Notes under the pieces: model-generated
Told to the model about the DNA's origin: nothing
The model's input: the letters and a program-made list of their open reading frames with translations, nothing else
The model's database searches: none
From: Bolinopsis microptera
Lineage: Eukaryota > Ctenophora > Tentaculata > Lobata > Bolinopsidae
NCBI RefSeq assembly: GCF_026151205.1
Contig: NC_087081.1
Location: 12,544,340 to 12,608,339, forward strand
Length of the DNA stretch: 64,000 bases
Direction of reading: 5' to 3'
Shown here: one piece after another, positions 1-64,000 of the stretch
Position numbering within the stretch: position 1 is the stretch's first letter
Layout of the letters: each line of letters begins with the position of its first letter
Made by a program: the position numbers and the translations under genes

Positions 1-1774
1 AACTGCACCATAGTTGTCTGTCATATTTAGATTGTAGTTCTAACAAAGCTTTCTTAAGATTATTCTTGAATATACTGATAGGAGTGGAGAAGTCTATTTC
101 ACTCGTTGACTTACGGCAGTGATTCCAAATACTGGTTGATTGGTAGATGAATAGTGAGGACGGAGTGGGTGGGATGAAGTAGTTGTCTCGTCTTGGTGAC
201 CTGTTGAATAAAGAGAACATTGAGACTGGTGATTGGAACTTATTAATTTTAAACATTTCCAGTAAACAGTGCAACTTATGAAGATTGTGGACAGTCAGGA
301 AGTTATACTCGTTACAGATTGGTTTACTGTGTTCTAGTTCAAAGAAATCTTTGCCTAACATCTGCTTGATAACTTTACCGGTCTTATCCCTAGTGATAGG
401 CCTTACTCTGGCACATGTTTTGAACTTATTGAAGTACGCATCATTATCACCAAAGAGAATTCTTATGCATTTCTTTTGTGTTTTAAATATGGCTTCTAGT
501 TTATTATTTGATACACCTCCCCAAACAGATATTCCATAACATAGGTGTGATTCAAAAAGGGTGTGGTACAGGTCCTTATAGAGTGTTTTAGGTACACAGC
601 GTCTGATTCCACATAGTCTACCAATCTCACATTTCAATTTACGATTTAACGCTCTCAAGTGAGCATCCCAGTTCAGTTTTTGGTCAATAATGACTCCAAG
701 AAACTTAGTTTCCTCTACCTTTTTAATTATTATATTATTCAGTGTCAGTTCTAATTCATTGGTGTTTGAATCTGGTTCATTTCTACAGTTCGGCTTAAAG
801 TGGATATAACAACATTTCTTTGTGTTGATATGCAGCAAGTTACTCTTCATATATTGATGAACAAGTTTAAGAATTTTGTTAGCTTTGCAGTAAAGTGTTT
901 TTATACATTTATCTACAACAAATATGTTGGTGTCATCGGCAAAAAGTATAAACTTACCTAGGTCTGATACTCTATATATTTCATTGATGTAGATAATGAA
1001 AAGCAAGGGACCTAATACTGACCCCTGAGGCACACCAAACATTACAGACAGTTTTTCGGATTCTTCTCCAAGTACTGAAACATATTGCTGTCTATTAGAG
1101 AGGTAACTGGCTATTAATTTATTTGCAGTCCCTCGAATTCCATAATCATTCAGTTTTTTAAGCAGTTTATCATGACAGATTGTATCAAAAGCTTTACTTA
1201 AATCAATGAAGATGCCTAGTACATGATTTTTATCTCTTAGTGATTTTTCAATGTAGTCGACAGAGAAGTTAAGTGCATGGCTTGTCGAATGATTTTTTCT
1301 GAAGCCATATTGATTTTCATATAATAATCCTTGCGACTGAAAGAAACTGTAAAGCCTGGAGAATATAATTTTCTCAAGTATTTTACCAAATATCGCTAAG
1401 GTTGAGATAGGCCTGTAATTTTCAAGAAGCTCAGCATTTTCTTTCTTATATATTGGACTTATTTTACCTACTTTTAGGTCGTCTGGAAAAACTCCCTGTT
1501 GCATACATTCGTTATACAATACCGATAGTAGTGGACTAATTTTGCCTGATACTGCCTTTACTATATGTACTGGTATATCACTAGCCTTGCCATTCTTTAG
1601 TTCCGATATGATCTTAGCCACCTCTTCAGGTGAGCAGTCATGTAGATATATATTAGCTGTATTCGATTTAGGTAAGAGGTCACAGAAACTTGGAAGCTGA
1701 TTAATTTGTATTTCTCCTAGTTCTGTGTAGGCTGCATTAAGGTTAGATGCTAGACTTGCCAAAAGCAAAAGTTC
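1..1774 (-). mobile_element. LINE reverse transcriptase, 5'-truncated, runs off left edge
   Basis: Reading the minus strand from about 1774 towards base 1 gives one open frame of about 590 codons with no stop before the window edge. It contains reverse transcriptase signatures in order: YRPIS near 1410, FIDLSKAFDT near 1200, GVPQGSVLGPLLF near 1020-1050, and the catalytic box FADDT at about 929-943. A C-terminal region with ESHLCYGISVWGG and IWNHC, typical of CR1/Jockey-like LINEs, follows. A stop just upstream (about 1776) and the lack of an endonuclease domain indicate 5' truncation, usual for LINE insertions. The 3' end lies outside the window. The family name is uncertain; the assignment to a non-LTR reverse transcriptase is firm. 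Confidence 0.88.
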
Positions 1775-1799
1775 TTACTTCTTTCTGATCAAGGTATTC

Positions 1800-2380
1800 C
1801 ATTAGCGTTGCATTACCATTAGCCTTAGGTAAAGGTATAAAATTCGATAACTGTTTTATCGTCTTATCGGTATCCGCGTGGTTTTCTGATCTAATTCTAC
1901 CGGCCGAATGGCAAAGCGATAAAAATTATTTTTCATAACACATCCGCGTTTTCCAACCAGTTTAAGTTAAATAAGGTTAACGGTGACCAGTCCTGTGGAC
2001 AATGACATGGAGCCTATTACGTATGACTATAAATTTATAATAATGCAATTCACAGTTTTTGGGAGTACCAAAAGCGCGCAAACTGAATATATTTAACGCG
2101 CGAATCTGTTTTTGAAATAAACTGAAAGTGAAAGAGAATCTAATTTGTAATTGCATCGCGCGGGGAATAATGTTGGTCACGTACGTGTAATAGACAATAG
2201 TAAAACTACACTATAAGTATACGAATACCTAACGATTCCCTTAAAAATCGTTCATTTTGATGTCCGTTTTTAACTTTAAATGGATACAATGAGATAAAAC
2301 TATGTTGTCGGAATTAGACAGTAAATAAACAATAATGAATAAAAATAAGTCACTAGTAGTAGTATAGCAATAAGCAAATA
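1800..2380. other. Gene-free AT-rich stretch
   Basis: No coding region is supported. A segment at about 2119-2188 (ending in a GCGCGGGGAATAATG block followed by TTGGTCACGTAC) recurs in direct orientation at about 5053-5105, so both lie in a dispersed repeat or mark two copies of one element. Confidence 0.5.
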
Positions 2381-2389
2381 ATAATGAAA

Positions 2390-2873
2390 TTATTGCTCCT
2401 TAATTCGTGAATTTTTCATAAGACGCAAACTTGCGTTAACATAAATAAGGTCATGCTGCTTGTTAACTGTGAGGCGGTTTCTTTTTTTGTTAATCGTCCA
2501 GTAGTACAAGCTCCAATTCGTCTCACAGGGTGAGGCTGATGTTGATTGCGACAGCGCTTTCATAGCAAAACACTGTAGTTGCGTATTCGGGTATCTCGCA
2601 ACCGAAGTTGCTCCACCAAGAGACTGGACCGTCAGAATCTTGGCTAAAACTTGAGGCAGCGTCAGTAGAGAATAAGCCTCTTTTCTCTCGGTAGAACGTG
2701 TACTGCGAAAGTATCTTCTTCTTTGTTGCGCCGTCACACCACGTGTCCATGACATCTAGAAAGTAGAAACTCCTTCCAGACATCCTGATTCGTGTGTTGA
2801 TCATATCCCTGATATATAAGCCGGGTGAACACAAAACCCTACTGAATGTAGGGGGGAATGGAGCTCGAGCCAC
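2390..2873 (-). pseudogene. hAT transposase C-terminal remnant, frameshifted
   Basis: The minus strand carries two overlapping frames that together resemble the end of a hAT-family transposase. The upstream frame (2873 down to about 2600) has YFLDVMDTW and a WWSNFG motif like the WW-containing dimerisation region. The downstream frame (about 2610 to 2390) continues with LQCFAMKALSQSTSAS, CETNWS and KKRNRLT, which matches the conserved LSQ...S.CE.NWS segment followed by an RLT motif in hAT dimerisation domains. A frameshift around 2600 separates them, and nothing of the DDE core is recognisable, so this is a dead fragment. Confidence 0.68.
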
Positions 2874-2879
2874 CTTTTG

Positions 2880-4164
2880 TTGGCAAGACTAACCATATCG
2901 CTTTTATAGTTTCAATTGCGAAAAGCAAAATTTGCTAACTTTAAGGTGAACAGATAATATTTCTAATAAATTACACCGATGAAACCAACAGGAATCTTAA
3001 GACTATTGTCTGAAAATTTAAGCAAGACTATTATCGGCTCGAGAATTGAGCATAAATAGTCGACTTCTATCCAGAAACACTAGCGGAGTTTTAGGGCCTG
3101 AAACGTGCATGCTTGCGCGCTAAAACTCTTTTAGCTCATCTAGAACATGTAAAATTGCGGGAAACGATGGCGTGTCGACGTGTTAATATTTTAAATCTGA
3201 TTAACGTTCCTTTATATGTTCCGAACCTTAAAATCTTTTAGCGAACGCATTCACAAACTATTTTTAGTGAGCGTTCCGTACGTTCACTACAACTAAGCCG
3301 GGTGTCTATCAAAGTAAATACTTATACTTTGACTCTTTGACAATGACATCAACTGTGTGGAACCCGAAATCCTAAAAAGAGTAGATATTGACAATATAAT
3401 CCTTAATCTGTTTAACGGTGCTACTGCTATTAGTATTGTGGATGGAGATTGGAGATGCTCCCGCCCATTCATGCATGGCGGATTATCAATATTGTCCCAA
3501 TGTCCAAAATAGGAAATCTCACCGAGGCTGACAACTACATTAAATGGATCACCATCATCAATTGTCAGCAAAACTCTCAACCGCATGATCCTTATCAGTT
3601 GAGAGAGACCCGCTCGGGGTATTCTGATGAACATACTGACAGCATGCCTACGGTATCCGTATAATATTCCAAGGCCCATAAGTTAGCCTGATTCGACACT
3701 ATAATGGAAAAATTCATTCTTGCAGGAGTTATGCAAGGGAATACGCTACCTGTTTGTCATTACTTATATTGAAGCTGTGTTGTGCAAAAGTCATAGAAGG
3801 TCGTGATCTTGGCTTCAAACTCGTTCTAATAGACCAAAATCATATATAAGACCATGAAGATTATACTTTTCCGAGCCACCGTTGAGCCTGTATTGTTCTA
3901 TGACTGAGACCCATTGGATATCAGTTAGTTGCTGTCTGATAACTATAAGCGTATCAATGGCTGTTACAGTAGGCCCTCAACAGTTGAATACCATCCCCAA
4001 TCCAACAGTGATGATTAGTCGAAGCATAATGAAACTAACCAGGTATTTAGCAAGACACAATTGTTAGAATCTTAATTCTATTTGTAGCTTGTTTTTGTAC
4101 TTACATATTACTAACCCTGTATCTCACTTTAGCAAAGGTTTAGTTCCAGTGATTGTATATACAG
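2880..4164. other. Gene-free stretch
   Basis: Only short open frames occur here (for example 3293-3679 on the minus strand, 128 residues), with no recognisable domain, no paralogue in the window and unremarkable composition. I see no supported gene. Confidence 0.45.
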
Positions 4165-4893
4165 TGTTGGGGTAAAGGGACTCCAGAAGGCAGACAAGGC
4201 TCGACTCCAGACTCTAGTTGAAGTAACAGAAGAGAGAGGAGTGTCCAGTGTTTAGTTGACTCCAGACTCTAGCGAAGCAGAAGGGAGAGGAGTGACGTTG
4301 TCGACTCCAGACTCTAGCGTAGCAGAAGGGAGAGGAGTGACGTTGTTTTAGTGATCCCACAGATTCCAGTCGACAGATACTATCTGTGTTCTGTGACGTG
4401 GAAAGAGTGGTAAGTAGTTTATAGTTATAGTTTAGTAGTTTAGTCTAGGAGTTCCCGCTTCCTCTTTCACTTTCATTTATAGTTTCACGTGGATTACCTT
4501 TCACTTTACTCACGGTAGTTTTCCCCCAGGGTTTTTTATTATAGTTATCAGTTCCAGTTTAGTTGAAGTCCTCATCATTCAGAAGTCCCTCATATAGTAA
4601 GAAGAACATCATCATCAGAGTAGTAGTTTTAATTTAATAGTTGGTTAATCTAATAGTAAAAAGACATTATTTAGTTTAGTATTGAATTGTGTATTAGTTA
4701 GAGCAGTGTGAGTTACTGAGTCACACCAATCACATTTCAATCACTCATTCACTACTTGAGGGTGAGTACATAGAGTAACAAGGTTACATTTGAAACACCA
4801 TTTATTTGTATAACCTCTTTATTCATCTAATTTGTATTTATAATAATTGAGTATTATTTGTTATTTAATTAACCCAAGAACAGGGTTCCAACA
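4165..4893. mobile_element. Candidate solo LTR
   Basis: The segment begins TGTTGG and ends CCAACA, the short inverted termini typical of an LTR, and is 729 bp long. Its first part holds three copies of a repeat of about 45-55 bp starting GACTCCAGACTCTAG (4208-4345). The flanks are only weakly similar (ACAG before, ACAA after), so a target-site duplication is not convincing. No gag or pol sequence is adjacent. Confidence 0.33.
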
Positions 4894-4899
4894 ACAATG

Positions 4900-6060
4900 A
4901 TGAACTGGCCGATCAAGCACTTTTTGGGATTCCCAGCATGAAATAACAGCACCTGTTTCAAAACAGTTAAAGTTAAAGATTAAACTTACCGTTGCCTAAT
5001 TCTGAGAAGATGGAACGCACACGTACCCAGAAACTGAAACTTAATTGTTAATGCTGAAAGAGAATCTAATTGCGTCGCGCGGGGAATAATTTTGGTCACG
5101 TACATCATTTTGTGTTCCCTTTTAAATACAATTACCAGTGCAGAGAGTGGTTTCAGAAACGCAAATTCAACTTGCAGTTGCAAAGATGAATTTACCTGGG
5201 AACGGTACCTCGCTCAGGCTTTTGTATTTATTAAGTTAAACACATTGATTTAACATTGAACATATTATGGCGATTAAAAATATGCCTATAGCAGATAGGG
5301 CGGAATGACAGGTTCAGCAACGCCCAGGAATTACAAGCAGCAAATTCTGCTACTGCTAGTGCTATCACGGAGAATCAAAGCAAATATTATAGTGGTACCG
5401 TGGCATGTCCATTCTTGGTCAGCGTTGTATAGGTTGCATGGATAAGTCCCTGCTTGCTGTTGGCGTTGCTGCGGTGAGGCTAGCTGGAACAATTGTCGGA
5501 GAACTCTTTGGCTTCGTACTCTCTTCACTTCTTTCTCCGCACAAAACTGTTTAATCCGTGGGAGGCCCTGTTATTCAAATAAAGTTCTGAACCGTCAATC
5601 AAGCGTTTAGTTCTAAAACTGGTTATGGAAATTGTAGTTTTGTAGCTTTTCTCATAACTATCGTCCTATCGAACTGCTGATCAATAAACATCACGCGGTT
5701 TGCTACAATCAAGTTAATATAAGGGGTCGTTTACATATCAGCAGATGGGTCTTCCAAATTGCAAATGATTACGATTGACCATATGATATTGTAATTTTGG
5801 CACAATAGCACAATACTAATAGCGATACCCGGATTTAACATTTAAACAATTTGTAATCGTATTGCCATGCAGTGTTTGTGTAACTCAAGTTAGTAATCGC
5901 TTTTCTTGTCAAAAAGTTAATATTTATTTCCTTCGATGGTAAATTATTTTGTCCTAAATTCATATATTTTCTAATAATATAAAATTGGTTTAAGACCAAT
6001 ACAATGTCAATAAGTCATGTGGCATGTAAGGCGCCAAAGACAAATTGCTAAAAAGCGCGG
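4900..6060. other. Gene-free stretch
   Basis: No coding region is supported. The block at 5053-5105 repeats 2119-2188. The rest is AT-rich unique sequence as far as can be seen. Confidence 0.45.
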
Positions 6061-6061
6061 C

Positions 6062-6272
6062 GCAACTGCTGAAAACTGCCACTAACTGCCACTAACTGCC
6101 ACTAACTGCTGCAAACGGCGCGCGCAGTGCGTGGGCGCGATTGTAGCAGTTAGTGGCAGTTAGTAGCAGTTAGTGGCAGTTTGTAGCAGTTAGTGGCAGT
6201 TAGTAGCAGTTTGTGGCAGTTAGTGGCAGTTTGTGGCAGTTAGTGGCAGTTAGTAGCAGTTAGTGGCAGTTT
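6062..6272. repeat. 10-bp tandem repeat arranged as a hairpin
   Basis: Units of GCCACTAACT run at about 6077-6108. After a GC-rich spacer (about 6113-6146) the reverse-complement units AGTTAGTGGC, AGTTAGTAGC and AGTTTGTGGC run about a dozen times to 6272. The two arrays can pair to form a long hairpin with a GC-rich loop. Confidence 0.85.
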
Positions 6273-6289
6273 CTTTGCACTTAGCTCCT

Positions 6290-8950
6290 CCTGTGTATAG
6301 TGCATATTGACAGTGTATAGGGGTTAATTAGGTATGAACTACAGTACAGCTGTACTTACACCTACATTCACAAGCATGCAAGCTCACCTGGTCCAATGAG
6401 CGGGAAACAGAGGACAAGGTCTGGTGACGTCATAGTCACGTGACCTCATAGGCTCATAATCACGTGACCTCAGACCCAATCAATGATCAATTAGGTTTGG
6501 GCATGGTCAGCCCCCTGTCAACCGATCTTGAGGTGACGTACGACACCTCGTTTACGCAATCAATGTCTGAAAGGCTACACACGTCGCATATGAGGACAAA
6601 AGCGCGGGTAATTTTGGCACCACTGTAGAGTGGTGCCAAAATCGTTGGGTGGGTTCATGGCTAGAGCCCTTTTTACCGCCGTGAGGCGGGCGCGCGCTAC
6701 TGCAAGCGCAAGGGCTCTGGATAGAGCAAAGGTAGGTACATTGTAGGTTTATAACCTACCAGGACGCGCGCAGAGTTTGAAACAACCATTTTACGAGTAT
6801 CACCCGTTAATGGTTAAGTTGTATGTAAGACCCGCGGAGCACAAGTGTGCGGCTCCCCTGTATCGTAGAAACTTTACAGGGGGTTCACTATAGGGGGCAC
6901 GACGTGATAGAACAACCATCATAGTAACAAATATTATTAAATATATATAATAACGAGACTTTTAATTACTATTCATAATTGTCAAAAATTATAACATTTA
7001 ATACTTGAAAAAAATCGGTTAAAAATATTATGGTAAGAATTAATTTTTCTGAAAAATGCAAATGCAGGCTCCTCTGTATCGTAAAAACTCTACGGTATAG
7101 TGAAAACTCTACACTGTAGTGAAACTACGATGGGGGTCACGACGTGATACAAATTCATCCATGATCCAGCCTACTGGTCTAGTTTATTTCTTGCTTCTCT
7201 CACTTATGCGAGATAGAAGGGAAATCAATTTGTAGGGGGAAAAACCCAAACTCAATTGTTACATTAATAATCTTGGTCTAACGAGAAATTAAACATAGTT
7301 TTAGTTGCACGTGACATGAATGAATCTATAACGACTTCTAAATACGTCAATTGCTTAATATAAGTCAATTGCTTAATATAAGTCGAGTGCTGGGAGTCTT
7401 TAGTGTGGAATTTTGATACTATATTTCACATTGATTGATGGGGCCGGACCTATATAAAATTTAATTTAAATGGAGACGTACATGCAGTTTGTTGAAAACA
7501 ATATGAAATGGAAATGGAATCGACGCGACGGAAAAGATAAGAATGGCAAGATTGAAAGATTACACACTTATAAAAAATAATATACAGTAGTCGATCAGGC
7601 TATTGGTTGTAACGTTTACAATAAGAAATTTGTCAGAGACTAATTCTTAGAGTAGTCCTTGTATTATAGAACGCTATCTGATTCAATAGTTTAAATCGCG
7701 GGAAATGAGTTATAGTTTCATTGTTATAATATTGTTGAGTTTCTTGTTTCATTGAAAATTTCTTGTTTCATTGCTCAAGGGCCTCTCACAACATATTGCA
7801 CATAAGTGTTTCCATTAGGCCGTGATTGTTGTTCTTTTTTTTCATCTCCTGATACAATTTTAATTGGTCTGAGCAATGAAACAACTAATATGAGCAATCA
7901 CAGCACCACCAATCTCTGAGAGATAATCGGTCAGTGATGTAAAAACAGTCATAATAATAAATCAATCATAATAATAAATCAAATCATAAATACAATCAAT
8001 ACAATGGGAAATATGAAATACAAATAATGGCACTCTGAAAGACTCCGAAAAAGGAACTAACAATTAGTTGGTCCTAGTATTTATCCCTATTGTCTAAAAG
8101 TTTTAAGAGAACTCTCCTTAAATTATTTTATACCAGGACACTTCAACATAGACGCATATTCGGCCCCCAATAAGGGGCCAAAATTGTCTCAATTATGTGA
8201 CTGTATAATAGAATTATTATTATTATCTTATTCCTGCCCAAACATGGTGGCCATAGTTATTCAGTTTTATGATAGCTAAATAAGTATATTCATTTATTTT
8301 ATATAGACATATAGTCTTCAAAACTCAGCTCAAATTTTTTTACTCAACTTCGCTATATTTTGTGTTATAACAAGTGAAAAGATTGGGATGCTGTTCAGAA
8401 TTTAAAAAAATATATGGTTACACCAGGCTGACCTCAAGGAAGTGGTGCAGGAAAACCATTAACATGCACTGTATCGCTTTGCTGGCCCCTTCTACCGATA
8501 TTCAAATCATTAACCTAAATAGCATACTTATAGTTCATGAACCTTTAAGTCATGGGAAACACAGCTGTAGTCCTCTCAGATTGGAGTGCTAAGAATCCAG
8601 GTAAATAAAAAGTAGCTCCTTTTTTACCTTGTTTGAAGAATAGAGAATAAATTGTGTTGTATTTAATCTTGATAATAGGCTTAAGTATAATTACCTTATT
8701 TCAGCTCCTGTTCCAAAGAGGGGCACTTTCGTGGACAGACACAAGGATGTGCCTTCTCTGCCAGAGTGGCAAAACTATTTAAGGTATTGATCATGATATG
8801 ATTTTTAGAGTATTTAGATTTTGGATTATATAGCCTGAACAGTTTCACTGTCTCAGTGAATTCCAAATATCGGTCAACTTGAAGATTGTTGTGCAAAGTT
8901 TGCACTTAAATTCTTTTTGATGCTTTTTATATTTGTTTGAAGCTGCATAT
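6290..8950. other. Gene-free stretch with small palindromes
   Basis: No gene is supported. Two CACGTGAC sites lie at about 6435-6470. Short inverted repeats occur at about 6610-6645 (TTTTGGCACCACT and its complement), 6664-6715 (AGAGCCCTT / AAGGGCTCT) and 6740-6760. A phrase ending CACGACGTGATA appears twice (about 6899 and 7139). An 18-bp unit is duplicated at about 7345-7382. Confidence 0.5.
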
Positions 8951-8962
8951 GGGCAATTTCGC

Positions 8963-10048
8963 GTCAAGTAATTCACCATTTGCATAGAAATTGTAGATTT
9001 TAATGGTCCCACAGGGCCATCTGAATAATATACAAGCATGAAAAGGTGTTATAAAGCAAGGTGGAACCATTTGCTTGATGATGCAAAAGACCACAACCTT
9101 TTATGTGTTGTAGTTCATGAGTTATGGGCATTTGAAAATGTCAAGTAATTCACAGGGCAAAATTTACACTATTTATAATTCTGCAGAAACATCACGTTTT
9201 GTGCCCATGTGTGTACACTGAATGTGTAATAAGCGGTGTACATAAACACTAAATCATTGTTTGCAAGTATGTATGGTTACTTTACTGAAAAGTTTATCCA
9301 TGTAAACTCTAATTGTTATATACATGTTATCATTCATGTCAAGTAAGTCACATTCCTGTGTCCAGTAATTCACTGTGTGCCTTTTCAGTGCAGATTTTGC
9401 TGCTTTAAGAGGTTCTTGTTTGCACCCTGCTTTGTAACTTACGTTCTTTTGAGTTAATGAAGAGATATCAGTATAATTCATGATTTTTCAATTTCTACTA
9501 ATTTGTTAATTGGCCAATTACTGTTTGGTATTTTTTATTGCAATTATTAACATTTTAATGGGGTTAAATTATTAAAATTAGATATAAATTTCTTTCTATC
9601 AGCATGCATAGTAATCGGTATTATATCCTGGAACAGAAAAAGGTAACCACAGTTTTTACATGTTTTAAAAGTATTTTAACAATTTTTAATACAATTAAAT
9701 TTACCATTTTAATGGAATTAAATTATCAAAATTTGATATAAACTTCATTATTTTTACCAGTTTCAATGTATTATTACTTATTGACATCACTTATTGCATT
9801 ACATAATCGTAAATTGCTTTATATAATTCTTTCAAGTCAATGTGAATTACAGGGACAAAACTTGTGAATTACTTGACAATGTGAATTACTGGACACCTAT
9901 ACTGACAAACTGGAAGGCCCATCCATTCTAAAAACTAGTTGATCATGTCCTGCAATAAAAGTTAGAAGTACAAGGCAGTTTTAAGGTAAAAGGGATGGAA
10001 ATTTGGCACAGAAAAAAACTTTTTGGTAATCGCTGTCAAGTAATTCAC
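8963..10048. repeat. Dispersed GTCAAGTAATTCAC motif cluster
   Basis: The 14-mer GTCAAGTAATTCAC occurs exactly at 8963, 9140 and 10035, and with one or more changes at 9338 and 9363. Its reverse complement GTGAATTACTTGAC occurs at 9864, with related copies at 9842 and 9881. The spacing is irregular and the sequence between copies is not obviously repeated. Confidence 0.7.
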
Positions 10049-10790
10049 TCAAAAAATAAAAATATTTGGGAGCGCATAAATCAGAAATGGTATAAATCAT
10101 GTATCAAAAAGTTGGTAATCGTTAAATGTTACCTGATGTAGCTAATAGAAAAAGATAATATGGTTTGTTAGGAAGTTATATTCTCCATTTTCGATCTATG
10201 TGAAGAAATGGCAGTTTTAACATATAAAATTGCTAATAATTGCAGCAATTTCAAAATGCGATAGGAAAAAGGAAAATTAAGATATTTACAAACGGTCTTT
10301 TATGTCTGGTAGTGCAAACGGTTGGCTTCAAAATATAATCAAAGAAAAATAAATTGCTAAAAATTTTATATTTTAATCCTGGTTACCATTTGCCCGAAAT
10401 TGCCCATATAACATCAGCTGACATTCTGTAAGTTCTGTTAATTATTTATTTATTTTATCTTTTTTTCATGCCATACACACTGTTGAATCTTGGAAATTAT
10501 CCATTACATTCCATTTTTGAGTCCCAAATTCTAATTTACTGCTACAATAAGGAAAATTTATTCTAGCTTTGAAAGTATGAATTAGCACTCTTAGAGATGT
10601 TGTCGGCATGATAATATTGAAACAAGTCACCTTATCCAACTATTTGAGAAATGCTTAAAAATAAATTAAGGAGGACACAGTTTTCAATGATCTCAGAAAC
10701 CTACTTGAACTGACAGGCTCCTTAAAGTGTTGTCCATCTTAAACTGAATAATTTCACTTCTTGAAACACCCCAGGAGCTATTCGACGAGA

Positions 10791-12479
10791 ATGAACAAGA
10801 ACAAGAAATGTATGCACTGCTTTGCTGAATACAAGAATATGTCAAGTTTGTTGTCACATCTAGCAAACAACCATCATCCCACTGTCTCTTTCTCAACATC
10901 TGAATCTACAAGTGGCGAGCCTATGTGTGTTGTCTGTAGAAAAACATTTGCCTCTGTTAAAACTCTACAGAAACACATTCAAACGTCATGCAAGGGCTTT
11001 TGGAAGACACTGGATTGCCCTGTTAGTCTTTTTACAATTTAAGTATTGTTCTTAAATTTCTTTTTAAATATTCTTCTTGAAAGATTTGTTTTTCTCTGAC
11101 TATTTCTGAATTCTCATTAATTATTCGATCTTTTATTTCAGGACACAGCCGAGATCAGCGTTAAAACTGCTGGACAAAAGAGGCCTAAATTAAAATCTTT
11201 CTCAAACGATATGTCTAAAAGACCAAAAGTACAGCCTAAAACGAGTTATAAACCACAGATGGACCTAGATAATTTCTCAATACCATCACAGCTCCCTCCC
11301 TCTAATAAAAAATCAGTGAAAACAATAAACTCAGGCTCCTGTATTCGGCAGTTCTCCCGCCCTGTTGTCCCTCCACAGGCCACTAGTGGACCTGTCAAAA
11401 CAGTCAAGACTCTTACACCGTTATTACCTTCTTCGATCAGCAAGTTAAATAATAAAGTCAGTAAAACCTCAAAAAGTAAAAATAAGGCCCCTGTCAAAGA
11501 AAGAGTTTTCAGTAGCAGAAGTTTGGGTTTGGTTGATTTTGATAAAATACGGACTACAGCTAGGACGCGGAACATGGTACCTGGCTCGCGGAGTCTTCCC
11601 GGCTCGAGGAGTCTTCCAGATTTGTCTTGTAGCGGAACGTGTTACAAGAACTCCGCTAAAGGTAAACCTGTAAAACAAGTCTTACCCAAGACTGAGCCAG
11701 GTGCAGACGTCCAAGAAAAAGTAGAGAGACAACCGGAAGTAATTTTGCCAACCTCTCATCAGTCATCAGAAGGCCCTTCAAATTCTACTAGTACACCACG
11801 TAATGGGTCACCGAATGTTGCCATAGATCCTAGCAATCCTAGCAAAGCAACTCAGAATGGTGTCAACAAAGAGGTGAAGAGTTTCCTTATCCTCAAAGTC
11901 ATGCCCATTGTAAGTTTAATAATAAATAGACACGTGAACTGTTTACATTTTCTAACACAAATGCTTTGATATCTGTTTAAAAGTTTAAATAGATCTCTGA
12001 CTTGATTTGATAAAGCCTTTCAACTTCAGCTGTCAAGTAACAAAACGGGAATGCAAACAATTTTACCGAAACAACCTACTAATTCCTACCAGAAGATAAA
12101 GCCTAAGCCACAAATTGTTCTTCAGAACTCATCTAAACCGTTATTGGTCTTGAAAATCCCTGATATCAAAGGTTTGTGTGTTATACGGACTGATAATTTG
12201 CAACTTAGCATATTCGTGCACTGTATCTTCACAATTCACAAATATCGTGTATGTATCATCAATTGTGAACTTACCAGATGTTTTGTGCTAACCATACCTT
12301 TGTAAAATACCAATATTGCAGGAAACAGTCCGCAGCAGCAGTCTACGGAGCACAGTGGCATATTCGATAAAAACCCGGGTATTAAAGCCAACAAGACGTA
12401 CGGACTTACACCTACTAGGAAGCGCAAATCTCCCTCCGATAGCAGAGACGACACCGAGTTTGATGAGGAGATCAAATAA
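10791..12479 (+). CDS. Two-zinc-finger protein, four exons
   Basis: Exons at 10791-11021, 11142-11909, 12030-12171 and 12322-12479 have consistent phases and GT/AG boundaries and give a protein of 432 residues ending at TAA 12477-12479. Two zinc fingers lie at the N terminus: C7-x2-C10-x12-H23-x4-H28 and a CCHC variant C46-x2-C49-x12-H62-x4-C67. The rest is low-complexity, rich in Ser, Lys and Pro, with an SRSLPGSRSLPDL duplication and a basic patch (TRKRK) near the C terminus that could be a nuclear signal. The ATG was chosen because it lies 16 bases after an acceptor-like CCCCAG and directly before the fingers. I do not recognise an orthologue; a nucleic-acid-binding nuclear protein is the likely role. 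Confidence 0.75.
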
Positions 12480-12595
12480 CGCACTTTGATTGGTCAGTCT
12501 CCATCACGTGACTAAAATAACGCACTCTGATTGGTCACTCTCCATCGCGTGACTAAAATAACGCACTCTGATTCGATTGGTCGCTCTGTGAGTAA
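12478..12595. repeat. Triplicated repeat with CCAAT-type and CACGTGAC sites
   Basis: Directly after the stop of the zinc-finger gene, three imperfect copies of a roughly 50-bp unit run in tandem. Each has AACGCACT.TGATTGGTC (an inverted CCAAT box); the first two also have CACGTGACTAAAAT or CGCGTGACTAAAAT. The sites resemble NF-Y and bHLH (E-box) motifs and could act in the promoter or shared intergenic region before NSRP1. That role is inference. Confidence 0.6.
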
Positions 12596-12599
12596 TAAG

Positions 12600-13807
12600 A
12601 ATAAGAAGACTAATAAATGTTTGAATGATTTGCATCAAATGATGGGATTGGTGGTGAAAATCTGAGAAACTTTGAGACTTTAAGATACTCTCTGGACTTG
12701 AATCCGCAAAAATAGGGATAATATAATTTCTGTGATAAAATTTAGTGTTTGTAACCAAATTTTTGACCAAGAATAAGACTATTTATTTTTCACACGATGA
12801 ATATTTTGGTAAAGATTCAGTATAAACCCAAAAATATCAGCTCCTAGGTGAGCTCTCTTCGAGAAGGAAGTCCAGCTTTAATGTGTTGGTTAATTGGTTA
12901 ATTGGTTAATTATCGTGCTGTTTCTATTACTTCGTTATTGTTCTTTGTGATAAGTATTGATAATTTTCCTGATTGTTTCTAAAGTAACCAATATAGGTGA
13001 ATTGGCAATCTTTCTGAATTTGTCGTTTTGGATAATGCTGTTTGATTTTAATTGGTAGGTCAAGGTTTTGAAAATTATATTTATGGAAACCTGTATTTGA
13101 ACGTCATTACCTGAAAGATACTTAATCATTTAATTATTGATATAAAATCTGACTCCATTTTAATTGTGCATGAATTTTATCTCGTGATAATTTAGGGCAG
13201 GAATTTGTCAACTTAAGCACGTGATTTTGTTGAGACGGTTTGTCAGAATCAATTGTGCTTTTTTAGTTAATCTTAGGAAATTAATAAGTTTTATCTCCTT
13301 CTAGTCTGAGAGTGTTGAAAATACATAGTTTAAATGAAAAAAATTGAGTTTCGAATATGAATTTAAATTTTCTTAAAAACCTGATTTATTGTACCGAATG
13401 CTATTTGACAGACTTATCACCTTGACTATCAAAATTAGGTTCGATTATAACAGAGGATCACTAATTCTCTGAATCGTTTAATTTTCTAGAGATCTATCAT
13501 TTCTGTACTCTTTTATTTTAATAACGCTTGTTTTACTTTTCTCCATCTTCTCATAACTCAAAATCCCAAATAGTGGCGGGAGTGTCGAATATTCAAATTA
13601 TATAACCCTCTTGTTTACATATTGTACTGTACTTTTATATGTATGGTCATATTCTACACGTTCAATGTTCATCTAATGTAAGTTGCTTTAAATTCCTGGA
13701 TCAAATACGAATAGGTAAATAATTTGTTCATTAAGAATATTTATTTTATTAAATCTATCTATATTATATAATGACAACCCTCATAAAATAACCACAAAAT
13801 ACTTGTT
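12600..13807. other. Intergenic AT-rich stretch
   Basis: No gene is supported between the zinc-finger gene and NSRP1. TTGGTTAAT is repeated at about 12888-12910. Confidence 0.5.
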
Positions 13808-13814
13808 AGGGGAG

Positions 13815-16134
13815 ATGTCAATCGGACCAGAATACAAGAAGAAATATGGTCTTATCATACCAAAAAGTAGGTTTTTGTTAACTAAGCTTCATGGTACAAA
13901 CATCTTAATATATATTATACAGAAAGTATAATATTTACAGTGTGAAGATCCAAACTTAGCAGTTGTAGCAGTAGTGTGAAGATATTGAGTAACTCTTGCT
14001 TTTAACTTATTTAAATAACCAACTATGAACTAATTGCAAATCTGTTTGGTAACGCAGTACTTAACTAATTAATTAAAAGCTGAAGACGATTTACACAAGT
14101 ATTTTGAAAGCTCCTGCTAATAAAATCTTTCGTATCCCTTATATGTTTTAAATATCCCCCTCCAAATTAATTAGCAAATTATCTAATTATAAACTTGTTA
14201 GGTAAAGAAGCAGCCCCGGTCAAGAAGCGACCTCTAAGTTCAGTGTTTAATATTGACAGCGATGAGGAGGATGAGGCACCTAAGAAACAAGCACCAAGCA
14301 CAGCTTTTAAGAATATGAAGAGACAAGCAAAGATAGACATTCAGCGAGCTCTCGAGGTTGGTATAGTAGTATAATATAATATATATAGTAGTGGCTAGTG
14401 CAGTAGTATACTACTATAATATAATATATTGCTAGTCTCAAGTGGAATAAACTGCTTAAATATTCGTTCTTTGTTTGTGTTCCTCTTCAGATATCTTTTG
14501 AAAATTGTCAGCATAATCTGTTGTTATTGTTCATAAAATTCGACTTCAGTCTTGTTATAAATGCATTGCAAGAACAACTTCAGTTGAAAGAGTGTTAAAC
14601 AGTGTGATGTGCTTCACTAATTTGTTGATAAATTTAGCGACTAACAAACTTAGCGACTAATTAACTAATTAACTAATTAATTATTCAATGAATTAACTAA
14701 TTAACTAATTAAAACAACTAACAGACACATTATTGATCACAGGACGACCCCTCAGTGTATCAGTATGATGAGATATATGACACAATGAAGGAAGACAAAC
14801 AGAAGAAGGTTGCTGTGGCTAAACAAGATAAAACTTCCAAGTATGCTAAGAATCTCATCAGGAATGCTGCGGTCAGGAAGTTGGAGAATGACAGGTAGGA
14901 CAACAAATTAATTTATCAAATTTTGCTCATTAAAATAATAATATTTCACGTTTTGTTAGATGGTACTTTCTGGAATGTAATATGATTTTTAAGTATTAAA
15001 CTAGCTTAGTAGCTTATAAATAGTCGGAGGCTCGGAGGAGTATGAAACTATGGATGTTTTACACAATGCAAGGAATTTACAATTAATTCGTGATAACCAG
15101 ACCTATTCTTTTCAGACATTTTGAAAGGCAATGTCAGAGAGAACTAGAAGACGAAGGAGATGAGTTTGCTGACAAGGAATCATTCATTACTTCTTCCTAC
15201 AAAAACAAGCTTGCGGTACGAAGCTCCTTAGTTTTCCTCCTGGATCTTAATTTGATCTTAATTGGCTTTTAATTGATAAAGTTTTATTATAACCTGATCT
15301 ACTTGTAACGGTGTAATACTATAATAGGTTGTCACAACGTTAATTAGATAAAATACTGTAATTGTTACTGTAAGTGATGATTAACTGAATTTGGTTTTTC
15401 CACAGGAGTTGGCGGTGTTGGAGGAAGAACACAAGCGCATGGCTGAAGAGGAGAAGAAGAATGATGTCACCAAGAAACGGGATCTAACTGATTTCTACAG
15501 AGATATACTATCACAGCGGACTGCTGAGGTTGCTTCCAGTGTGGCTAGCAGTGTGTCTCAAGCCAAACCTGCTGCTCCTCCAGCTAAAGAAATGGAGGAA
15601 TCTCCAGCGCCCTCAGAACCTCAACCTGCATCTCCAACACAAACAGAACCTAAATCTCCAGAAGAAAAAACTGTAATCAAAAAGATAAGGACAGAAAAAC
15701 AAAGAACGTACAGGTCACGTCGTGTAACTTCAGACCAAGTAAGGTCACGTGACACTGCCAGTGAAGGGGGATCTGATAGTGAAACTGAGAGTGAAGTAGT
15801 CAAGCCTTCCACTAGTAGCGCTAACACAACGGAGAAGACATCACCTGAGAAAGCTAAAGGATCGGAAGATGAAAAAAATCTGGATAAAGACGATAGTGAC
15901 AGTTCTGATAGTGAGGAGGATGAAAAAGAGGAGGAGAATAAAGAGGGAGAAGAAGAAGAAGGAGAAGAAGAGGCAGGTCCTGCAGAGGTGAAGAAGTTGT
16001 TGATGACCGAAGCGGAGCAGCGGGAGGAGCGAGTAAGACTGGTAAAGGAGTCCTGTAAGAAGCGTAACACTCCAGATACCATCAAATCAGCAATTGAGAG
16101 ATATTGGAAGCGCCAAGCTGCAGTAGCTACATGA
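13815..16134 (+). CDS. NSRP1: Nuclear speckle splicing regulatory protein 1 (CCDC55 family)
   Basis: Five exons, 13815-13866, 14202-14356, 14743-14894, 15116-15215 and 15406-16134, join in frame to a protein of 395 residues. The start MSIGPEYKKKYGLIIPKK matches the family's N-terminal YGLILPKK motif. The conserved block follows: IQRALE, VYQYDEIYD, then KYAKNLIRNAA, the EFADKESFITSSYK segment (family: EFDDKEAFVTSAYK) and KKRDLTDFYRDIL (family: KQKDLSGFYRHLL). The C-terminal half is acidic and Ser/Glu-rich, ending with an arginine-rich segment. Known family members act in pre-mRNA splicing in nuclear speckles. An acceptor-like TTGTTAG ends 5 bases before the ATG. The next gene's acceptor is under 0.5 kb downstream. 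Confidence 0.93.
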
Positions 16135-16620
16135 GTAATGCAAGGGGATTGATTTATCTGTATTTTAAAATTGACAATCTCAAATAACTGTGCGTATTCC
16201 TATATTGTTATCTGTAAAGGAATAGCAGCCGGTCCACAATTTTTGGAATAATTTGATATTATAAGATGGTTCCTCTTCCTTATGAACAGTGTTGTCACTT
16301 GTCACTGTTATGTGCTTTCAGAAAAACCCCGACCTAATGAGATTATTTATTGAACTTTTACTTATATTATAAATGTTTATGCAACTTATCTTCATTAAAT
16401 GCGTGTGATCTGTTATTATGTTTAATGTTCCGAAGCTTAAAATATTTATTTCTATGAATCGGGAATAAATTTAGATAGGTTTGAAAATTTTTCTCCAAAC
16501 AAGGTACTTTTAGTAAGCTTTGTCATGGATAATGAAACCTTTAGTGTCCTAGTAATCGCTGATTTATAGATATTAATCTTGATGATATTATTTGTTCTCA
16601 CTAATTACAAATTATTTTCT
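16135..16620. other. Short intergenic region NSRP1 to BTB-A
   Basis: These 486 bases are AT-rich and hold no gene. They end with the polypyrimidine-like tract and CAG that precede every BTB copy. Confidence 0.6.
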
Positions 16621-16621
16621 C

Positions 16622-16640
16622 AGGTAAAGTACCCTACACA
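16622..16640 (+). other. Splice acceptor before BTB-A (shared by all seven copies)
   Basis: TTTTCTCAG is followed by GTAAAGT and then CCTACACA directly before the ATG. The same arrangement, with AG exactly 18 bases before the A of ATG, ends at 16623, 19671, 30477, 31909, 36743, 38518 and 41866. Most copies also have CTAATTA.CAATTATT just upstream, which can serve as branch point and pyrimidine tract. It marks either the end of a 5'-UTR intron or a spliced-leader addition site. The AG|GTAAAGT junction also looks like a donor, so a recursive site is possible. Confidence 0.7.
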
Positions 16641-18443
16641 ATGGCCCCCAATGTTTCAGTACCAATGAACTTTGGAAGACACTTGCTGGACTCTCCGACC
16701 CACAGTACCCTAGAACTAAAAACCAAAAACGGGGCAACAGTTCGTGCCAGTTCGGTCATCCTGTCCTTTAACAGTCCCGTGATAGATCACATGACCACAA
16801 CTCTTCATCTGACCAGTGTGGATATGGAGGAGTTCAGCGAAGAAGCTGTGAGATATTTTGTAGACGCTGCCTACTCGGGAGAAACTCCTCTGATCTCTAG
16901 AGACATGTTCAGAGACATTAACAAGATGAGTCACGTGTTTAAAGTCACGTGGTTAGTGACCAGATGTTCAGAGCATTTCACCGGTATTGCTAAGGCAATT
17001 GAAAAACCTACTTATCAGGATTTAGTTTTTCTGTTTGACGAAGCTGCATTCGCCCTCGCGAAGCTGAAGTCTAGGGAGATTGTCAGGATAGCATTTGATT
17101 TTATCAGGTCAGCGATTGGAGAGGAGGATTTTATCTCCAGATATATTAAAGAAAACCTGCATTCCCTCTCTCATCAACAGCTGGAATTGATATTGGAACT
17201 GGCTGGACCTACTGATGTACAGTATGTAGTTAAACCATTAACACAGTATCTTGAAGATACTCTGTCTAAAAGGAATTTGTCTGATAACTGCAAATATCTT
17301 CTTGATAATAGTGATCTGTATCTTTGTCAACAGAATACTCCTATTATAGCAGAGAAACTTTTTGATGTACTTGAACAAGTTTGTTCATCCCCAGAAAGTT
17401 TTAAGTGGATGTTTCAACTTCACAGAAAGGTGGTGAACAAACCAGTTACTACTGCTCCTCGCATTGTTCCTAACTCTATCCCTTCTGCTTTTCGACGCTC
17501 TATTCCTTCTATTGCTGCTCCTGCTCGCTCTAGTCCTTCTGCTGCTACTCCTGGCTCTGGTCTATTTGGTGCTGCTCCTCGCTCTAGTCCTTCTGCTGCT
17601 GATCCTTTCTCTGGTCTATTTGGTGCTGCTTTTCAGTCAAGTCCCTCTGCTACTCCTGGCTCTGGTCTATTTGGTGCTGCTCCTCAGTCAACTCCCTCTG
17701 CTGCTACTCCTGGCTCTGGTCTACTTGGTGCTGGTTTTCAGTCAACTCCCTCTGCTGCTGATCCTTTCTCTGGTCTATTTGGTGCTGCTTTTCAGTCAAG
17801 TCCCTCTGCTACTCCTGGCTCTGGTCTATTTGGTGCTGCTCCTCAGTCAACTCCCTCTGCTGCTCCTGGCTCTGGTCTATTTGGTGCTGCTCTTCAGTCA
17901 AGTCCCTCTGCTACTCCTGGCTCTGGTCTATTTGGTGCTGCTCCTGGCTCTGGTCTATTTGGTGCTGCTCCTCAGTCAAGTCCCTCTGCTGCTCCTGGCT
18001 CTGGTCTATTTGGTGCTGCTCCTCAGTCAAGTTCCTCTGCTGCTCCTGGCTCTGGTATATTTGGTGCTGCTCCTCAGTCAAGTCCCTCTGCTGCTCCTGG
18101 CTCTGGTATATTTGGTGCTGCTCCTCAGTCAAGTCCCTCTGCTGCTACTCCTGGCTCTGGTATATTTGGTGCTCCTCCTCACCCTCAGTCAAGTCTTTCT
18201 GCTGCTACTCCTGGCTCTGGTCTATTTGGTACTGCTCTTCAGTCAAGTCCCTCTGCTGCTCCTGGCTCTGGTCTATTTGGTGCTGCTCCTCAGTCAAGTC
18301 CCTCTGCTACTCCTGGCTCTGGTCTATTTGGTGCTGCTCTTCAGTCAAGTCCCTCTGCTACTCCTGGCTCTGGTCTATTTGGTGCTGCTCTTCAGTCAAG
18401 TCCCTCTGCTATTACTCCTCAATCGTTTGCTTGGCAGAAATAA
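16641..18443 (+). CDS. BTB-A: BTB protein with a GLFG-repeat tail
   Basis: The protein has 600 residues in one exon. Residues about 20-115 form a BTB/POZ fold (STLELKTKNG, AVRYFVDAAYSG, the LVTRCSEHF end), followed by a BACK-like helical region to about 265. Residues 304-592 are 17 units of 9-20 residues with core GSGLFGAAPQSSPSA. Thirteen units have exact GLFG, three GIFG and one GLLG. GLFG repeats are characteristic of nucleoporins such as Nup98, where they form a cohesive disordered phase that binds transport receptors. BTB domains dimerise or bind cullin 3 and other partners. The stop overlaps an AATAAA-rich run that may be the polyadenylation signal. Copy number within the repeat may differ between alleles. 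Confidence 0.9.
   Translation: MAPNVSVPMNFGRHLLDSPTHSTLELKTKNGATVRASSVILSFNSPVIDHMTTTLHLTSVDMEEFSEEAVRYFVDAAYSGETPLISRDMFRDINKMSHVFKVTWLVTRCSEHFTGIAKAIEKPTYQDLVFLFDEAAFALAKLKSREIVRIAFDFIRSAIGEEDFISRYIKENLHSLSHQQLELILELAGPTDVQYVVKPLTQYLEDTLSKRNLSDNCKYLLDNSDLYLCQQNTPIIAEKLFDVLEQVCSSPESFKWMFQLHRKVVNKPVTTAPRIVPNSIPSAFRRSIPSIAAPARSSPSAATPGSGLFGAAPRSSPSAADPFSGLFGAAFQSSPSATPGSGLFGAAPQSTPSAATPGSGLLGAGFQSTPSAADPFSGLFGAAFQSSPSATPGSGLFGAAPQSTPSAAPGSGLFGAALQSSPSATPGSGLFGAAPGSGLFGAAPQSSPSAAPGSGLFGAAPQSSSSAAPGSGIFGAAPQSSPSAAPGSGIFGAAPQSSPSAATPGSGIFGAPPHPQSSLSAATPGSGLFGTALQSSPSAAPGSGLFGAAPQSSPSATPGSGLFGAALQSSPSATPGSGLFGAALQSSPSAITPQSFAWQK
17548..18420 (+). repeat. Minisatellite coding the GLFG units
   Basis: A unit of about 48 bases (core GGCTCTGGTCTATTTGGTGC, followed by a TCAGTCAAGTCCCTCT segment) is repeated 17 times with small length changes in multiples of three. 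It is the coding sequence of the BTB-A tail. Confidence 0.9.
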
Positions 18444-19661
18444 ATAAATAATCCAACGAATTTGATTAGCAATCATAAATTAGTTAATTTCTCGGCTTTA
18501 CAAATTTTGTGTAGCATCGTATAAATGTAGCGTTGCCGATCTCAGACGCACGGCCGCAAATCTTTGAAAACTTTGATTGCTAAGATAGCGCCTTAATTAA
18601 AAACCGCAGTTCAGCAAAATAATTGATGTGAAATTTGAACTTTACGTTGAACACTCGGACTGTTTTCAAAAGCTCATAATAAATCTTTTTGAAACGAAAG
18701 AACCGTGGAAATTTCTGGAATCTATGAACAATTAATATCCATTCTACAATCTACACAATAGCATAAAATGTAGACTGTTCACAAATAACTGTGTATTTGA
18801 TTAACGACATAATATGGTGCAAGCCAGAAAAACACCTAATCGCTGTCCTGAATTAATTTTGATATCAATATTATTGTTCCTGAAGACATTATTAATTTAA
18901 ATAAGGCAATTCAATTAATACCAATTTGATTTCACATGACGATTAACATGTATTTTATCTTGTTTTTAATTTTATCATGTTTATGGTACAGAACAATGTT
19001 TTTAAATGTTAGACAGTTATTCTTATAATCGATAGATTACACAATTTCGCGATATTATCATTAATTCGTAATTTCAAAGTAAAGTGATGATACTGGCATT
19101 ACCTTGTTTAATGACCGTATGTGATTAGTGCTGTTGATTTTGTTCTTATGTTTTTTTATGGGTGTATCTTTATTTATTAGTGCAGTGTGTAATAATATAT
19201 CAATACACCTTCCTATGATTCCTATATGTTACTTTTGAAGTGTTTTCTGGTGGTTTGTTAGTAATCGTAGTGTGGTATATATCAATAAATCTTCCTAAAA
19301 TGACTATAAGATATAATTAAAGTTTTAATTTTTCTGAATAGATTTGTTTTTGAGATGATTTAGTTGTTTGTTGCTAGATATTTTCACCTCACCCTTTAGA
19401 ACCGCTCTAACATGGTTAGTACCTGACACTTGTGTCAGTTGCTAACCATATGGGCGGTATACAAGCACATTATTTCATTTCTTGTTTAATGTTTATAATC
19501 TGATGGAGTACTCCCTGGAGTAGTGTGCTGACTTGAATCTGTTTAAATTCGACATGGCATCTCCTGTATGACACATATAAAGATCACTGGTGTAATATCC
19601 TACTATTAAATCTATTATAAAGTTATAACTATTGATGTAACTAATCAACTAATTACCAATT
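18444..19661. other. Intergenic region between BTB-A and BTB-B
   Basis: No gene is supported. The segment at about 18870-19090 is similar to those at about 41090-41290 and 46680-46945. It is therefore part of an old duplicated downstream flank shared by BTB-A, BTB-F and BTB-G. Confidence 0.6.
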
Positions 19662-19688
19662 ATGTTCTCAGGTAAAGTATCCTACACA

Positions 19689-20798
19689 ATGGCCCCCAAT
19701 ATTACAGTACCAATGAACTTTGGAAGACACTTGCTGGACTCTCCGACCCACAGTACCCTAGCACTAAAAACCAAAAACGGGGCCACAGTTCGTGCCAGTT
19801 CGGTGATCCTGTCCTTTAACAGTCCCGTGATAGATCACATGACCACAACTCTTCATCTGACCAGTGTGGATATGGAGGAGTTCAGCGAAGAAGCTGTGAG
19901 ATATTTTGTAGACGCTGCCTACTCGGGAGAAACTCCTCTGATCTCTAGAGACATGTTCAGAGACATTAACAAGATGAGTCATGTGTTTAACGTCACGTGG
20001 TTAGTGACCAGATGTTCAGAGCATTTCACCGGTATTGCTAAGGCAATCGAAGAACCTACTTATCAGGATTTAGTTTTTCTGTTTGACGAAGCTGCATTCG
20101 CCCTCGAGAAGCTGAAGTCTCGGGAGATTGTCCAGATAGCATTTGATGAGATCAGGTCAGGGAATAGAGAGGAGGATTTTATCTCCAGGTGCATTAAAGA
20201 AAACCTGCATTCTCTTTCTCATCAACAGCTGGACTTGATATTGGAACTGGCTGGACCTACTAATGATCAGTTTGTAGTTAAACCAGTAACACATTATCTT
20301 GAAGATAGTCTGTCTAAAGAAGGTAAGGATGTGGCTGATAACTGCAAATATCTTCTTGATAAATGTGATCTGTATCTTTGTCAACAGAATACTCCTATTA
20401 TAGCAGAGAAACTTTTTGATGTACTTGAACAAGTTTGTTCATCACCTGAAGATCTCAAGTGGGTATTTCAACTTCTCAGAAAGGTGATAAAGAAACCTTC
20501 TGTTACTGCTGCTCCTCGCTCTAGTCCTTCTGCTGTTGCTCCTCCTCGCTCTAGCCCTTCTGCTGTTACTCCTCCTCGCTCTAGTCCTTCTGCTGCTGCT
20601 CCTCATCGCTCTAGCCCTTCTGCCGTTACTCCTCTTCGCTCTAGTCCTTCTGCTGCTGCTCCTCATCTCTCTTATCCTGATTTTCCTCATCCTCCTCCTA
20701 ATTGGCCTGGCGGGTATTACCATAATAATTTTGCTTTTGCTCCTCCTCAGTCTAACCCTTCTGCTTTTCATCCTCATTTGCCTTGGCATAACAGGTAG
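19689..20798 (+). CDS. BTB-B: BTB protein with proline/serine-rich tail
   Basis: The protein has 369 residues in one exon. Its BTB and BACK-like region (to about residue 275) is nearly identical to the other copies. The tail consists of APRSSPSA-type repeats, then PHPPPNWPGGYYHNN and a HPHLPWHNR end. An ATG at 19662 lies in frame upstream but spans the acceptor TTCTCAG, so the MAPN start at 19689 is preferred; it is shared by all copies. BTB-D is its closest relative, with the same tail and the same 3' flank. The large inverted-repeat element begins 128 bases after the stop. Confidence 0.88.
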   Translation: MAPNITVPMNFGRHLLDSPTHSTLALKTKNGATVRASSVILSFNSPVIDHMTTTLHLTSVDMEEFSEEAVRYFVDAAYSGETPLISRDMFRDINKMSHVFNVTWLVTRCSEHFTGIAKAIEEPTYQDLVFLFDEAAFALEKLKSREIVQIAFDEIRSGNREEDFISRCIKENLHSLSHQQLDLILELAGPTNDQFVVKPVTHYLEDSLSKEGKDVADNCKYLLDKCDLYLCQQNTPIIAEKLFDVLEQVCSSPEDLKWVFQLLRKVIKKPSVTAAPRSSPSAVAPPRSSPSAVTPPRSSPSAAAPHRSSPSAVTPLRSSPSAAAPHLSYPDFPHPPPNWPGGYYHNNFAFAPPQSNPSAFHPHLPWHNR

Positions 20799-20926
20799 TA
20801 CCCAAACAACAAGAAGAAGAGGGGGCTGTATCCTTGTCCTAGTGTCCTTCCCTCGAAAGCAAATGTAACCATCTGAATCCAGCAGTTGTTGAGTTATTCT
20901 CTGACTCCGATCCCGTATCTTAAGAG

Positions 20927-22310
20927 TAGGGGTGGGCACGAAAATGCAAATTTTCCAAATTTTTAAACGGCCCTGTTTTTTGGGTAAAGGGACCTCCAAA
21001 ATGAAAAAATAACTTGGTTTGGGGTCAAAAAAGCCCAAAATAAATATTTCCCGCCCCGTTTTCGGTTAGCAGGAGGGTCATTTTTTACGTTTTTGACTAA
21101 AATTGGCTTTATTTAATTCATTTTCACCTTTTACACCTCATTGTTACCCATGATTGTGAATCATTATTGACAAACCAGGTAGGGTGAATGATTTCAGCCA
21201 TCTAAAAATTTTCTGAAGACCCCCAGGGTGCCCGTATCCATGGAAACGGGTCGTTTTGAAAAACATTTAAGCGAAATCAGCCAAAATGTTTGTTTTTACC
21301 CCTTTTTGCCATTCAAAGACTTTTAACATGGCCAAAAGTATCCAGAAAGACCATTATTGTATATTGTAACTTGTATGCCAACTATAAAAGGTATAAAAAC
21401 ATGATGTTAGGTGTTTTAGTGGTATTTTTGGGCCTTAGCAACGCCTAGCAACGGGGCGTTTTAGGCATTTTAGAGGTTAATACATGTCATTTTAATATCT
21501 TACACTCTATTGTTACTAATGAATGTTGATTATTATTAACATACCAGGTAGGGTTGATGATTTCAAGCTTCCAGAGCTCATCTGGAGGCATATTGGGTGC
21601 CCGTAACCATGGAAACTCGTCTTTTTTTACGAAAAATTGAGATTTCAGTGAAAATTAGGGTTTTTTATAACTTTATCCATAAATATTATACTAGTTATCC
21701 TTTATAAACCCTATGACAGTTGTGTATTGGGAGATAAAATGGTAACTAATGTCTAACACTTCAGGGAGATAAGTTTTCCCACTATTTAGGCCCCTAGCAA
21801 CCCATAGCAACGACGATTTACATGCAAAATAAGGCATAAAATACCACTATTTGACCCAAAACTGTTGAAAATTGACCTGGGTCATGGTAACAACGGTTTA
21901 AAACAGTAAAGTGATTACAATTAAACTATTGATGTTAGGGTTCCTCACTATGTAGGCCCCTAGCAACCCATAGCAACACCTAGTTACGTGAGTCTTGGTC
22001 GTACCTTCATATCAATACCGATTGTCTGTAAGGTATGAGTGCCTTTCCTAACTTGCCAAATCCTGGCAAATCCAGTAACGTGTAGATCCTTTAATAGAAC
22101 TCATGAAAGTTATGGTTGCAGAATCCCCATTCACACTGAGGACCTCCCTTGGGTATAATGTATCCTCAAACAGCCCTATTACACAGTTGTTCTTCTTAGG
22201 AGGCGAACTCTCATCAGTTTCACCACACTAAACTTGATCTGGATAACTATATGAATAGAATGGGGCTGTAAGGGTTCTAACTGCTCTTCAACAACTCTGG
22301 GGCTTGACTT
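20927..22310. repeat. Left inverted arm
   Basis: It pairs with about 28500-29909. It also contains two diverged tandem copies of a block of about 370 bp (about 21142-21265 and 21511-21632 share ACCAGGTAGGGT and GGGTGCCCGTA.CCATGGAAAC). TAGCAACCCATAGCAAC or close relatives occur several times. Confidence 0.85.
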
Positions 22311-22824
22311 GGTAACTGGGAGATCCTCTACACTTACTGGGGCAATACTTTTACCCTGATAGCCAATGATATCAGGGTTTAATACTTTCAACACTACTAT
22401 ATAACAAATAATTTTAGGCATGTACAATGGCATGACGGGCTAGGAAGTACAGCCGATCTCCTGGTATGCGGGTGCGCTGGGGTTCCTGAAGTTCGCCTCC
22501 TGAGTTAGGCTCCTCTCGCCCAGTGCTTGCACTGGGCAACAACACCTTAAACACGATGTAAGTTTCTCTTTTACTTCTTTCTCATTGTTAGCTTATTTTG
22601 AATGTGAATTTTTACATCTCTGATATTGCCCCTCTTATCCTTACTCTAGCTATATTTTCACTGGCAAATTTAACTTTACTCCCGACCAGCAGTTTCATTA
22701 CACATTTTCTCGTGCCATTTTCCTTCCAGGTCGTGTTTAGTGCTGTGGGAGGTTGCCTACTCTGAGGTGTTACGGATGGTTCCCTGGCAAACTTTGCTGC
22801 CAGACTCGACAATCTCTGACAACA

Positions 22825-24198
22825 ATGATAAACCTTCAAGAGATTTTCGACTATGTCAAAGCTGCCTCAGTTGAGGATCTACGTCATATCCTTAACTCTG
22901 TTCAAAACGAGCTGCCAAAGCGTGAGGGAAAGGTGGACAATTTTGTGTTACATATAGAGGACTTCTGCGAGGATGAGGTTCTCCGTGATGCGGTATGGGT
23001 TGAATGTGAGTCCCTGCAGAAACTGAACACCGAGGGAAGACACAAGGCAACAACAGCTTGGTTGTGCTCACAGGATGCACCCTATATTTACACTGACACA
23101 AATCCAGTGCACCCACCACAGGATATCAGTGGTTTCCCTAATATCAAAAGACTCCTGAGTCTTGTAAACTCGAGTACGGAGATAACTGGACCTCTGGACT
23201 CATGTCTGGTCATCAAGTATGGAAACAACCAAGCGAGTACTTCAATACACAATGACGGTGAGAAACTAATGGACCAGGAGAAATCGATTTGCTCTTTCTC
23301 ACTGGGATGTGAACGGACGCTTGAGTTTTACGAGGGCACAACTGGGAAACCTAATTGTGTCAAGACGATAAGGATGAAGAACAACAGTCTTGTTGTAATG
23401 CGGCCTGGGACACAGCAGAATCTGAGGCATGCTGTGCGAGCAGAGCCGGCCACAAAGGGAGAGCCTCCAAAGAAATCGGAGCAAGTAAGATACTCCCTGT
23501 CATTTCGAGCTATTGTGAAATCTGGTGGCCAAGTTAGCTCTCAGAATATCAGCACAGAGACTAGTACACCAGCTTCTGGCACCGAAGCCCAAGTACCTGC
23601 GCAAAGAGTCACGTTGGTTGCTGGAGACTCTTATGCTCAAAGATTGGACTCCGCAAAGCTGGGAAAAGGGAAAGTCACAGTCGTAAATGTTGCAGAAGGC
23701 GGAGCAAAAATGGACAAAGTCCAGAAACAGTTGGAGGACTACTGCACGGCACATCCTGATGTCCACGTTGAGAAGCTTCTGATCAGCGTAGGCACAAACG
23801 ATATTAGGCGTGTGGGGGATAAAATTGGTATTTTGAGGGGACCAGTAAAGCAACTTTTTGGTAAGATAGGCCTATTATTTCCCAACTGTAAGGTATATGT
23901 TCAATCTCTATTGCCATTACCTTTACAGAATGATAACGATAAATTAACTAACAAGAGGGTAATGGATTTTAATAGGATTTTATACAATGAGTGTGTATTT
24001 AGGAGGTTCTTTTTCATGGATGTGTTTTATCCCTTTACAAAGTTTAAGAGAGCTCTAAGTGAGCCTGTTAAGAGATTTGATCCCTTATTTGAGAACAAAG
24101 GCATTCACCCCAATCCTCAGAAAGGTATGGGTGTGTTGGCCAGATTTTATATTCGTGCCATCCACAGTAGATATTTTAATCCTTATATCTATCAGTAG
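22825..24198 (+). CDS. LINE ORF1: AlkB-like dioxygenase domain fused to SGNH esterase-like domain
   Basis: The frame is open from 22753 (481 codons); ATG 22825 (residue 25 of that numbering) is an alternative start in the better context MINLQEIF. Residues about 100-256 carry the AlkB set of iron and 2-oxoglutarate ligands: H166-x-D168 in SIHNDGE (23248), H226 in LRHAV (23428), and R246...R252 in RYSLSFR (23488-23508). AlkB enzymes oxidatively demethylate nucleic acids. Residues about 285-465 look like an SGNH hydrolase: block I GDS (291-293), block III GTND (347-350), block V IHPN with H452. The usual Asp three residues before that His is Lys here, so esterase activity is uncertain. SGNH/esterase domains are known in CR1 ORF1; the joined AlkB domain is the unusual part. 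Confidence 0.85.
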   Translation: MINLQEIFDYVKAASVEDLRHILNSVQNELPKREGKVDNFVLHIEDFCEDEVLRDAVWVECESLQKLNTEGRHKATTAWLCSQDAPYIYTDTNPVHPPQDISGFPNIKRLLSLVNSSTEITGPLDSCLVIKYGNNQASTSIHNDGEKLMDQEKSICSFSLGCERTLEFYEGTTGKPNCVKTIRMKNNSLVVMRPGTQQNLRHAVRAEPATKGEPPKKSEQVRYSLSFRAIVKSGGQVSSQNISTETSTPASGTEAQVPAQRVTLVAGDSYAQRLDSAKLGKGKVTVVNVAEGGAKMDKVQKQLEDYCTAHPDVHVEKLLISVGTNDIRRVGDKIGILRGPVKQLFGKIGLLFPNCKVYVQSLLPLPLQNDNDKLTNKRVMDFNRILYNECVFRRFFFMDVFYPFTKFKRALSEPVKRFDPLFENKGIHPNPQKGMGVLARFYIRAIHSRYFNPYIYQ

Positions 24199-24280
24199 TT
24201 CTTTTGTGCTGTCTTCTGAACCTTGTTAAGCTAATGATATGCAGTTGTAGTCTGGCAAGTATACTCACCTGTAAAACACC

Positions 24281-27200
24281 ATGATCGATTTAGTAACATA
24301 CAGATTTAGAGTTGGAGTGTTTAGTGGAAATTCTTTTGCAAAATCCATCAAACATCAGAACCGTAGACGTGGTACAGGTAGTATTTTTGATTATTTAGAC
24401 AGCTGCATTGATTCTCGCTTATTATTTTATATTTTTTATGTTATATTCATATGTCACTTTTCGCTAATCACTATCACATATGTCGGGGTAAGTGGGTTGG
24501 CTTTTTCTAGGGTCACTTATGATTGCCGAGCCTTTGTACCAACATACCCAGTTCCTAACTTGTGCCGATGCTTTACAGTTTATTTCTTTTTATATTTAGC
24601 AAATATGTATTATCTGAGGAATAATTACAGTTTCGATGGTTTATATAGATTTTGCCAGATTTCAATCCATAAGAACTTAAATTGCATATTTACTGGTAGA
24701 ACCGGCAATACACTCACGGGATGCATAATTTGGTTGTTTTTGATGAATGGTTTTTTGATAGTTTTAGTAAACCCTGGAATTGTAAACCCAGGGCCGTCTC
24801 CCATAGGTGTTAGAGTTGGGAATGGTAATAAATTGAATGTTTACTTTCAGAATGTTCAAGGTCTCATCCCTTTTGGTGAACTGAACAATGCCCATCCAAT
24901 GATTGATACCACTAAATGTCTTGAAGTGTCGACTTATCTTAATGAGGCTAAGATAGATATTGCAATACTTAACGAAACCTGGTTTAAGAGTTCTATTGCT
25001 GATAGTGAATTTCTGCACCCTGACAGATATAAGATATTTCGCTCTGATAGATCGAAGAAAACTCATCCACCAGATCCTTCTAATCCAACCCGGTTTAGGA
25101 GGAATGGTGGAGGGGTCATGATTGCAGTGAGAGCAGACCTTGATCTAACTTCAAAGGAAGTTCATCTCAAGTATGGTGCAGAAATTCTTGCTGTGGAATT
25201 TAAGACATCCACTGGAATTAAGTTTGTTGTATGCACATGTTATCGTGTTGGTACACTGGGCTCCGCAAATCATGAAAAAATTGTTGAGTCTTTGAAAACT
25301 CTTCTCAGAAGAAGAGGACTGAGTAAAGTCTTCATACTAGGAGATTTTAACCTGACCGGAGTTTCCTGGTCTACCCTGGCCAGCTCCTGTCCTATTGAGC
25401 AATCTTTTGTTGAATCTTTTGTTGATCTAGGCCTTCAACAATGTGTGTTAACACCTACCCACTGCAAAGGCAAAACACTTGACCTATTGCTCACAAACTC
25501 TGTGTCAAATATTAATGACCTAATGGTAGGTGAGAGAGATAGTGCTTGCAAGTCTGACCACTTCCCCATCAATTTTAAGATCAACGTTAAAGTTGGTAGG
25601 AAGAAGCCAGTCAGGCGTATGTGCTATAACTTTAAGACTGTGAACTGGGAGAGGCTAAACCATGAACTCCGACACACGAATTGGGATGCATTGCTCAATG
25701 GCACAGAACCTGAAATTGGATGGAAAAAATTTAAGGACAAACTTTTTAATGTCACAGATAAATTTGTTAAAAAATGCTCTGTCAAGACTGATGGCCAAGA
25801 TCCATGGTTTGACTCGGAGTGTTATGATGCATGGCGTAAGAAAGTGAGATTACATAAAGAAAGGCATAAAAGTGATAGAGCTGAAATTGCATTCTCCCTT
25901 GCTAGGAAAAATTTCAAAAATGTGGTTGCTCAAAAAATGAGGGAAACATTAAATGAATCTGATGATAGTGCTTTAATAACAAAAAAATTTTGGTCCTATG
26001 TCAAATCGAAGACAGCTAGTCAGCGGATCCCTGAGTTTGTAAGCCACAAAGGCACTGTCCGCAACTGCCCTGAAGACCAGGCCAACCTATTTAATGACTT
26101 TTTCTTCGAGCAGTTCTCTGAGGCATCAACTTATGACATAGATATAGATTACTCTAATGATTGGCGCTTTGATATTGAATTTGACCACAGAAGGGTTCGC
26201 AAAATCCTTTCCAATATTAATGCTAATAAAGCTTATGGACCTGATGGTATCCATGGGAAACTTTTGAAAAACTGTGCGGTTGGGCTCGCATACCCTATAT
26301 CAATACTTTTTCATTCATGCTACAACATTGGGACACTACCAAGGGAGTGGAAACTGGGGCACATTGTACCAATATTCAAGAAAGGGGATAAACATGAGGT
26401 TTCAAATTATAGGCCAATTTCTCTTACATGCTTAATCACAAAAGTTCTTGAACGCATAATAAGAGATGAGTTATTGGCACTTACTAATGGCATGATCAAT
26501 GACAAACAGCATGGTTTCCGAGCTGAGAGATCTTGTGCAACTAATCTTGTAGGACTGTGCGACAGCCTAGCGCTCTCACTGAATGAAAATATGAGAACAG
26601 ATGTAGTCTACTTTGATTTTGCCAAAGCATTTGACTCGGTTAACCATGATCTTATATTATTTAAGCTAAAGAGCAAATTTGGTATTGATGGGAGGCTACT
26701 GAAATTCATCACTGATTATCTAAGAGACAGGCAACAACAGGTCTTGATAAGTGGCAAGTTTTCTTCTATGAGAAACGCCCAGTCTGGTGTACCTCAAGGG
26801 TCAATTTTGGGACCATTGCTGTTCATTATGTTCATTGATGATATATCAGTGGGGATTTCACCAGGCACACAACTGTCACTGTATGCCGATGATACTAAAA
26901 TTTGGCGTAAGATTGTTTCGGAGTCTGATATCCTGCGACTGCAGAAGGACATTGATTATCTCCATGACTGGTCACTTTCTAATAAAATGAGATTTCATCC
27001 CGACAAATGTAAGGTCCTCACCGTCGCAGGAAGGATATCCGAAACAGTTTCCCTCCTTAGTGTCCTACCACTCTTTAACTTTGTATACTCCATGGGAAGA
27101 ATCACACTTGACTATGTTGATCATGAAAAGGATCTGGGTGTAATTGTGACATCAAATCTCGATTGGAAAGATCAGTGCTCCAAAGTCCTTTCTAAGGCAA

Positions 27201-27811
27201 ACCAAAAATTAGGCATGGCGAGAAGAAATTGTTATTTTGTCCAAGACGTAAATCGTCGTAGAGTACTGTATCTCACTTTAGTGAGGAGCCTATTTGAGCA
27301 TTGCTCGGTTATATGGAGACCAGTCACAAAATCCCAGATAAGCAAGCTGGAGGGCCTCCAAAAGCGTGCTATCAAGTGGATTCTTCACGAGGAGTATATG
27401 AGTTATCCACCATCCACATACATTCAAAAATGCAGACAGCTGAAGATTATGCCGATTGAAGACCGCTTTGACTTCTTGGATCTCATCTTCTTCTTTAAAA
27501 TTGTGAAGCAACATATACCTGTCACTTTACCCTCATATTTGCAACCATTTCAAGGCCACTCAAGGCTCAGAAATAGTCACATGGACTCTCTATGTTTTGT
27601 AAGCTCTATCTCACCTCGAGCAAGCTCCAACGCTTTTGCCAAGAATTTCTTCTATAGGACCCACACTAAGTGGAATCACATTCCTCTAGATATCCGTGAG
27701 ATAGAGAGTATCACTGATTTTAAAAGTAAACTTTCCACTTACATGTGGGGGAAAATTATCCCGGTGGATTCGGACTCTGAACTTGACTATTCAATAGAAA
27801 CAAATCCGTAA
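24281..27811 (+). CDS. LINE ORF2: APE endonuclease and reverse transcriptase
   Basis: The protein has 1176 residues. Residues 1-180 include hydrophobic stretches (about 47-70 and 148-163) and end in an NPGP (169-172). The APE-type endonuclease runs from about 186 to 435 with N191 (QNVQG), E232 (LNETW), D355/N357 (LGDFN) and S425-D426-H427 (KSDHFP). The reverse transcriptase follows with GPDGI, YRPIS (710-714), FDFAKAFDS (778-786), SGVPQGSILGPLLF (835-848) and catalytic YADD (868-871). The C-terminal region holds QKRAIKWIL and WNHIPLDIR. All catalytic residues I can check are present. It acts by nicking the target and copying the RNA in place. Confidence 0.93.
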   Translation: MIDLVTYRFRVGVFSGNSFAKSIKHQNRRRGTGSIFDYLDSCIDSRLLFYIFYVIFICHFSLITITYVGVSGLAFSRVTYDCRAFVPTYPVPNLCRCFTVYFFLYLANMYYLRNNYSFDGLYRFCQISIHKNLNCIFTGRTGNTLTGCIIWLFLMNGFLIVLVNPGIVNPGPSPIGVRVGNGNKLNVYFQNVQGLIPFGELNNAHPMIDTTKCLEVSTYLNEAKIDIAILNETWFKSSIADSEFLHPDRYKIFRSDRSKKTHPPDPSNPTRFRRNGGGVMIAVRADLDLTSKEVHLKYGAEILAVEFKTSTGIKFVVCTCYRVGTLGSANHEKIVESLKTLLRRRGLSKVFILGDFNLTGVSWSTLASSCPIEQSFVESFVDLGLQQCVLTPTHCKGKTLDLLLTNSVSNINDLMVGERDSACKSDHFPINFKINVKVGRKKPVRRMCYNFKTVNWERLNHELRHTNWDALLNGTEPEIGWKKFKDKLFNVTDKFVKKCSVKTDGQDPWFDSECYDAWRKKVRLHKERHKSDRAEIAFSLARKNFKNVVAQKMRETLNESDDSALITKKFWSYVKSKTASQRIPEFVSHKGTVRNCPEDQANLFNDFFFEQFSEASTYDIDIDYSNDWRFDIEFDHRRVRKILSNINANKAYGPDGIHGKLLKNCAVGLAYPISILFHSCYNIGTLPREWKLGHIVPIFKKGDKHEVSNYRPISLTCLITKVLERIIRDELLALTNGMINDKQHGFRAERSCATNLVGLCDSLALSLNENMRTDVVYFDFAKAFDSVNHDLILFKLKSKFGIDGRLLKFITDYLRDRQQQVLISGKFSSMRNAQSGVPQGSILGPLLFIMFIDDISVGISPGTQLSLYADDTKIWRKIVSESDILRLQKDIDYLHDWSLSNKMRFHPDKCKVLTVAGRISETVSLLSVLPLFNFVYSMGRITLDYVDHEKDLGVIVTSNLDWKDQCSKVLSKANQKLGMARRNCYFVQDVNRRRVLYLTLVRSLFEHCSVIWRPVTKSQISKLEGLQKRAIKWILHEEYMSYPPSTYIQKCRQLKIMPIEDRFDFLDLIFFFKIVKQHIPVTLPSYLQPFQGHSRLRNSHMDSLCFVSSISPRASSNAFAKNFFYRTHTKWNHIPLDIREIESITDFKSKLSTYMWGKIIPVDSDSELDYSIETNP

Positions 27812-28159
27812 AATAGTTTATTCAAGATTATCTATTCTTGCTGTCTGCATTCACATATTTCTCAATTTCATCTCACAGCACAATATTTTATGAATTGATT
27901 GAATGGGTGTGTGATTTTGTTTAAAGTAACTTATTACAATTTTATAAGGGCCCATGCTTGTGCAGGAGCTGCATTTGCACTCAATATCTGTGTTTTGGTG
28001 ACCCTCAGGTCCTTTGGTTACATACATTTTGTCCGAGACAATTTCAACTTTGACAATCCATGCTTAGAGGACAATATTATATTTAACTAATTCATTGTGT
28101 AAACTTGTATGTAATTGACTGATTTGAAAGATTTCAATAAAAAAAAATAGCAGCCTCCA

Positions 28160-28500
28160 GATCGTCTACTTCATATCCTTCCTGGCCTATATCATGACCT
28201 ATTAACTTACCCAAAGGATTTGACATCGCTTGATTTTTGTTCGTGCCCTCCTTTCCTCCAGTCATACTGGCTGTATCAATTCGATCAGAAGACCATCCTT
28301 ACGAGGTCGAGGTTTGTAAGTTACATTTTAAGACATTCAAATTTGAAGGGGAACAGAAGCAGTCACTCAAGAGTGTGTTCCAGCAGGAAGCTGACTTGCT
28401 GTGTGAAGAAACCAAGGTGGTGGAAGTTATTACAAAATGTAAAGCTTCACACGTTCTACAAGATCTTGTTTAAACAATTGGCTAGCTAAACCGGTATCAG
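28160..28500 (+). other. Internal piece of the inverted-arm element
   Basis: Between the LINE end and the right arm lies a stretch open from 28237 to 28473 (78 codons, ending CKASHVLQDLV) with protein-like composition. It has no recognised domain. It may be what remains of the carrier element's own gene. Confidence 0.35.
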
Positions 28501-29909
28501 AAAAGCCCCAGAGTTGTTGAAGAGCAGTGAGAACCCTTACAGCCCCATTCTATTGGTCATGGTAATCCAGATCAAGTTCAGTTTGGTAATCCTGATGAGA
28601 GTTTGCCATGTAAGAAGAACAACTGTGTAATAGGGCTGTTTGAGGATACATTTTACCCAAGGGAGGTCCTCAGTGTGAATGGGGATTCTGCAACCATAAC
28701 TATCATGAGTTCTATTAAAGGATCTACACGTTACTGGATTTGCCAGGATTTGGCCAGCTAGGAAAGGCACCCAGACCTTACAGAGACAATCAGTATTGAA
28801 GGTACGACCAAGACTCACGTAACTAGGTGTTGCTATGGGTTGCTAGGGGCCTACATAGTGAGGAACCCTAACATCAATAGTTTAATTGTATTCACTTTAC
28901 TGTTTTAACCCGTTGTTACCATGACCCAGGTCAATTTTCAACAGTTTTGGGTCAAATAGTGTTATTTTATGCCTTTTTTTTGCATGTAAATCGTCGTTGC
29001 TATGGGTTGCTAGGGGCCTAAATAGTGGGAAAACTTATCTCCCTGAAGTGTTAGACATTAGTTACCAATTTAACTCCCAATACACAACTGTCATAGGGTT
29101 TATAAAGGATAACTAGTATAATATTTATGGATCATAATTCATAAAGTTATAAAAAACCCTAATTTTCACTGAAATCTCAATTTTTCGTAAAAAAGACGAG
29201 TTTCCATGGTTACGGGCACCCAATATGCCTCCAGATGAGCTCTGGAAGCTTGAAATCATCAACCCTACCTGGTATGTTAATAATAATCAACATTCATTAG
29301 TAACAATAGAGTGTAAGATATTAAAATGACATGTATTAACCTCTAAAATGCCTAAAACGCCCCGTTGTTAGGCGTTGCTAAGGCCCAAAAATACCACTAA
29401 AACACCTAACATCATGTTTTTATACCTCTTATAGTTGGGGTAGTTGATATACAAGTTACAATGTACAATTATGGTCTTTCTGGATACTTTTGGCCATGTT
29501 AAAGGTCTTAGAATGGCAAAAAGGGGTAAAAACAAACATTTTGGCTGATTTCGCTTAATTTTTTTTCAAAACGACCCGTTTCCATGAATACGGGCACCCT
29601 GGGGGTCTTCAGAAAATTTTTAGATGGCTGAAATCATTCACCCTACCTGGTTTGTCAATAATGATTCACAATCATGGGAAACAATGAGGTGTAAAAGGTA
29701 AAAATGAATTAAATAAAGCCAATTTTAGTCAAAAACGTAAAAAATGACCCTCCCGCTAACCGAAAACGGGGTGGGAAATATTTATTTTGGGCTTTTTTGA
29801 CCCCAAACCAAGTTATTTTTTCATTTGGGAGGTCCCTTTACCCAAAAAACAGGGCCGTTTAAAAATTCATGACATCACCCAAAAATATTGCCATCCGTGC
29901 CCACCCCTA
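28500..29909. repeat. Right inverted arm
   Basis: It is the inverted copy of 20927-22310, including the TAGCAACCCATAGCAAC-type motifs in reverse complement at about 28832, 28997 and 29360. Confidence 0.85.
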
Positions 29910-29916
29910 TTAAGAG

Positions 29917-30476
29917 ATACACGAATCGAAGACATAAATCTTAGAGACCATTTTTACTTCTCAATCTATAATATCTACTTTATACAGAGTCGCATATGAA
30001 CTCTACGATAGGTCTAGCCCATTACTAAGCCTCGAGCATATTTCATTAAATTTGTGTGGCCACTGTAATTGTTTATAATATGTATTATGTTCGGAGGTAA
30101 TGAATTGGTAAGCTAACTTTTGAAACTTTAAAAACTTATTTTCTATTTCTTTCTTATATTTTAATTTTTTAGATTTATTTTAATAACCATTGCAATGTCA
30201 TTTCAAGTTCGTCTATATGACAAAGGCATGCAGCCGAAACTCCGACAATACCTGATGTGATTTGTTTAATATGGACTCTCATTTCGTCCACAGTAATTAA
30301 TTAAAAACTTATTTCTATCTGAAATAAATTTAGATTGTTTTAATAATTTACCTCAGAGCAAAGCACTTGCAGTAAGTTGATTTATAAATAAATATCTTGT
30401 CGACCTTAGTTGTTCTAATTACCCCATAGCTATAGTCTATAGCTATTAGTATAACTAATTACCAATTATTCTCTCA
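29917..30476. other. Flank of BTB-B continuing into the upstream region of BTB-C
   Basis: It resumes the BTB-B 3' flank after the 9-kb insertion. The part 30031-30430 is duplicated at about 34713-35100 upstream of BTB-E. No gene is supported. Confidence 0.6.
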
Positions 30477-30494
30477 GGTAAAGTACCCTACACA

Positions 30495-31709
30495 ATGGCC
30501 CCCAATATTACAGTACCAATGAACTTTGGAAGACACTTGCTGGACTCTCCCACCCACAGTACCCTAGAACTAAAAACCAAAAACGGGGCCACAGTTCGTG
30601 CCAGTTCGGTGATCCTGTCCTTTAACAGTCCCGTGATAGATCACATGACCACAACTCTTCATCTGACCAGTGTGGATATGGAGGAGTTCAGCGAAGAAGC
30701 TGTGAGATATTTTGTAGACGCTGCCTACTCGGGAGAAACTCCTCTAATCTCTAGAGACATGTTCAGAGACATTAACAAGATGAGTCACGTGTTTAAAGTC
30801 ACGTGGTTAGTGACCAGATGTTCAGAGCTTTTCACCGGTATTGTTAAGGCGATTGAAAAACTCACTTATCAGGATTTAGTCTTTTTGTTTGACGAAGCTG
30901 CATTCGCCCTCGCGAAGCTAAAGTCTCGGGAGATTATCAGGATAGCATTTGATGAGATCAGGTCAGGGAATGGAGAGGAGGATTTTATCTCCAGGTACAT
31001 TAAAGAAAATCTGCATTCCCTCTCTCGTGAACAGCTGGACTTGATATTGGAACTGGCTGGACCTACTTATGATCAGTTTGTAGTTAAATCTTTAATACAG
31101 TATCTTGAAGATTGCCTATCTAAAGAAGATAGGAATGTGTCTGATAACTGCAAATACCTTCTTGATAAATGTGATCTGTATCTTTGCCAATAGGACACTC
31201 CTGTTATAGCAGAGAAACTTTTTGATGTACTTGAACAAGTTTGTTTATCACCAGAAGATCTCAAGTGGGTATTTCATCTTCTTAGAAAAGTGACGAAGAA
31301 GCCAGTGCCACTGGTTGTAGATACTATTGGTTATTGCTCTGAAACTACTGCTTCTGTATGTTCTTGTCACACTAAGGAGGATGTTAAACAAATCTGTGGT
31401 GAGGGTTCCAGCAATCAGTCCCAACCTACCAGTGGCGACGACAGTGAATACCTAATAGAATTCAGCGTACCTGAGTTTAAACTATGTGGAATCCAGGATT
31501 CGATAGAAGAGATCGAGCAGAAAACTGATACACATGTGAGACTTGATGATGATTTGTATGACGTCAGTTTAGTCGTCATTTCTGGAAATGAGAAAAACTG
31601 CAAGGAAGCTAAAATTATGGTACAAGAGATTATGGGTAGCATAGAACAGCACCGGCGTACGCGTGGCGGCCGTGGACGGCGGCCCGGGCGTAGGAGATAC
31701 CGAAGATAA
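30495..31709 (+). pseudogene. BTB-C: BTB-KH protein with RG-rich end, one in-frame stop
   Basis: The frame runs 405 codons from ATG 30495 to TAA 31709, interrupted by a single TAG at 31191-31193. All other copies have CAG (Gln) at this point, in LCQQ. Before it are the BTB and BACK-like regions. After it come the conserved FDVLEQVC segment, a KH-like unit (SIEEIEQKTDTHVRL, VVISGNEKNCKEAK) and a basic RTRGGRGRRPGRRRYRR end resembling an RGG box. AATAAA lies at 31727. Apart from the stop the frame is clean, so the change is recent, polymorphic, edited, or read through. The next BTB start is only 217 bases downstream. Confidence 0.75.
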
Positions 31710-31926
31710 AATATGTAATTGATTCCAATAAACTACACAATATGTTATTTAATTATAGAGCAATTTGATCCCGGGTCAGCCTGAAAATTTTGTTGCAAAT
31801 TTCATGGTTCGATTTATAGATGATAATCTTGTTAATATTAATAATTTTGTCTGATTACCCAGTATTTTGTAATTATTAATATAACTAATTACTGTAAATC
31901 ATTTCTCAGGTAAAGTGTCCTACACA

Positions 31927-33036
31927 ATGGCCCCCAATATTTCAGTACCAATGAACTTTGGAAGACACTTGCTGGACTTTCCGACCCACAGTACCCTAGA
32001 ACTCAAAACAAAAAACGGGGCAGCCGTTCGTGCCAGTTCTGTAATCCTGTCCTTTAACAGTCCCGTGATAGATCACATGACCACAACTCTTCATCTGACC
32101 AGTGTGGATATGGAGGAGTTCAGCGAAGAAGCTGTGAGATATTTTGTAGACGCTGCCTACTCGGGAGAAACTCCTCTGATCTCTAGAGACATGTTTAGAG
32201 ACATTAACAAGATGAGTCACGTGTTTAAAGTCACGTGGTTAGTGACCAGATGTTTAGAGCTTTTCGCCAGTATTGCTAAGGCAATTGAAGAACCTACTTT
32301 TCAGGATTTAGTTTTTCTGTTTGACGAAGCTGCATTCGCCCTCGCGAAGCTGAAGTCTCGGGAGATTGTCAGGATAGCACTTGATGAGATCAGGTCAGCG
32401 AATGGAGAGGAGGATTTTACCTTCAGATATATTAAAGAAAACCTGCATTCCCTCTCTCATCAACAGCTGGACTTGATATTGGAACTGGCTGGACCTACTA
32501 ATGATCAGTTTGTAGTTAAACCAGTAACACAGTATCTTGAAGATAGTTTGTCTAAAGAAGTTAAAGAAGTCTCTGATAACTGCAAATATCTTCTTGATAA
32601 ATGTGATCTGTATCTTTGTCAACAGAATACTCCTATTATAGCAGAGAAACTTTTTGATGTACTTGAAAAAGTTTGTTCATCACCAGAAGATCTCAAGTGG
32701 GTATTTCAACTTCTCAGAAAGGTGATAAAAAAACCTTCTGTTACTGCTGCTCCTCGCTCTAGCCCTTCTGCTGTTGCTCCTCCTCGCTCTAGTCCTTCTG
32801 CTGCTGCTCCTCCTCGCTCTAGCCCTTCTGCCGTTACTCCTCCTCGCTCTAGCCCTTCTGCTGCTCCTCCTCCTCGCTCTAGTCCTTCTGCTGCTGCTCC
32901 TCATCGCTCTTATCCTGATTTTCCTCATCCTCCTCCTAATTGGCCTGACGGGTATTACCATAATAATTTTTCCTTTGCTCCTCCTCAGTCTAACCCTTCT
33001 GCTTTTCATCCTCATTTGCATTGGCATAACAGGTAG
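31927..33036 (+). CDS. BTB-D: BTB protein with proline/serine-rich tail
   Basis: This 369-residue, single-exon protein is the close duplicate of BTB-B. It has the same BTB and BACK-like region, APRSSPSA repeats, PHPPPNWPDGYYHNN and a HLHWHNR end. The ATG is 17 bases after the acceptor at 31908-31909. Its 3' flank retains the empty target site of the 9-kb element. Confidence 0.88.
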   Translation: MAPNISVPMNFGRHLLDFPTHSTLELKTKNGAAVRASSVILSFNSPVIDHMTTTLHLTSVDMEEFSEEAVRYFVDAAYSGETPLISRDMFRDINKMSHVFKVTWLVTRCLELFASIAKAIEEPTFQDLVFLFDEAAFALAKLKSREIVRIALDEIRSANGEEDFTFRYIKENLHSLSHQQLDLILELAGPTNDQFVVKPVTQYLEDSLSKEVKEVSDNCKYLLDKCDLYLCQQNTPIIAEKLFDVLEKVCSSPEDLKWVFQLLRKVIKKPSVTAAPRSSPSAVAPPRSSPSAAAPPRSSPSAVTPPRSSPSAAPPPRSSPSAAAPHRSYPDFPHPPPNWPDGYYHNNFSFAPPQSNPSAFHPHLHWHNR

Positions 33037-33157
33037 TACCCAAACAACTAGAAGAAGAGGGGGCTGTATCCTTGTCCTAGTGTCCTTCTCTCGAAAGTAA
33101 ATGTAACCATCTGAATCCAGCAGTTGTTGAGTTATTCTCTGACTCCGATCCCGCCCC

Positions 33158-33164
33158 TTAAGAG
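33158..33164 (+). other. Empty target site of the 9-kb element
   Basis: A single TTAAGAG sits between sequences matching the left flank (GACTCCGATCCCG) and right flank (ACACGAATCGAAGAC) of the element inserted behind BTB-B. Confidence 0.85.
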
Positions 33165-33283
33165 AAACACGAATCGAAGACATAAATCTTAGAGACCATT
33201 TTTACTTCTCAATCTATAATATCTACTTTGTACAGAGTCGCATGTGAACTCTACGCTAGGTCTAGGTCTAGCCCATTACTAAG

Positions 33284-34712
33284 TCAATCAAATTCCACCC
33301 AAGGATCGTACTGGATCTCATGATTATCCTCGATTAAAAGAGGGAATTAATGTGAGCCGTGGCCCGTGCTCATTGATGGGGAGAATGTGACCTCATATTC
33401 AAGACACGGTAATTTACTATATAATTTTACTGATTTTTAATTGTTTTTTTTGTTTGTTTAAAAAATGAGCGAAATTGTTAATTTTAATTGTTAATTTTAA
33501 AACTGAATGACGAAAAAACAGAGTTCATTGATATAGGACCATATGTCAGCCCAATCCAGACAATGGATTTAGGAGACCTCTCAATCTGCCATGTTAGCAA
33601 AGCCAAGAACCTGGGATTCCTTTTCGATCACCAAATGAATCTGGACTCTCAAATAAATGCTGTCTCCAAAGTAAGTTATTTGAATCAAAGGGACTTAGCA
33701 AGAATCGGTTCGAAGCTTTCCCATGACCTAAAAGTTCAGTTAGTTCACTCCAATATCCTCTGTTTCATAGACTACTGCAACTCAGTCTATTATGGAATAA
33801 CAGAAAAGAATCTTCATAAGCTACAAAAGATACAGAACAATGCTGCTAGATTTATCTTTGGTCTTTACGGAAAAAAGATACGTGAACCTATCATGCCTTA
33901 CCTCAAAAAGCTCCACTTTCTGCCTGTTCGGTTCAGAATTAAGTTCAAAATATCACTTCTGGTCTTCAAGTGTCTTAATAACATAGCCCCTCAGTACTTA
34001 CAAGGACACGTCAATCTAAGGGAAGTACGAAGACAAAGTTCCAGACTAGATGATGACTTTTATTTGTTGAAAGTTCCTCCTGCTCCTCATTTCAGACGAA
34101 CAGATGCTGCATTTATGTTTTGTGGACCAAAAATTTGGAATGAATTACCCTACTCAGTGAGATCATTATCATCTGTAGAATGTTTTAAAAATGCCCTAAA
34201 GACGTTTTATTTCCAACTAGCTTTTGATAATATTTCTAATATTTGTCCATAATGTCTGAACTGATATGAAAGTGCATAATTTTGGTAACTTCATACAAAT
34301 ATTTGTTCATAAAATCTGAACTGTTTAAAAAGTCCATAATCTTGCTATTTCAACAATTTTGAAGTGGAAGAGTGTTAATGCGATTATTTAAATTTTAAAA
34401 TCTAATAATGTGTTTAAAGAAAACCATCTAGTTTTACGATTATTAACTTATACAGTTAGTTAATGATGTCATTACAAATTTTTGTAGTATTCGAAAATGC
34501 ATGTAAATTGTAACACAATTACCTGTCATCAGATCCCGAGACATCTTATTCTGCCCCGAGATCCAAACCTAAGGACTAAGCATGTAATTCGATTACCTGA
34601 AATACAATTTTTGATAGTCAAAACAAATTTCTGAAAAGTTTTGAAATTTCTGACCTCTTATTAGATATCAGAAATTTTAAAATTTCTCCTCAAGTTTTAA
34701 TATTTTCCGATG
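33284..34712 (+). mobile_element. 5'-truncated LINE fragment
   Basis: Comparison with the BTB-B flank (CCCATTACTAAG directly followed by the GAGCATATTTC block at 30035) shows this segment is an insertion. An open frame from 33488 to 34252 (254 codons) encodes the region behind the reverse transcriptase palm of a CR1/L2-type LINE: KNLGFLFDHQM, IDYCNSVYYG, KLQKIQNNAARFI and LHFLPVRFRIKFKI. The catalytic box is absent. Confidence 0.8.
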
Positions 34713-35096
34713 TCGAGCATATTTCATTAAATTTGTGTGGCCACTGTAATTGTTTATAATATGTATTATGTTCGGAGGTAATGAATTGGTATGCTAATTT
34801 TTGAAACTTAACTTATTTTCTATTTCTCTCTTATATTTTAATTTTTAGATTTATTTTATTAACCATTGCAATGTCATTTCAAGTTCGTCTATATGACAAA
34901 GGCATGTAGCCGAAACTTCGACAATACCTGATGTGATTTGTTTAATATCGACTCTCATTTCGTCCACAGTAATTAATTAAAAACCTATTTCTATCTGAAA
35001 TAAATTTAGATTGTTTTGACAATTTACCTCAGAGCAAAGCACTTGCATTAAGTTGATTTATAAATAAATATCTTGTCGACCTCAGTTGTTCTGATT
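34713..35096. repeat. Duplicate of the BTB-C upstream flank
   Basis: It matches 30031-30430 closely, including GTGTGGCCACTGTAATTG and ATGTCATTTCAAGTTCG. With BTB-B matching BTB-D, this shows duplication of a two-gene block (B plus C giving D plus E). Confidence 0.85.
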
Positions 35097-35274
35097 ACCT
35101 TATACGTTCCGCGACAATTGACCCCCGACAATTGACCCCCCGACAATTGACCCCCCGACATTCGACAATTGACCCCCGACAATCGACCCCCCAACAATTG
35201 ACCCCCTATGTAATTACACTGAGGTCAATTGTCGCGAAATCTAGGGCTTACTACGACAATTGACCCCCCGATTA

Positions 35275-35312
35275 GGTTAGGGTTAGGGTTTGGGTTTGGG
35301 TTAGGGTTAGGG
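35275..35312 (+). repeat. Interstitial telomere-like TTAGGG repeats
   Basis: GGTTAGGGTTAGGGTTTGGG and adjoining TTTGGGTTAGGG units form six to seven degenerate hexamers inside the foldback element. TTAGGG is the usual animal telomere repeat. Confidence 0.8.
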
Positions 35313-35599
35313 GGGTGACCGACAACTGAACCCAATTGAACCAAGTTCCCACGCAGTTAACAGGCACCCAATCAGCTTAATTGGGTGACCAATCAGCTTA
35401 AATCCCAAAACGACAACTGAACCCAGGTCATATCACAACTGCACCTAAATTGAAAATACGACAACTGAACCCAACGATCGGATTGTCAGGTTCTCCTTCT
35501 TCGCAGGGGACTGTGGTCATTATCACTATAGGATAGATCAAGACCACTGTAATTTAGAGCATTGGAGCCCTGTGCTTACCCCGGTAAAATATTAATACA

Positions 35600-35860
35600 T
35601 ACATGCTACATGTTTCTCTGGCATTCTGACAACGTGTCCGTACCACCTTAGTCTAGCCGAACCAATGAAAGTTTCATGCACTTCTTCATTGGAGACATGG
35701 AATAACCACTTTATCTTCAAGATTATTCTCAGGGAGATCAGATGGAAGACCTCGACCCGTTCCATCTGCTTCTTTGTTGTGTTCCAGACTTCAGCTCCAT
35801 ATAACAGAATAGTAATAACAGCAGCCTTGTAAATACCGATCTTGGTAGGCGTTCTTATAG
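35600..35860 (-). pseudogene. LINE C-terminal fragment inside the foldback element
   Basis: The minus strand reads ILLYGAEVWNTTKKQME, then SLRIILKIKW and ARLRWYGHVVRMPEKHV. This is the motif set found after the reverse transcriptase in many LINEs (YGAE.W ... LRW.GHV.RM). No catalytic motifs are present. Confidence 0.72.
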
Positions 35861-36760
35861 TTCTACTGTTTCATATCTTCCAAAGCTGATGGAACGCACC
35901 ATTAGCACGCTGGATACTTGGCTCAGGTTACTTGGCTCAGATCTCGTGTCTTCTGATGCTTTGGGAGGGCCTGCCATAGTTCGGATCTCGATGCTTGAGG
36001 AGCAGTGGATCGTATCCTTTTCGGCACGCTTCGTGAACAACTAAGCTTGTTAGATCAGATCTCGCGATCGAAAGGCACCTGAGACCTTGTCATCTATTAG
36101 TACGCTTGTTATACAGATCGGATCAATACATAAGGAAGAGAGATGGTGGTCACAGTATCGAATCATGATTGTCTTCAGCAAGTACATCAGCGGACAAAGA
36201 GGAGCTCAACTACTTCTGGACACAGACGGTTTCCTCTACACCCGGAGAAAGGATCGAGATACCCCTACTACCTAGCCTCTACCTGGAGATGCCAGAAGTC
36301 CTGCTCATGTAATCCTTGACCATGGAGATCAGTTCTTGGCCAGCGATGCCAAACCTCATTCCCACGAACCTGACAACTTAGTAGCTGGGAAAGCAGATAT
36401 CAGAGCAGAATTGAAGCGGAAAGCTAATGAAATATTGTCCCTGTTTTGACTCCGAAATTATAGAACTAGAAACCAGGCAGGAGCTAAACTAGAGCGGTAT
36501 TTGGAAACCTGTTTATCTGTTAGTTATTTCTAGTGACGATTGGGTTCAGTTGTCGTTTCAAAGCTAATTAGGTAGACTGATCGGGTTTAAAATTATTTTC
36601 CCAAGCTACCCTGTCTAGGAAAAGTCCAAATTGGGTTCAGTTGTCCGGTAGCCTGTCCGGGTCAATTGTCAGGGGGTCAATTGTCGTCCACCCACCTTAC
36701 AGTTTGTAACTATTAGTATAACTAATTATCAATTATTTCCCAGGTAAAGTAACCTATACA

Positions 36761-37984
36761 ATGGCCCCTAACGTTTCAGTACCAATGAACTTTGGAAGAC
36801 ACTTGCTGGACTCTCCGACCCACAGTACCCTAGAACTAAAAACCAAAAACGGGGTCACAGTTCGTGCCAGTTCCGTGATCCTGTCCTTTAACAGTCCCGT
36901 GATAGATCACATGACCACAACTCTTCATCTGACCAGTTTGGATATGGAGGAGTTCAGTGAAGAAGCTGTGCGATATTTTCTAGACGCTGCCTACTCGGGA
37001 GAAACTCCTCTGATCTCTAGAGACATGTTCAGAGACATTAACAAGATGAGTCACGTGTTTAAAGTCACGTGGTTAGTGACCAGATGTTCAGAGCTTTTCG
37101 CCGGTATTGCTAAGGCAATTGAAGAACCTACTTACCAGGATTTAGTTTTTCTGTTTGACGAAGCTGCATTCGCCCTCGCAAAGCTGAAGTCTCGGGAGAT
37201 TGTCAGGATAGCATTAGATTTTATCAGGTCAGCGAATGGAGAGGAGGATTTTATCTCCAGGTATGTTAAAGAAAATCTGCATTCCCTCTCTTATCAACAG
37301 CTGGACTTGATATTGGAACTGGCTGGACCTACTAATTTACAGTATGTAGTTCAACCAGTAACACAGTATCTTGAAGATAGTCTGTCTAAAGAAGTTAAAG
37401 AAGTCTCTGATAACTGCAAATATCTTCTTGATAAAAGTGATCTTTATCTCTGCCAACAGGACACTCCTATTATAACAGAGAAGATTTTTGATGTACTTGA
37501 ACAAGTTTGTTCATCCCCAGAAAATCTGAAGTGGGTGTTTCAACTTCACAGAAAAGTAATGAAAAAACCAGTGCAAAAACCAAGTGCAAAACCAAGTGCA
37601 AAACCAAGTGCAAAACCAAGTGCAAAACCAAGTGCAAAACCAAGTGCAAAACCAAGTGCAAAACCAAGTGCAAAGCCAAATGCAAAACTCGATGCAGAAA
37701 CAAGTGTAAAAACAGTTACTTCATGCTCTAAAACTGTTACTAATGCTGCTTCTCGCACTGATATCACTGGTAGTGCCAGTGAGCTCTGGGTTAGTACTGC
37801 ACATTTGAATCGCATCTTTGGTAAGAAAAAAGTGGAGCTCAGGAAAATAGAACGGCTGTACTCTGTGGGGATTATTATAACGAACATTCAAGAGGAAGAC
37901 GAGACTCTAGTGATTTTAACTGGAACTAAGATGAATGTGTTCTCTACTAAGGACCACATTTTAAATATTTCTCTTAGACGTTAG
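36761..37984 (+). CDS. BTB-E: BTB protein with KPSA repeats and a KH domain
   Basis: The protein has 407 residues in one exon. After the BTB and BACK-like region it has about ten KPSA-type tetrapeptides (about residues 273-312), coded by a 12-base tandem repeat. The last 70 residues form a KH-like domain with LNRIFGKKKVELRKIE, in which GKKK is the GxxG nucleic-acid-binding loop, and the DHILNI end found in the other KH tails. It pairs with BTB-C by flanking duplication, though the tails have diverged. Confidence 0.85.
   Translation: MAPNVSVPMNFGRHLLDSPTHSTLELKTKNGVTVRASSVILSFNSPVIDHMTTTLHLTSLDMEEFSEEAVRYFLDAAYSGETPLISRDMFRDINKMSHVFKVTWLVTRCSELFAGIAKAIEEPTYQDLVFLFDEAAFALAKLKSREIVRIALDFIRSANGEEDFISRYVKENLHSLSYQQLDLILELAGPTNLQYVVQPVTQYLEDSLSKEVKEVSDNCKYLLDKSDLYLCQQDTPIITEKIFDVLEQVCSSPENLKWVFQLHRKVMKKPVQKPSAKPSAKPSAKPSAKPSAKPSAKPSAKPSAKPNAKLDAETSVKTVTSCSKTVTNAASRTDITGSASELWVSTAHLNRIFGKKKVELRKIERLYSVGIIITNIQEEDETLVILTGTKMNVFSTKDHILNISLRR
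37566..37690 (+). repeat. 12-base tandem repeat coding KPSA
   Basis: AAACCAAGTGCA is repeated about nine times inside BTB-E. Confidence 0.9.
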
Positions 37985-38516
37985 GGACTCCGTATTGAAG
38001 TGGTATGCAAACGATGGGATTTTAAAATTTAGAATTTTGGACTATGTTTGTTTTATTTTTATAAATATTTGTAACACAGGATAATATACTTTTAAAGTTT
38101 TAATATATTATTATTTACTATTTAATATTTGTGTATTTTGCAGTGCGGTAGAGCAATAGATGGCTGTACCGGACGATGAATTTGAATGTGTGTCTTTTCT
38201 CTTTTCTTAGTAATACATGTTAAGTTTTTTGTTTTCAATTAAATTAACGATGATGATGTATATATAGGAAGGTTGAAATTAATAATTATTTATTTATGTG
38301 TGAGTAAAAATGTTATTGTTGCTTTAATCGTGTTCCCAGAAACCCGTCATGACTTCAGCGTGATCGATATAATAGCTGAATAGGAAGAGTCATATTGATG
38401 CCCAAATTGTTTTCCTTACTGATTCTTTTAAAGTTATGGTAGAACCACGGTAAAGCGTGCCTCCATTTGCCGGGTAGTCAGTAACTATTAGTATAACTAA
38501 ATACCAATTATTTCTC
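37985..38516. other. Intergenic region BTB-E to BTB-F
   Basis: About 0.53 kb of AT-rich sequence without a supported gene. It ends in the conserved acceptor. Confidence 0.55.
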
Positions 38517-38535
38517 AGGTAAAGTGTCCTACACA

Positions 38536-39918
38536 ATGGCCCCCAATGTTTCAGTACCAATGAACTTTGGAAGACACTTGCTGGACTCTCCAACCCACAG
38601 TACCCTAGAACTAAAAACCAAAAACGGGGCCACAGTTCGTGCCAGTTCTGTAATCCTGTCCTTCAACAGTCCCGTGATAGATCACATGACCACAACTCTT
38701 CATCTGACCAGTTTGGATATGGAGGAGTTCAGTGAAGAAGCTGTGAGATATTTTGTAGACGCTGCCTACTCGGGAGAAACTCCTCTGATCTCTAGAGACA
38801 TGTTCAGAGACATTAACAAGATGAGTCACGTGTTTAAAGTCACGTGGTTAGTGACCAGATGTTCAGAGCTTTTCGCCGGTATTGCTAAGGCAATTGAAGA
38901 ACCTACTTACCAGGATTTAGTTTTTCTGTTTGACGAAGCTGCATTCGCCCTCGCGAAGCTGAAGTCTAGGGAGATTGTCAGGATAGCATTAGATTTTATC
39001 AGGTCAGCGAATGGAGAGGAGGATTTTATCTCCAGGTATGTTAAAGAAAATCTGCATTCCCTCTCTTATCAACAGCTGGACTTGATATTGGAACTTGCTG
39101 GAGCTACTAATGTTCAGTATGTTGTTAAATCATTAATACAGCATCTTGAAGATAGTCTGTCTAAAGAAGATAGGAATGTGTCTGCTAACTGTAAATACCT
39201 TCTTGATAAAAGTGATCTGCATCTTTGTCAACAAAACACTCCTATTATAACAGAGAAACTTTTTGATGTACTTGAACAAGTTTGTTCATCACCAGAAGAT
39301 CTCAAGTGGGTTTTTCAACTTCACAGAAAAGTGATGAAAAAACAAGTTGCAGTGCAAAAAACGAGTGCAAAAACCAGTGTAAAAACTGTTACTGCTTCAT
39401 GCTCTAAAACTGTTACCAATACTGCTTCTTGCTCTGATACCACTGGTCATGCTAAGGAGAAACCTAGAAGTGGCGGTGCCATTGAATACGTATTAGAGAA
39501 ATTCGTACCTTATGGTAGCAAAAAAGAAATTGTGAACAAGATAGAAGAGATCGAGCAGGAAACTAATACAGTTGTGAGATTAAATGATGATGACGTAGTG
39601 ACCATCTCCGGGAATTTCTGGAACTGCAAAGTAGCCGAATGTATTATAGATAAGATTGTTACCAAGCTACAAGCAGGCTCAATGGATATCTGGCTTCTCA
39701 CAGCAGCTTTGGATTGCTGCATCAAGAAAGAAAGCTGTATACTAAGCAAAATAGAAGAACAGTTCCAAGTGAAAGTCGAAATTACGAATATTTGCATACA
39801 ATGCGAAAGTAAAGTTATATTAACCGGGAGTAAGGAGAACGTGTTTTCTGCTAGGGACCACATTAATGACATCGTTGATGATGAAGAGATAGAAATGCTA
39901 CAGGAATGGCAGAGATGA
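38536..39918 (+). CDS. BTB-F: BTB protein with two KH-like domains
   Basis: The protein has 460 residues from ATG 38536 in one exon. The BTB and BACK-like region is followed by a Thr/Ser/Lys linker and two KH-like units at about residues 314-378 (YGSKKEIVNKIEEIEQETNT, VVTISGN) and 382-448 (SMDIWLLTAALDC, ILSKIEEQFQVKVEI, VILTGSKENVFSARDHI). The second unit has lost the GxxG loop (CIKKES), so RNA binding by it is doubtful. A transposon begins five bases after the TGA. Confidence 0.88.
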   Translation: MAPNVSVPMNFGRHLLDSPTHSTLELKTKNGATVRASSVILSFNSPVIDHMTTTLHLTSLDMEEFSEEAVRYFVDAAYSGETPLISRDMFRDINKMSHVFKVTWLVTRCSELFAGIAKAIEEPTYQDLVFLFDEAAFALAKLKSREIVRIALDFIRSANGEEDFISRYVKENLHSLSYQQLDLILELAGATNVQYVVKSLIQHLEDSLSKEDRNVSANCKYLLDKSDLHLCQQNTPIITEKLFDVLEQVCSSPEDLKWVFQLHRKVMKKQVAVQKTSAKTSVKTVTASCSKTVTNTASCSDTTGHAKEKPRSGGAIEYVLEKFVPYGSKKEIVNKIEEIEQETNTVVRLNDDDVVTISGNFWNCKVAECIIDKIVTKLQAGSMDIWLLTAALDCCIKKESCILSKIEEQFQVKVEITNICIQCESKVILTGSKENVFSARDHINDIVDDEEIEMLQEWQR

Positions 39919-41039
39919 AGTGGCACAGTGGGCCAGAATAGGGGGTCATACTATAATAGACCATCAGTGATCAATTTAGATCATTTCAAACATTATTTTT
40001 TACTTCAAATCAGTTGAATATTGATTTTTAAACAAATTTTGGTCCTTTATAAGTCACAGAAAAATTTTTTTGGCTCATTCCATAGAAATTTTTCATGGCT
40101 GAAATGTAGGTCTAGAGGCATCCAATTCGAGTTTTTGCTAAAGATAATCGTTGAATGTGTTTAGAATGTTTTTAAATTGATAGTCCTGAGGCTATTGATC
40201 ATTTTAGTTTTTGAATTATGAAAAAATATTGATCGTAGCCAAAGTTATGTCAAATTGAAACCAGAAAATTGGGCGCGAATGCCAGAAATTTCTGAAATTG
40301 TCAGAAAATAACAGTAAAATTCCAGAAAAATAGCATTTTTTGATGATATTTCCAAAACAGACCACTTTTTAGTACCCCATAACCTCATGGCACCAGGCCA
40401 CGACATTGAGAGCCAAGAAAGATGGTCAAAATGGGGTTTGTTTGAGAAAAAATAATTTTTTTCAAATCTGCAAGGTAAGTCTAAATTCCATCAAATTTGG
40501 GCCTTTTTTCAACTTTGGAATTTTTTTCTGAAAAAGACCCACAAAACCCCAGAACAGTTCTTATACCATTGTTTAGAGAATCTTCTGAGCTTTCAGATGG
40601 TACCATGCATTAGTGGGGCAACCTGAGGCATCTAAACTTTTTTTGGCCAAATTTAAGCAAAAATTAGTCAAAAATGAGGCCTAAAATTGAGTGCATGCCA
40701 AAAATTCAGCTTAAATGATATGATTACATGGTTTTTTGCTTGAATTGAATCAAAGAGAGTACTTTCACCTTAATTAGGAGTCAATATACGGTGTTTTAAG
40801 CCAATTTTAGAAATAAAATGATGGGTTATGCCAATTTTGACTGCCAAAAGTGAAAAAATTGGCAGTCAAAAAATTTCGTAAAATCGCCGACGCGCTGCGC
40901 GAAAGCCATTTAATCAATTCAATTATGGTTTTTTGCATCTAATAGCCAAGATTTTCTACTGCAATACAAAACTTACTTAATTACTTTTAAAAGAACTCAA
41001 TTTTTCCTCTATTATAGCATGGTGGCCCACTGTGAGTGG
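39919..41039. mobile_element. 1.1-kb inverted-terminal-repeat element behind BTB-F
   Basis: The termini CACAGTGGGCCA (39924-39935) and TGGCCCACTGTG (41023-41034) are perfect 12-base inverted repeats, flanked by AGTGG on both sides (39919-39923 and 41035-41039). The interior has no coding region and many A/T-rich runs, so it is a non-autonomous, MITE-like element. The 5-base duplication starts immediately after the BTB-F stop codon. Confidence 0.85.
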
Positions 41040-41398
41040 TATGATATAGACAGGTTTTTAAGTCCGTCTATCGGAACATCAATGTAATTATCTTTGCTGA
41101 AGACATCATTTATTTTAATAATATTAATGGCAATTTCATTAATACCAATTTGATTGCACATGACGATTAACATGAATTTTATAATACCGAATAATTTTTT
41201 CATAGACAGCTACAGTTATTCTAATAATAGATAGATTACATGATTTCGAGATATTATCATTAATTAGTAATTTCAAAGTAAACCGGTGATACCAAAAGTT
41301 TGTGGTGGTTAGTTACGGTAGTGGTTCTTATCCAAACTGTTCGTGAATTTATCAATTTTTTAATCTTATAAGTGCCTTCAATGCAGAACACGACGGCT

Positions 41399-41682
41399 TA
41401 TTATTTATTGACCTTATTCTTAACTTATAGATCGTTTTATAACTTTTAATAATATTCGAAATGCAATTTGTTTTATAACATTTAATTTTACGATTATTTA
41501 TTGACCTTATGCTTAACTTATACTTAAAGATCGTTTTATAAATATTTATAATATTCGAAATGCAATTTGTTTCATAACATTTAATTTTACGATTATTTAT
41601 TGACCTTATGCTTAACTTTTACTTATAGATCGTTTTATAAATTTTAATAATATTCGAAATGCTATTTGTTTTATTACATTTC
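41399..41682. repeat. Three tandem copies of a repeat of about 95 bp
   Basis: Copies begin at about 41399, 41493 and 41592 with TTATTTATTGACCTTAT and contain ATATTCGAAATGCAATTTG. They lie in the upstream region of BTB-G. Confidence 0.85.
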
Positions 41683-43350
41683 TGTAGTCACTGTAAGTGT
41701 GTATTTAAAAACGTATCTAGTATTCCGTAAAAATTTTTAATAGAGAATGAACCTTTTAATATCGCAGAAATAATGATATGTAGATAATAATATTGTTGAT
41801 ATTAGTTATTCTGATAACCCCGTAGTCTGTAACTATTAATATAACTAATTATCAATTATTTCTCAGGTAAAGTATCCTACACAATGGCCCCCAATATTTC
41901 AGTACCAATGAACTTTGGAAGACACTTGCTGAACTCTCCGACCCACAGTACCCTAGCACTAAAAACCAAAAACGGGGCAACCGTTTGTGCCAGTTCGGTG
42001 ATTCTGTCCTTTAACAGTCCCGTGATAGATCACATGACCACAACTCTTCATCTGACCAGTTTGGATATGGAGGAGTTCAGCGAAGAAGCTGTGAAATATT
42101 TTCTAGACGCTGCCTACTCAGGAGAAACTCCTCTGATCTCTAGAGACATGTTCAGAGACATTAACAAGATGAGTCACGTGTTTAACGTCACGTGGTTAGT
42201 GACCAGATGTTCAGAGCTTTTCACCGGTATTGCTAAGGCAATTGAAGAACCAACTTATCAGGATTTAGTTTTTCTGTTTGACGAAGCTGCATTCGCCATC
42301 GCGTCTCGCGAAGCTGAAGTCTCGGGAGATAATCAAGATCGCATTTGATGAGATCAGGTCAGCGAATGGAGATGAGGATTTTATCTCCAGGTATATTAAA
42401 GAAAACCTGCATTCTCTCTCTCACCAGCAGTTGGACTTGATGTTGGAACTGGCTGGAGCTACTAATGTACAGTATGTAGTTAAACCAGTAACACAGTATC
42501 TTGAAGATAGTCTGTCTAAAGAAGATAGGAATGTGTCTGATAACTGCAAATATCTTCTTGATAATCGAGATCTGTGTCTTTGTCAACAGAATACTCCTAT
42601 TATAGCAGAAGAACTTTTTGATGTACTTGAGCAAGTTTGTTCGTCACCAGAAGATCTCAAGTGGGTATTTCAACTTATCAGAAAAGTAATGAAGAAGCCA
42701 GTGCAAATTGTTACTGAGCTGTTCACGATGCTCTTAGTTCTGGACTAGGAACCGACCGGATTGGGGTTTTGGCTGCCGGACCGGATCTTGCCGGATTTCA
42801 ATCTCAAATCCGGCAAGCCGGATTTTGCCGGACCGGAACCGGTGGTTTCAGAGTGAAATATAAGGCAGCCGGATCTTGCCGGATTTTGCCGGATCTTGCC
42901 GGAAAATTTAAATTTATATTCTTATTTTTATACTTTTGTCATTATCATGTGGAATTACACAATAAAATAGTGTCTAACTAACAGTTTTCGCGCCCGACCT
43001 ATATTTTCGATTAATTTTTAGCTAAGTTCAATTTTCAACCAAATAAAAGTCATAATTATGATAGGCATGCAGCAAGTTCATTTCTTAATAGTATGATAAT
43101 TTCACAATTGTAATAGTATTTCCACGCTTAATCTTCATCGAGCACTGCTTGCAGCTTGCATAAGTGGTCCCATTTTCTTCTGAGTAGATCAACCAGACGG
43201 ACGATGTTTTAGATTTACTACTAGACATTGTTTAAACAAGCAGTACGTAGCAGACAAAATGTAACAAGAGTAGACACGAGTCACGACACTAGACGAGTAA
43301 TTATCAGAAATGATATCTAATTGGCATATGCCAAACCCTTGATTGAGCGC

Positions 43351-44363
43351 GTTTGTGCGATTGGGCGACTCCTGTCCGAAAGCGACATCTGTCCGAAAGC
43401 TGAATTAGGGATTTCGGACAGATGTCGCTGTCGGACAGGAGTCGTTTTTGGCGACATCTGTCCGAATTTCGGATCATATTGTAATTTCGGTTCACATTCG
43501 CATTTCACAAGCTCACAGGTAATCTCGTGACGTTCTAAAGCTGATGTGATCCCTTAAGATCTGATCCATCGATACGTGATTGACTAGTTGAGAACAGGAT
43601 CGTGCTACCCTAACAAGCTGTCGATCACATCACAGGACATGAGTACATATAGGACAGCAGTATGGAGATCACTTATCGCAATCCACAATGGCAACCAATC
43701 TTCAGTTTATCCCTGGACGCAAACAAGGCTCGGAGAACCCTATCCTAAATGGCTTCAGATACGTCTTCGACAAGCGAAGTAACGACACCGGCATCACGGA
43801 TTCCATTCAATGCTGTCCTGCTCGAAGCCCACAATTTGGAAGTTCCTTGATTGCCTTAAAGCAGAACAAGCCCTTACAGACGTGAAGAAACCCAAAAGAG
43901 ACGGGCGGGAACTACCTGAGCCACGTGCACCCAAATGGATCCGTTATGATCGACAACTTCAGAGAATTGTAGATGATTACGACAACTACAGCAACCCTAT
44001 GGATTTCCTTAAAGCTATCGGAAATTTGACTATGCTTTAGATTTGATTCTGTGATATTGTATTATATTGAATTAATTTATAACATTTAAATAACATTGAA
44101 ACTATTGTCCAATTTATCGACATCAAATTAAAATAAACTGTGGTAGTAAACTATGGCTCAGATCATATCTCAAATTGGACATGTTACGTATACAATTTAG
44201 CAAGTAACAGTTTAGATCATGTCTCTAATTGGAAATGTGTCGTATTGAAATCAGGTCACAATTTCGGACAGATGTCGTTTTTTTCTGGTACCCTGATTCG
44301 GACAGATGTCGCTTTCGGACAGATGTCGCTTTCGGACAGGAGTCGTGTTACCCGTTTGTGCGA
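43351..44363. mobile_element. MULE-like element nested in the hAT-like element
   Basis: An exact 10-base direct repeat GTTTGTGCGA (43351-43360 and 44354-44363; 11 bases if the preceding C is counted) flanks the segment. The ends carry inverted GACTCCTGTCCGAAAGCGAC and further GACATCTGTCCGAAA-type motifs. Duplications of 9-11 bases are typical of Mutator-like elements. The interior codes pieces of a transposase. Confidence 0.82.
43680..44040 (+). pseudogene. FLYWCH-like and MULE transposase C-terminal pieces
   Basis: One frame (43688 onward) reads LQFIPGRKQGSENPILNGF and YVFDKRSND, resembling the start of a FLYWCH zinc finger as found in MULE proteins. A second frame (43810-44040) ends with LKAEQALTDVK and YDRQLQRIVDDYDNYSNPMD, resembling MULE transposase C termini. 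The DDE core between them is missing, so this is an internal-deletion derivative. Confidence 0.6.
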
Positions 44364-44757
44364 ATTCCCTTTTCGTCATGCAGGTCTGAGTATCATTTTG
44401 TCACGTGATTTACAACGAGCGGTGCTTAATAGGGTTGTTCGCAAGCAGACACTGTCTAGTACAGTACTAATCACCGTCTGGCGTCTAGAGCTGAGTCACG
44501 TGATTGCAGTAATGAGCTAATTACGTAACTACCCTGAACACGTGACCTTCATATCTCGTCACAATCAGAAGCACAACTGTACCCTGATTCGCATGCAAGA
44601 CAGGAGTTTGCTGTCTGCACAAAACTGGATCATAATATTAATAATAATACGTGATTAAGATAAATACTAGAGCTACTGTTCGTAATAAGGTTCAGTTTTC
44701 CTCTAATTTAATACTGCCAAGGTTGCGATTATAGCCGGGGGCTAGCCCAGGGAGGTG

Positions 44758-45790
44758 GCCGAAAACATTTTTTCGGTTTTTTCTTAGTCCGCACCTGCCC
44801 CTCGATACATAATTCTGGACTCGAGGTTTCCCCCGGTAATTCGATCTCGGAAGGCAGGCCTCCCCTTAGCAACATGAGCTCGGAAGCGGGAGCTCTCGAT
44901 ACAGGAGGTACGTCTCAAGAACGACTCGGACCGAAAATTTTCTAAGTCAAAATTTTTTCTAAGTTTTTCTGAAAACCACTTTTATTCACGATTCAGGCTA
45001 CCCTGTTCATTATTAGCCGAAAATATTTTTTCGGTTTTTCGAAGTCCGCACCTACCCCTCGATACACAATTCTGGACTCGAGGTTTCCCCCCGGTAATGT
45101 GATCTCGGAAGGCAGGCCTCCCCTTAGCAACATGAGCTCGGAAGCGGGAGCTCTCGATACAGGAGGTACGTCTCAAGAACGACTCGGACCGAAATTTTCT
45201 AAGTCAAAATTTTTTCTAAGTTTTTCTGAAAACCACTTTTATTCACGATTCAGGCTACCCTGTTCATTATTAGCCGAAAATATTTTTTCGGTTTTTCGAA
45301 GTCCGCACCTACCCCTCGATACACAATTCTGGACTCGAGGTTTCCCCCCGGTAATGTGATCTCGGAAGGCAGGCCTCCCCTTAGCAACATGAGCTCGGAA
45401 GCGGGAGCTCTCGATACAGGAGGTACGTCTCAAGAACGACTCGGACCGAAAATTTTCTAAATCAAAATTTTGTCTAAGTTTTTCTGAAAACCACTTTTTT
45501 CCACGATTCAGGCTACGTACCCTGTTCATTATTAGCCGAAAATATTTTTTCGGTTTTTCGAAGTCCGCACCAACCCCTCGATACACAATTCTGGACTCGA
45601 GGTTTCCCCCCGGTAATGTGATCTCGGAAGGCAGGCCTCCCCTTAGCAACATGAGCTCGGAAGCGGGAGCTCCCGATACAGGAGGTACGTCTCGAGAACG
45701 ACTCGGACCGAAATTTTCTAAGTCAAAATTTTTTCTAAGTTTTTCTGAAAACCACTTTTTTCCACGATTCAGGCTACCCTGTTTATTATT
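44758..45790. repeat. Four tandem copies of a 258-base repeat
   Basis: Copies start at about 44758, 45016, 45273 and 45535, each beginning GCCGAAAA.ATTTTTTCGG and containing GGAAGGCAGGCCTCCCC and GATACAGGAGGTACGTCTC. The array stays open on both strands in places, but no protein is recognised. Confidence 0.9.
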
Positions 45791-46503
45791 GGCAGAAATC
45801 TTTACATTTTTTGAAATTTTTTTTCGGTAAAAAAAACTGAAATCCGGCAAAAATCCGGCAAATTTTTTCCAGCCGGAGCCGGAGCCGGAGCCGGATTTTT
45901 AAGCCGGATATCCGGCCGGATCCGGATTCAGCCGGATTTCCGGTCGGTTCCTATTCTGGACCTTCTGCTGCTTCTTACTCTAATCTCCAATCTGCTCCTG
46001 CTCATTCTGACCCTATCGCTGCTGGTCCATGTTCTGATACTTTTGCTGCTGGTTCATTTTCAAATGAACTATCAATTAGCGACTTCCAGATGGAGATTAA
46101 CCTACCAAATTGTCAAAGAAATGATATTCAATTGCAATGCAAGATAGCTGAGATCCAACAGGAAACTAACACATTAATAAGGTTGAACAATCCCAGAATG
46201 TGTTCCATCTCTGGAAAGGAGAGTAACTGCAAGGAAGCTGAAAATTTGGTGCAAGAGATTGTGAATGAGTTAGTAGTGGAACGAGGCTCAATGGATATCT
46301 GGGTTGAAACTTCATCTTTAGGTCGCATTGCTGGCAAAAGGAAAGCAAGACTCAGACAAATAGAAAGAGATTACCATGTGCAAGTCGATATTAAATACAA
46401 TATTCGCGAGGGAGATGATACTAAAGTTATTCTAATCGGGCCTAAAGAGGATGTGCTCAATGCAAGGGACCATATTTATGACATTGTCGATAAAGTGGTT
46501 TAA

Positions 46504-47029
46504 AATTCACATTCGATTTTATACGTATGACTTATAATCGTAATAATATATTATATAATAAGTTTTTTGTACTAGTTATTTGATTTTTGGAATAATCATA
46601 ATGCAGTGATTAGAACTTCAATGAAAACAGGAAAATATTTAAAGGAATTTTGAGATCAATTTTATCGTTACTGAGCCGTTTTTATAAAAATTATGTCAAT
46701 TCAATTAATATTAATTTGATTGCACAATGTACATCGCACATGTAGATTATTATGAAATTGTTTGTACAAGAGAGTTATGTCAAAGTTGTCGGCTTCGTAT
46801 TAATGCATATAACGCTTTAAATTTTTGTTGTAAAATGATGAATTTAAGACAGTTATTCTAATATAACAGATATTATAAAGTTATAAGTGGGTTATAGATA
46901 TTATTCAGTTATTCTGTGATTTGAAATTAAACCGATGATAACATTACCTTGTTATTATCTAATAAAATACTCTATACAGTAAAGAGTTTTTAGAAACTAC
47001 AACCTGATTAAATTATAACATTCCTCCCT
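46504..47029. other. Intergenic region BTB-G to XRCC1
   Basis: AT-rich, without a supported gene. Part of it (about 46680-46945) matches the downstream flanks of BTB-A and BTB-F. Confidence 0.55.
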
Positions 47030-47032
47030 AGG

Positions 47033-48904
47033 ATGGCACCTATAAAGATCACAAGTGTGGTATCCTGCAGTACAGAAGACAAAGTGGCTTGTGCTAAGAA
47101 CCTGTTATATTCTGACAGCTTCAAAAAGTGGGCTACAGAAAAACCTGGTCTTGCAAAGGCATCAGTCATACTCCAGCTAGAGTCTGAACAACAGATAACT
47201 GGTATTGATATCGGGAACAACGGTTCAGCTTTTGTAGAAGTTCTGGTGGCCAACGGTGCCAATGATACCGAGTTTGAGAATCTGATAGTCATGTCCTCCT
47301 TCATGACGCCTTCAGAGTCTCGAGCCCAAACAAACAGGTTTAAAATCAGGATGTTTGGAAAAGAAGAGCTCTGTAAACAGACTGCTGATAAAAAGTGGGA
47401 TCGCATTAAGATCGTGTGTACTCAACCTTACAATAAAAACACAGGCTATGGTTTATCTGTTGTGACTGTGCAGGGTATTAACAAACCCTTGTCTAAGGTA
47501 GCTGCCGCCCCACTAAAAGTAATGGATCCTGTTAGTAGACCATCTGTTTCTAGCATCGCTGCAAAATCACCTGTTGTGAAGAAACAGAGAGTATTAGAAA
47601 GTGGAGGCAACAAACAGGGAAAGGCAGCGTCTAATTTACTTTCAAAACTACAGCAAAACAAGGCTTCTACCTCAAAAGAAGCTTTGGATAGGTTGAAGGA
47701 GTCGGGAGACCAGGGATTTAAAAGAGTTTCCGGATCTGTCGTTGACATCAGAGATGACGATGATGATGATGATGATAAGCCCTCTAGTAGCAACAAAACT
47801 AGAGTTAAAACTCCTCCTCCGAAAACCAAAGTTTCAACATCTGCCACTCCAAAACGTGATATCTCCCAGCTGTTGAGTGACGTTGTGTTTGTTCTTAGCG
47901 GGTTCCAAAACCCTCTAAGATCTGACATTAGGGAGTTAGGAATATCCATGGGAGGTCAGTACCGGCCTGACTGGTGTCCCCAAGCAACTCATCTTATTTG
48001 TGCTATTCCAAACACTCCTAAATTCAACCAGGTTAAAGGAAAGGGGATCATTGTGAAGAAGGAGTGGCTATTTGATTGTAAAAAGGAGAAGAAGAGAGTG
48101 TCTGAGGGCAGGTACAGACTAGATAAATCTTCTAAATCCTCGAGTGAGGATGAAACATCAGATGACGAAGACGATGATTCAAAAGTGAGCATACAACCCA
48201 AAAATAGTCCTTTAAAACGGAAACTTTCTAAGAAGATTCAATATGCAGAAAGTAGCGATAGTGATGAAGAGACCGCACCAAGTAAAAAGAGGAAGACGAA
48301 TGATGGATCTGACGAGGAATTCGCCCCTACTCATAGTCAGATAGTCTCCTCTTCTGATGAGGAAGACGAAGCAGAGGTAGAAGAAGAAGAAGAAGTAGAA
48401 GAAATTGTAGATAGATCAGAAAAGCATTCGAAGAAGCCCGTCAGAAATCAACCACTAGAGATAAGCTCAGACGAGGAAGTGAACCCCGACTCTAAACCAC
48501 TTCTCCCTGATATAAGTGACAGTGAGTCTGAGTCTGGTGATGTCCCAGTCTATGAAGCTGATACTGATGAGGAGACAGAAACTAGTGTTATTAAACGTCT
48601 GGGTCTTCCACCTCTCCCGGACTTTTTTGCTGGACACAGATTCTTCATACATTCAGATAGTTTCCAGGACGCTGAAGACTTAAGACAGTTACACAGATAT
48701 CTGGTGGCGTATGGTGGGAAGGTTCATGATCATATGTCTCCGGAGGTCATGTTCATTATCACTAAATCAGACTGTTGGTTATCAGATTTTAAACAAGCTT
48801 TACTTGTAAACTCTAAAATTAAGTTTTTGCAGAGCTCTTGGGTTGAAGAGTCAAGTGATCAGTTGTCGGCTGTTCCTAAAACTCCTTATTATATCAATCA
48901 ATGA
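47033..48904 (+). CDS. XRCC1: DNA repair scaffold XRCC1
   Basis: The protein has 623 residues in one exon. Residues 1-150 are the XRCC1 N-terminal domain (MAPIKITSVVSCSTEDKV, KKWATEKPG, WDRIKIVCTQPYN), which binds DNA polymerase beta in known members. Residues about 279-365 form the first BRCT domain (VVFVLSGFQNPLR, THLICAIPNTPKFNQVKG, WLFDCKKEKKRV), which binds poly(ADP-ribose). Residues about 529-618 form the second (FFAGHRFFIHSD, LVAYGGKV, SSWVEES), which binds DNA ligase III. The Ser/Asp/Glu-rich stretch between them has many casein-kinase-2-like sites. It coordinates single-strand break and base excision repair. An acceptor-like CCTCCCTAG ends one base before the ATG. Multi-exon in many animals, it is intronless here. 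Confidence 0.95.
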   Translation: MAPIKITSVVSCSTEDKVACAKNLLYSDSFKKWATEKPGLAKASVILQLESEQQITGIDIGNNGSAFVEVLVANGANDTEFENLIVMSSFMTPSESRAQTNRFKIRMFGKEELCKQTADKKWDRIKIVCTQPYNKNTGYGLSVVTVQGINKPLSKVAAAPLKVMDPVSRPSVSSIAAKSPVVKKQRVLESGGNKQGKAASNLLSKLQQNKASTSKEALDRLKESGDQGFKRVSGSVVDIRDDDDDDDDKPSSSNKTRVKTPPPKTKVSTSATPKRDISQLLSDVVFVLSGFQNPLRSDIRELGISMGGQYRPDWCPQATHLICAIPNTPKFNQVKGKGIIVKKEWLFDCKKEKKRVSEGRYRLDKSSKSSSEDETSDDEDDDSKVSIQPKNSPLKRKLSKKIQYAESSDSDEETAPSKKRKTNDGSDEEFAPTHSQIVSSSDEEDEAEVEEEEEVEEIVDRSEKHSKKPVRNQPLEISSDEEVNPDSKPLLPDISDSESESGDVPVYEADTDEETETSVIKRLGLPPLPDFFAGHRFFIHSDSFQDAEDLRQLHRYLVAYGGKVHDHMSPEVMFIITKSDCWLSDFKQALLVNSKIKFLQSSWVEESSDQLSAVPKTPYYINQ

Positions 48905-49381
48905 TGATATCTTTTCTAAGAATTATGAATATTAATCATCGATATAATACAGATTGCAGAGTATGTGCCAGACTGATATCGTTTTATATTATTCCACTCT
49001 ATCTTAAGTCAATTATTATAATATATTATTCATAGAGTTGTTGAAATTTTCTTTGGTATCAGTCATCTATTATCATATCTGACAAAGCCATGGCAACTTT
49101 AAGTAGATAGTCATATTTCAAATGTAATTGATTTAATTTATGTAATTTATGTATCCAACTTTTAGAACACAGAGATTCTTGTGTTGTTGTTTTCAAGAAG
49201 TATTTTAAAACCACAAAATTAGTTAGTAAATAATTGCTTAACATAAAATGACCAGATTATATTAAAAAAGGGGAAACCATAATTTTGTTATCATTCATTT
49301 ATAAGGATGGGTAAACGTATGATTTCGTGATTAAAAACTTTCAAAAAATAACCAAATTAATCGCCAGGTAGATAAACTAAA

Positions 49382-52300
49382 ATGCATGGCCGTTTGAAAG
49401 TGAAGACAACAGCTGAAAAGGAAGCAGAGAAGAACAAGATACGCGAGAAGAAGAAGCAAGTTTATCTGAAATGTATGAACAAGATAAAGGGAATGTACAA
49501 CAGTGGGGACAGGTCTGTAGAGTTACTGAACATCATAACCAAAGTCCTGGAGAATATACCTGAGTTTAGCACACTGTGGAACTGGCGGAGAGTAGTGCTG
49601 TTGGACATATTCAGTAGTTGTAGTGATGAGAAGCAGGAGAAAGAAAGTGAAACTGTTGTTAAAGAAAGTGAAACACTTGAAAAAGAAAGTGAAAGTGATA
49701 AGACGTGTGAACGTGAGGCGCCTAATAAAGCTGCTATGATACTATCTGAGAAGTTGTTTGTAGCGAGATGTCTGGACGTTAATCCTAAAGCTTACTCTCT
49801 CTGGTCTCATCGCAGATGGCTCGTTGAACAGAATACCTCAGGTAGATCGGGTGTCACGTGTGGGGATTGAGGGAGAGAAGAGAGGGTTGAGGGAGAGGTG
49901 AGGGGTTGAGGAAGAGAGAGGGTTGAGGGAATGTAAACCAAGTAGATATGGGTTTAGAAGGGGTTTGTGAGGGGTGGAATGATAGTGAGATTTACTTTGA
50001 GCTTCAATAAATAGCCAGCATTCTGCTTGCCATCACACGAAAAACGCTCTATATTGTGTTTATTTTCAGAATGTGTAATAAAGGAGGAGTTAAACTTGTG
50101 TAATCTCTTTCTTAAATATGACGCCAGGAATTTTCACTGTTGGGACTACAGAAGGTAAAACAGCAGATATTGATTATTAAATGTATGTTTCTTTTTACAA
50201 CTTACTATTAACAATATAGGACTGGTGTGTTACTGTGGTGTAAAGTTGCATGTTGGTGCCCCCCGCTGAAAAACCGCCCCCCTGTTGGCGTCCCTCCCCC
50301 CCCCCCCCCCCCCCCCTCTTAAACTTTAAAGTAGAAACGTAAAATTGGACAAATTAGGTGATTTTAGAAGATACGTCGTAAAATCTTTCAAAAAGTGTTT
50401 TTCTAGAGCAAAACGCGCAGTTTTGCCAGTAGTTAAGTTAAGTTTTTCAAAATTGTCCCACATTCAAGTACGACGATTTGGCGTCGGAGCAGGGCCCTTC
50501 GGTACGCCACTGGTGTGCTATATAGAAAGTTATCAGGCTAATATTGAATTACGAAAGCGAAAGCAGCAATAACCTTTAGCTTTATTCTTTTATTGCCAGG
50601 TTTATCGTGAAACTAGGAGGTATAAAGATAGAGAGCGAATTGGAAATGTCCACGTCCCTGATAGAAAGAAACTTCTCAAACTACTCTGCGTGGCATTACA
50701 GGACCACACTATTGGACACACAGGATATGGGCGTGGTCAGAGAAGAATTGGAGTGGGCTCAGAACGCTTACTTTACTGGTTACTCTTACTATTTACCACA
50801 CAAGTTTCTTTCATAGATGTTTTATATCATGAATATTATCATTTTAAACTAGGTAACTTATTACAACGATCTTTACAAGGTAACTAGTATAACGATTGTA
50901 ATCATAGTTCAAAGTAATCGCAGTTATCACAGCTCAGTAACCAAAGTAACCACAGTAACCAAAGTAACCACAGTAACCAAAGTAACCACAGTAACCAAAG
51001 TAATCAAAGTAACCACAGTAACCACTGTAACACCCCCTTCAGACCCGTCTGACCAGAGCGTGTGGCTGTATTATCAGTGGTTACTAGGCAGAGAGACACA
51101 AGAGGATAAGTTACTTGCTGTATACAGGGACACAACTAACAGCACAATTAACCTCCTCCTTAACAACCTCACCTACACTGCACCTACCAACATTCAGGTT
51201 TTTAATAGATATAATGCTACATGGTTAAAATGACTATTAATTAATACACTTGAAGAAGTTAAGGCACTTTTTACCTCATGAATGTTCTGTAGAAACGTTA
51301 GGAATCCTTTTGCCTGGAACCCCTTTCATAGCTAACACATTCCTTCACACAGATACAGGAAAACAGTGATAATAACACTGATAATAGCACTGATAAGAGC
51401 ACTGATAAGGGCAATGTCACGTGGAACTGTCACAGTTTCCCAGCCAAACTGTGGTGGTGTGATGCAACACACCTTTCTGATAACGTAACAGTGAGTCTCG
51501 GTGGAGCTACTGTTACATTGTGTAGTGGGGATACGCTAGGTAAATTGCTGGGGAGTGGGGATTTAACTACACAATAGTGTTCACTCTAAATCACTTCAAT
51601 TCTGGTGTTATTTAGTTAAACTTTCCCTCAGTAACGTATTCAATCTCCCCACGTGTAAACTGCACCACACGAAAATACCAATTAATCAATTAACTAACTA
51701 ATCAACCTGTCATCTCTAACCAATTAACCAAAATCCAAAAATATCTCAGGAGTAGTACCAGGAGGAATCTCACCCCGTATAAACTACACAGCACCACAAG
51801 ACATAGTGCAGGAGCAACTGGGCAACATCCGGGAATTATACGAACTGGAACCGGACAACAAGTGGGTTATACTGACCTACCTGGACATGGTCAACACTTG
51901 TAACCCTCATAAGAGTAAAGAGCAGGTGATTGTTTTTAGGTGTAGTGTCGGTTGTGGTGTAGTGGTTAGAACACTGGTTGGTGTGCAGAAGGTTGGGGTT
52001 CGAGCCTCCGTGCATATCCAACTAGGATATAATCGCCTATAAATAAAGTAGCGGTAATGTTAAAGTACCGCAAAGGGCTTCCTAAAGTGACCCAAAAGGG
52101 AATTAAAATATCAAAGAGGTTTCATACGGAGAATGGGTATCTCTAAATTATCTGCTTAGTCAATTTGTAGCAATAATTGTTTAATTTAAAGTTATTTAAT
52201 GTCAAGTATGTAATGTTTGTCACACCTCAGATGTAATTTTTATCACACCTCAGATAACAGAGATAAGGAACTTGACCGTGAAGCTGTGTCACGTGGACAC

Positions 52301-52778
52301 CATGAGGACTGGTTACTACAGAGACTTGTGGACCAAGCTGCTGTGCGAGACAGCAGTCACAGCCTGGTGGGCCAACATGTCACGTGACATCACATCACGT
52401 GATCCTCTAAACCTGTCTAAGAAGTACATCACAAAGCTGGGGCACAGTGAGTATATGTTCGCGCTGCGCGAGCTGGATCTCTCGCACAACAATCTCACCA
52501 GTCTTACAGGGTTCTCATCTCTAGTAGCGGTGGAGAAAGTTAACCTGTCGCACAACAAGTTACACTCGTTACAAGGGCTGGAGGAATGTAAGAACTTGAC
52601 GGAGCTGGACGCGTCGCACAACCTGATACACAACGCGTGCGGGATACTGTCGTGCACAAAGTGCAGATTACGCGCGCTCTGTCTGCTGGGAAACCCCCTG
52701 GCAACTAGTTCAGTGTACCCTGGATGTGTTGTTCAGTCCTGTCCTATGCTGTGTCTACTTGATAACAGAGAGCTCTGA
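49382..52778 (+). CDS. RABGGTA: Rab geranylgeranyltransferase alpha subunit
   Basis: Seven exons, 49382-49841, 50070-50154, 50600-50778, 51043-51197, 51353-51539, 51750-51925 and 52254-52778, join in frame to 588 residues. The start MHGRLKVKT is the family signature. Five prenyltransferase-alpha repeats are visible: FSTLWNWRR, AYSLWSHRRWL, NFHCWDYRR, NYSAWHYRT and SVWLYYQWLL. A weakly conserved middle domain (exon 5) and a C-terminal leucine-rich-repeat region follow (RELDLSHNNLTSL, VNLSHNKL). With the beta subunit and Rab escort protein, the enzyme attaches geranylgeranyl groups to Rab GTPases in the cytosol. Exon 1 has KESET repeats and exon 5 a TDNSTDKSTDK stretch absent from mammals. A CGCCAG acceptor ends 14 bases before the ATG. 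Confidence 0.95.
50295..50316 (+). repeat. Homopolymer C tract in RABGGTA intron 2
   Basis: About 22 consecutive C residues within a longer C-rich run (50282-50318). The true length is uncertain in any assembly. Confidence 0.9.
50935..51030 (+). repeat. AACCACAGTAACCAAAGT tandem repeat in RABGGTA intron 3
   Basis: An 18-base unit, made of two related nonamers, is repeated about five times just before exon 4. Confidence 0.88.
51945..52140 (+). mobile_element. tRNA-derived SINE in RABGGTA intron 6
   Basis: TGGTGTAGTGGTTAGAACAC (from about 51955) matches an RNA polymerase III A box, and GGTTCGAGCC (51997-52006) is a near-perfect B box at tRNA spacing. No complete tRNA cloverleaf with paired acceptor stem can be drawn. 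An unrelated tail containing AAGTAGCGGTAATGTTAAAG follows, as in a SINE. No second copy is seen in the window. Confidence 0.68.
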
Positions 52779-55370
52779 CAGGTTTTTTTTTGATGATTTG
52801 AAAATATTTCCTTGTGTTCTGTTTCATTATATTAATTGTGATGAGACGAAGTAGGTATTTACTTCTTTTAATTGTTCGCGTGTTTTCACTTCCTGAATGC
52901 ATAGAAAAATTAGTAAAGTTATCAATATGACAATATAAGAGATCGGTGTAAATGGCACAGTCGACATAAATAAATTGATTGCATATAACAAACGGTCTTG
53001 CTTCCTCTGCCGTTTTAGGAGGGTGCCAAAAGGAGCAGGAATAAGAAGCCACTTAATTTTAGGTTAATCAAGGCACTTTACATTGTAACGTTAAGTCACT
53101 GGCAAACTGCCAAAAGCTGTGTTGCCCAAGTGGTGGTGACTGGATGTTAGCACTTGCCGAGCTTAAAATTGTCGCAAAAACAAACTTCTTTAACACAGAG
53201 ATTATGACGGGCACCATGTGCTTTGGCAGGCGGCGATTTAAAAAAGAGTTAGAAAAAAGCCACTGTTTAACGTTTGCAGCGAAAATGCTATGATCATATT
53301 ATTATGAATGGCTTCGTTGTTACTTCGATCTCTTATGAAACTTTTGCCGCAAAAATTGCATAAAACGTTCTGTGTGGTACTCCTCTTTATAAGATTTATT
53401 GTATTAACCTTAAGACTGCTAGTTTATATGGGTGGAATTATTCTGTATAACATTTCAAGCTTCAAAGAGGTTTTCTGAGTAACTATTTTCCAAGTTTAGT
53501 TTCGCCTAAGTTTAGTTTTCGGATTGATACTGATTAAAGAGAATAAATGAATGGTATTACTCTTACTGATCCATAATTTGGTTTAGCAGTCTTATCATCT
53601 AAGCAGCAGATAGATTTTGATATACGGACTTTAATGAGTTATTGATCTTTGTTACGAATGGTTTTGTAATTTGATTGCATTTTATGATTTATCTGGTCTG
53701 ATTCTTTAGCTAAAATCACATACCACATCATCCAACTGTCATTGGTAATCACTGCGGGGTAAGTTCAAGTAGTTTTAAGCTTTTTGTCGCAAAGTGAACT
53801 GTTCGCGTAGAATTGAAGGTGGTCAGAATTAAACCCTTTTCATTGGTCAGCAGAGCGCTGGTTATTTTCGTATACGTAGGGTACTAACGCTGTAACGCGC
53901 GGCAGACATGAAAATTGGTTTCTCTGCGCGAACGTACACATTTTGATCGCGCGCACATTTGGGATTTCACGAACAGCACTTGAATGAATGATTTAAGAAA
54001 ATGACAGTAGCATGCCTGATTGTATTTTGTGCTGAAAAAGTAGAATTATGAATTGTTAATGCAAGGAACAACCCTAAAGCACCCTAGCACCAACTCCACC
54101 AGGTACCATTAGACTTTGATTTTGTTCAGAGCTGGCGGGTTGTGTGAGCCGCGCACGCGTGCTACTCTTTTGTGGAATGAGATGTGATTCGCCCTATCAC
54201 GCCGGTCTTATATCTTCTGCAGTCACAGTCATGCTGAAAAGACTCTGCTGAACACCTTTTAGTCTCTTTGCACTTCATCTTATTCGTTTGTCCTGCAGCT
54301 ATGGCCTATGTCTTACAACTTATTTAGTCGATTTTGCGTGAATTTTCTCTAAGAACATTTCCAGGATTGCCCGTTTCTCGTATCAGGTCAGCGTAGTTTT
54401 ATCCAGTAAATGTTGCTATTTGTTTTTTAAAAAGGAGCTTGCTTCCTTTGTACCCTCTCCAGTTCGTAGTATTGCTTAATTAAATACTTTTGTTAATGTT
54501 TTACCAGTTATATGCTCACGACAGCATCAAGGATCGTCCATATCACGTTACACTGTCAACCACGAATAGATTGCTTGGTTATCAGAGAATCAAATAGGTC
54601 TATTCCAGTTTTGAATCCCAAAGGTTTTAACCAAAATCTGGATTTCCATGACGTCAGCAAAGCCTTAACAACTCCCTGGCCCCCTCCTACCAACCCCCCC
54701 CCCCCCCCCCCCCTCTCATCAGCTTTCCAAACCTCCCCACTGTGAGCTTGCTAAAGTTTTATGTGAGCAATGCCTTCAGGGCTAGAATATGTTTCTTGCT
54801 ACGATATATCAACACTCAACTTAGTATTACTCATACCTCTGTTCCTGATCAGAAGTATTACTTCCCTTCTGCCGCGGAGTTATTAATAATTATGGGATTC
54901 TTAGAAATGCTGATGTGGCAAGTGGTGGTATTGTTGTCACATTTGGCAACTTACTGTTTGACAACTGTGAACTGGTTTATTTCCCATGCCTCATCACTCA
55001 TTGTACAACTATATCATTACAGTGTTGGACCTTTCTTTGCCGGCGGTAGACTTGATTTTGTACGAAATTTGCCACTCCTCCTAATTTCGGTAATGAACTT
55101 ACCATATCTAGAAGTATCTAATGGAAGCCTTAAAGACGAATACAGTTCTTGTTCCTTTACGTGCCATGAAATACAGTTTCGTGTTTCAGAATATCACTTG
55201 AACGACACAGATTTGTGACATTTTGCTCTGATGAACTTTGCTTTGATGAATGTTAAAGATTTTCTAAAAACTAAAACAGCTGAATTTTGTTTGCCTTATT
55301 TGCACTAAAGAGCTTTCTTGGGACACTGGAAGTAACGTCCTTATAAGTTAACTACTACCCCTTCCTGTAT
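52779..55370. other. Gene-poor region after RABGGTA
   Basis: No convincing gene. A frame at 54742-55218 (158 codons) starts with GTG, has no recognised domain and no codable neighbours. A C homopolymer of about 20 bases lies at 54694-54713. Confidence 0.45.
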
Positions 55371-55375
55371 GAAAT

Positions 55376-55520
55376 CAGTCCGAGTCAACATTCAGTCCGA
55401 GTCAACATTCAGTCCTAGTCAACATTCAGTCCGAGTCAACATTCAGTCCGAGTCAACATTCAGTCCGAGTCAACATTCAGTCAGAGTCAACATTCAGTCA
55501 GAGTCAACATTCAGTCAGAG
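55376..55520 (+). repeat. 17-bp tandem repeat, about nine copies
   Basis: CAGTCCGAGTCAACATT is repeated about nine times, later copies having CAGTCAGAG. Confidence 0.92.
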
Positions 55521-55563
55521 AAGAGATACTGTACCTCTAACTACCCTCCGTAAATACGTATAA

Positions 55564-56295
55564 CTACCCCTGACAGTAACTGTACTACCTGAGGTACAGC
55601 GTGGTCCCCACTAAGCAAACAGTGTTTTCCTAGAGCCCCAGTGTAGGTCACCATGTTAACACAGTGTACTCCTCCTCCCACTGCCTCATGTTCGTAATAT
55701 TAGTGGTGCTCACTCCTCATTGGTTGATTATTGTCATGTGGGCGTCATGTGATATTTTGAGATTTTGCTTAGAGGAAATTTATGGAGTTCTTATTTTTGT
55801 TGACTTGGTACTTGTTGTTTCTCTTCGAATTCTTCAGAAATACTTGGAGTGTCACTCGTTTCCGATAACTCGTAAATTTTTAAATTTGACTCGTCCCTAT
55901 AATTTGTAGATTGTTGCGTGATGGTCAGGGGTTTGTCAGGCCATGTTACCTTTAAAACTAACTTCAGTAAGCTAAGTATAACTCTCGGTAGCAGTACTAG
56001 GTTTGATAACTTGATTTAATTTATACATACGATAAGCCCCACCAACTCATCAAATCTTATCGAATTATTCGATAATTACCTGTTCCTGTATCAAGAACAG
56101 GTGACTGTAGGCGTTCAGGTTAATAGGTTAGTTCCCACTTCATGTTTTTTGCCCTCCTCCTCCCCCTCTTCCTCTCTCCCTCCTCCATATTCACAGCTCA
56201 TAACAAGTTTGACCTCACTAGTGTACCTATGCATACTCTCATGTTACATCCCAATAACAGGGCCAATGATTCTCTGGTGACTGTGGAGTGCTGAG
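55564..56295. other. Gene-free stretch
   Basis: Only short unsupported frames are present. The sequence runs into the minisatellite. Confidence 0.45.
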
Positions 56296-56299
56296 GCTC

Positions 56300-57052
56300 G
56301 GTACTGTTACTACCGCCACCCGGTACTGTTACTACCGCCACCCGGTATTGTTACTACCGCCACCCGGTACTGTTACTACCGCCACCCGGTACTGTTACTA
56401 CCGCCACAAGGTTACTACCGCCACCCGGTACTGTTACTACCGCCACAAGGTTACTACCGCCACAAGGTACTGTTACTACCGCCACCCGGTACTGTTACTA
56501 CCGCCACTCGGTACTGTTACTACCGCCACTCGGTACTGTTACTACCGCCACAAGGTTACTACCGCCACTCGGTACTGTTACTACCGCCACAAGGTTACTA
56601 CCGCCACCCGGTACTGTCACTACCGCTACAAGGTTACTACCGCCACTCGGTACTGTTACTACCGCCACAAGGTTACTACCGCCACCCGGTACTGTTACTA
56701 CCGCCACAAGGTTACTACCGCCACTCGGTACTGTTACTACCGCCACCCGGTACTGTTACTACCGCCACTCGGTACTGTTACTACCGCCACTCGGTACTGT
56801 TACTACCGCCACAAGGTTACTACCGCCACTCGGTACTGTTACTACCGCCACAAGGTTACTACCGCCACCCGGTACTGTCACTACCGCCACAAGGTTACTA
56901 CCGCCACTCGGTACTGTTACTACCGCCACAAGGTTACTACCGCCACCCGGTACTGTCACTACCGCCACAAGGTTACTACCGCCACCCGGTACTGTTACTA
57001 CCGCCACCCGGTACTGTCACTACCGCCACAAGGTTACTACCGCCACCTTGTT
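56300..57052 (+). repeat. Compound minisatellite of 22-bp and 17-bp units
   Basis: GGTACTGTTACTACCGCCAC followed by CC or TC (22 bases) alternates irregularly with GGTTACTACCGCCACAA (17 bases) for about 750 bases. The short unit is the long one lacking the TACTG segment. Long frames through it on both strands are products of the repeat. Confidence 0.92.
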
Positions 57053-57595
57053 GGCAGTGTTACTGTACTGTTACTGTACTGATTGTATATTTACTGCACG
57101 TTACTGCACTGTTACTGTACTAGTCACTGCACCTGGTCAGACTCAGAAGTGCCACTACCGGTCTGCAGTACCTGCATGACTTACCTGTGATATATATTAT
57201 ATTACATTTATTTCTGGACCCTTTTTATTTTATTGTGATTTTATAAACTTGTTTAGCATTGTATCATGTATCTTCCGGGTGTCTTACCAGATTTAGAGGA
57301 GAATAGTTACAACTCTAATATAAGATTCACAGTCAATGCCACTTGGTGTGACCTGTAACTGTTGTTACTTTGATCAATTCAAATTTCCCGATTTTCCGGA
57401 ATGTCTGTGGTATGTACACTATGTATGAAGCTCGATATGAATGAGGTCATTGTTTGAAATTACCACCGTATCATGAGGGAAGGTATAGCCTGTATTAGTA
57501 TAATAACACTGTGTAGTTGTACTATTGAGCGGTTGTAGTCTCTCACACTGGTTCTTCTTTTGTATAGCGCGGGACGCGGTTTCTCCTCCCTACTT

Positions 57596-57738
57596 TACTG
57601 TAGTACTATAATGTAGTAGTAATACTACTACTGTATTAGTGTAGTAGTATTACTACTACTATAGTAGTGTAGTAGTATTACTACTACTATAGTAGTGTAG
57701 TAGTAATACTACTACTGTAGTAGTGTAGTAGTATTACT
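57596..57738. repeat. TAGTAG/CTACTA palindromic array
   Basis: Runs of TAGTAG and TACTAC alternate in opposite orientation (GTAGTAGTATTACTACTAC), about four times, giving nested hairpins. Confidence 0.88.
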
Positions 57739-57739
57739 G

Positions 57740-58917
57740 ATACCACTGTTTTCATGGTCTGCTACTTTACAGTCCGTTACTTTACTTTACTTAGTGTTAA
57801 CGTTTAAGTGTCGTTACTTTACTGACGTGTATTTATAGTTGGTTACATTTGTTGTAAATTTCCACCTTCACTGGGTGTTATCTAGTGCTTGGTGCAGTAC
57901 AATGAAAATACGCACTGTACAGTTACCATTCATAAGGCAGCAATGTTGGGTAGGAACTTGTAATGAAATTCAATTTAATGTTATCTTCTAGGTGATTTGC
58001 TCAGTTTTAGAGGGAGAGTTTGGTCATTTAGCAATCTCGTTTCATTGTGGTTGATGGTGTGCTGCGTCCTTTGTTCCTTTAGAAATTGGTTAATCGTCAA
58101 TTGAGTACCAGGCGAATTTCCTTTCATTAATTGATCCATGATTTGAGTCGAGGGCCTAATCAACGGATGTGACCTTAAATCAAGAGCTCGTTGGCACATG
58201 TAATGCACCTGGACTCCATATATATTTCGAAACCGCAATCTTTGACCGCAATATATTCGTATGTGAAATTGTGAAGGGCACAGTAAAAATAGATTTCCGT
58301 GTTATGTGCTTATATGGAACTGTAAATTGGGATAAGCAGCCTTTAACAAACGATCATTTTAACATATTGTATACTCTGTGTCAAACAGCCACAGAGGCAA
58401 CATATAGGACATAGGTGCGGTAAAATTTTGCAAATAGTACGATTCCAGACGTGCCTAAAATTATTTTATGTGCGGCAAATTCGGAGGGGAAAAACAAAGG
58501 GTAATGTTGAGACACGAGAGTTCATCTATCACTCTTATTATATAGAGCTGCCTCAGTATCTGCTATAATTTTCAAAGTTTACTACTTAACTTTTGTCCCT
58601 CTTATTTAACCGAGCTTGTTATCCGATGGGTCATGACTCACGATTCTCCATCTTTAATTGTTTGTGTATTGGTCGTTTAGGTAAAGCCTTCGGGGAATTT
58701 TCATTAGGTTCATGAGTTGCATCAACATTAATACCTATCTCATTCAACTTAACAGTAAACAGAGTCCTTCAAATTATGCATTGAAATAATAAAAACTATC
58801 ATAAGCTTCATATTTCTCGAAATTGGGAAAATATCAATCACGACTAATCATCCCTGCAATTATCACTAATAATAACACTAATAATAACTCCCCAAAAATG
58901 AACTTATAACCACTGTT
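57740..58917. other. Intergenic region upstream of ACLY
   Basis: No gene is supported. A frame at 58169-58414 (81 codons) has no recognised domain. Confidence 0.45.
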
Positions 58918-58924
58918 AGGTGAT

Positions 58925-61900
58925 ATGGCGCCCCGAGCCCTAAGAGAGGCTGATGGTAAGAGTATTCTGGCCCGCCACCTCTCCACTGCTAAATCATGTA
59001 ACAAAGTGTGCACTGTAACTAAAGATACTGATTTTAACCAGCTAGCTACTCAACACCCATGGTTACTTGAACAGGTAAGAAGTTTTTGATTATTCGATTT
59101 AAATTACAGTTATATGTTTGTATACTACACTGTAAATTAGTTTTGTTAATGTTTTGAAAGTACTATACTTTAGTAAGTGTTAGTAAAGTTAATAAAACTG
59201 GTATGATCTAGTAGGTAAAAGTAAAACCTTTGTAACATTATATGTGACGTTTGTAATTTATTTTATTGTATGGTTTGGTGTACTTTCTTTGTGTAAGTTT
59301 CAGTAATGTGACCTACGTATGTGACCTATGTTGAGTTTCGTCAAGACTTCACGGGACCATCACATCTTCTGACCACCCCATGGCGAAGTCTCACTCGTTG
59401 CGCCAGCACAGCAGAAAGTTCGTATTTGGAGGAGTATATCCTCTGATCGGTGGCTTATCAGGGAGAGACAACATGAACTTAGTGAGCTTATCTTTGAAGT
59501 GCTCCAGATCTTGAATGACATTCAGATGGTAGGGGATTGCATTCCACAAGATGTACCTAAAAGATGATATAATTAAGTAAGTATAATTAATGTTAATTTA
59601 ATCTGCTCTAATTTCAGAAGCTGGTTGTTAAACCGGATCAGCTGATTAAGCGGCGAGGAAAGTTGGGTCTGATAAAGGTTAATGTGGGGTTAGATGATGC
59701 TATCGCCTGGATATCAGAAAAAATGGGAAAAGAAATCCAGGTACTACCAGTCGTGATTAATTACTATTACTCTATTAGTTAATTAGCGATTAATTGGTTG
59801 AGTTATACTAATAAGTGATACCTTAATATATGAGGTGATCTCGTAATATAACTTTGTAATAGCGGTTAATTTTGATAAAAGATGAAAGTTGTTAACTTAA
59901 TTAATAAAAGATAAACGTTGTTAATTTTCTACAGCTTGGTACGGTGACTGATAGTTCGTTAAATTGTTGTTTTTCTTTCCTGAAAAAAGAAGGGGCGTGT
60001 AGCAAGGTGCGTCTAGAGCACTCTTTGACTGCATTTACCCCTGGATTAGGTGTTTATCCCTGAATTAATAAAGAACTGAAAATAAAATGACAGTGCTAAC
60101 GTGCCTTTTAAAACAAACCATGATAATATATCGCGAAATTTTCCAAAAATTATTGAATTTTGGAATTTTGGAATGGATTTATACGACACGTTCCTAGTTC
60201 CTGGTTTGTTAGGAATCTACAATATACATTATGTACACTATCGCAGAATTTAGTTCTGTAAAACAAAGCTTTAGCTTTGTTGCTAACAGAACTTTACTGT
60301 CAAACCTTCCACAATGGTAAGTAACTTATTAATTTGCTTATTAAGTAACTAATTTACTAACTAATTAACTAATTAACTAACTAATTTACTAATTACCATC
60401 AGATAGAGCAGTGTACCGGAGAACTGAACACGTTTATAATCGAGCCTTTTGTCCCTCACCTACCAGAAGATGAGTACTACGTGTGTATCTACAGTACTAA
60501 AGAAGGAGATACTGTTTACTTCTACGAGCAGGGAGGCGTTGACGTTGGAGATGTGGACAGCAAGGCTCACAAACTTGACATCCTTATAGGTAGGATGAGT
60601 AGATACACCTACATGTAGGAGAAGTATATGTAGGAGGAGATAATGTAGAGGTTATCTGAGATATCATTTAGTTCCCTGGATATCCCTGCAGTTGTGATGA
60701 AAATAGCCCCTCCCCCAACTCCCCCAGTTGCAATTGATGATTATCCGGATGTGTTTCAGGGAGCTACCCGACCCACGAGGAGATAACCACAGCTCTGTTA
60801 CGCGGAGTTCCTGAGAACCGCAAACAGCTCGTAGCTGACTTCATATCTTCTCTCTTCAAAGTTTACTCTGATCTCTTCTTCACCTACCTGGAGATTAACC
60901 CTCTTGGTAAGAGTTTGGTTTATAGTGGGTATAGTGTACGAACTTTACCCCACTTGTTCCAAGACATTAATGGTCTGGTGTTATAATGTTCCCTTAAATT
61001 AACGCCTCATATAAACACCCGGCACCCCTTTAAACACCCCTCGATTCACTTTAACACCACTTGGCTCAACCTAACACCATCTCCAGTTGTTACTAACAAC
61101 ACTATCTACGCACTGGACATGGCAGCTAAGTTAGACGACACAGCCGACTACCTGTGTAGTGACAAGTGGAAAGTAAGCGAGTTTCCTGCTCCTTTCGGGA
61201 GAAAGAGCTGGCCAGAAGAGGAGTTCATCAAGGTAAGGATAGATTCTACTTTGATGCTTTCACTTTCACTTTCACTTAGTTAACGTGTTTCCTACTCCCA
61301 GTGGCAAGCATACCCTTAAATTTGTTCTCCCAGGATCTAGATGAGAAGAGTGGAGCGTCTCTGAAGCTGACTATCTTGAACCCTGATGGAAGGATCTGGT
61401 TGATGGTTGCAGGAGGAGGAGCTTCTGTTGTATTTAGTGACACAGTGTGTGATCTGGGAGGAGCTGATGAGATAGCTAATTATGGGGAGTACAGTGGAGC
61501 TCCTTCTGAGTCACAGACATACGAGTATGCTAAAACCATACTGGGTCTCATGACTAGGTTAGTTTCACTTTCACTTTATCATACTGCGTCTCATGACAAG
61601 GTTAGTTTCACTTTCGTAGTTAATTTATGTTATTTCTGAAACTTTGAATAACTGTAGATTCGTAGTTAATTTTATACACTGTGATAGAACTATTTCTTTT
61701 CAAACCGTTTTGAAAAACCCTAGAGCTACTGACCGATCAAATAGCTGTACTCTAGTCACCTGACTGTATTCTGTTTGTCAGGAAACCGGACGAGCAGGGC
61801 CAGGGCAAGTGTCTGATCATAGGAGGAGGGATTGCAAACTTCACGAACGTTGCGAGCACCTTCAAGGGAATTGTCAGAGCACTCACTGACTTCAAACAAC

Positions 61901-63113
61901 AACTCATCAACAACCAGGTTAGTGTTTGATATTGAAATGGAGTGGACATCGGATAGTAAAATTGATTCAGATTATAACCTATTTTGATGTTAGTACTTTA
62001 GCATGTTTAGTATAGATTGAAATAACTCTACCAGTGCAATTAATTAAAATATGACTATACAATTAAATAACTCTATCCAAGGTAAGTATATACGTAAGAC
62101 GAGGAGGGCCCAACTATCAAGAAGGGTTAAAAGTGATGAAGAATTGTGGTGATATGCTGGGGGTACCAATGCACGTGTTCGGACCTGAGATACACATGAC
62201 TGCTATTGTGGGCATGGCTTTGGGGAAAACTCCAGGTGAGACATGTTTCACTTTCACTTTCATTTTCAGTTTTACTCTCACTTTCACTTTCAAGGAAAAA
62301 AACAGTTCATCAATTATCTGATAATTCCCATTTCCCAGTTCCGAACCGCACTGACACTGAAAGTAGCCTGAAAGACAACTTCCTGTTTGGTAAGCATGAT
62401 ATAGACAGACGAACACCCCAACCTCCTAGCAGTACTGAGCCAGCAGAGAAGAGAGCTAGAAACGATCTGGACAAGAGGATACTGGGTGCAGGTGAATTTC
62501 ATTTTAACTTTCTTCTTTTTTTTAGGGAGTGAGGGCACTATGGAGTTTGAAAATAAGCGAAAACATGGTGATATTCTTCATTTATTGGCACGTAATAGCT
62601 TCTTGTAATTACATTATCTCATATAATTACTAATTAATTACCCTGGCAGGTAAGGAGCTTCTTGTAATTACATTATCTCATATAATTACTAATTAATTAC
62701 CCTGGCAGGTAAGGAGCACTACTCTAATTACTAATTAATTACCCTGGCAGGTAAGGAGCTTCTTGTAATTACATTATCTCATATAATTACTAATTAATTA
62801 CCCTGGCAGGTAAGGAGCTTCTTGTAATTACATTATCTCATATAATTACTAATTAATTACCCTGGCAGGTAAGGAGCTTCTTGTAATTACATTATCTCAT
62901 ATAATTACTAATTAATTACCCTGGCAGGTAAGGAGCACTACTCTAATTACTAATTAATTACCCTGGCAGGTAAGGAGCACTACTCTCCCGACCAGTACAA
63001 CCTGTATGACAAGGACACAACCTGCCTAGTGTACGGTCTACAGATAAAAGCAGTGCAGGGCATGCTGGACTTTGACTGCTCGTGTAGGAGGGATAAACCT
63101 TCAGTTGCAGGTT

Positions 63114-63156
<43 letters not shown>

Positions 63157-64000
63157 GCTGACAGTTCTCTTCCCAAACAAAAAGCAACCCATAATACTCG
63201 GCCACAACATTCGCCTTTATCTTCAATTAAACTTTCACTTTCACTAAACATTTCACGAAACATTTCACTAAACATCTTTTCGCAGGAATAATCAACCCGT
63301 TCTCTGCTAACCACAACATCCGTCTTTACTTTGGACACAAGGAGATTAACGTGCCCGTTTATAAGAACATGGCTGACGCGTTGAAGAAACACCCTGATGT
63401 CAGTGTTCTCATCAGCTTCGCTTCCCTCAGATCTGCCTATTCTTCTACTATGAGCATGCTCAGGTAGAATTTTATCGATATTAAAATATGAATTGTGTCA
63501 AAATTTGTGTTTCATATAAATGGATTTCAAACCGTTAAAATGGATTGTTTTGAAATTCAAATCTACATATTTCATTTCCCTCAGTCACTCGAAACAGATC
63601 AAATTGATAGCTATAATAGCCGAGGGCATTCCTGAGAATATGACGAAGAAGATCAATAAACTTGCTGTTGAGAAGGGAGTTAGTATCGTAGGACCAGCAA
63701 CTGTAGGAGGAGTGAAACCTGGCTGCTTCAAAATAGGAAACACCGGTATAAAACATTTCCTTGTGTTTTTAAAGTATGATTAAATCCACTTTCTTGAGTT
63801 TTTCAAGAATATTCTGATCTGTATTCTAGCAATATATATAATAAGAAATACTGTCCTACTAAAATTGAGATTCTGATGAAGCAACTGCTAGATTAATATT
63901 TAATTAATATTCAACTGAACTAATAATGAATTATTGCTATAACCAATTAAGTGACTAATTTATTAATTACCAGGTGGAATGCTGGATAACATTCTGAAGA
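58925..64000 (+). CDS. ACLY: ATP-citrate synthase, first 13 exons, runs off right edge
   Basis: CDS exons are 58925-59074, 59618-59740, 60403-60589, 60760-60906, 61087-61232, 61334-61557, 61782-61917, 62082-62235, 62339-62491, 62970-63110, 63286-63463, 63585-63745 and 63974 to beyond 64000, all in phase. They give about 642 residues of a family near 1100. The start (ARHLSTA, HPWLLEQ) leads to the ATP-grasp region ([30 protein letters not shown]), then the citrate-binding region ([53 protein letters not shown]). A short linker with KRAR follows, then the CoA-ligase part ([43 protein letters not shown]). The catalytic histidine and citrate-synthase-like module lie beyond the window. It makes cytosolic acetyl-CoA from citrate. 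An acceptor-like TGTTAG ends 5 bases before the ATG. Confidence 0.96.
59340..59565 (-). mobile_element. LINE 3' fragment in ACLY intron 1
   Basis: The minus strand reads [20 protein letters not shown] and [20 protein letters not shown], ending at a stop. WN.IP...V and FK..L are the usual C-terminal motifs of CR1-type LINEs. It is a short 5'-truncated insertion. Confidence 0.72.
62590..62969 (+). repeat. Seven repeated acceptor-plus-exon-start units in ACLY intron 9
   Basis: CCCTGGCAGGTAAGGAGC begins at 62641, 62700, 62742, 62801, 62860, 62919 and 62961; the last is the real acceptor and start of exon 10. Units are 59 bases (with TTCTTGTAATTACATTATC) or 42 bases (with ACTACTCTAATTACTAATT). 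The 42-base unit carries the first 17 bases of exon 10. Each unit juxtaposes an acceptor (CAG) and a strong donor (GTAAGG). Confidence 0.93.
63113..63156 (+). repeat. TTTCAC microsatellite in ACLY intron 10
   Basis: ACTTTC/TTTCAC hexamers are repeated about seven times directly after the donor of exon 10. Shorter runs of the same hexamer lie in the introns at about 61259-61277, 61565-61577, 62246-62295 and 63233-63245. Confidence 0.9.

Follow-up and report, generated by a model that had tools for sequence, protein, structure and literature searches.

The ORF1 of a LINE in the window, the whole 64-kb stretch of DNA that was analysed, carries an AlkB-type dioxygenase domain fused to an SGNH hydrolase-fold domain. 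The fusion, which had been proposed from the letters alone, was borne out, as both Pfam profiles matched within one open frame at the place of ORF1. The AlkB domain precedes the SGNH domain, its iron ligands and 2OG-binding arginines are intact, its structural model has the AlkB fold, and both frames of the element are open. Our whole explanation, that this LINE, represented here by one copy, would use its AlkB-SGNH ORF1p to demethylate its own RNA, is one that we hold at even chances.

The positions of the features are given in Table 1. The first-pass annotation described ORF1 as a single frame of 481 codons. The interval 22753-24198 (+) is indeed stop-free over 481 codons counted from a TTG at 22753, but the likely start of ORF1 is the ATG at 22825, with an A at -3, which yields a protein of 457 aa. 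Residues are numbered here from this ATG, and the H166/D168/H226/R246/R252 of the earlier numbering are H142/D144/H202/R222/R228. ORF1 is longer than chance would give: across 300 mononucleotide shuffles of 22306-28502, the longest run free of stops was 192 codons. ORF1 was said to lie directly before a LINE ORF2, and it does: the gap is 82 nt, both frames are open, and the intact ORF2 matched RVT_1 (E 3.3e-29, residues 703-914) and Exo_endo_phos_2 (E 5.3e-11, residues 317-430) in Pfam. Endonuclease and reverse transcriptase thus occur together in ORF2, as in APE-type LINEs, and the best PDB relatives of ORF2 were R2 and LINE-1 ORF2. On the 3' side of ORF2, AATAAAAAAAAA was read at 28136-28147. 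Candidate target-site duplications were rejected; the best shared words were only 8 nt long and away from the ends, and none exceeded 8 bp. No second copy of ORF1 was found in the 64-kb window by tblastn, and no confirmed relatives of ORF1, ORF2, the RT core or the AlkB domain alone were found in viral contigs. NCBIfam gave no match to ORF1 at E 0.1, and Rfam gave none at gathering scores for 20900-29950. The start of ORF2 (24281-24820) encodes a hydrophobic N-terminal segment that closes with LVNPGIVNPGPSP ahead of the endonuclease. Some LINEs carry 2A (NPGP) peptides, and we take the segment ending in LVNPGIVNPGPSP to resemble a degenerate one, with the Asp and Glu of 2A absent.

Table 1. 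Features of the LINE, in positions of the window
Feature	Positions	Strand	Description or basis
Expected LINE 5' end and 5' untranslated region	22306..22824	+	Inner border of inverted-repeat arm at 22305
LINE ORF1	22825..24198	+	457 aa; AlkB and SGNH domains joined by a linker, after a short helical N-terminus
N-terminal helical segment, residues 1-34	22825..22926	+	AlphaFold2 model: predicted helices 4-13 and 16-29
AlkB-type 2OG-Fe(II) dioxygenase domain, residues 35-234	22927..23526	+	PF13532, alignments, model and fold search
Low-confidence linker, residues 235-262	23527..23610	+	pLDDT <50 at residues 239-256
SGNH/GDSL hydrolase-fold domain, residues 263-457	23611..24195	+	PF13472; S269, G293, N325 and H428 read
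LINE ORF2 of 1176 aa, with APE-type endonuclease and reverse transcriptase behind an N-terminal segment	24281..27811	+	Pfam
3' untranslated region, closing with AATAAAAAAAAA; approximate LINE 3' end	27812..28147	+	Sequence reading

By its sequence, the stretch of residues 35-234 of ORF1 is an AlkB-family domain. PF13532 (2OG-FeII_Oxy_2) matched residues 75-228 with an E value of 4.3e-16 and 60.1 bits (cut-off 31.2), and PHROG 21963, 'alkylated DNA repair', matched residues 39-231 (E 5.4e-11). ALKBH3 was the best match among PDB sequences, with E values of 0.0017 when the whole ORF1 was the query and 0.0006 for the AlkB domain. A tblastn search with the AlkB domain (E limit 0.1) returned 17 records with 25-35% identity, of which 6 were from phages and 11 from plasmids; 9 of the 17 were annotated as AlkB or as 2OG/alpha-ketoglutarate dioxygenase. 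The residues that first suggested AlkB were confirmed in their order, namely the HxD (H142/D144), a downstream His (H202) and the R-x5-R (R222/R228). Their spacing had also been taken as a sign of AlkB; the residues are present, but the H.D...H...R.....R spacing, with limits chosen after seeing the protein, occurred in 1.1% of 20,000 shuffles of the protein. The spacing motif alone is weak, and the assignment was therefore decided by the profiles.

Conservation was read from two alignments. Alignment A1 holds the LINE and 8 of the 17 phage and plasmid records, which were found with the LINE AlkB domain itself; H142, D144, H202, R222 and R228 are invariant in all 9 sequences. Alignment A4 holds the LINE and 54 bacterial and viral-contig AlkBs. 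Its contig loci were retrieved by patterns over PRxxAW, GWHxDxE, LGWHADD and MxPGMQQ; of 137 contig AlkB loci, 56 (39 of 57 viral and 17 of 80 bacterial) were put through an open-frame check, and L123 and L124 were left out for stop codons. The iron triad H142/D144/H202 and R222 occur in 55 of 55 sequences of A4, and R228 in 54 with one gap. Conservation at the pattern sites is inflated in A4 because the loci were retrieved by those same patterns, a bias from which A1 is free.

The LINE domain departs from its relatives near the active site. Ile130 stands where all 54 other A4 sequences have Asn, so that of the N-x-Y before HxD only the Tyr (Tyr132) is kept. Ala75, Ser140, Ile141, Gly145 and Asn187 likewise differ from all 54 others, positions 75, 140, 141 and 145 being sites of the retrieval patterns. 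Gly145 takes the place of the usual Asp or Asn after the HxD motif, and Glu146, two residues past the Asp of HxD, occupies a site used for base contact in AlkB and ALKBH2. The equivalent of Ile130 in ALKBH5, Asn-193, is named as 2OG-stabilising in the available text of PMC9289625. Ile130 and the other replacements, together with a very long branch (see below), suggest that the affinity or specificity of the enzyme may be altered, and a loss of AlkB activity is possible on the same grounds.

The GDS, GTND and HPN blocks from which an SGNH domain had been proposed are all present, and PF13472 (Lipase_GDSL_2) matched residues 268-432 above its cut-off (E 5.3e-10, 40.5 bits, cut-off 32.9). The expected S269, G293, N325 and H428 were all read in this domain. 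The Ser-Asp-His triad is nevertheless incomplete, since Lys425 occupies the site of the usual DxxH Asp. Hydrolysis by this domain is doubtful because Lys425 replaces the catalytic Asp, and we have therefore not filed it as an active esterase. With the SGNH domain as query, plasmids and phages gave no match at E 0.1. In zebrafish ZfL2-1, the esterase triad is S143, D279 and H282, and mutation of the Ser or His is reported to abolish hydrolysis; the ZfL2-1 ORF1p is also reported to bind phospholipids (PMC3905857). Phospholipid binding of this kind may not depend on hydrolysis. Ile130 and Gly145 in the AlkB domain and Lys425 in the SGNH domain count against full enzyme activity.

In the mechanism that we consider most likely, ORF1p would be translated from the element's own mRNA and remain bound there, and the AlkB domain would grip single-stranded RNA and strip base methyl groups from it oxidatively. 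The targets may be m1A/m3C-type damage, m6A-type marks of host control, or both. Since m1A and m3C block reverse transcriptases, their removal would be of direct benefit to an element that replicates through reverse transcription; erasing m6A-type marks would be an alternative gain. The SGNH domain may serve for lipid or protein contact, a role already suggested for the esterase-type ORF1 proteins of other elements, and might do so without hydrolysing anything. We infer the activity, the substrate, the action in cis and the benefit to the element. The esterase-type ORF1p of ZfL2-1 was reported to be dispensable in a HeLa assay (PMC3905857), and an ORF1p of this type therefore need not be essential.

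The AlkB domain could instead be mainly an RNA-binding module, a stand-in for an RRM, in which catalysis is weak or lost. This is a serious rival because esterase-type ORF1 proteins are described as being without known RNA-binding domains (PMC3905857) and because a catalytically dead mutant of the orchid Gypsy AlkB is reported still to bind RNA (PMC9289625). The replacement of conserved residues near the active site by Ile130 and Gly145 would also fit. However, the domain has kept its three iron ligands and its two 2OG arginines, which pure binding would not call for; we consider a mainly binding role unlikely, if well worth keeping in mind.

The first-pass annotation had named a predicted structure lacking the double-stranded beta-helix as a refuting outcome. 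An AlphaFold2 model and fold search did find this helix, with the caveat that the model was computed from aligned AlkB proteins. A single-sequence AlphaFold2 model of the whole ORF1 had a mean pLDDT of 33.6 and was discarded. The closest solved structures in the fold search were ALKBH2 and ALKBH3, many of them with DNA, at 16-22% identity in structural alignments, and the A4 profile also ranked ALKBH3 and ALKBH2 at the top. These matches would suit an AlkB domain that acts on DNA and, while target-primed reverse transcription proceeds, repairs alkylated bases or erases N6-methyladenine from the target or the newly made cDNA. In contrast, the AlkB-like domains of RNA viruses also give structure matches, and the AlkB fold by itself does not tell whether the substrate is DNA or RNA. 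Further, ORF1 proteins are generally thought to work in the RNA-protein particle, as stated in PMC3905857. Action on DNA is rated as improbable.

In a tree of AlkB domains (64 rows, with one eukaryotic row, a stretch of ALKBH3, besides the LINE), the LINE branch was too long to place, and ALKBH3 fell in a poorly resolved group (82/91) with bacterial AlkBs. The end branch of the LINE, at 6.55 against a median of 0.68, far exceeded every other in the tree; both fast evolution and relaxed constraint would account for its length. A fusion peculiar to one copy, whether a decaying passenger or a chimera formed recently with an AlkB gene of the host or of a virus, is the least probable of the alternatives: a single copy was examined, and G+C is higher in ORF1 residues 1-234 (0.463) than in the SGNH part (0.398) or ORF2 (0.391), but the AlkB and SGNH domains share one open frame at the usual place of ORF1, the catalytic residues of the AlkB domain are intact, and the low identity to ALKBH2/3 and the very long branch speak against a conserved host gene having been captured recently.

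The LINE lies within another mobile element. An inverted-repeat element of 8983 bp (20927-29909) has TAGGGGTGGGCACG termini and inverted arms of 1.35 kb (20958-22305 and 28503-29867) that are 94.8% identical, and it is flanked on either side by the 7-bp direct repeat TTAAGAG. The AlkB domain, the SGNH domain and ORF2 are all on one strand in its central spacer, and the LINE is therefore an insertion into, or cargo of, this element, whose TAGGGGTGGGCACG termini are reminiscent of hAT elements. Elsewhere in the window, an array of BTB/POZ paralogues spans 16600-42750, with approximately 87-94% DNA identity and unrelated tails; of two paralogues scanned, one has FG-nucleoporin-like repeats in its tail and another a KH domain. 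Pfam also placed a gene resembling XRCC1 at 47.0-48.9 kb and, at 49.4 kb, a prenyltransferase alpha-subunit repeat; with the BTB/POZ paralogues, these suggest that the window is animal genomic DNA. Another LINE reverse transcriptase, diverged from that of ORF2, lies at 452-1627 (-) and is 30% identical to ORF2 residues 637-1035. A tandem-repeat tract of VTTATRYCYYRH repeats (56288-57082) reads as a long open frame and is probably a satellite rather than a gene.

Comparison with known systems begins with the Type IV (esterase) ORF1 of CR1, L2 and RTEX elements, such as ZfL2-1, in which an SGNH-fold ORF1 likewise directly precedes an endonuclease/RT ORF2 (PMC3905857, PMC4120745). The present ORF1 differs from that of ZfL2-1 in having an AlkB domain ahead of the SGNH domain and in lacking an equivalent of the catalytic D279 (PMC3905857). 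The position of the Type IV coiled coil, ahead of the esterase, is occupied here by the AlkB domain, and the model has two short N-terminal helices. PMC3905857 also names H191 and S228 of ZfL2-1 as residues particular to the transposon esterases. A survey of 448 Jockey-superfamily elements sorted ORF1 into five types, whose domains include RRM, PHD, CCHC, esterase and related ones, and reported the esterase type in two vertebrate groups only; 'AlkB', 'oxygenase' and '2OG' have 0 occurrences in its main text (PMC4120745). GDSL esterase ORFs have been described in bdelloid LTR elements, and 'AlkB' has 0 occurrences in the available text of that paper (PMC5408684).

Among AlkB domains, ALKBH2 and ALKBH3 have the fold, the HxD...H and the R-x5-R in common with the LINE domain; they are cellular enzymes of low identity to it, and we know of no SGNH partner for either. 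The AlkB-like domains of plant RNA virus replicases likewise lie in cis to machinery for RNA-templated replication, but within a polyprotein, unlike the retroelement ORF1 described here. Ty3/Gypsy elements of Phalaenopsis also code for a domain of the AlkB family in which iron and 2OG residues are present; unlike our LINE, they are plant LTR elements, their AlkB is ALKBH5-like and has an ORF2 to itself behind the polyprotein frame, and the available text of PMC9289625 makes no mention of an esterase fusion (PMC9289625). The first-pass annotation knew of no such architecture for LINEs, in agreement with the open-licence PMC literature, where the titles and abstract openings among the matches listed named no LINE with an AlkB domain. 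We could not find this ORF1 architecture described in that literature, and AlkB has a precedent in another class of retroelement.

Returning to demethylation of the element's own RNA, a broader reading, to which we give somewhat less than an even chance, is that of an animal LINE lineage with a nucleic-acid demethylase in its RNP protein, which would act in cis to repair the element's RNA or clear it of marks ahead of reverse transcription. Such an enzyme would counter RNA methylation or alkylation and would be convergent with those of plant RNA viruses and the orchid Gypsy. RNA modification as a means of LINE control is an open question, mostly approached through host enzymes, and an element that encodes an AlkB domain itself offers a direct way to test it. 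The finding would add LINEs to the few replicating elements with a captured AlkB, now plant RNA viruses and the orchid Gypsy, and would suggest how esterase-type ORF1 proteins, which have no known RNA-binding domains, could hold RNA.
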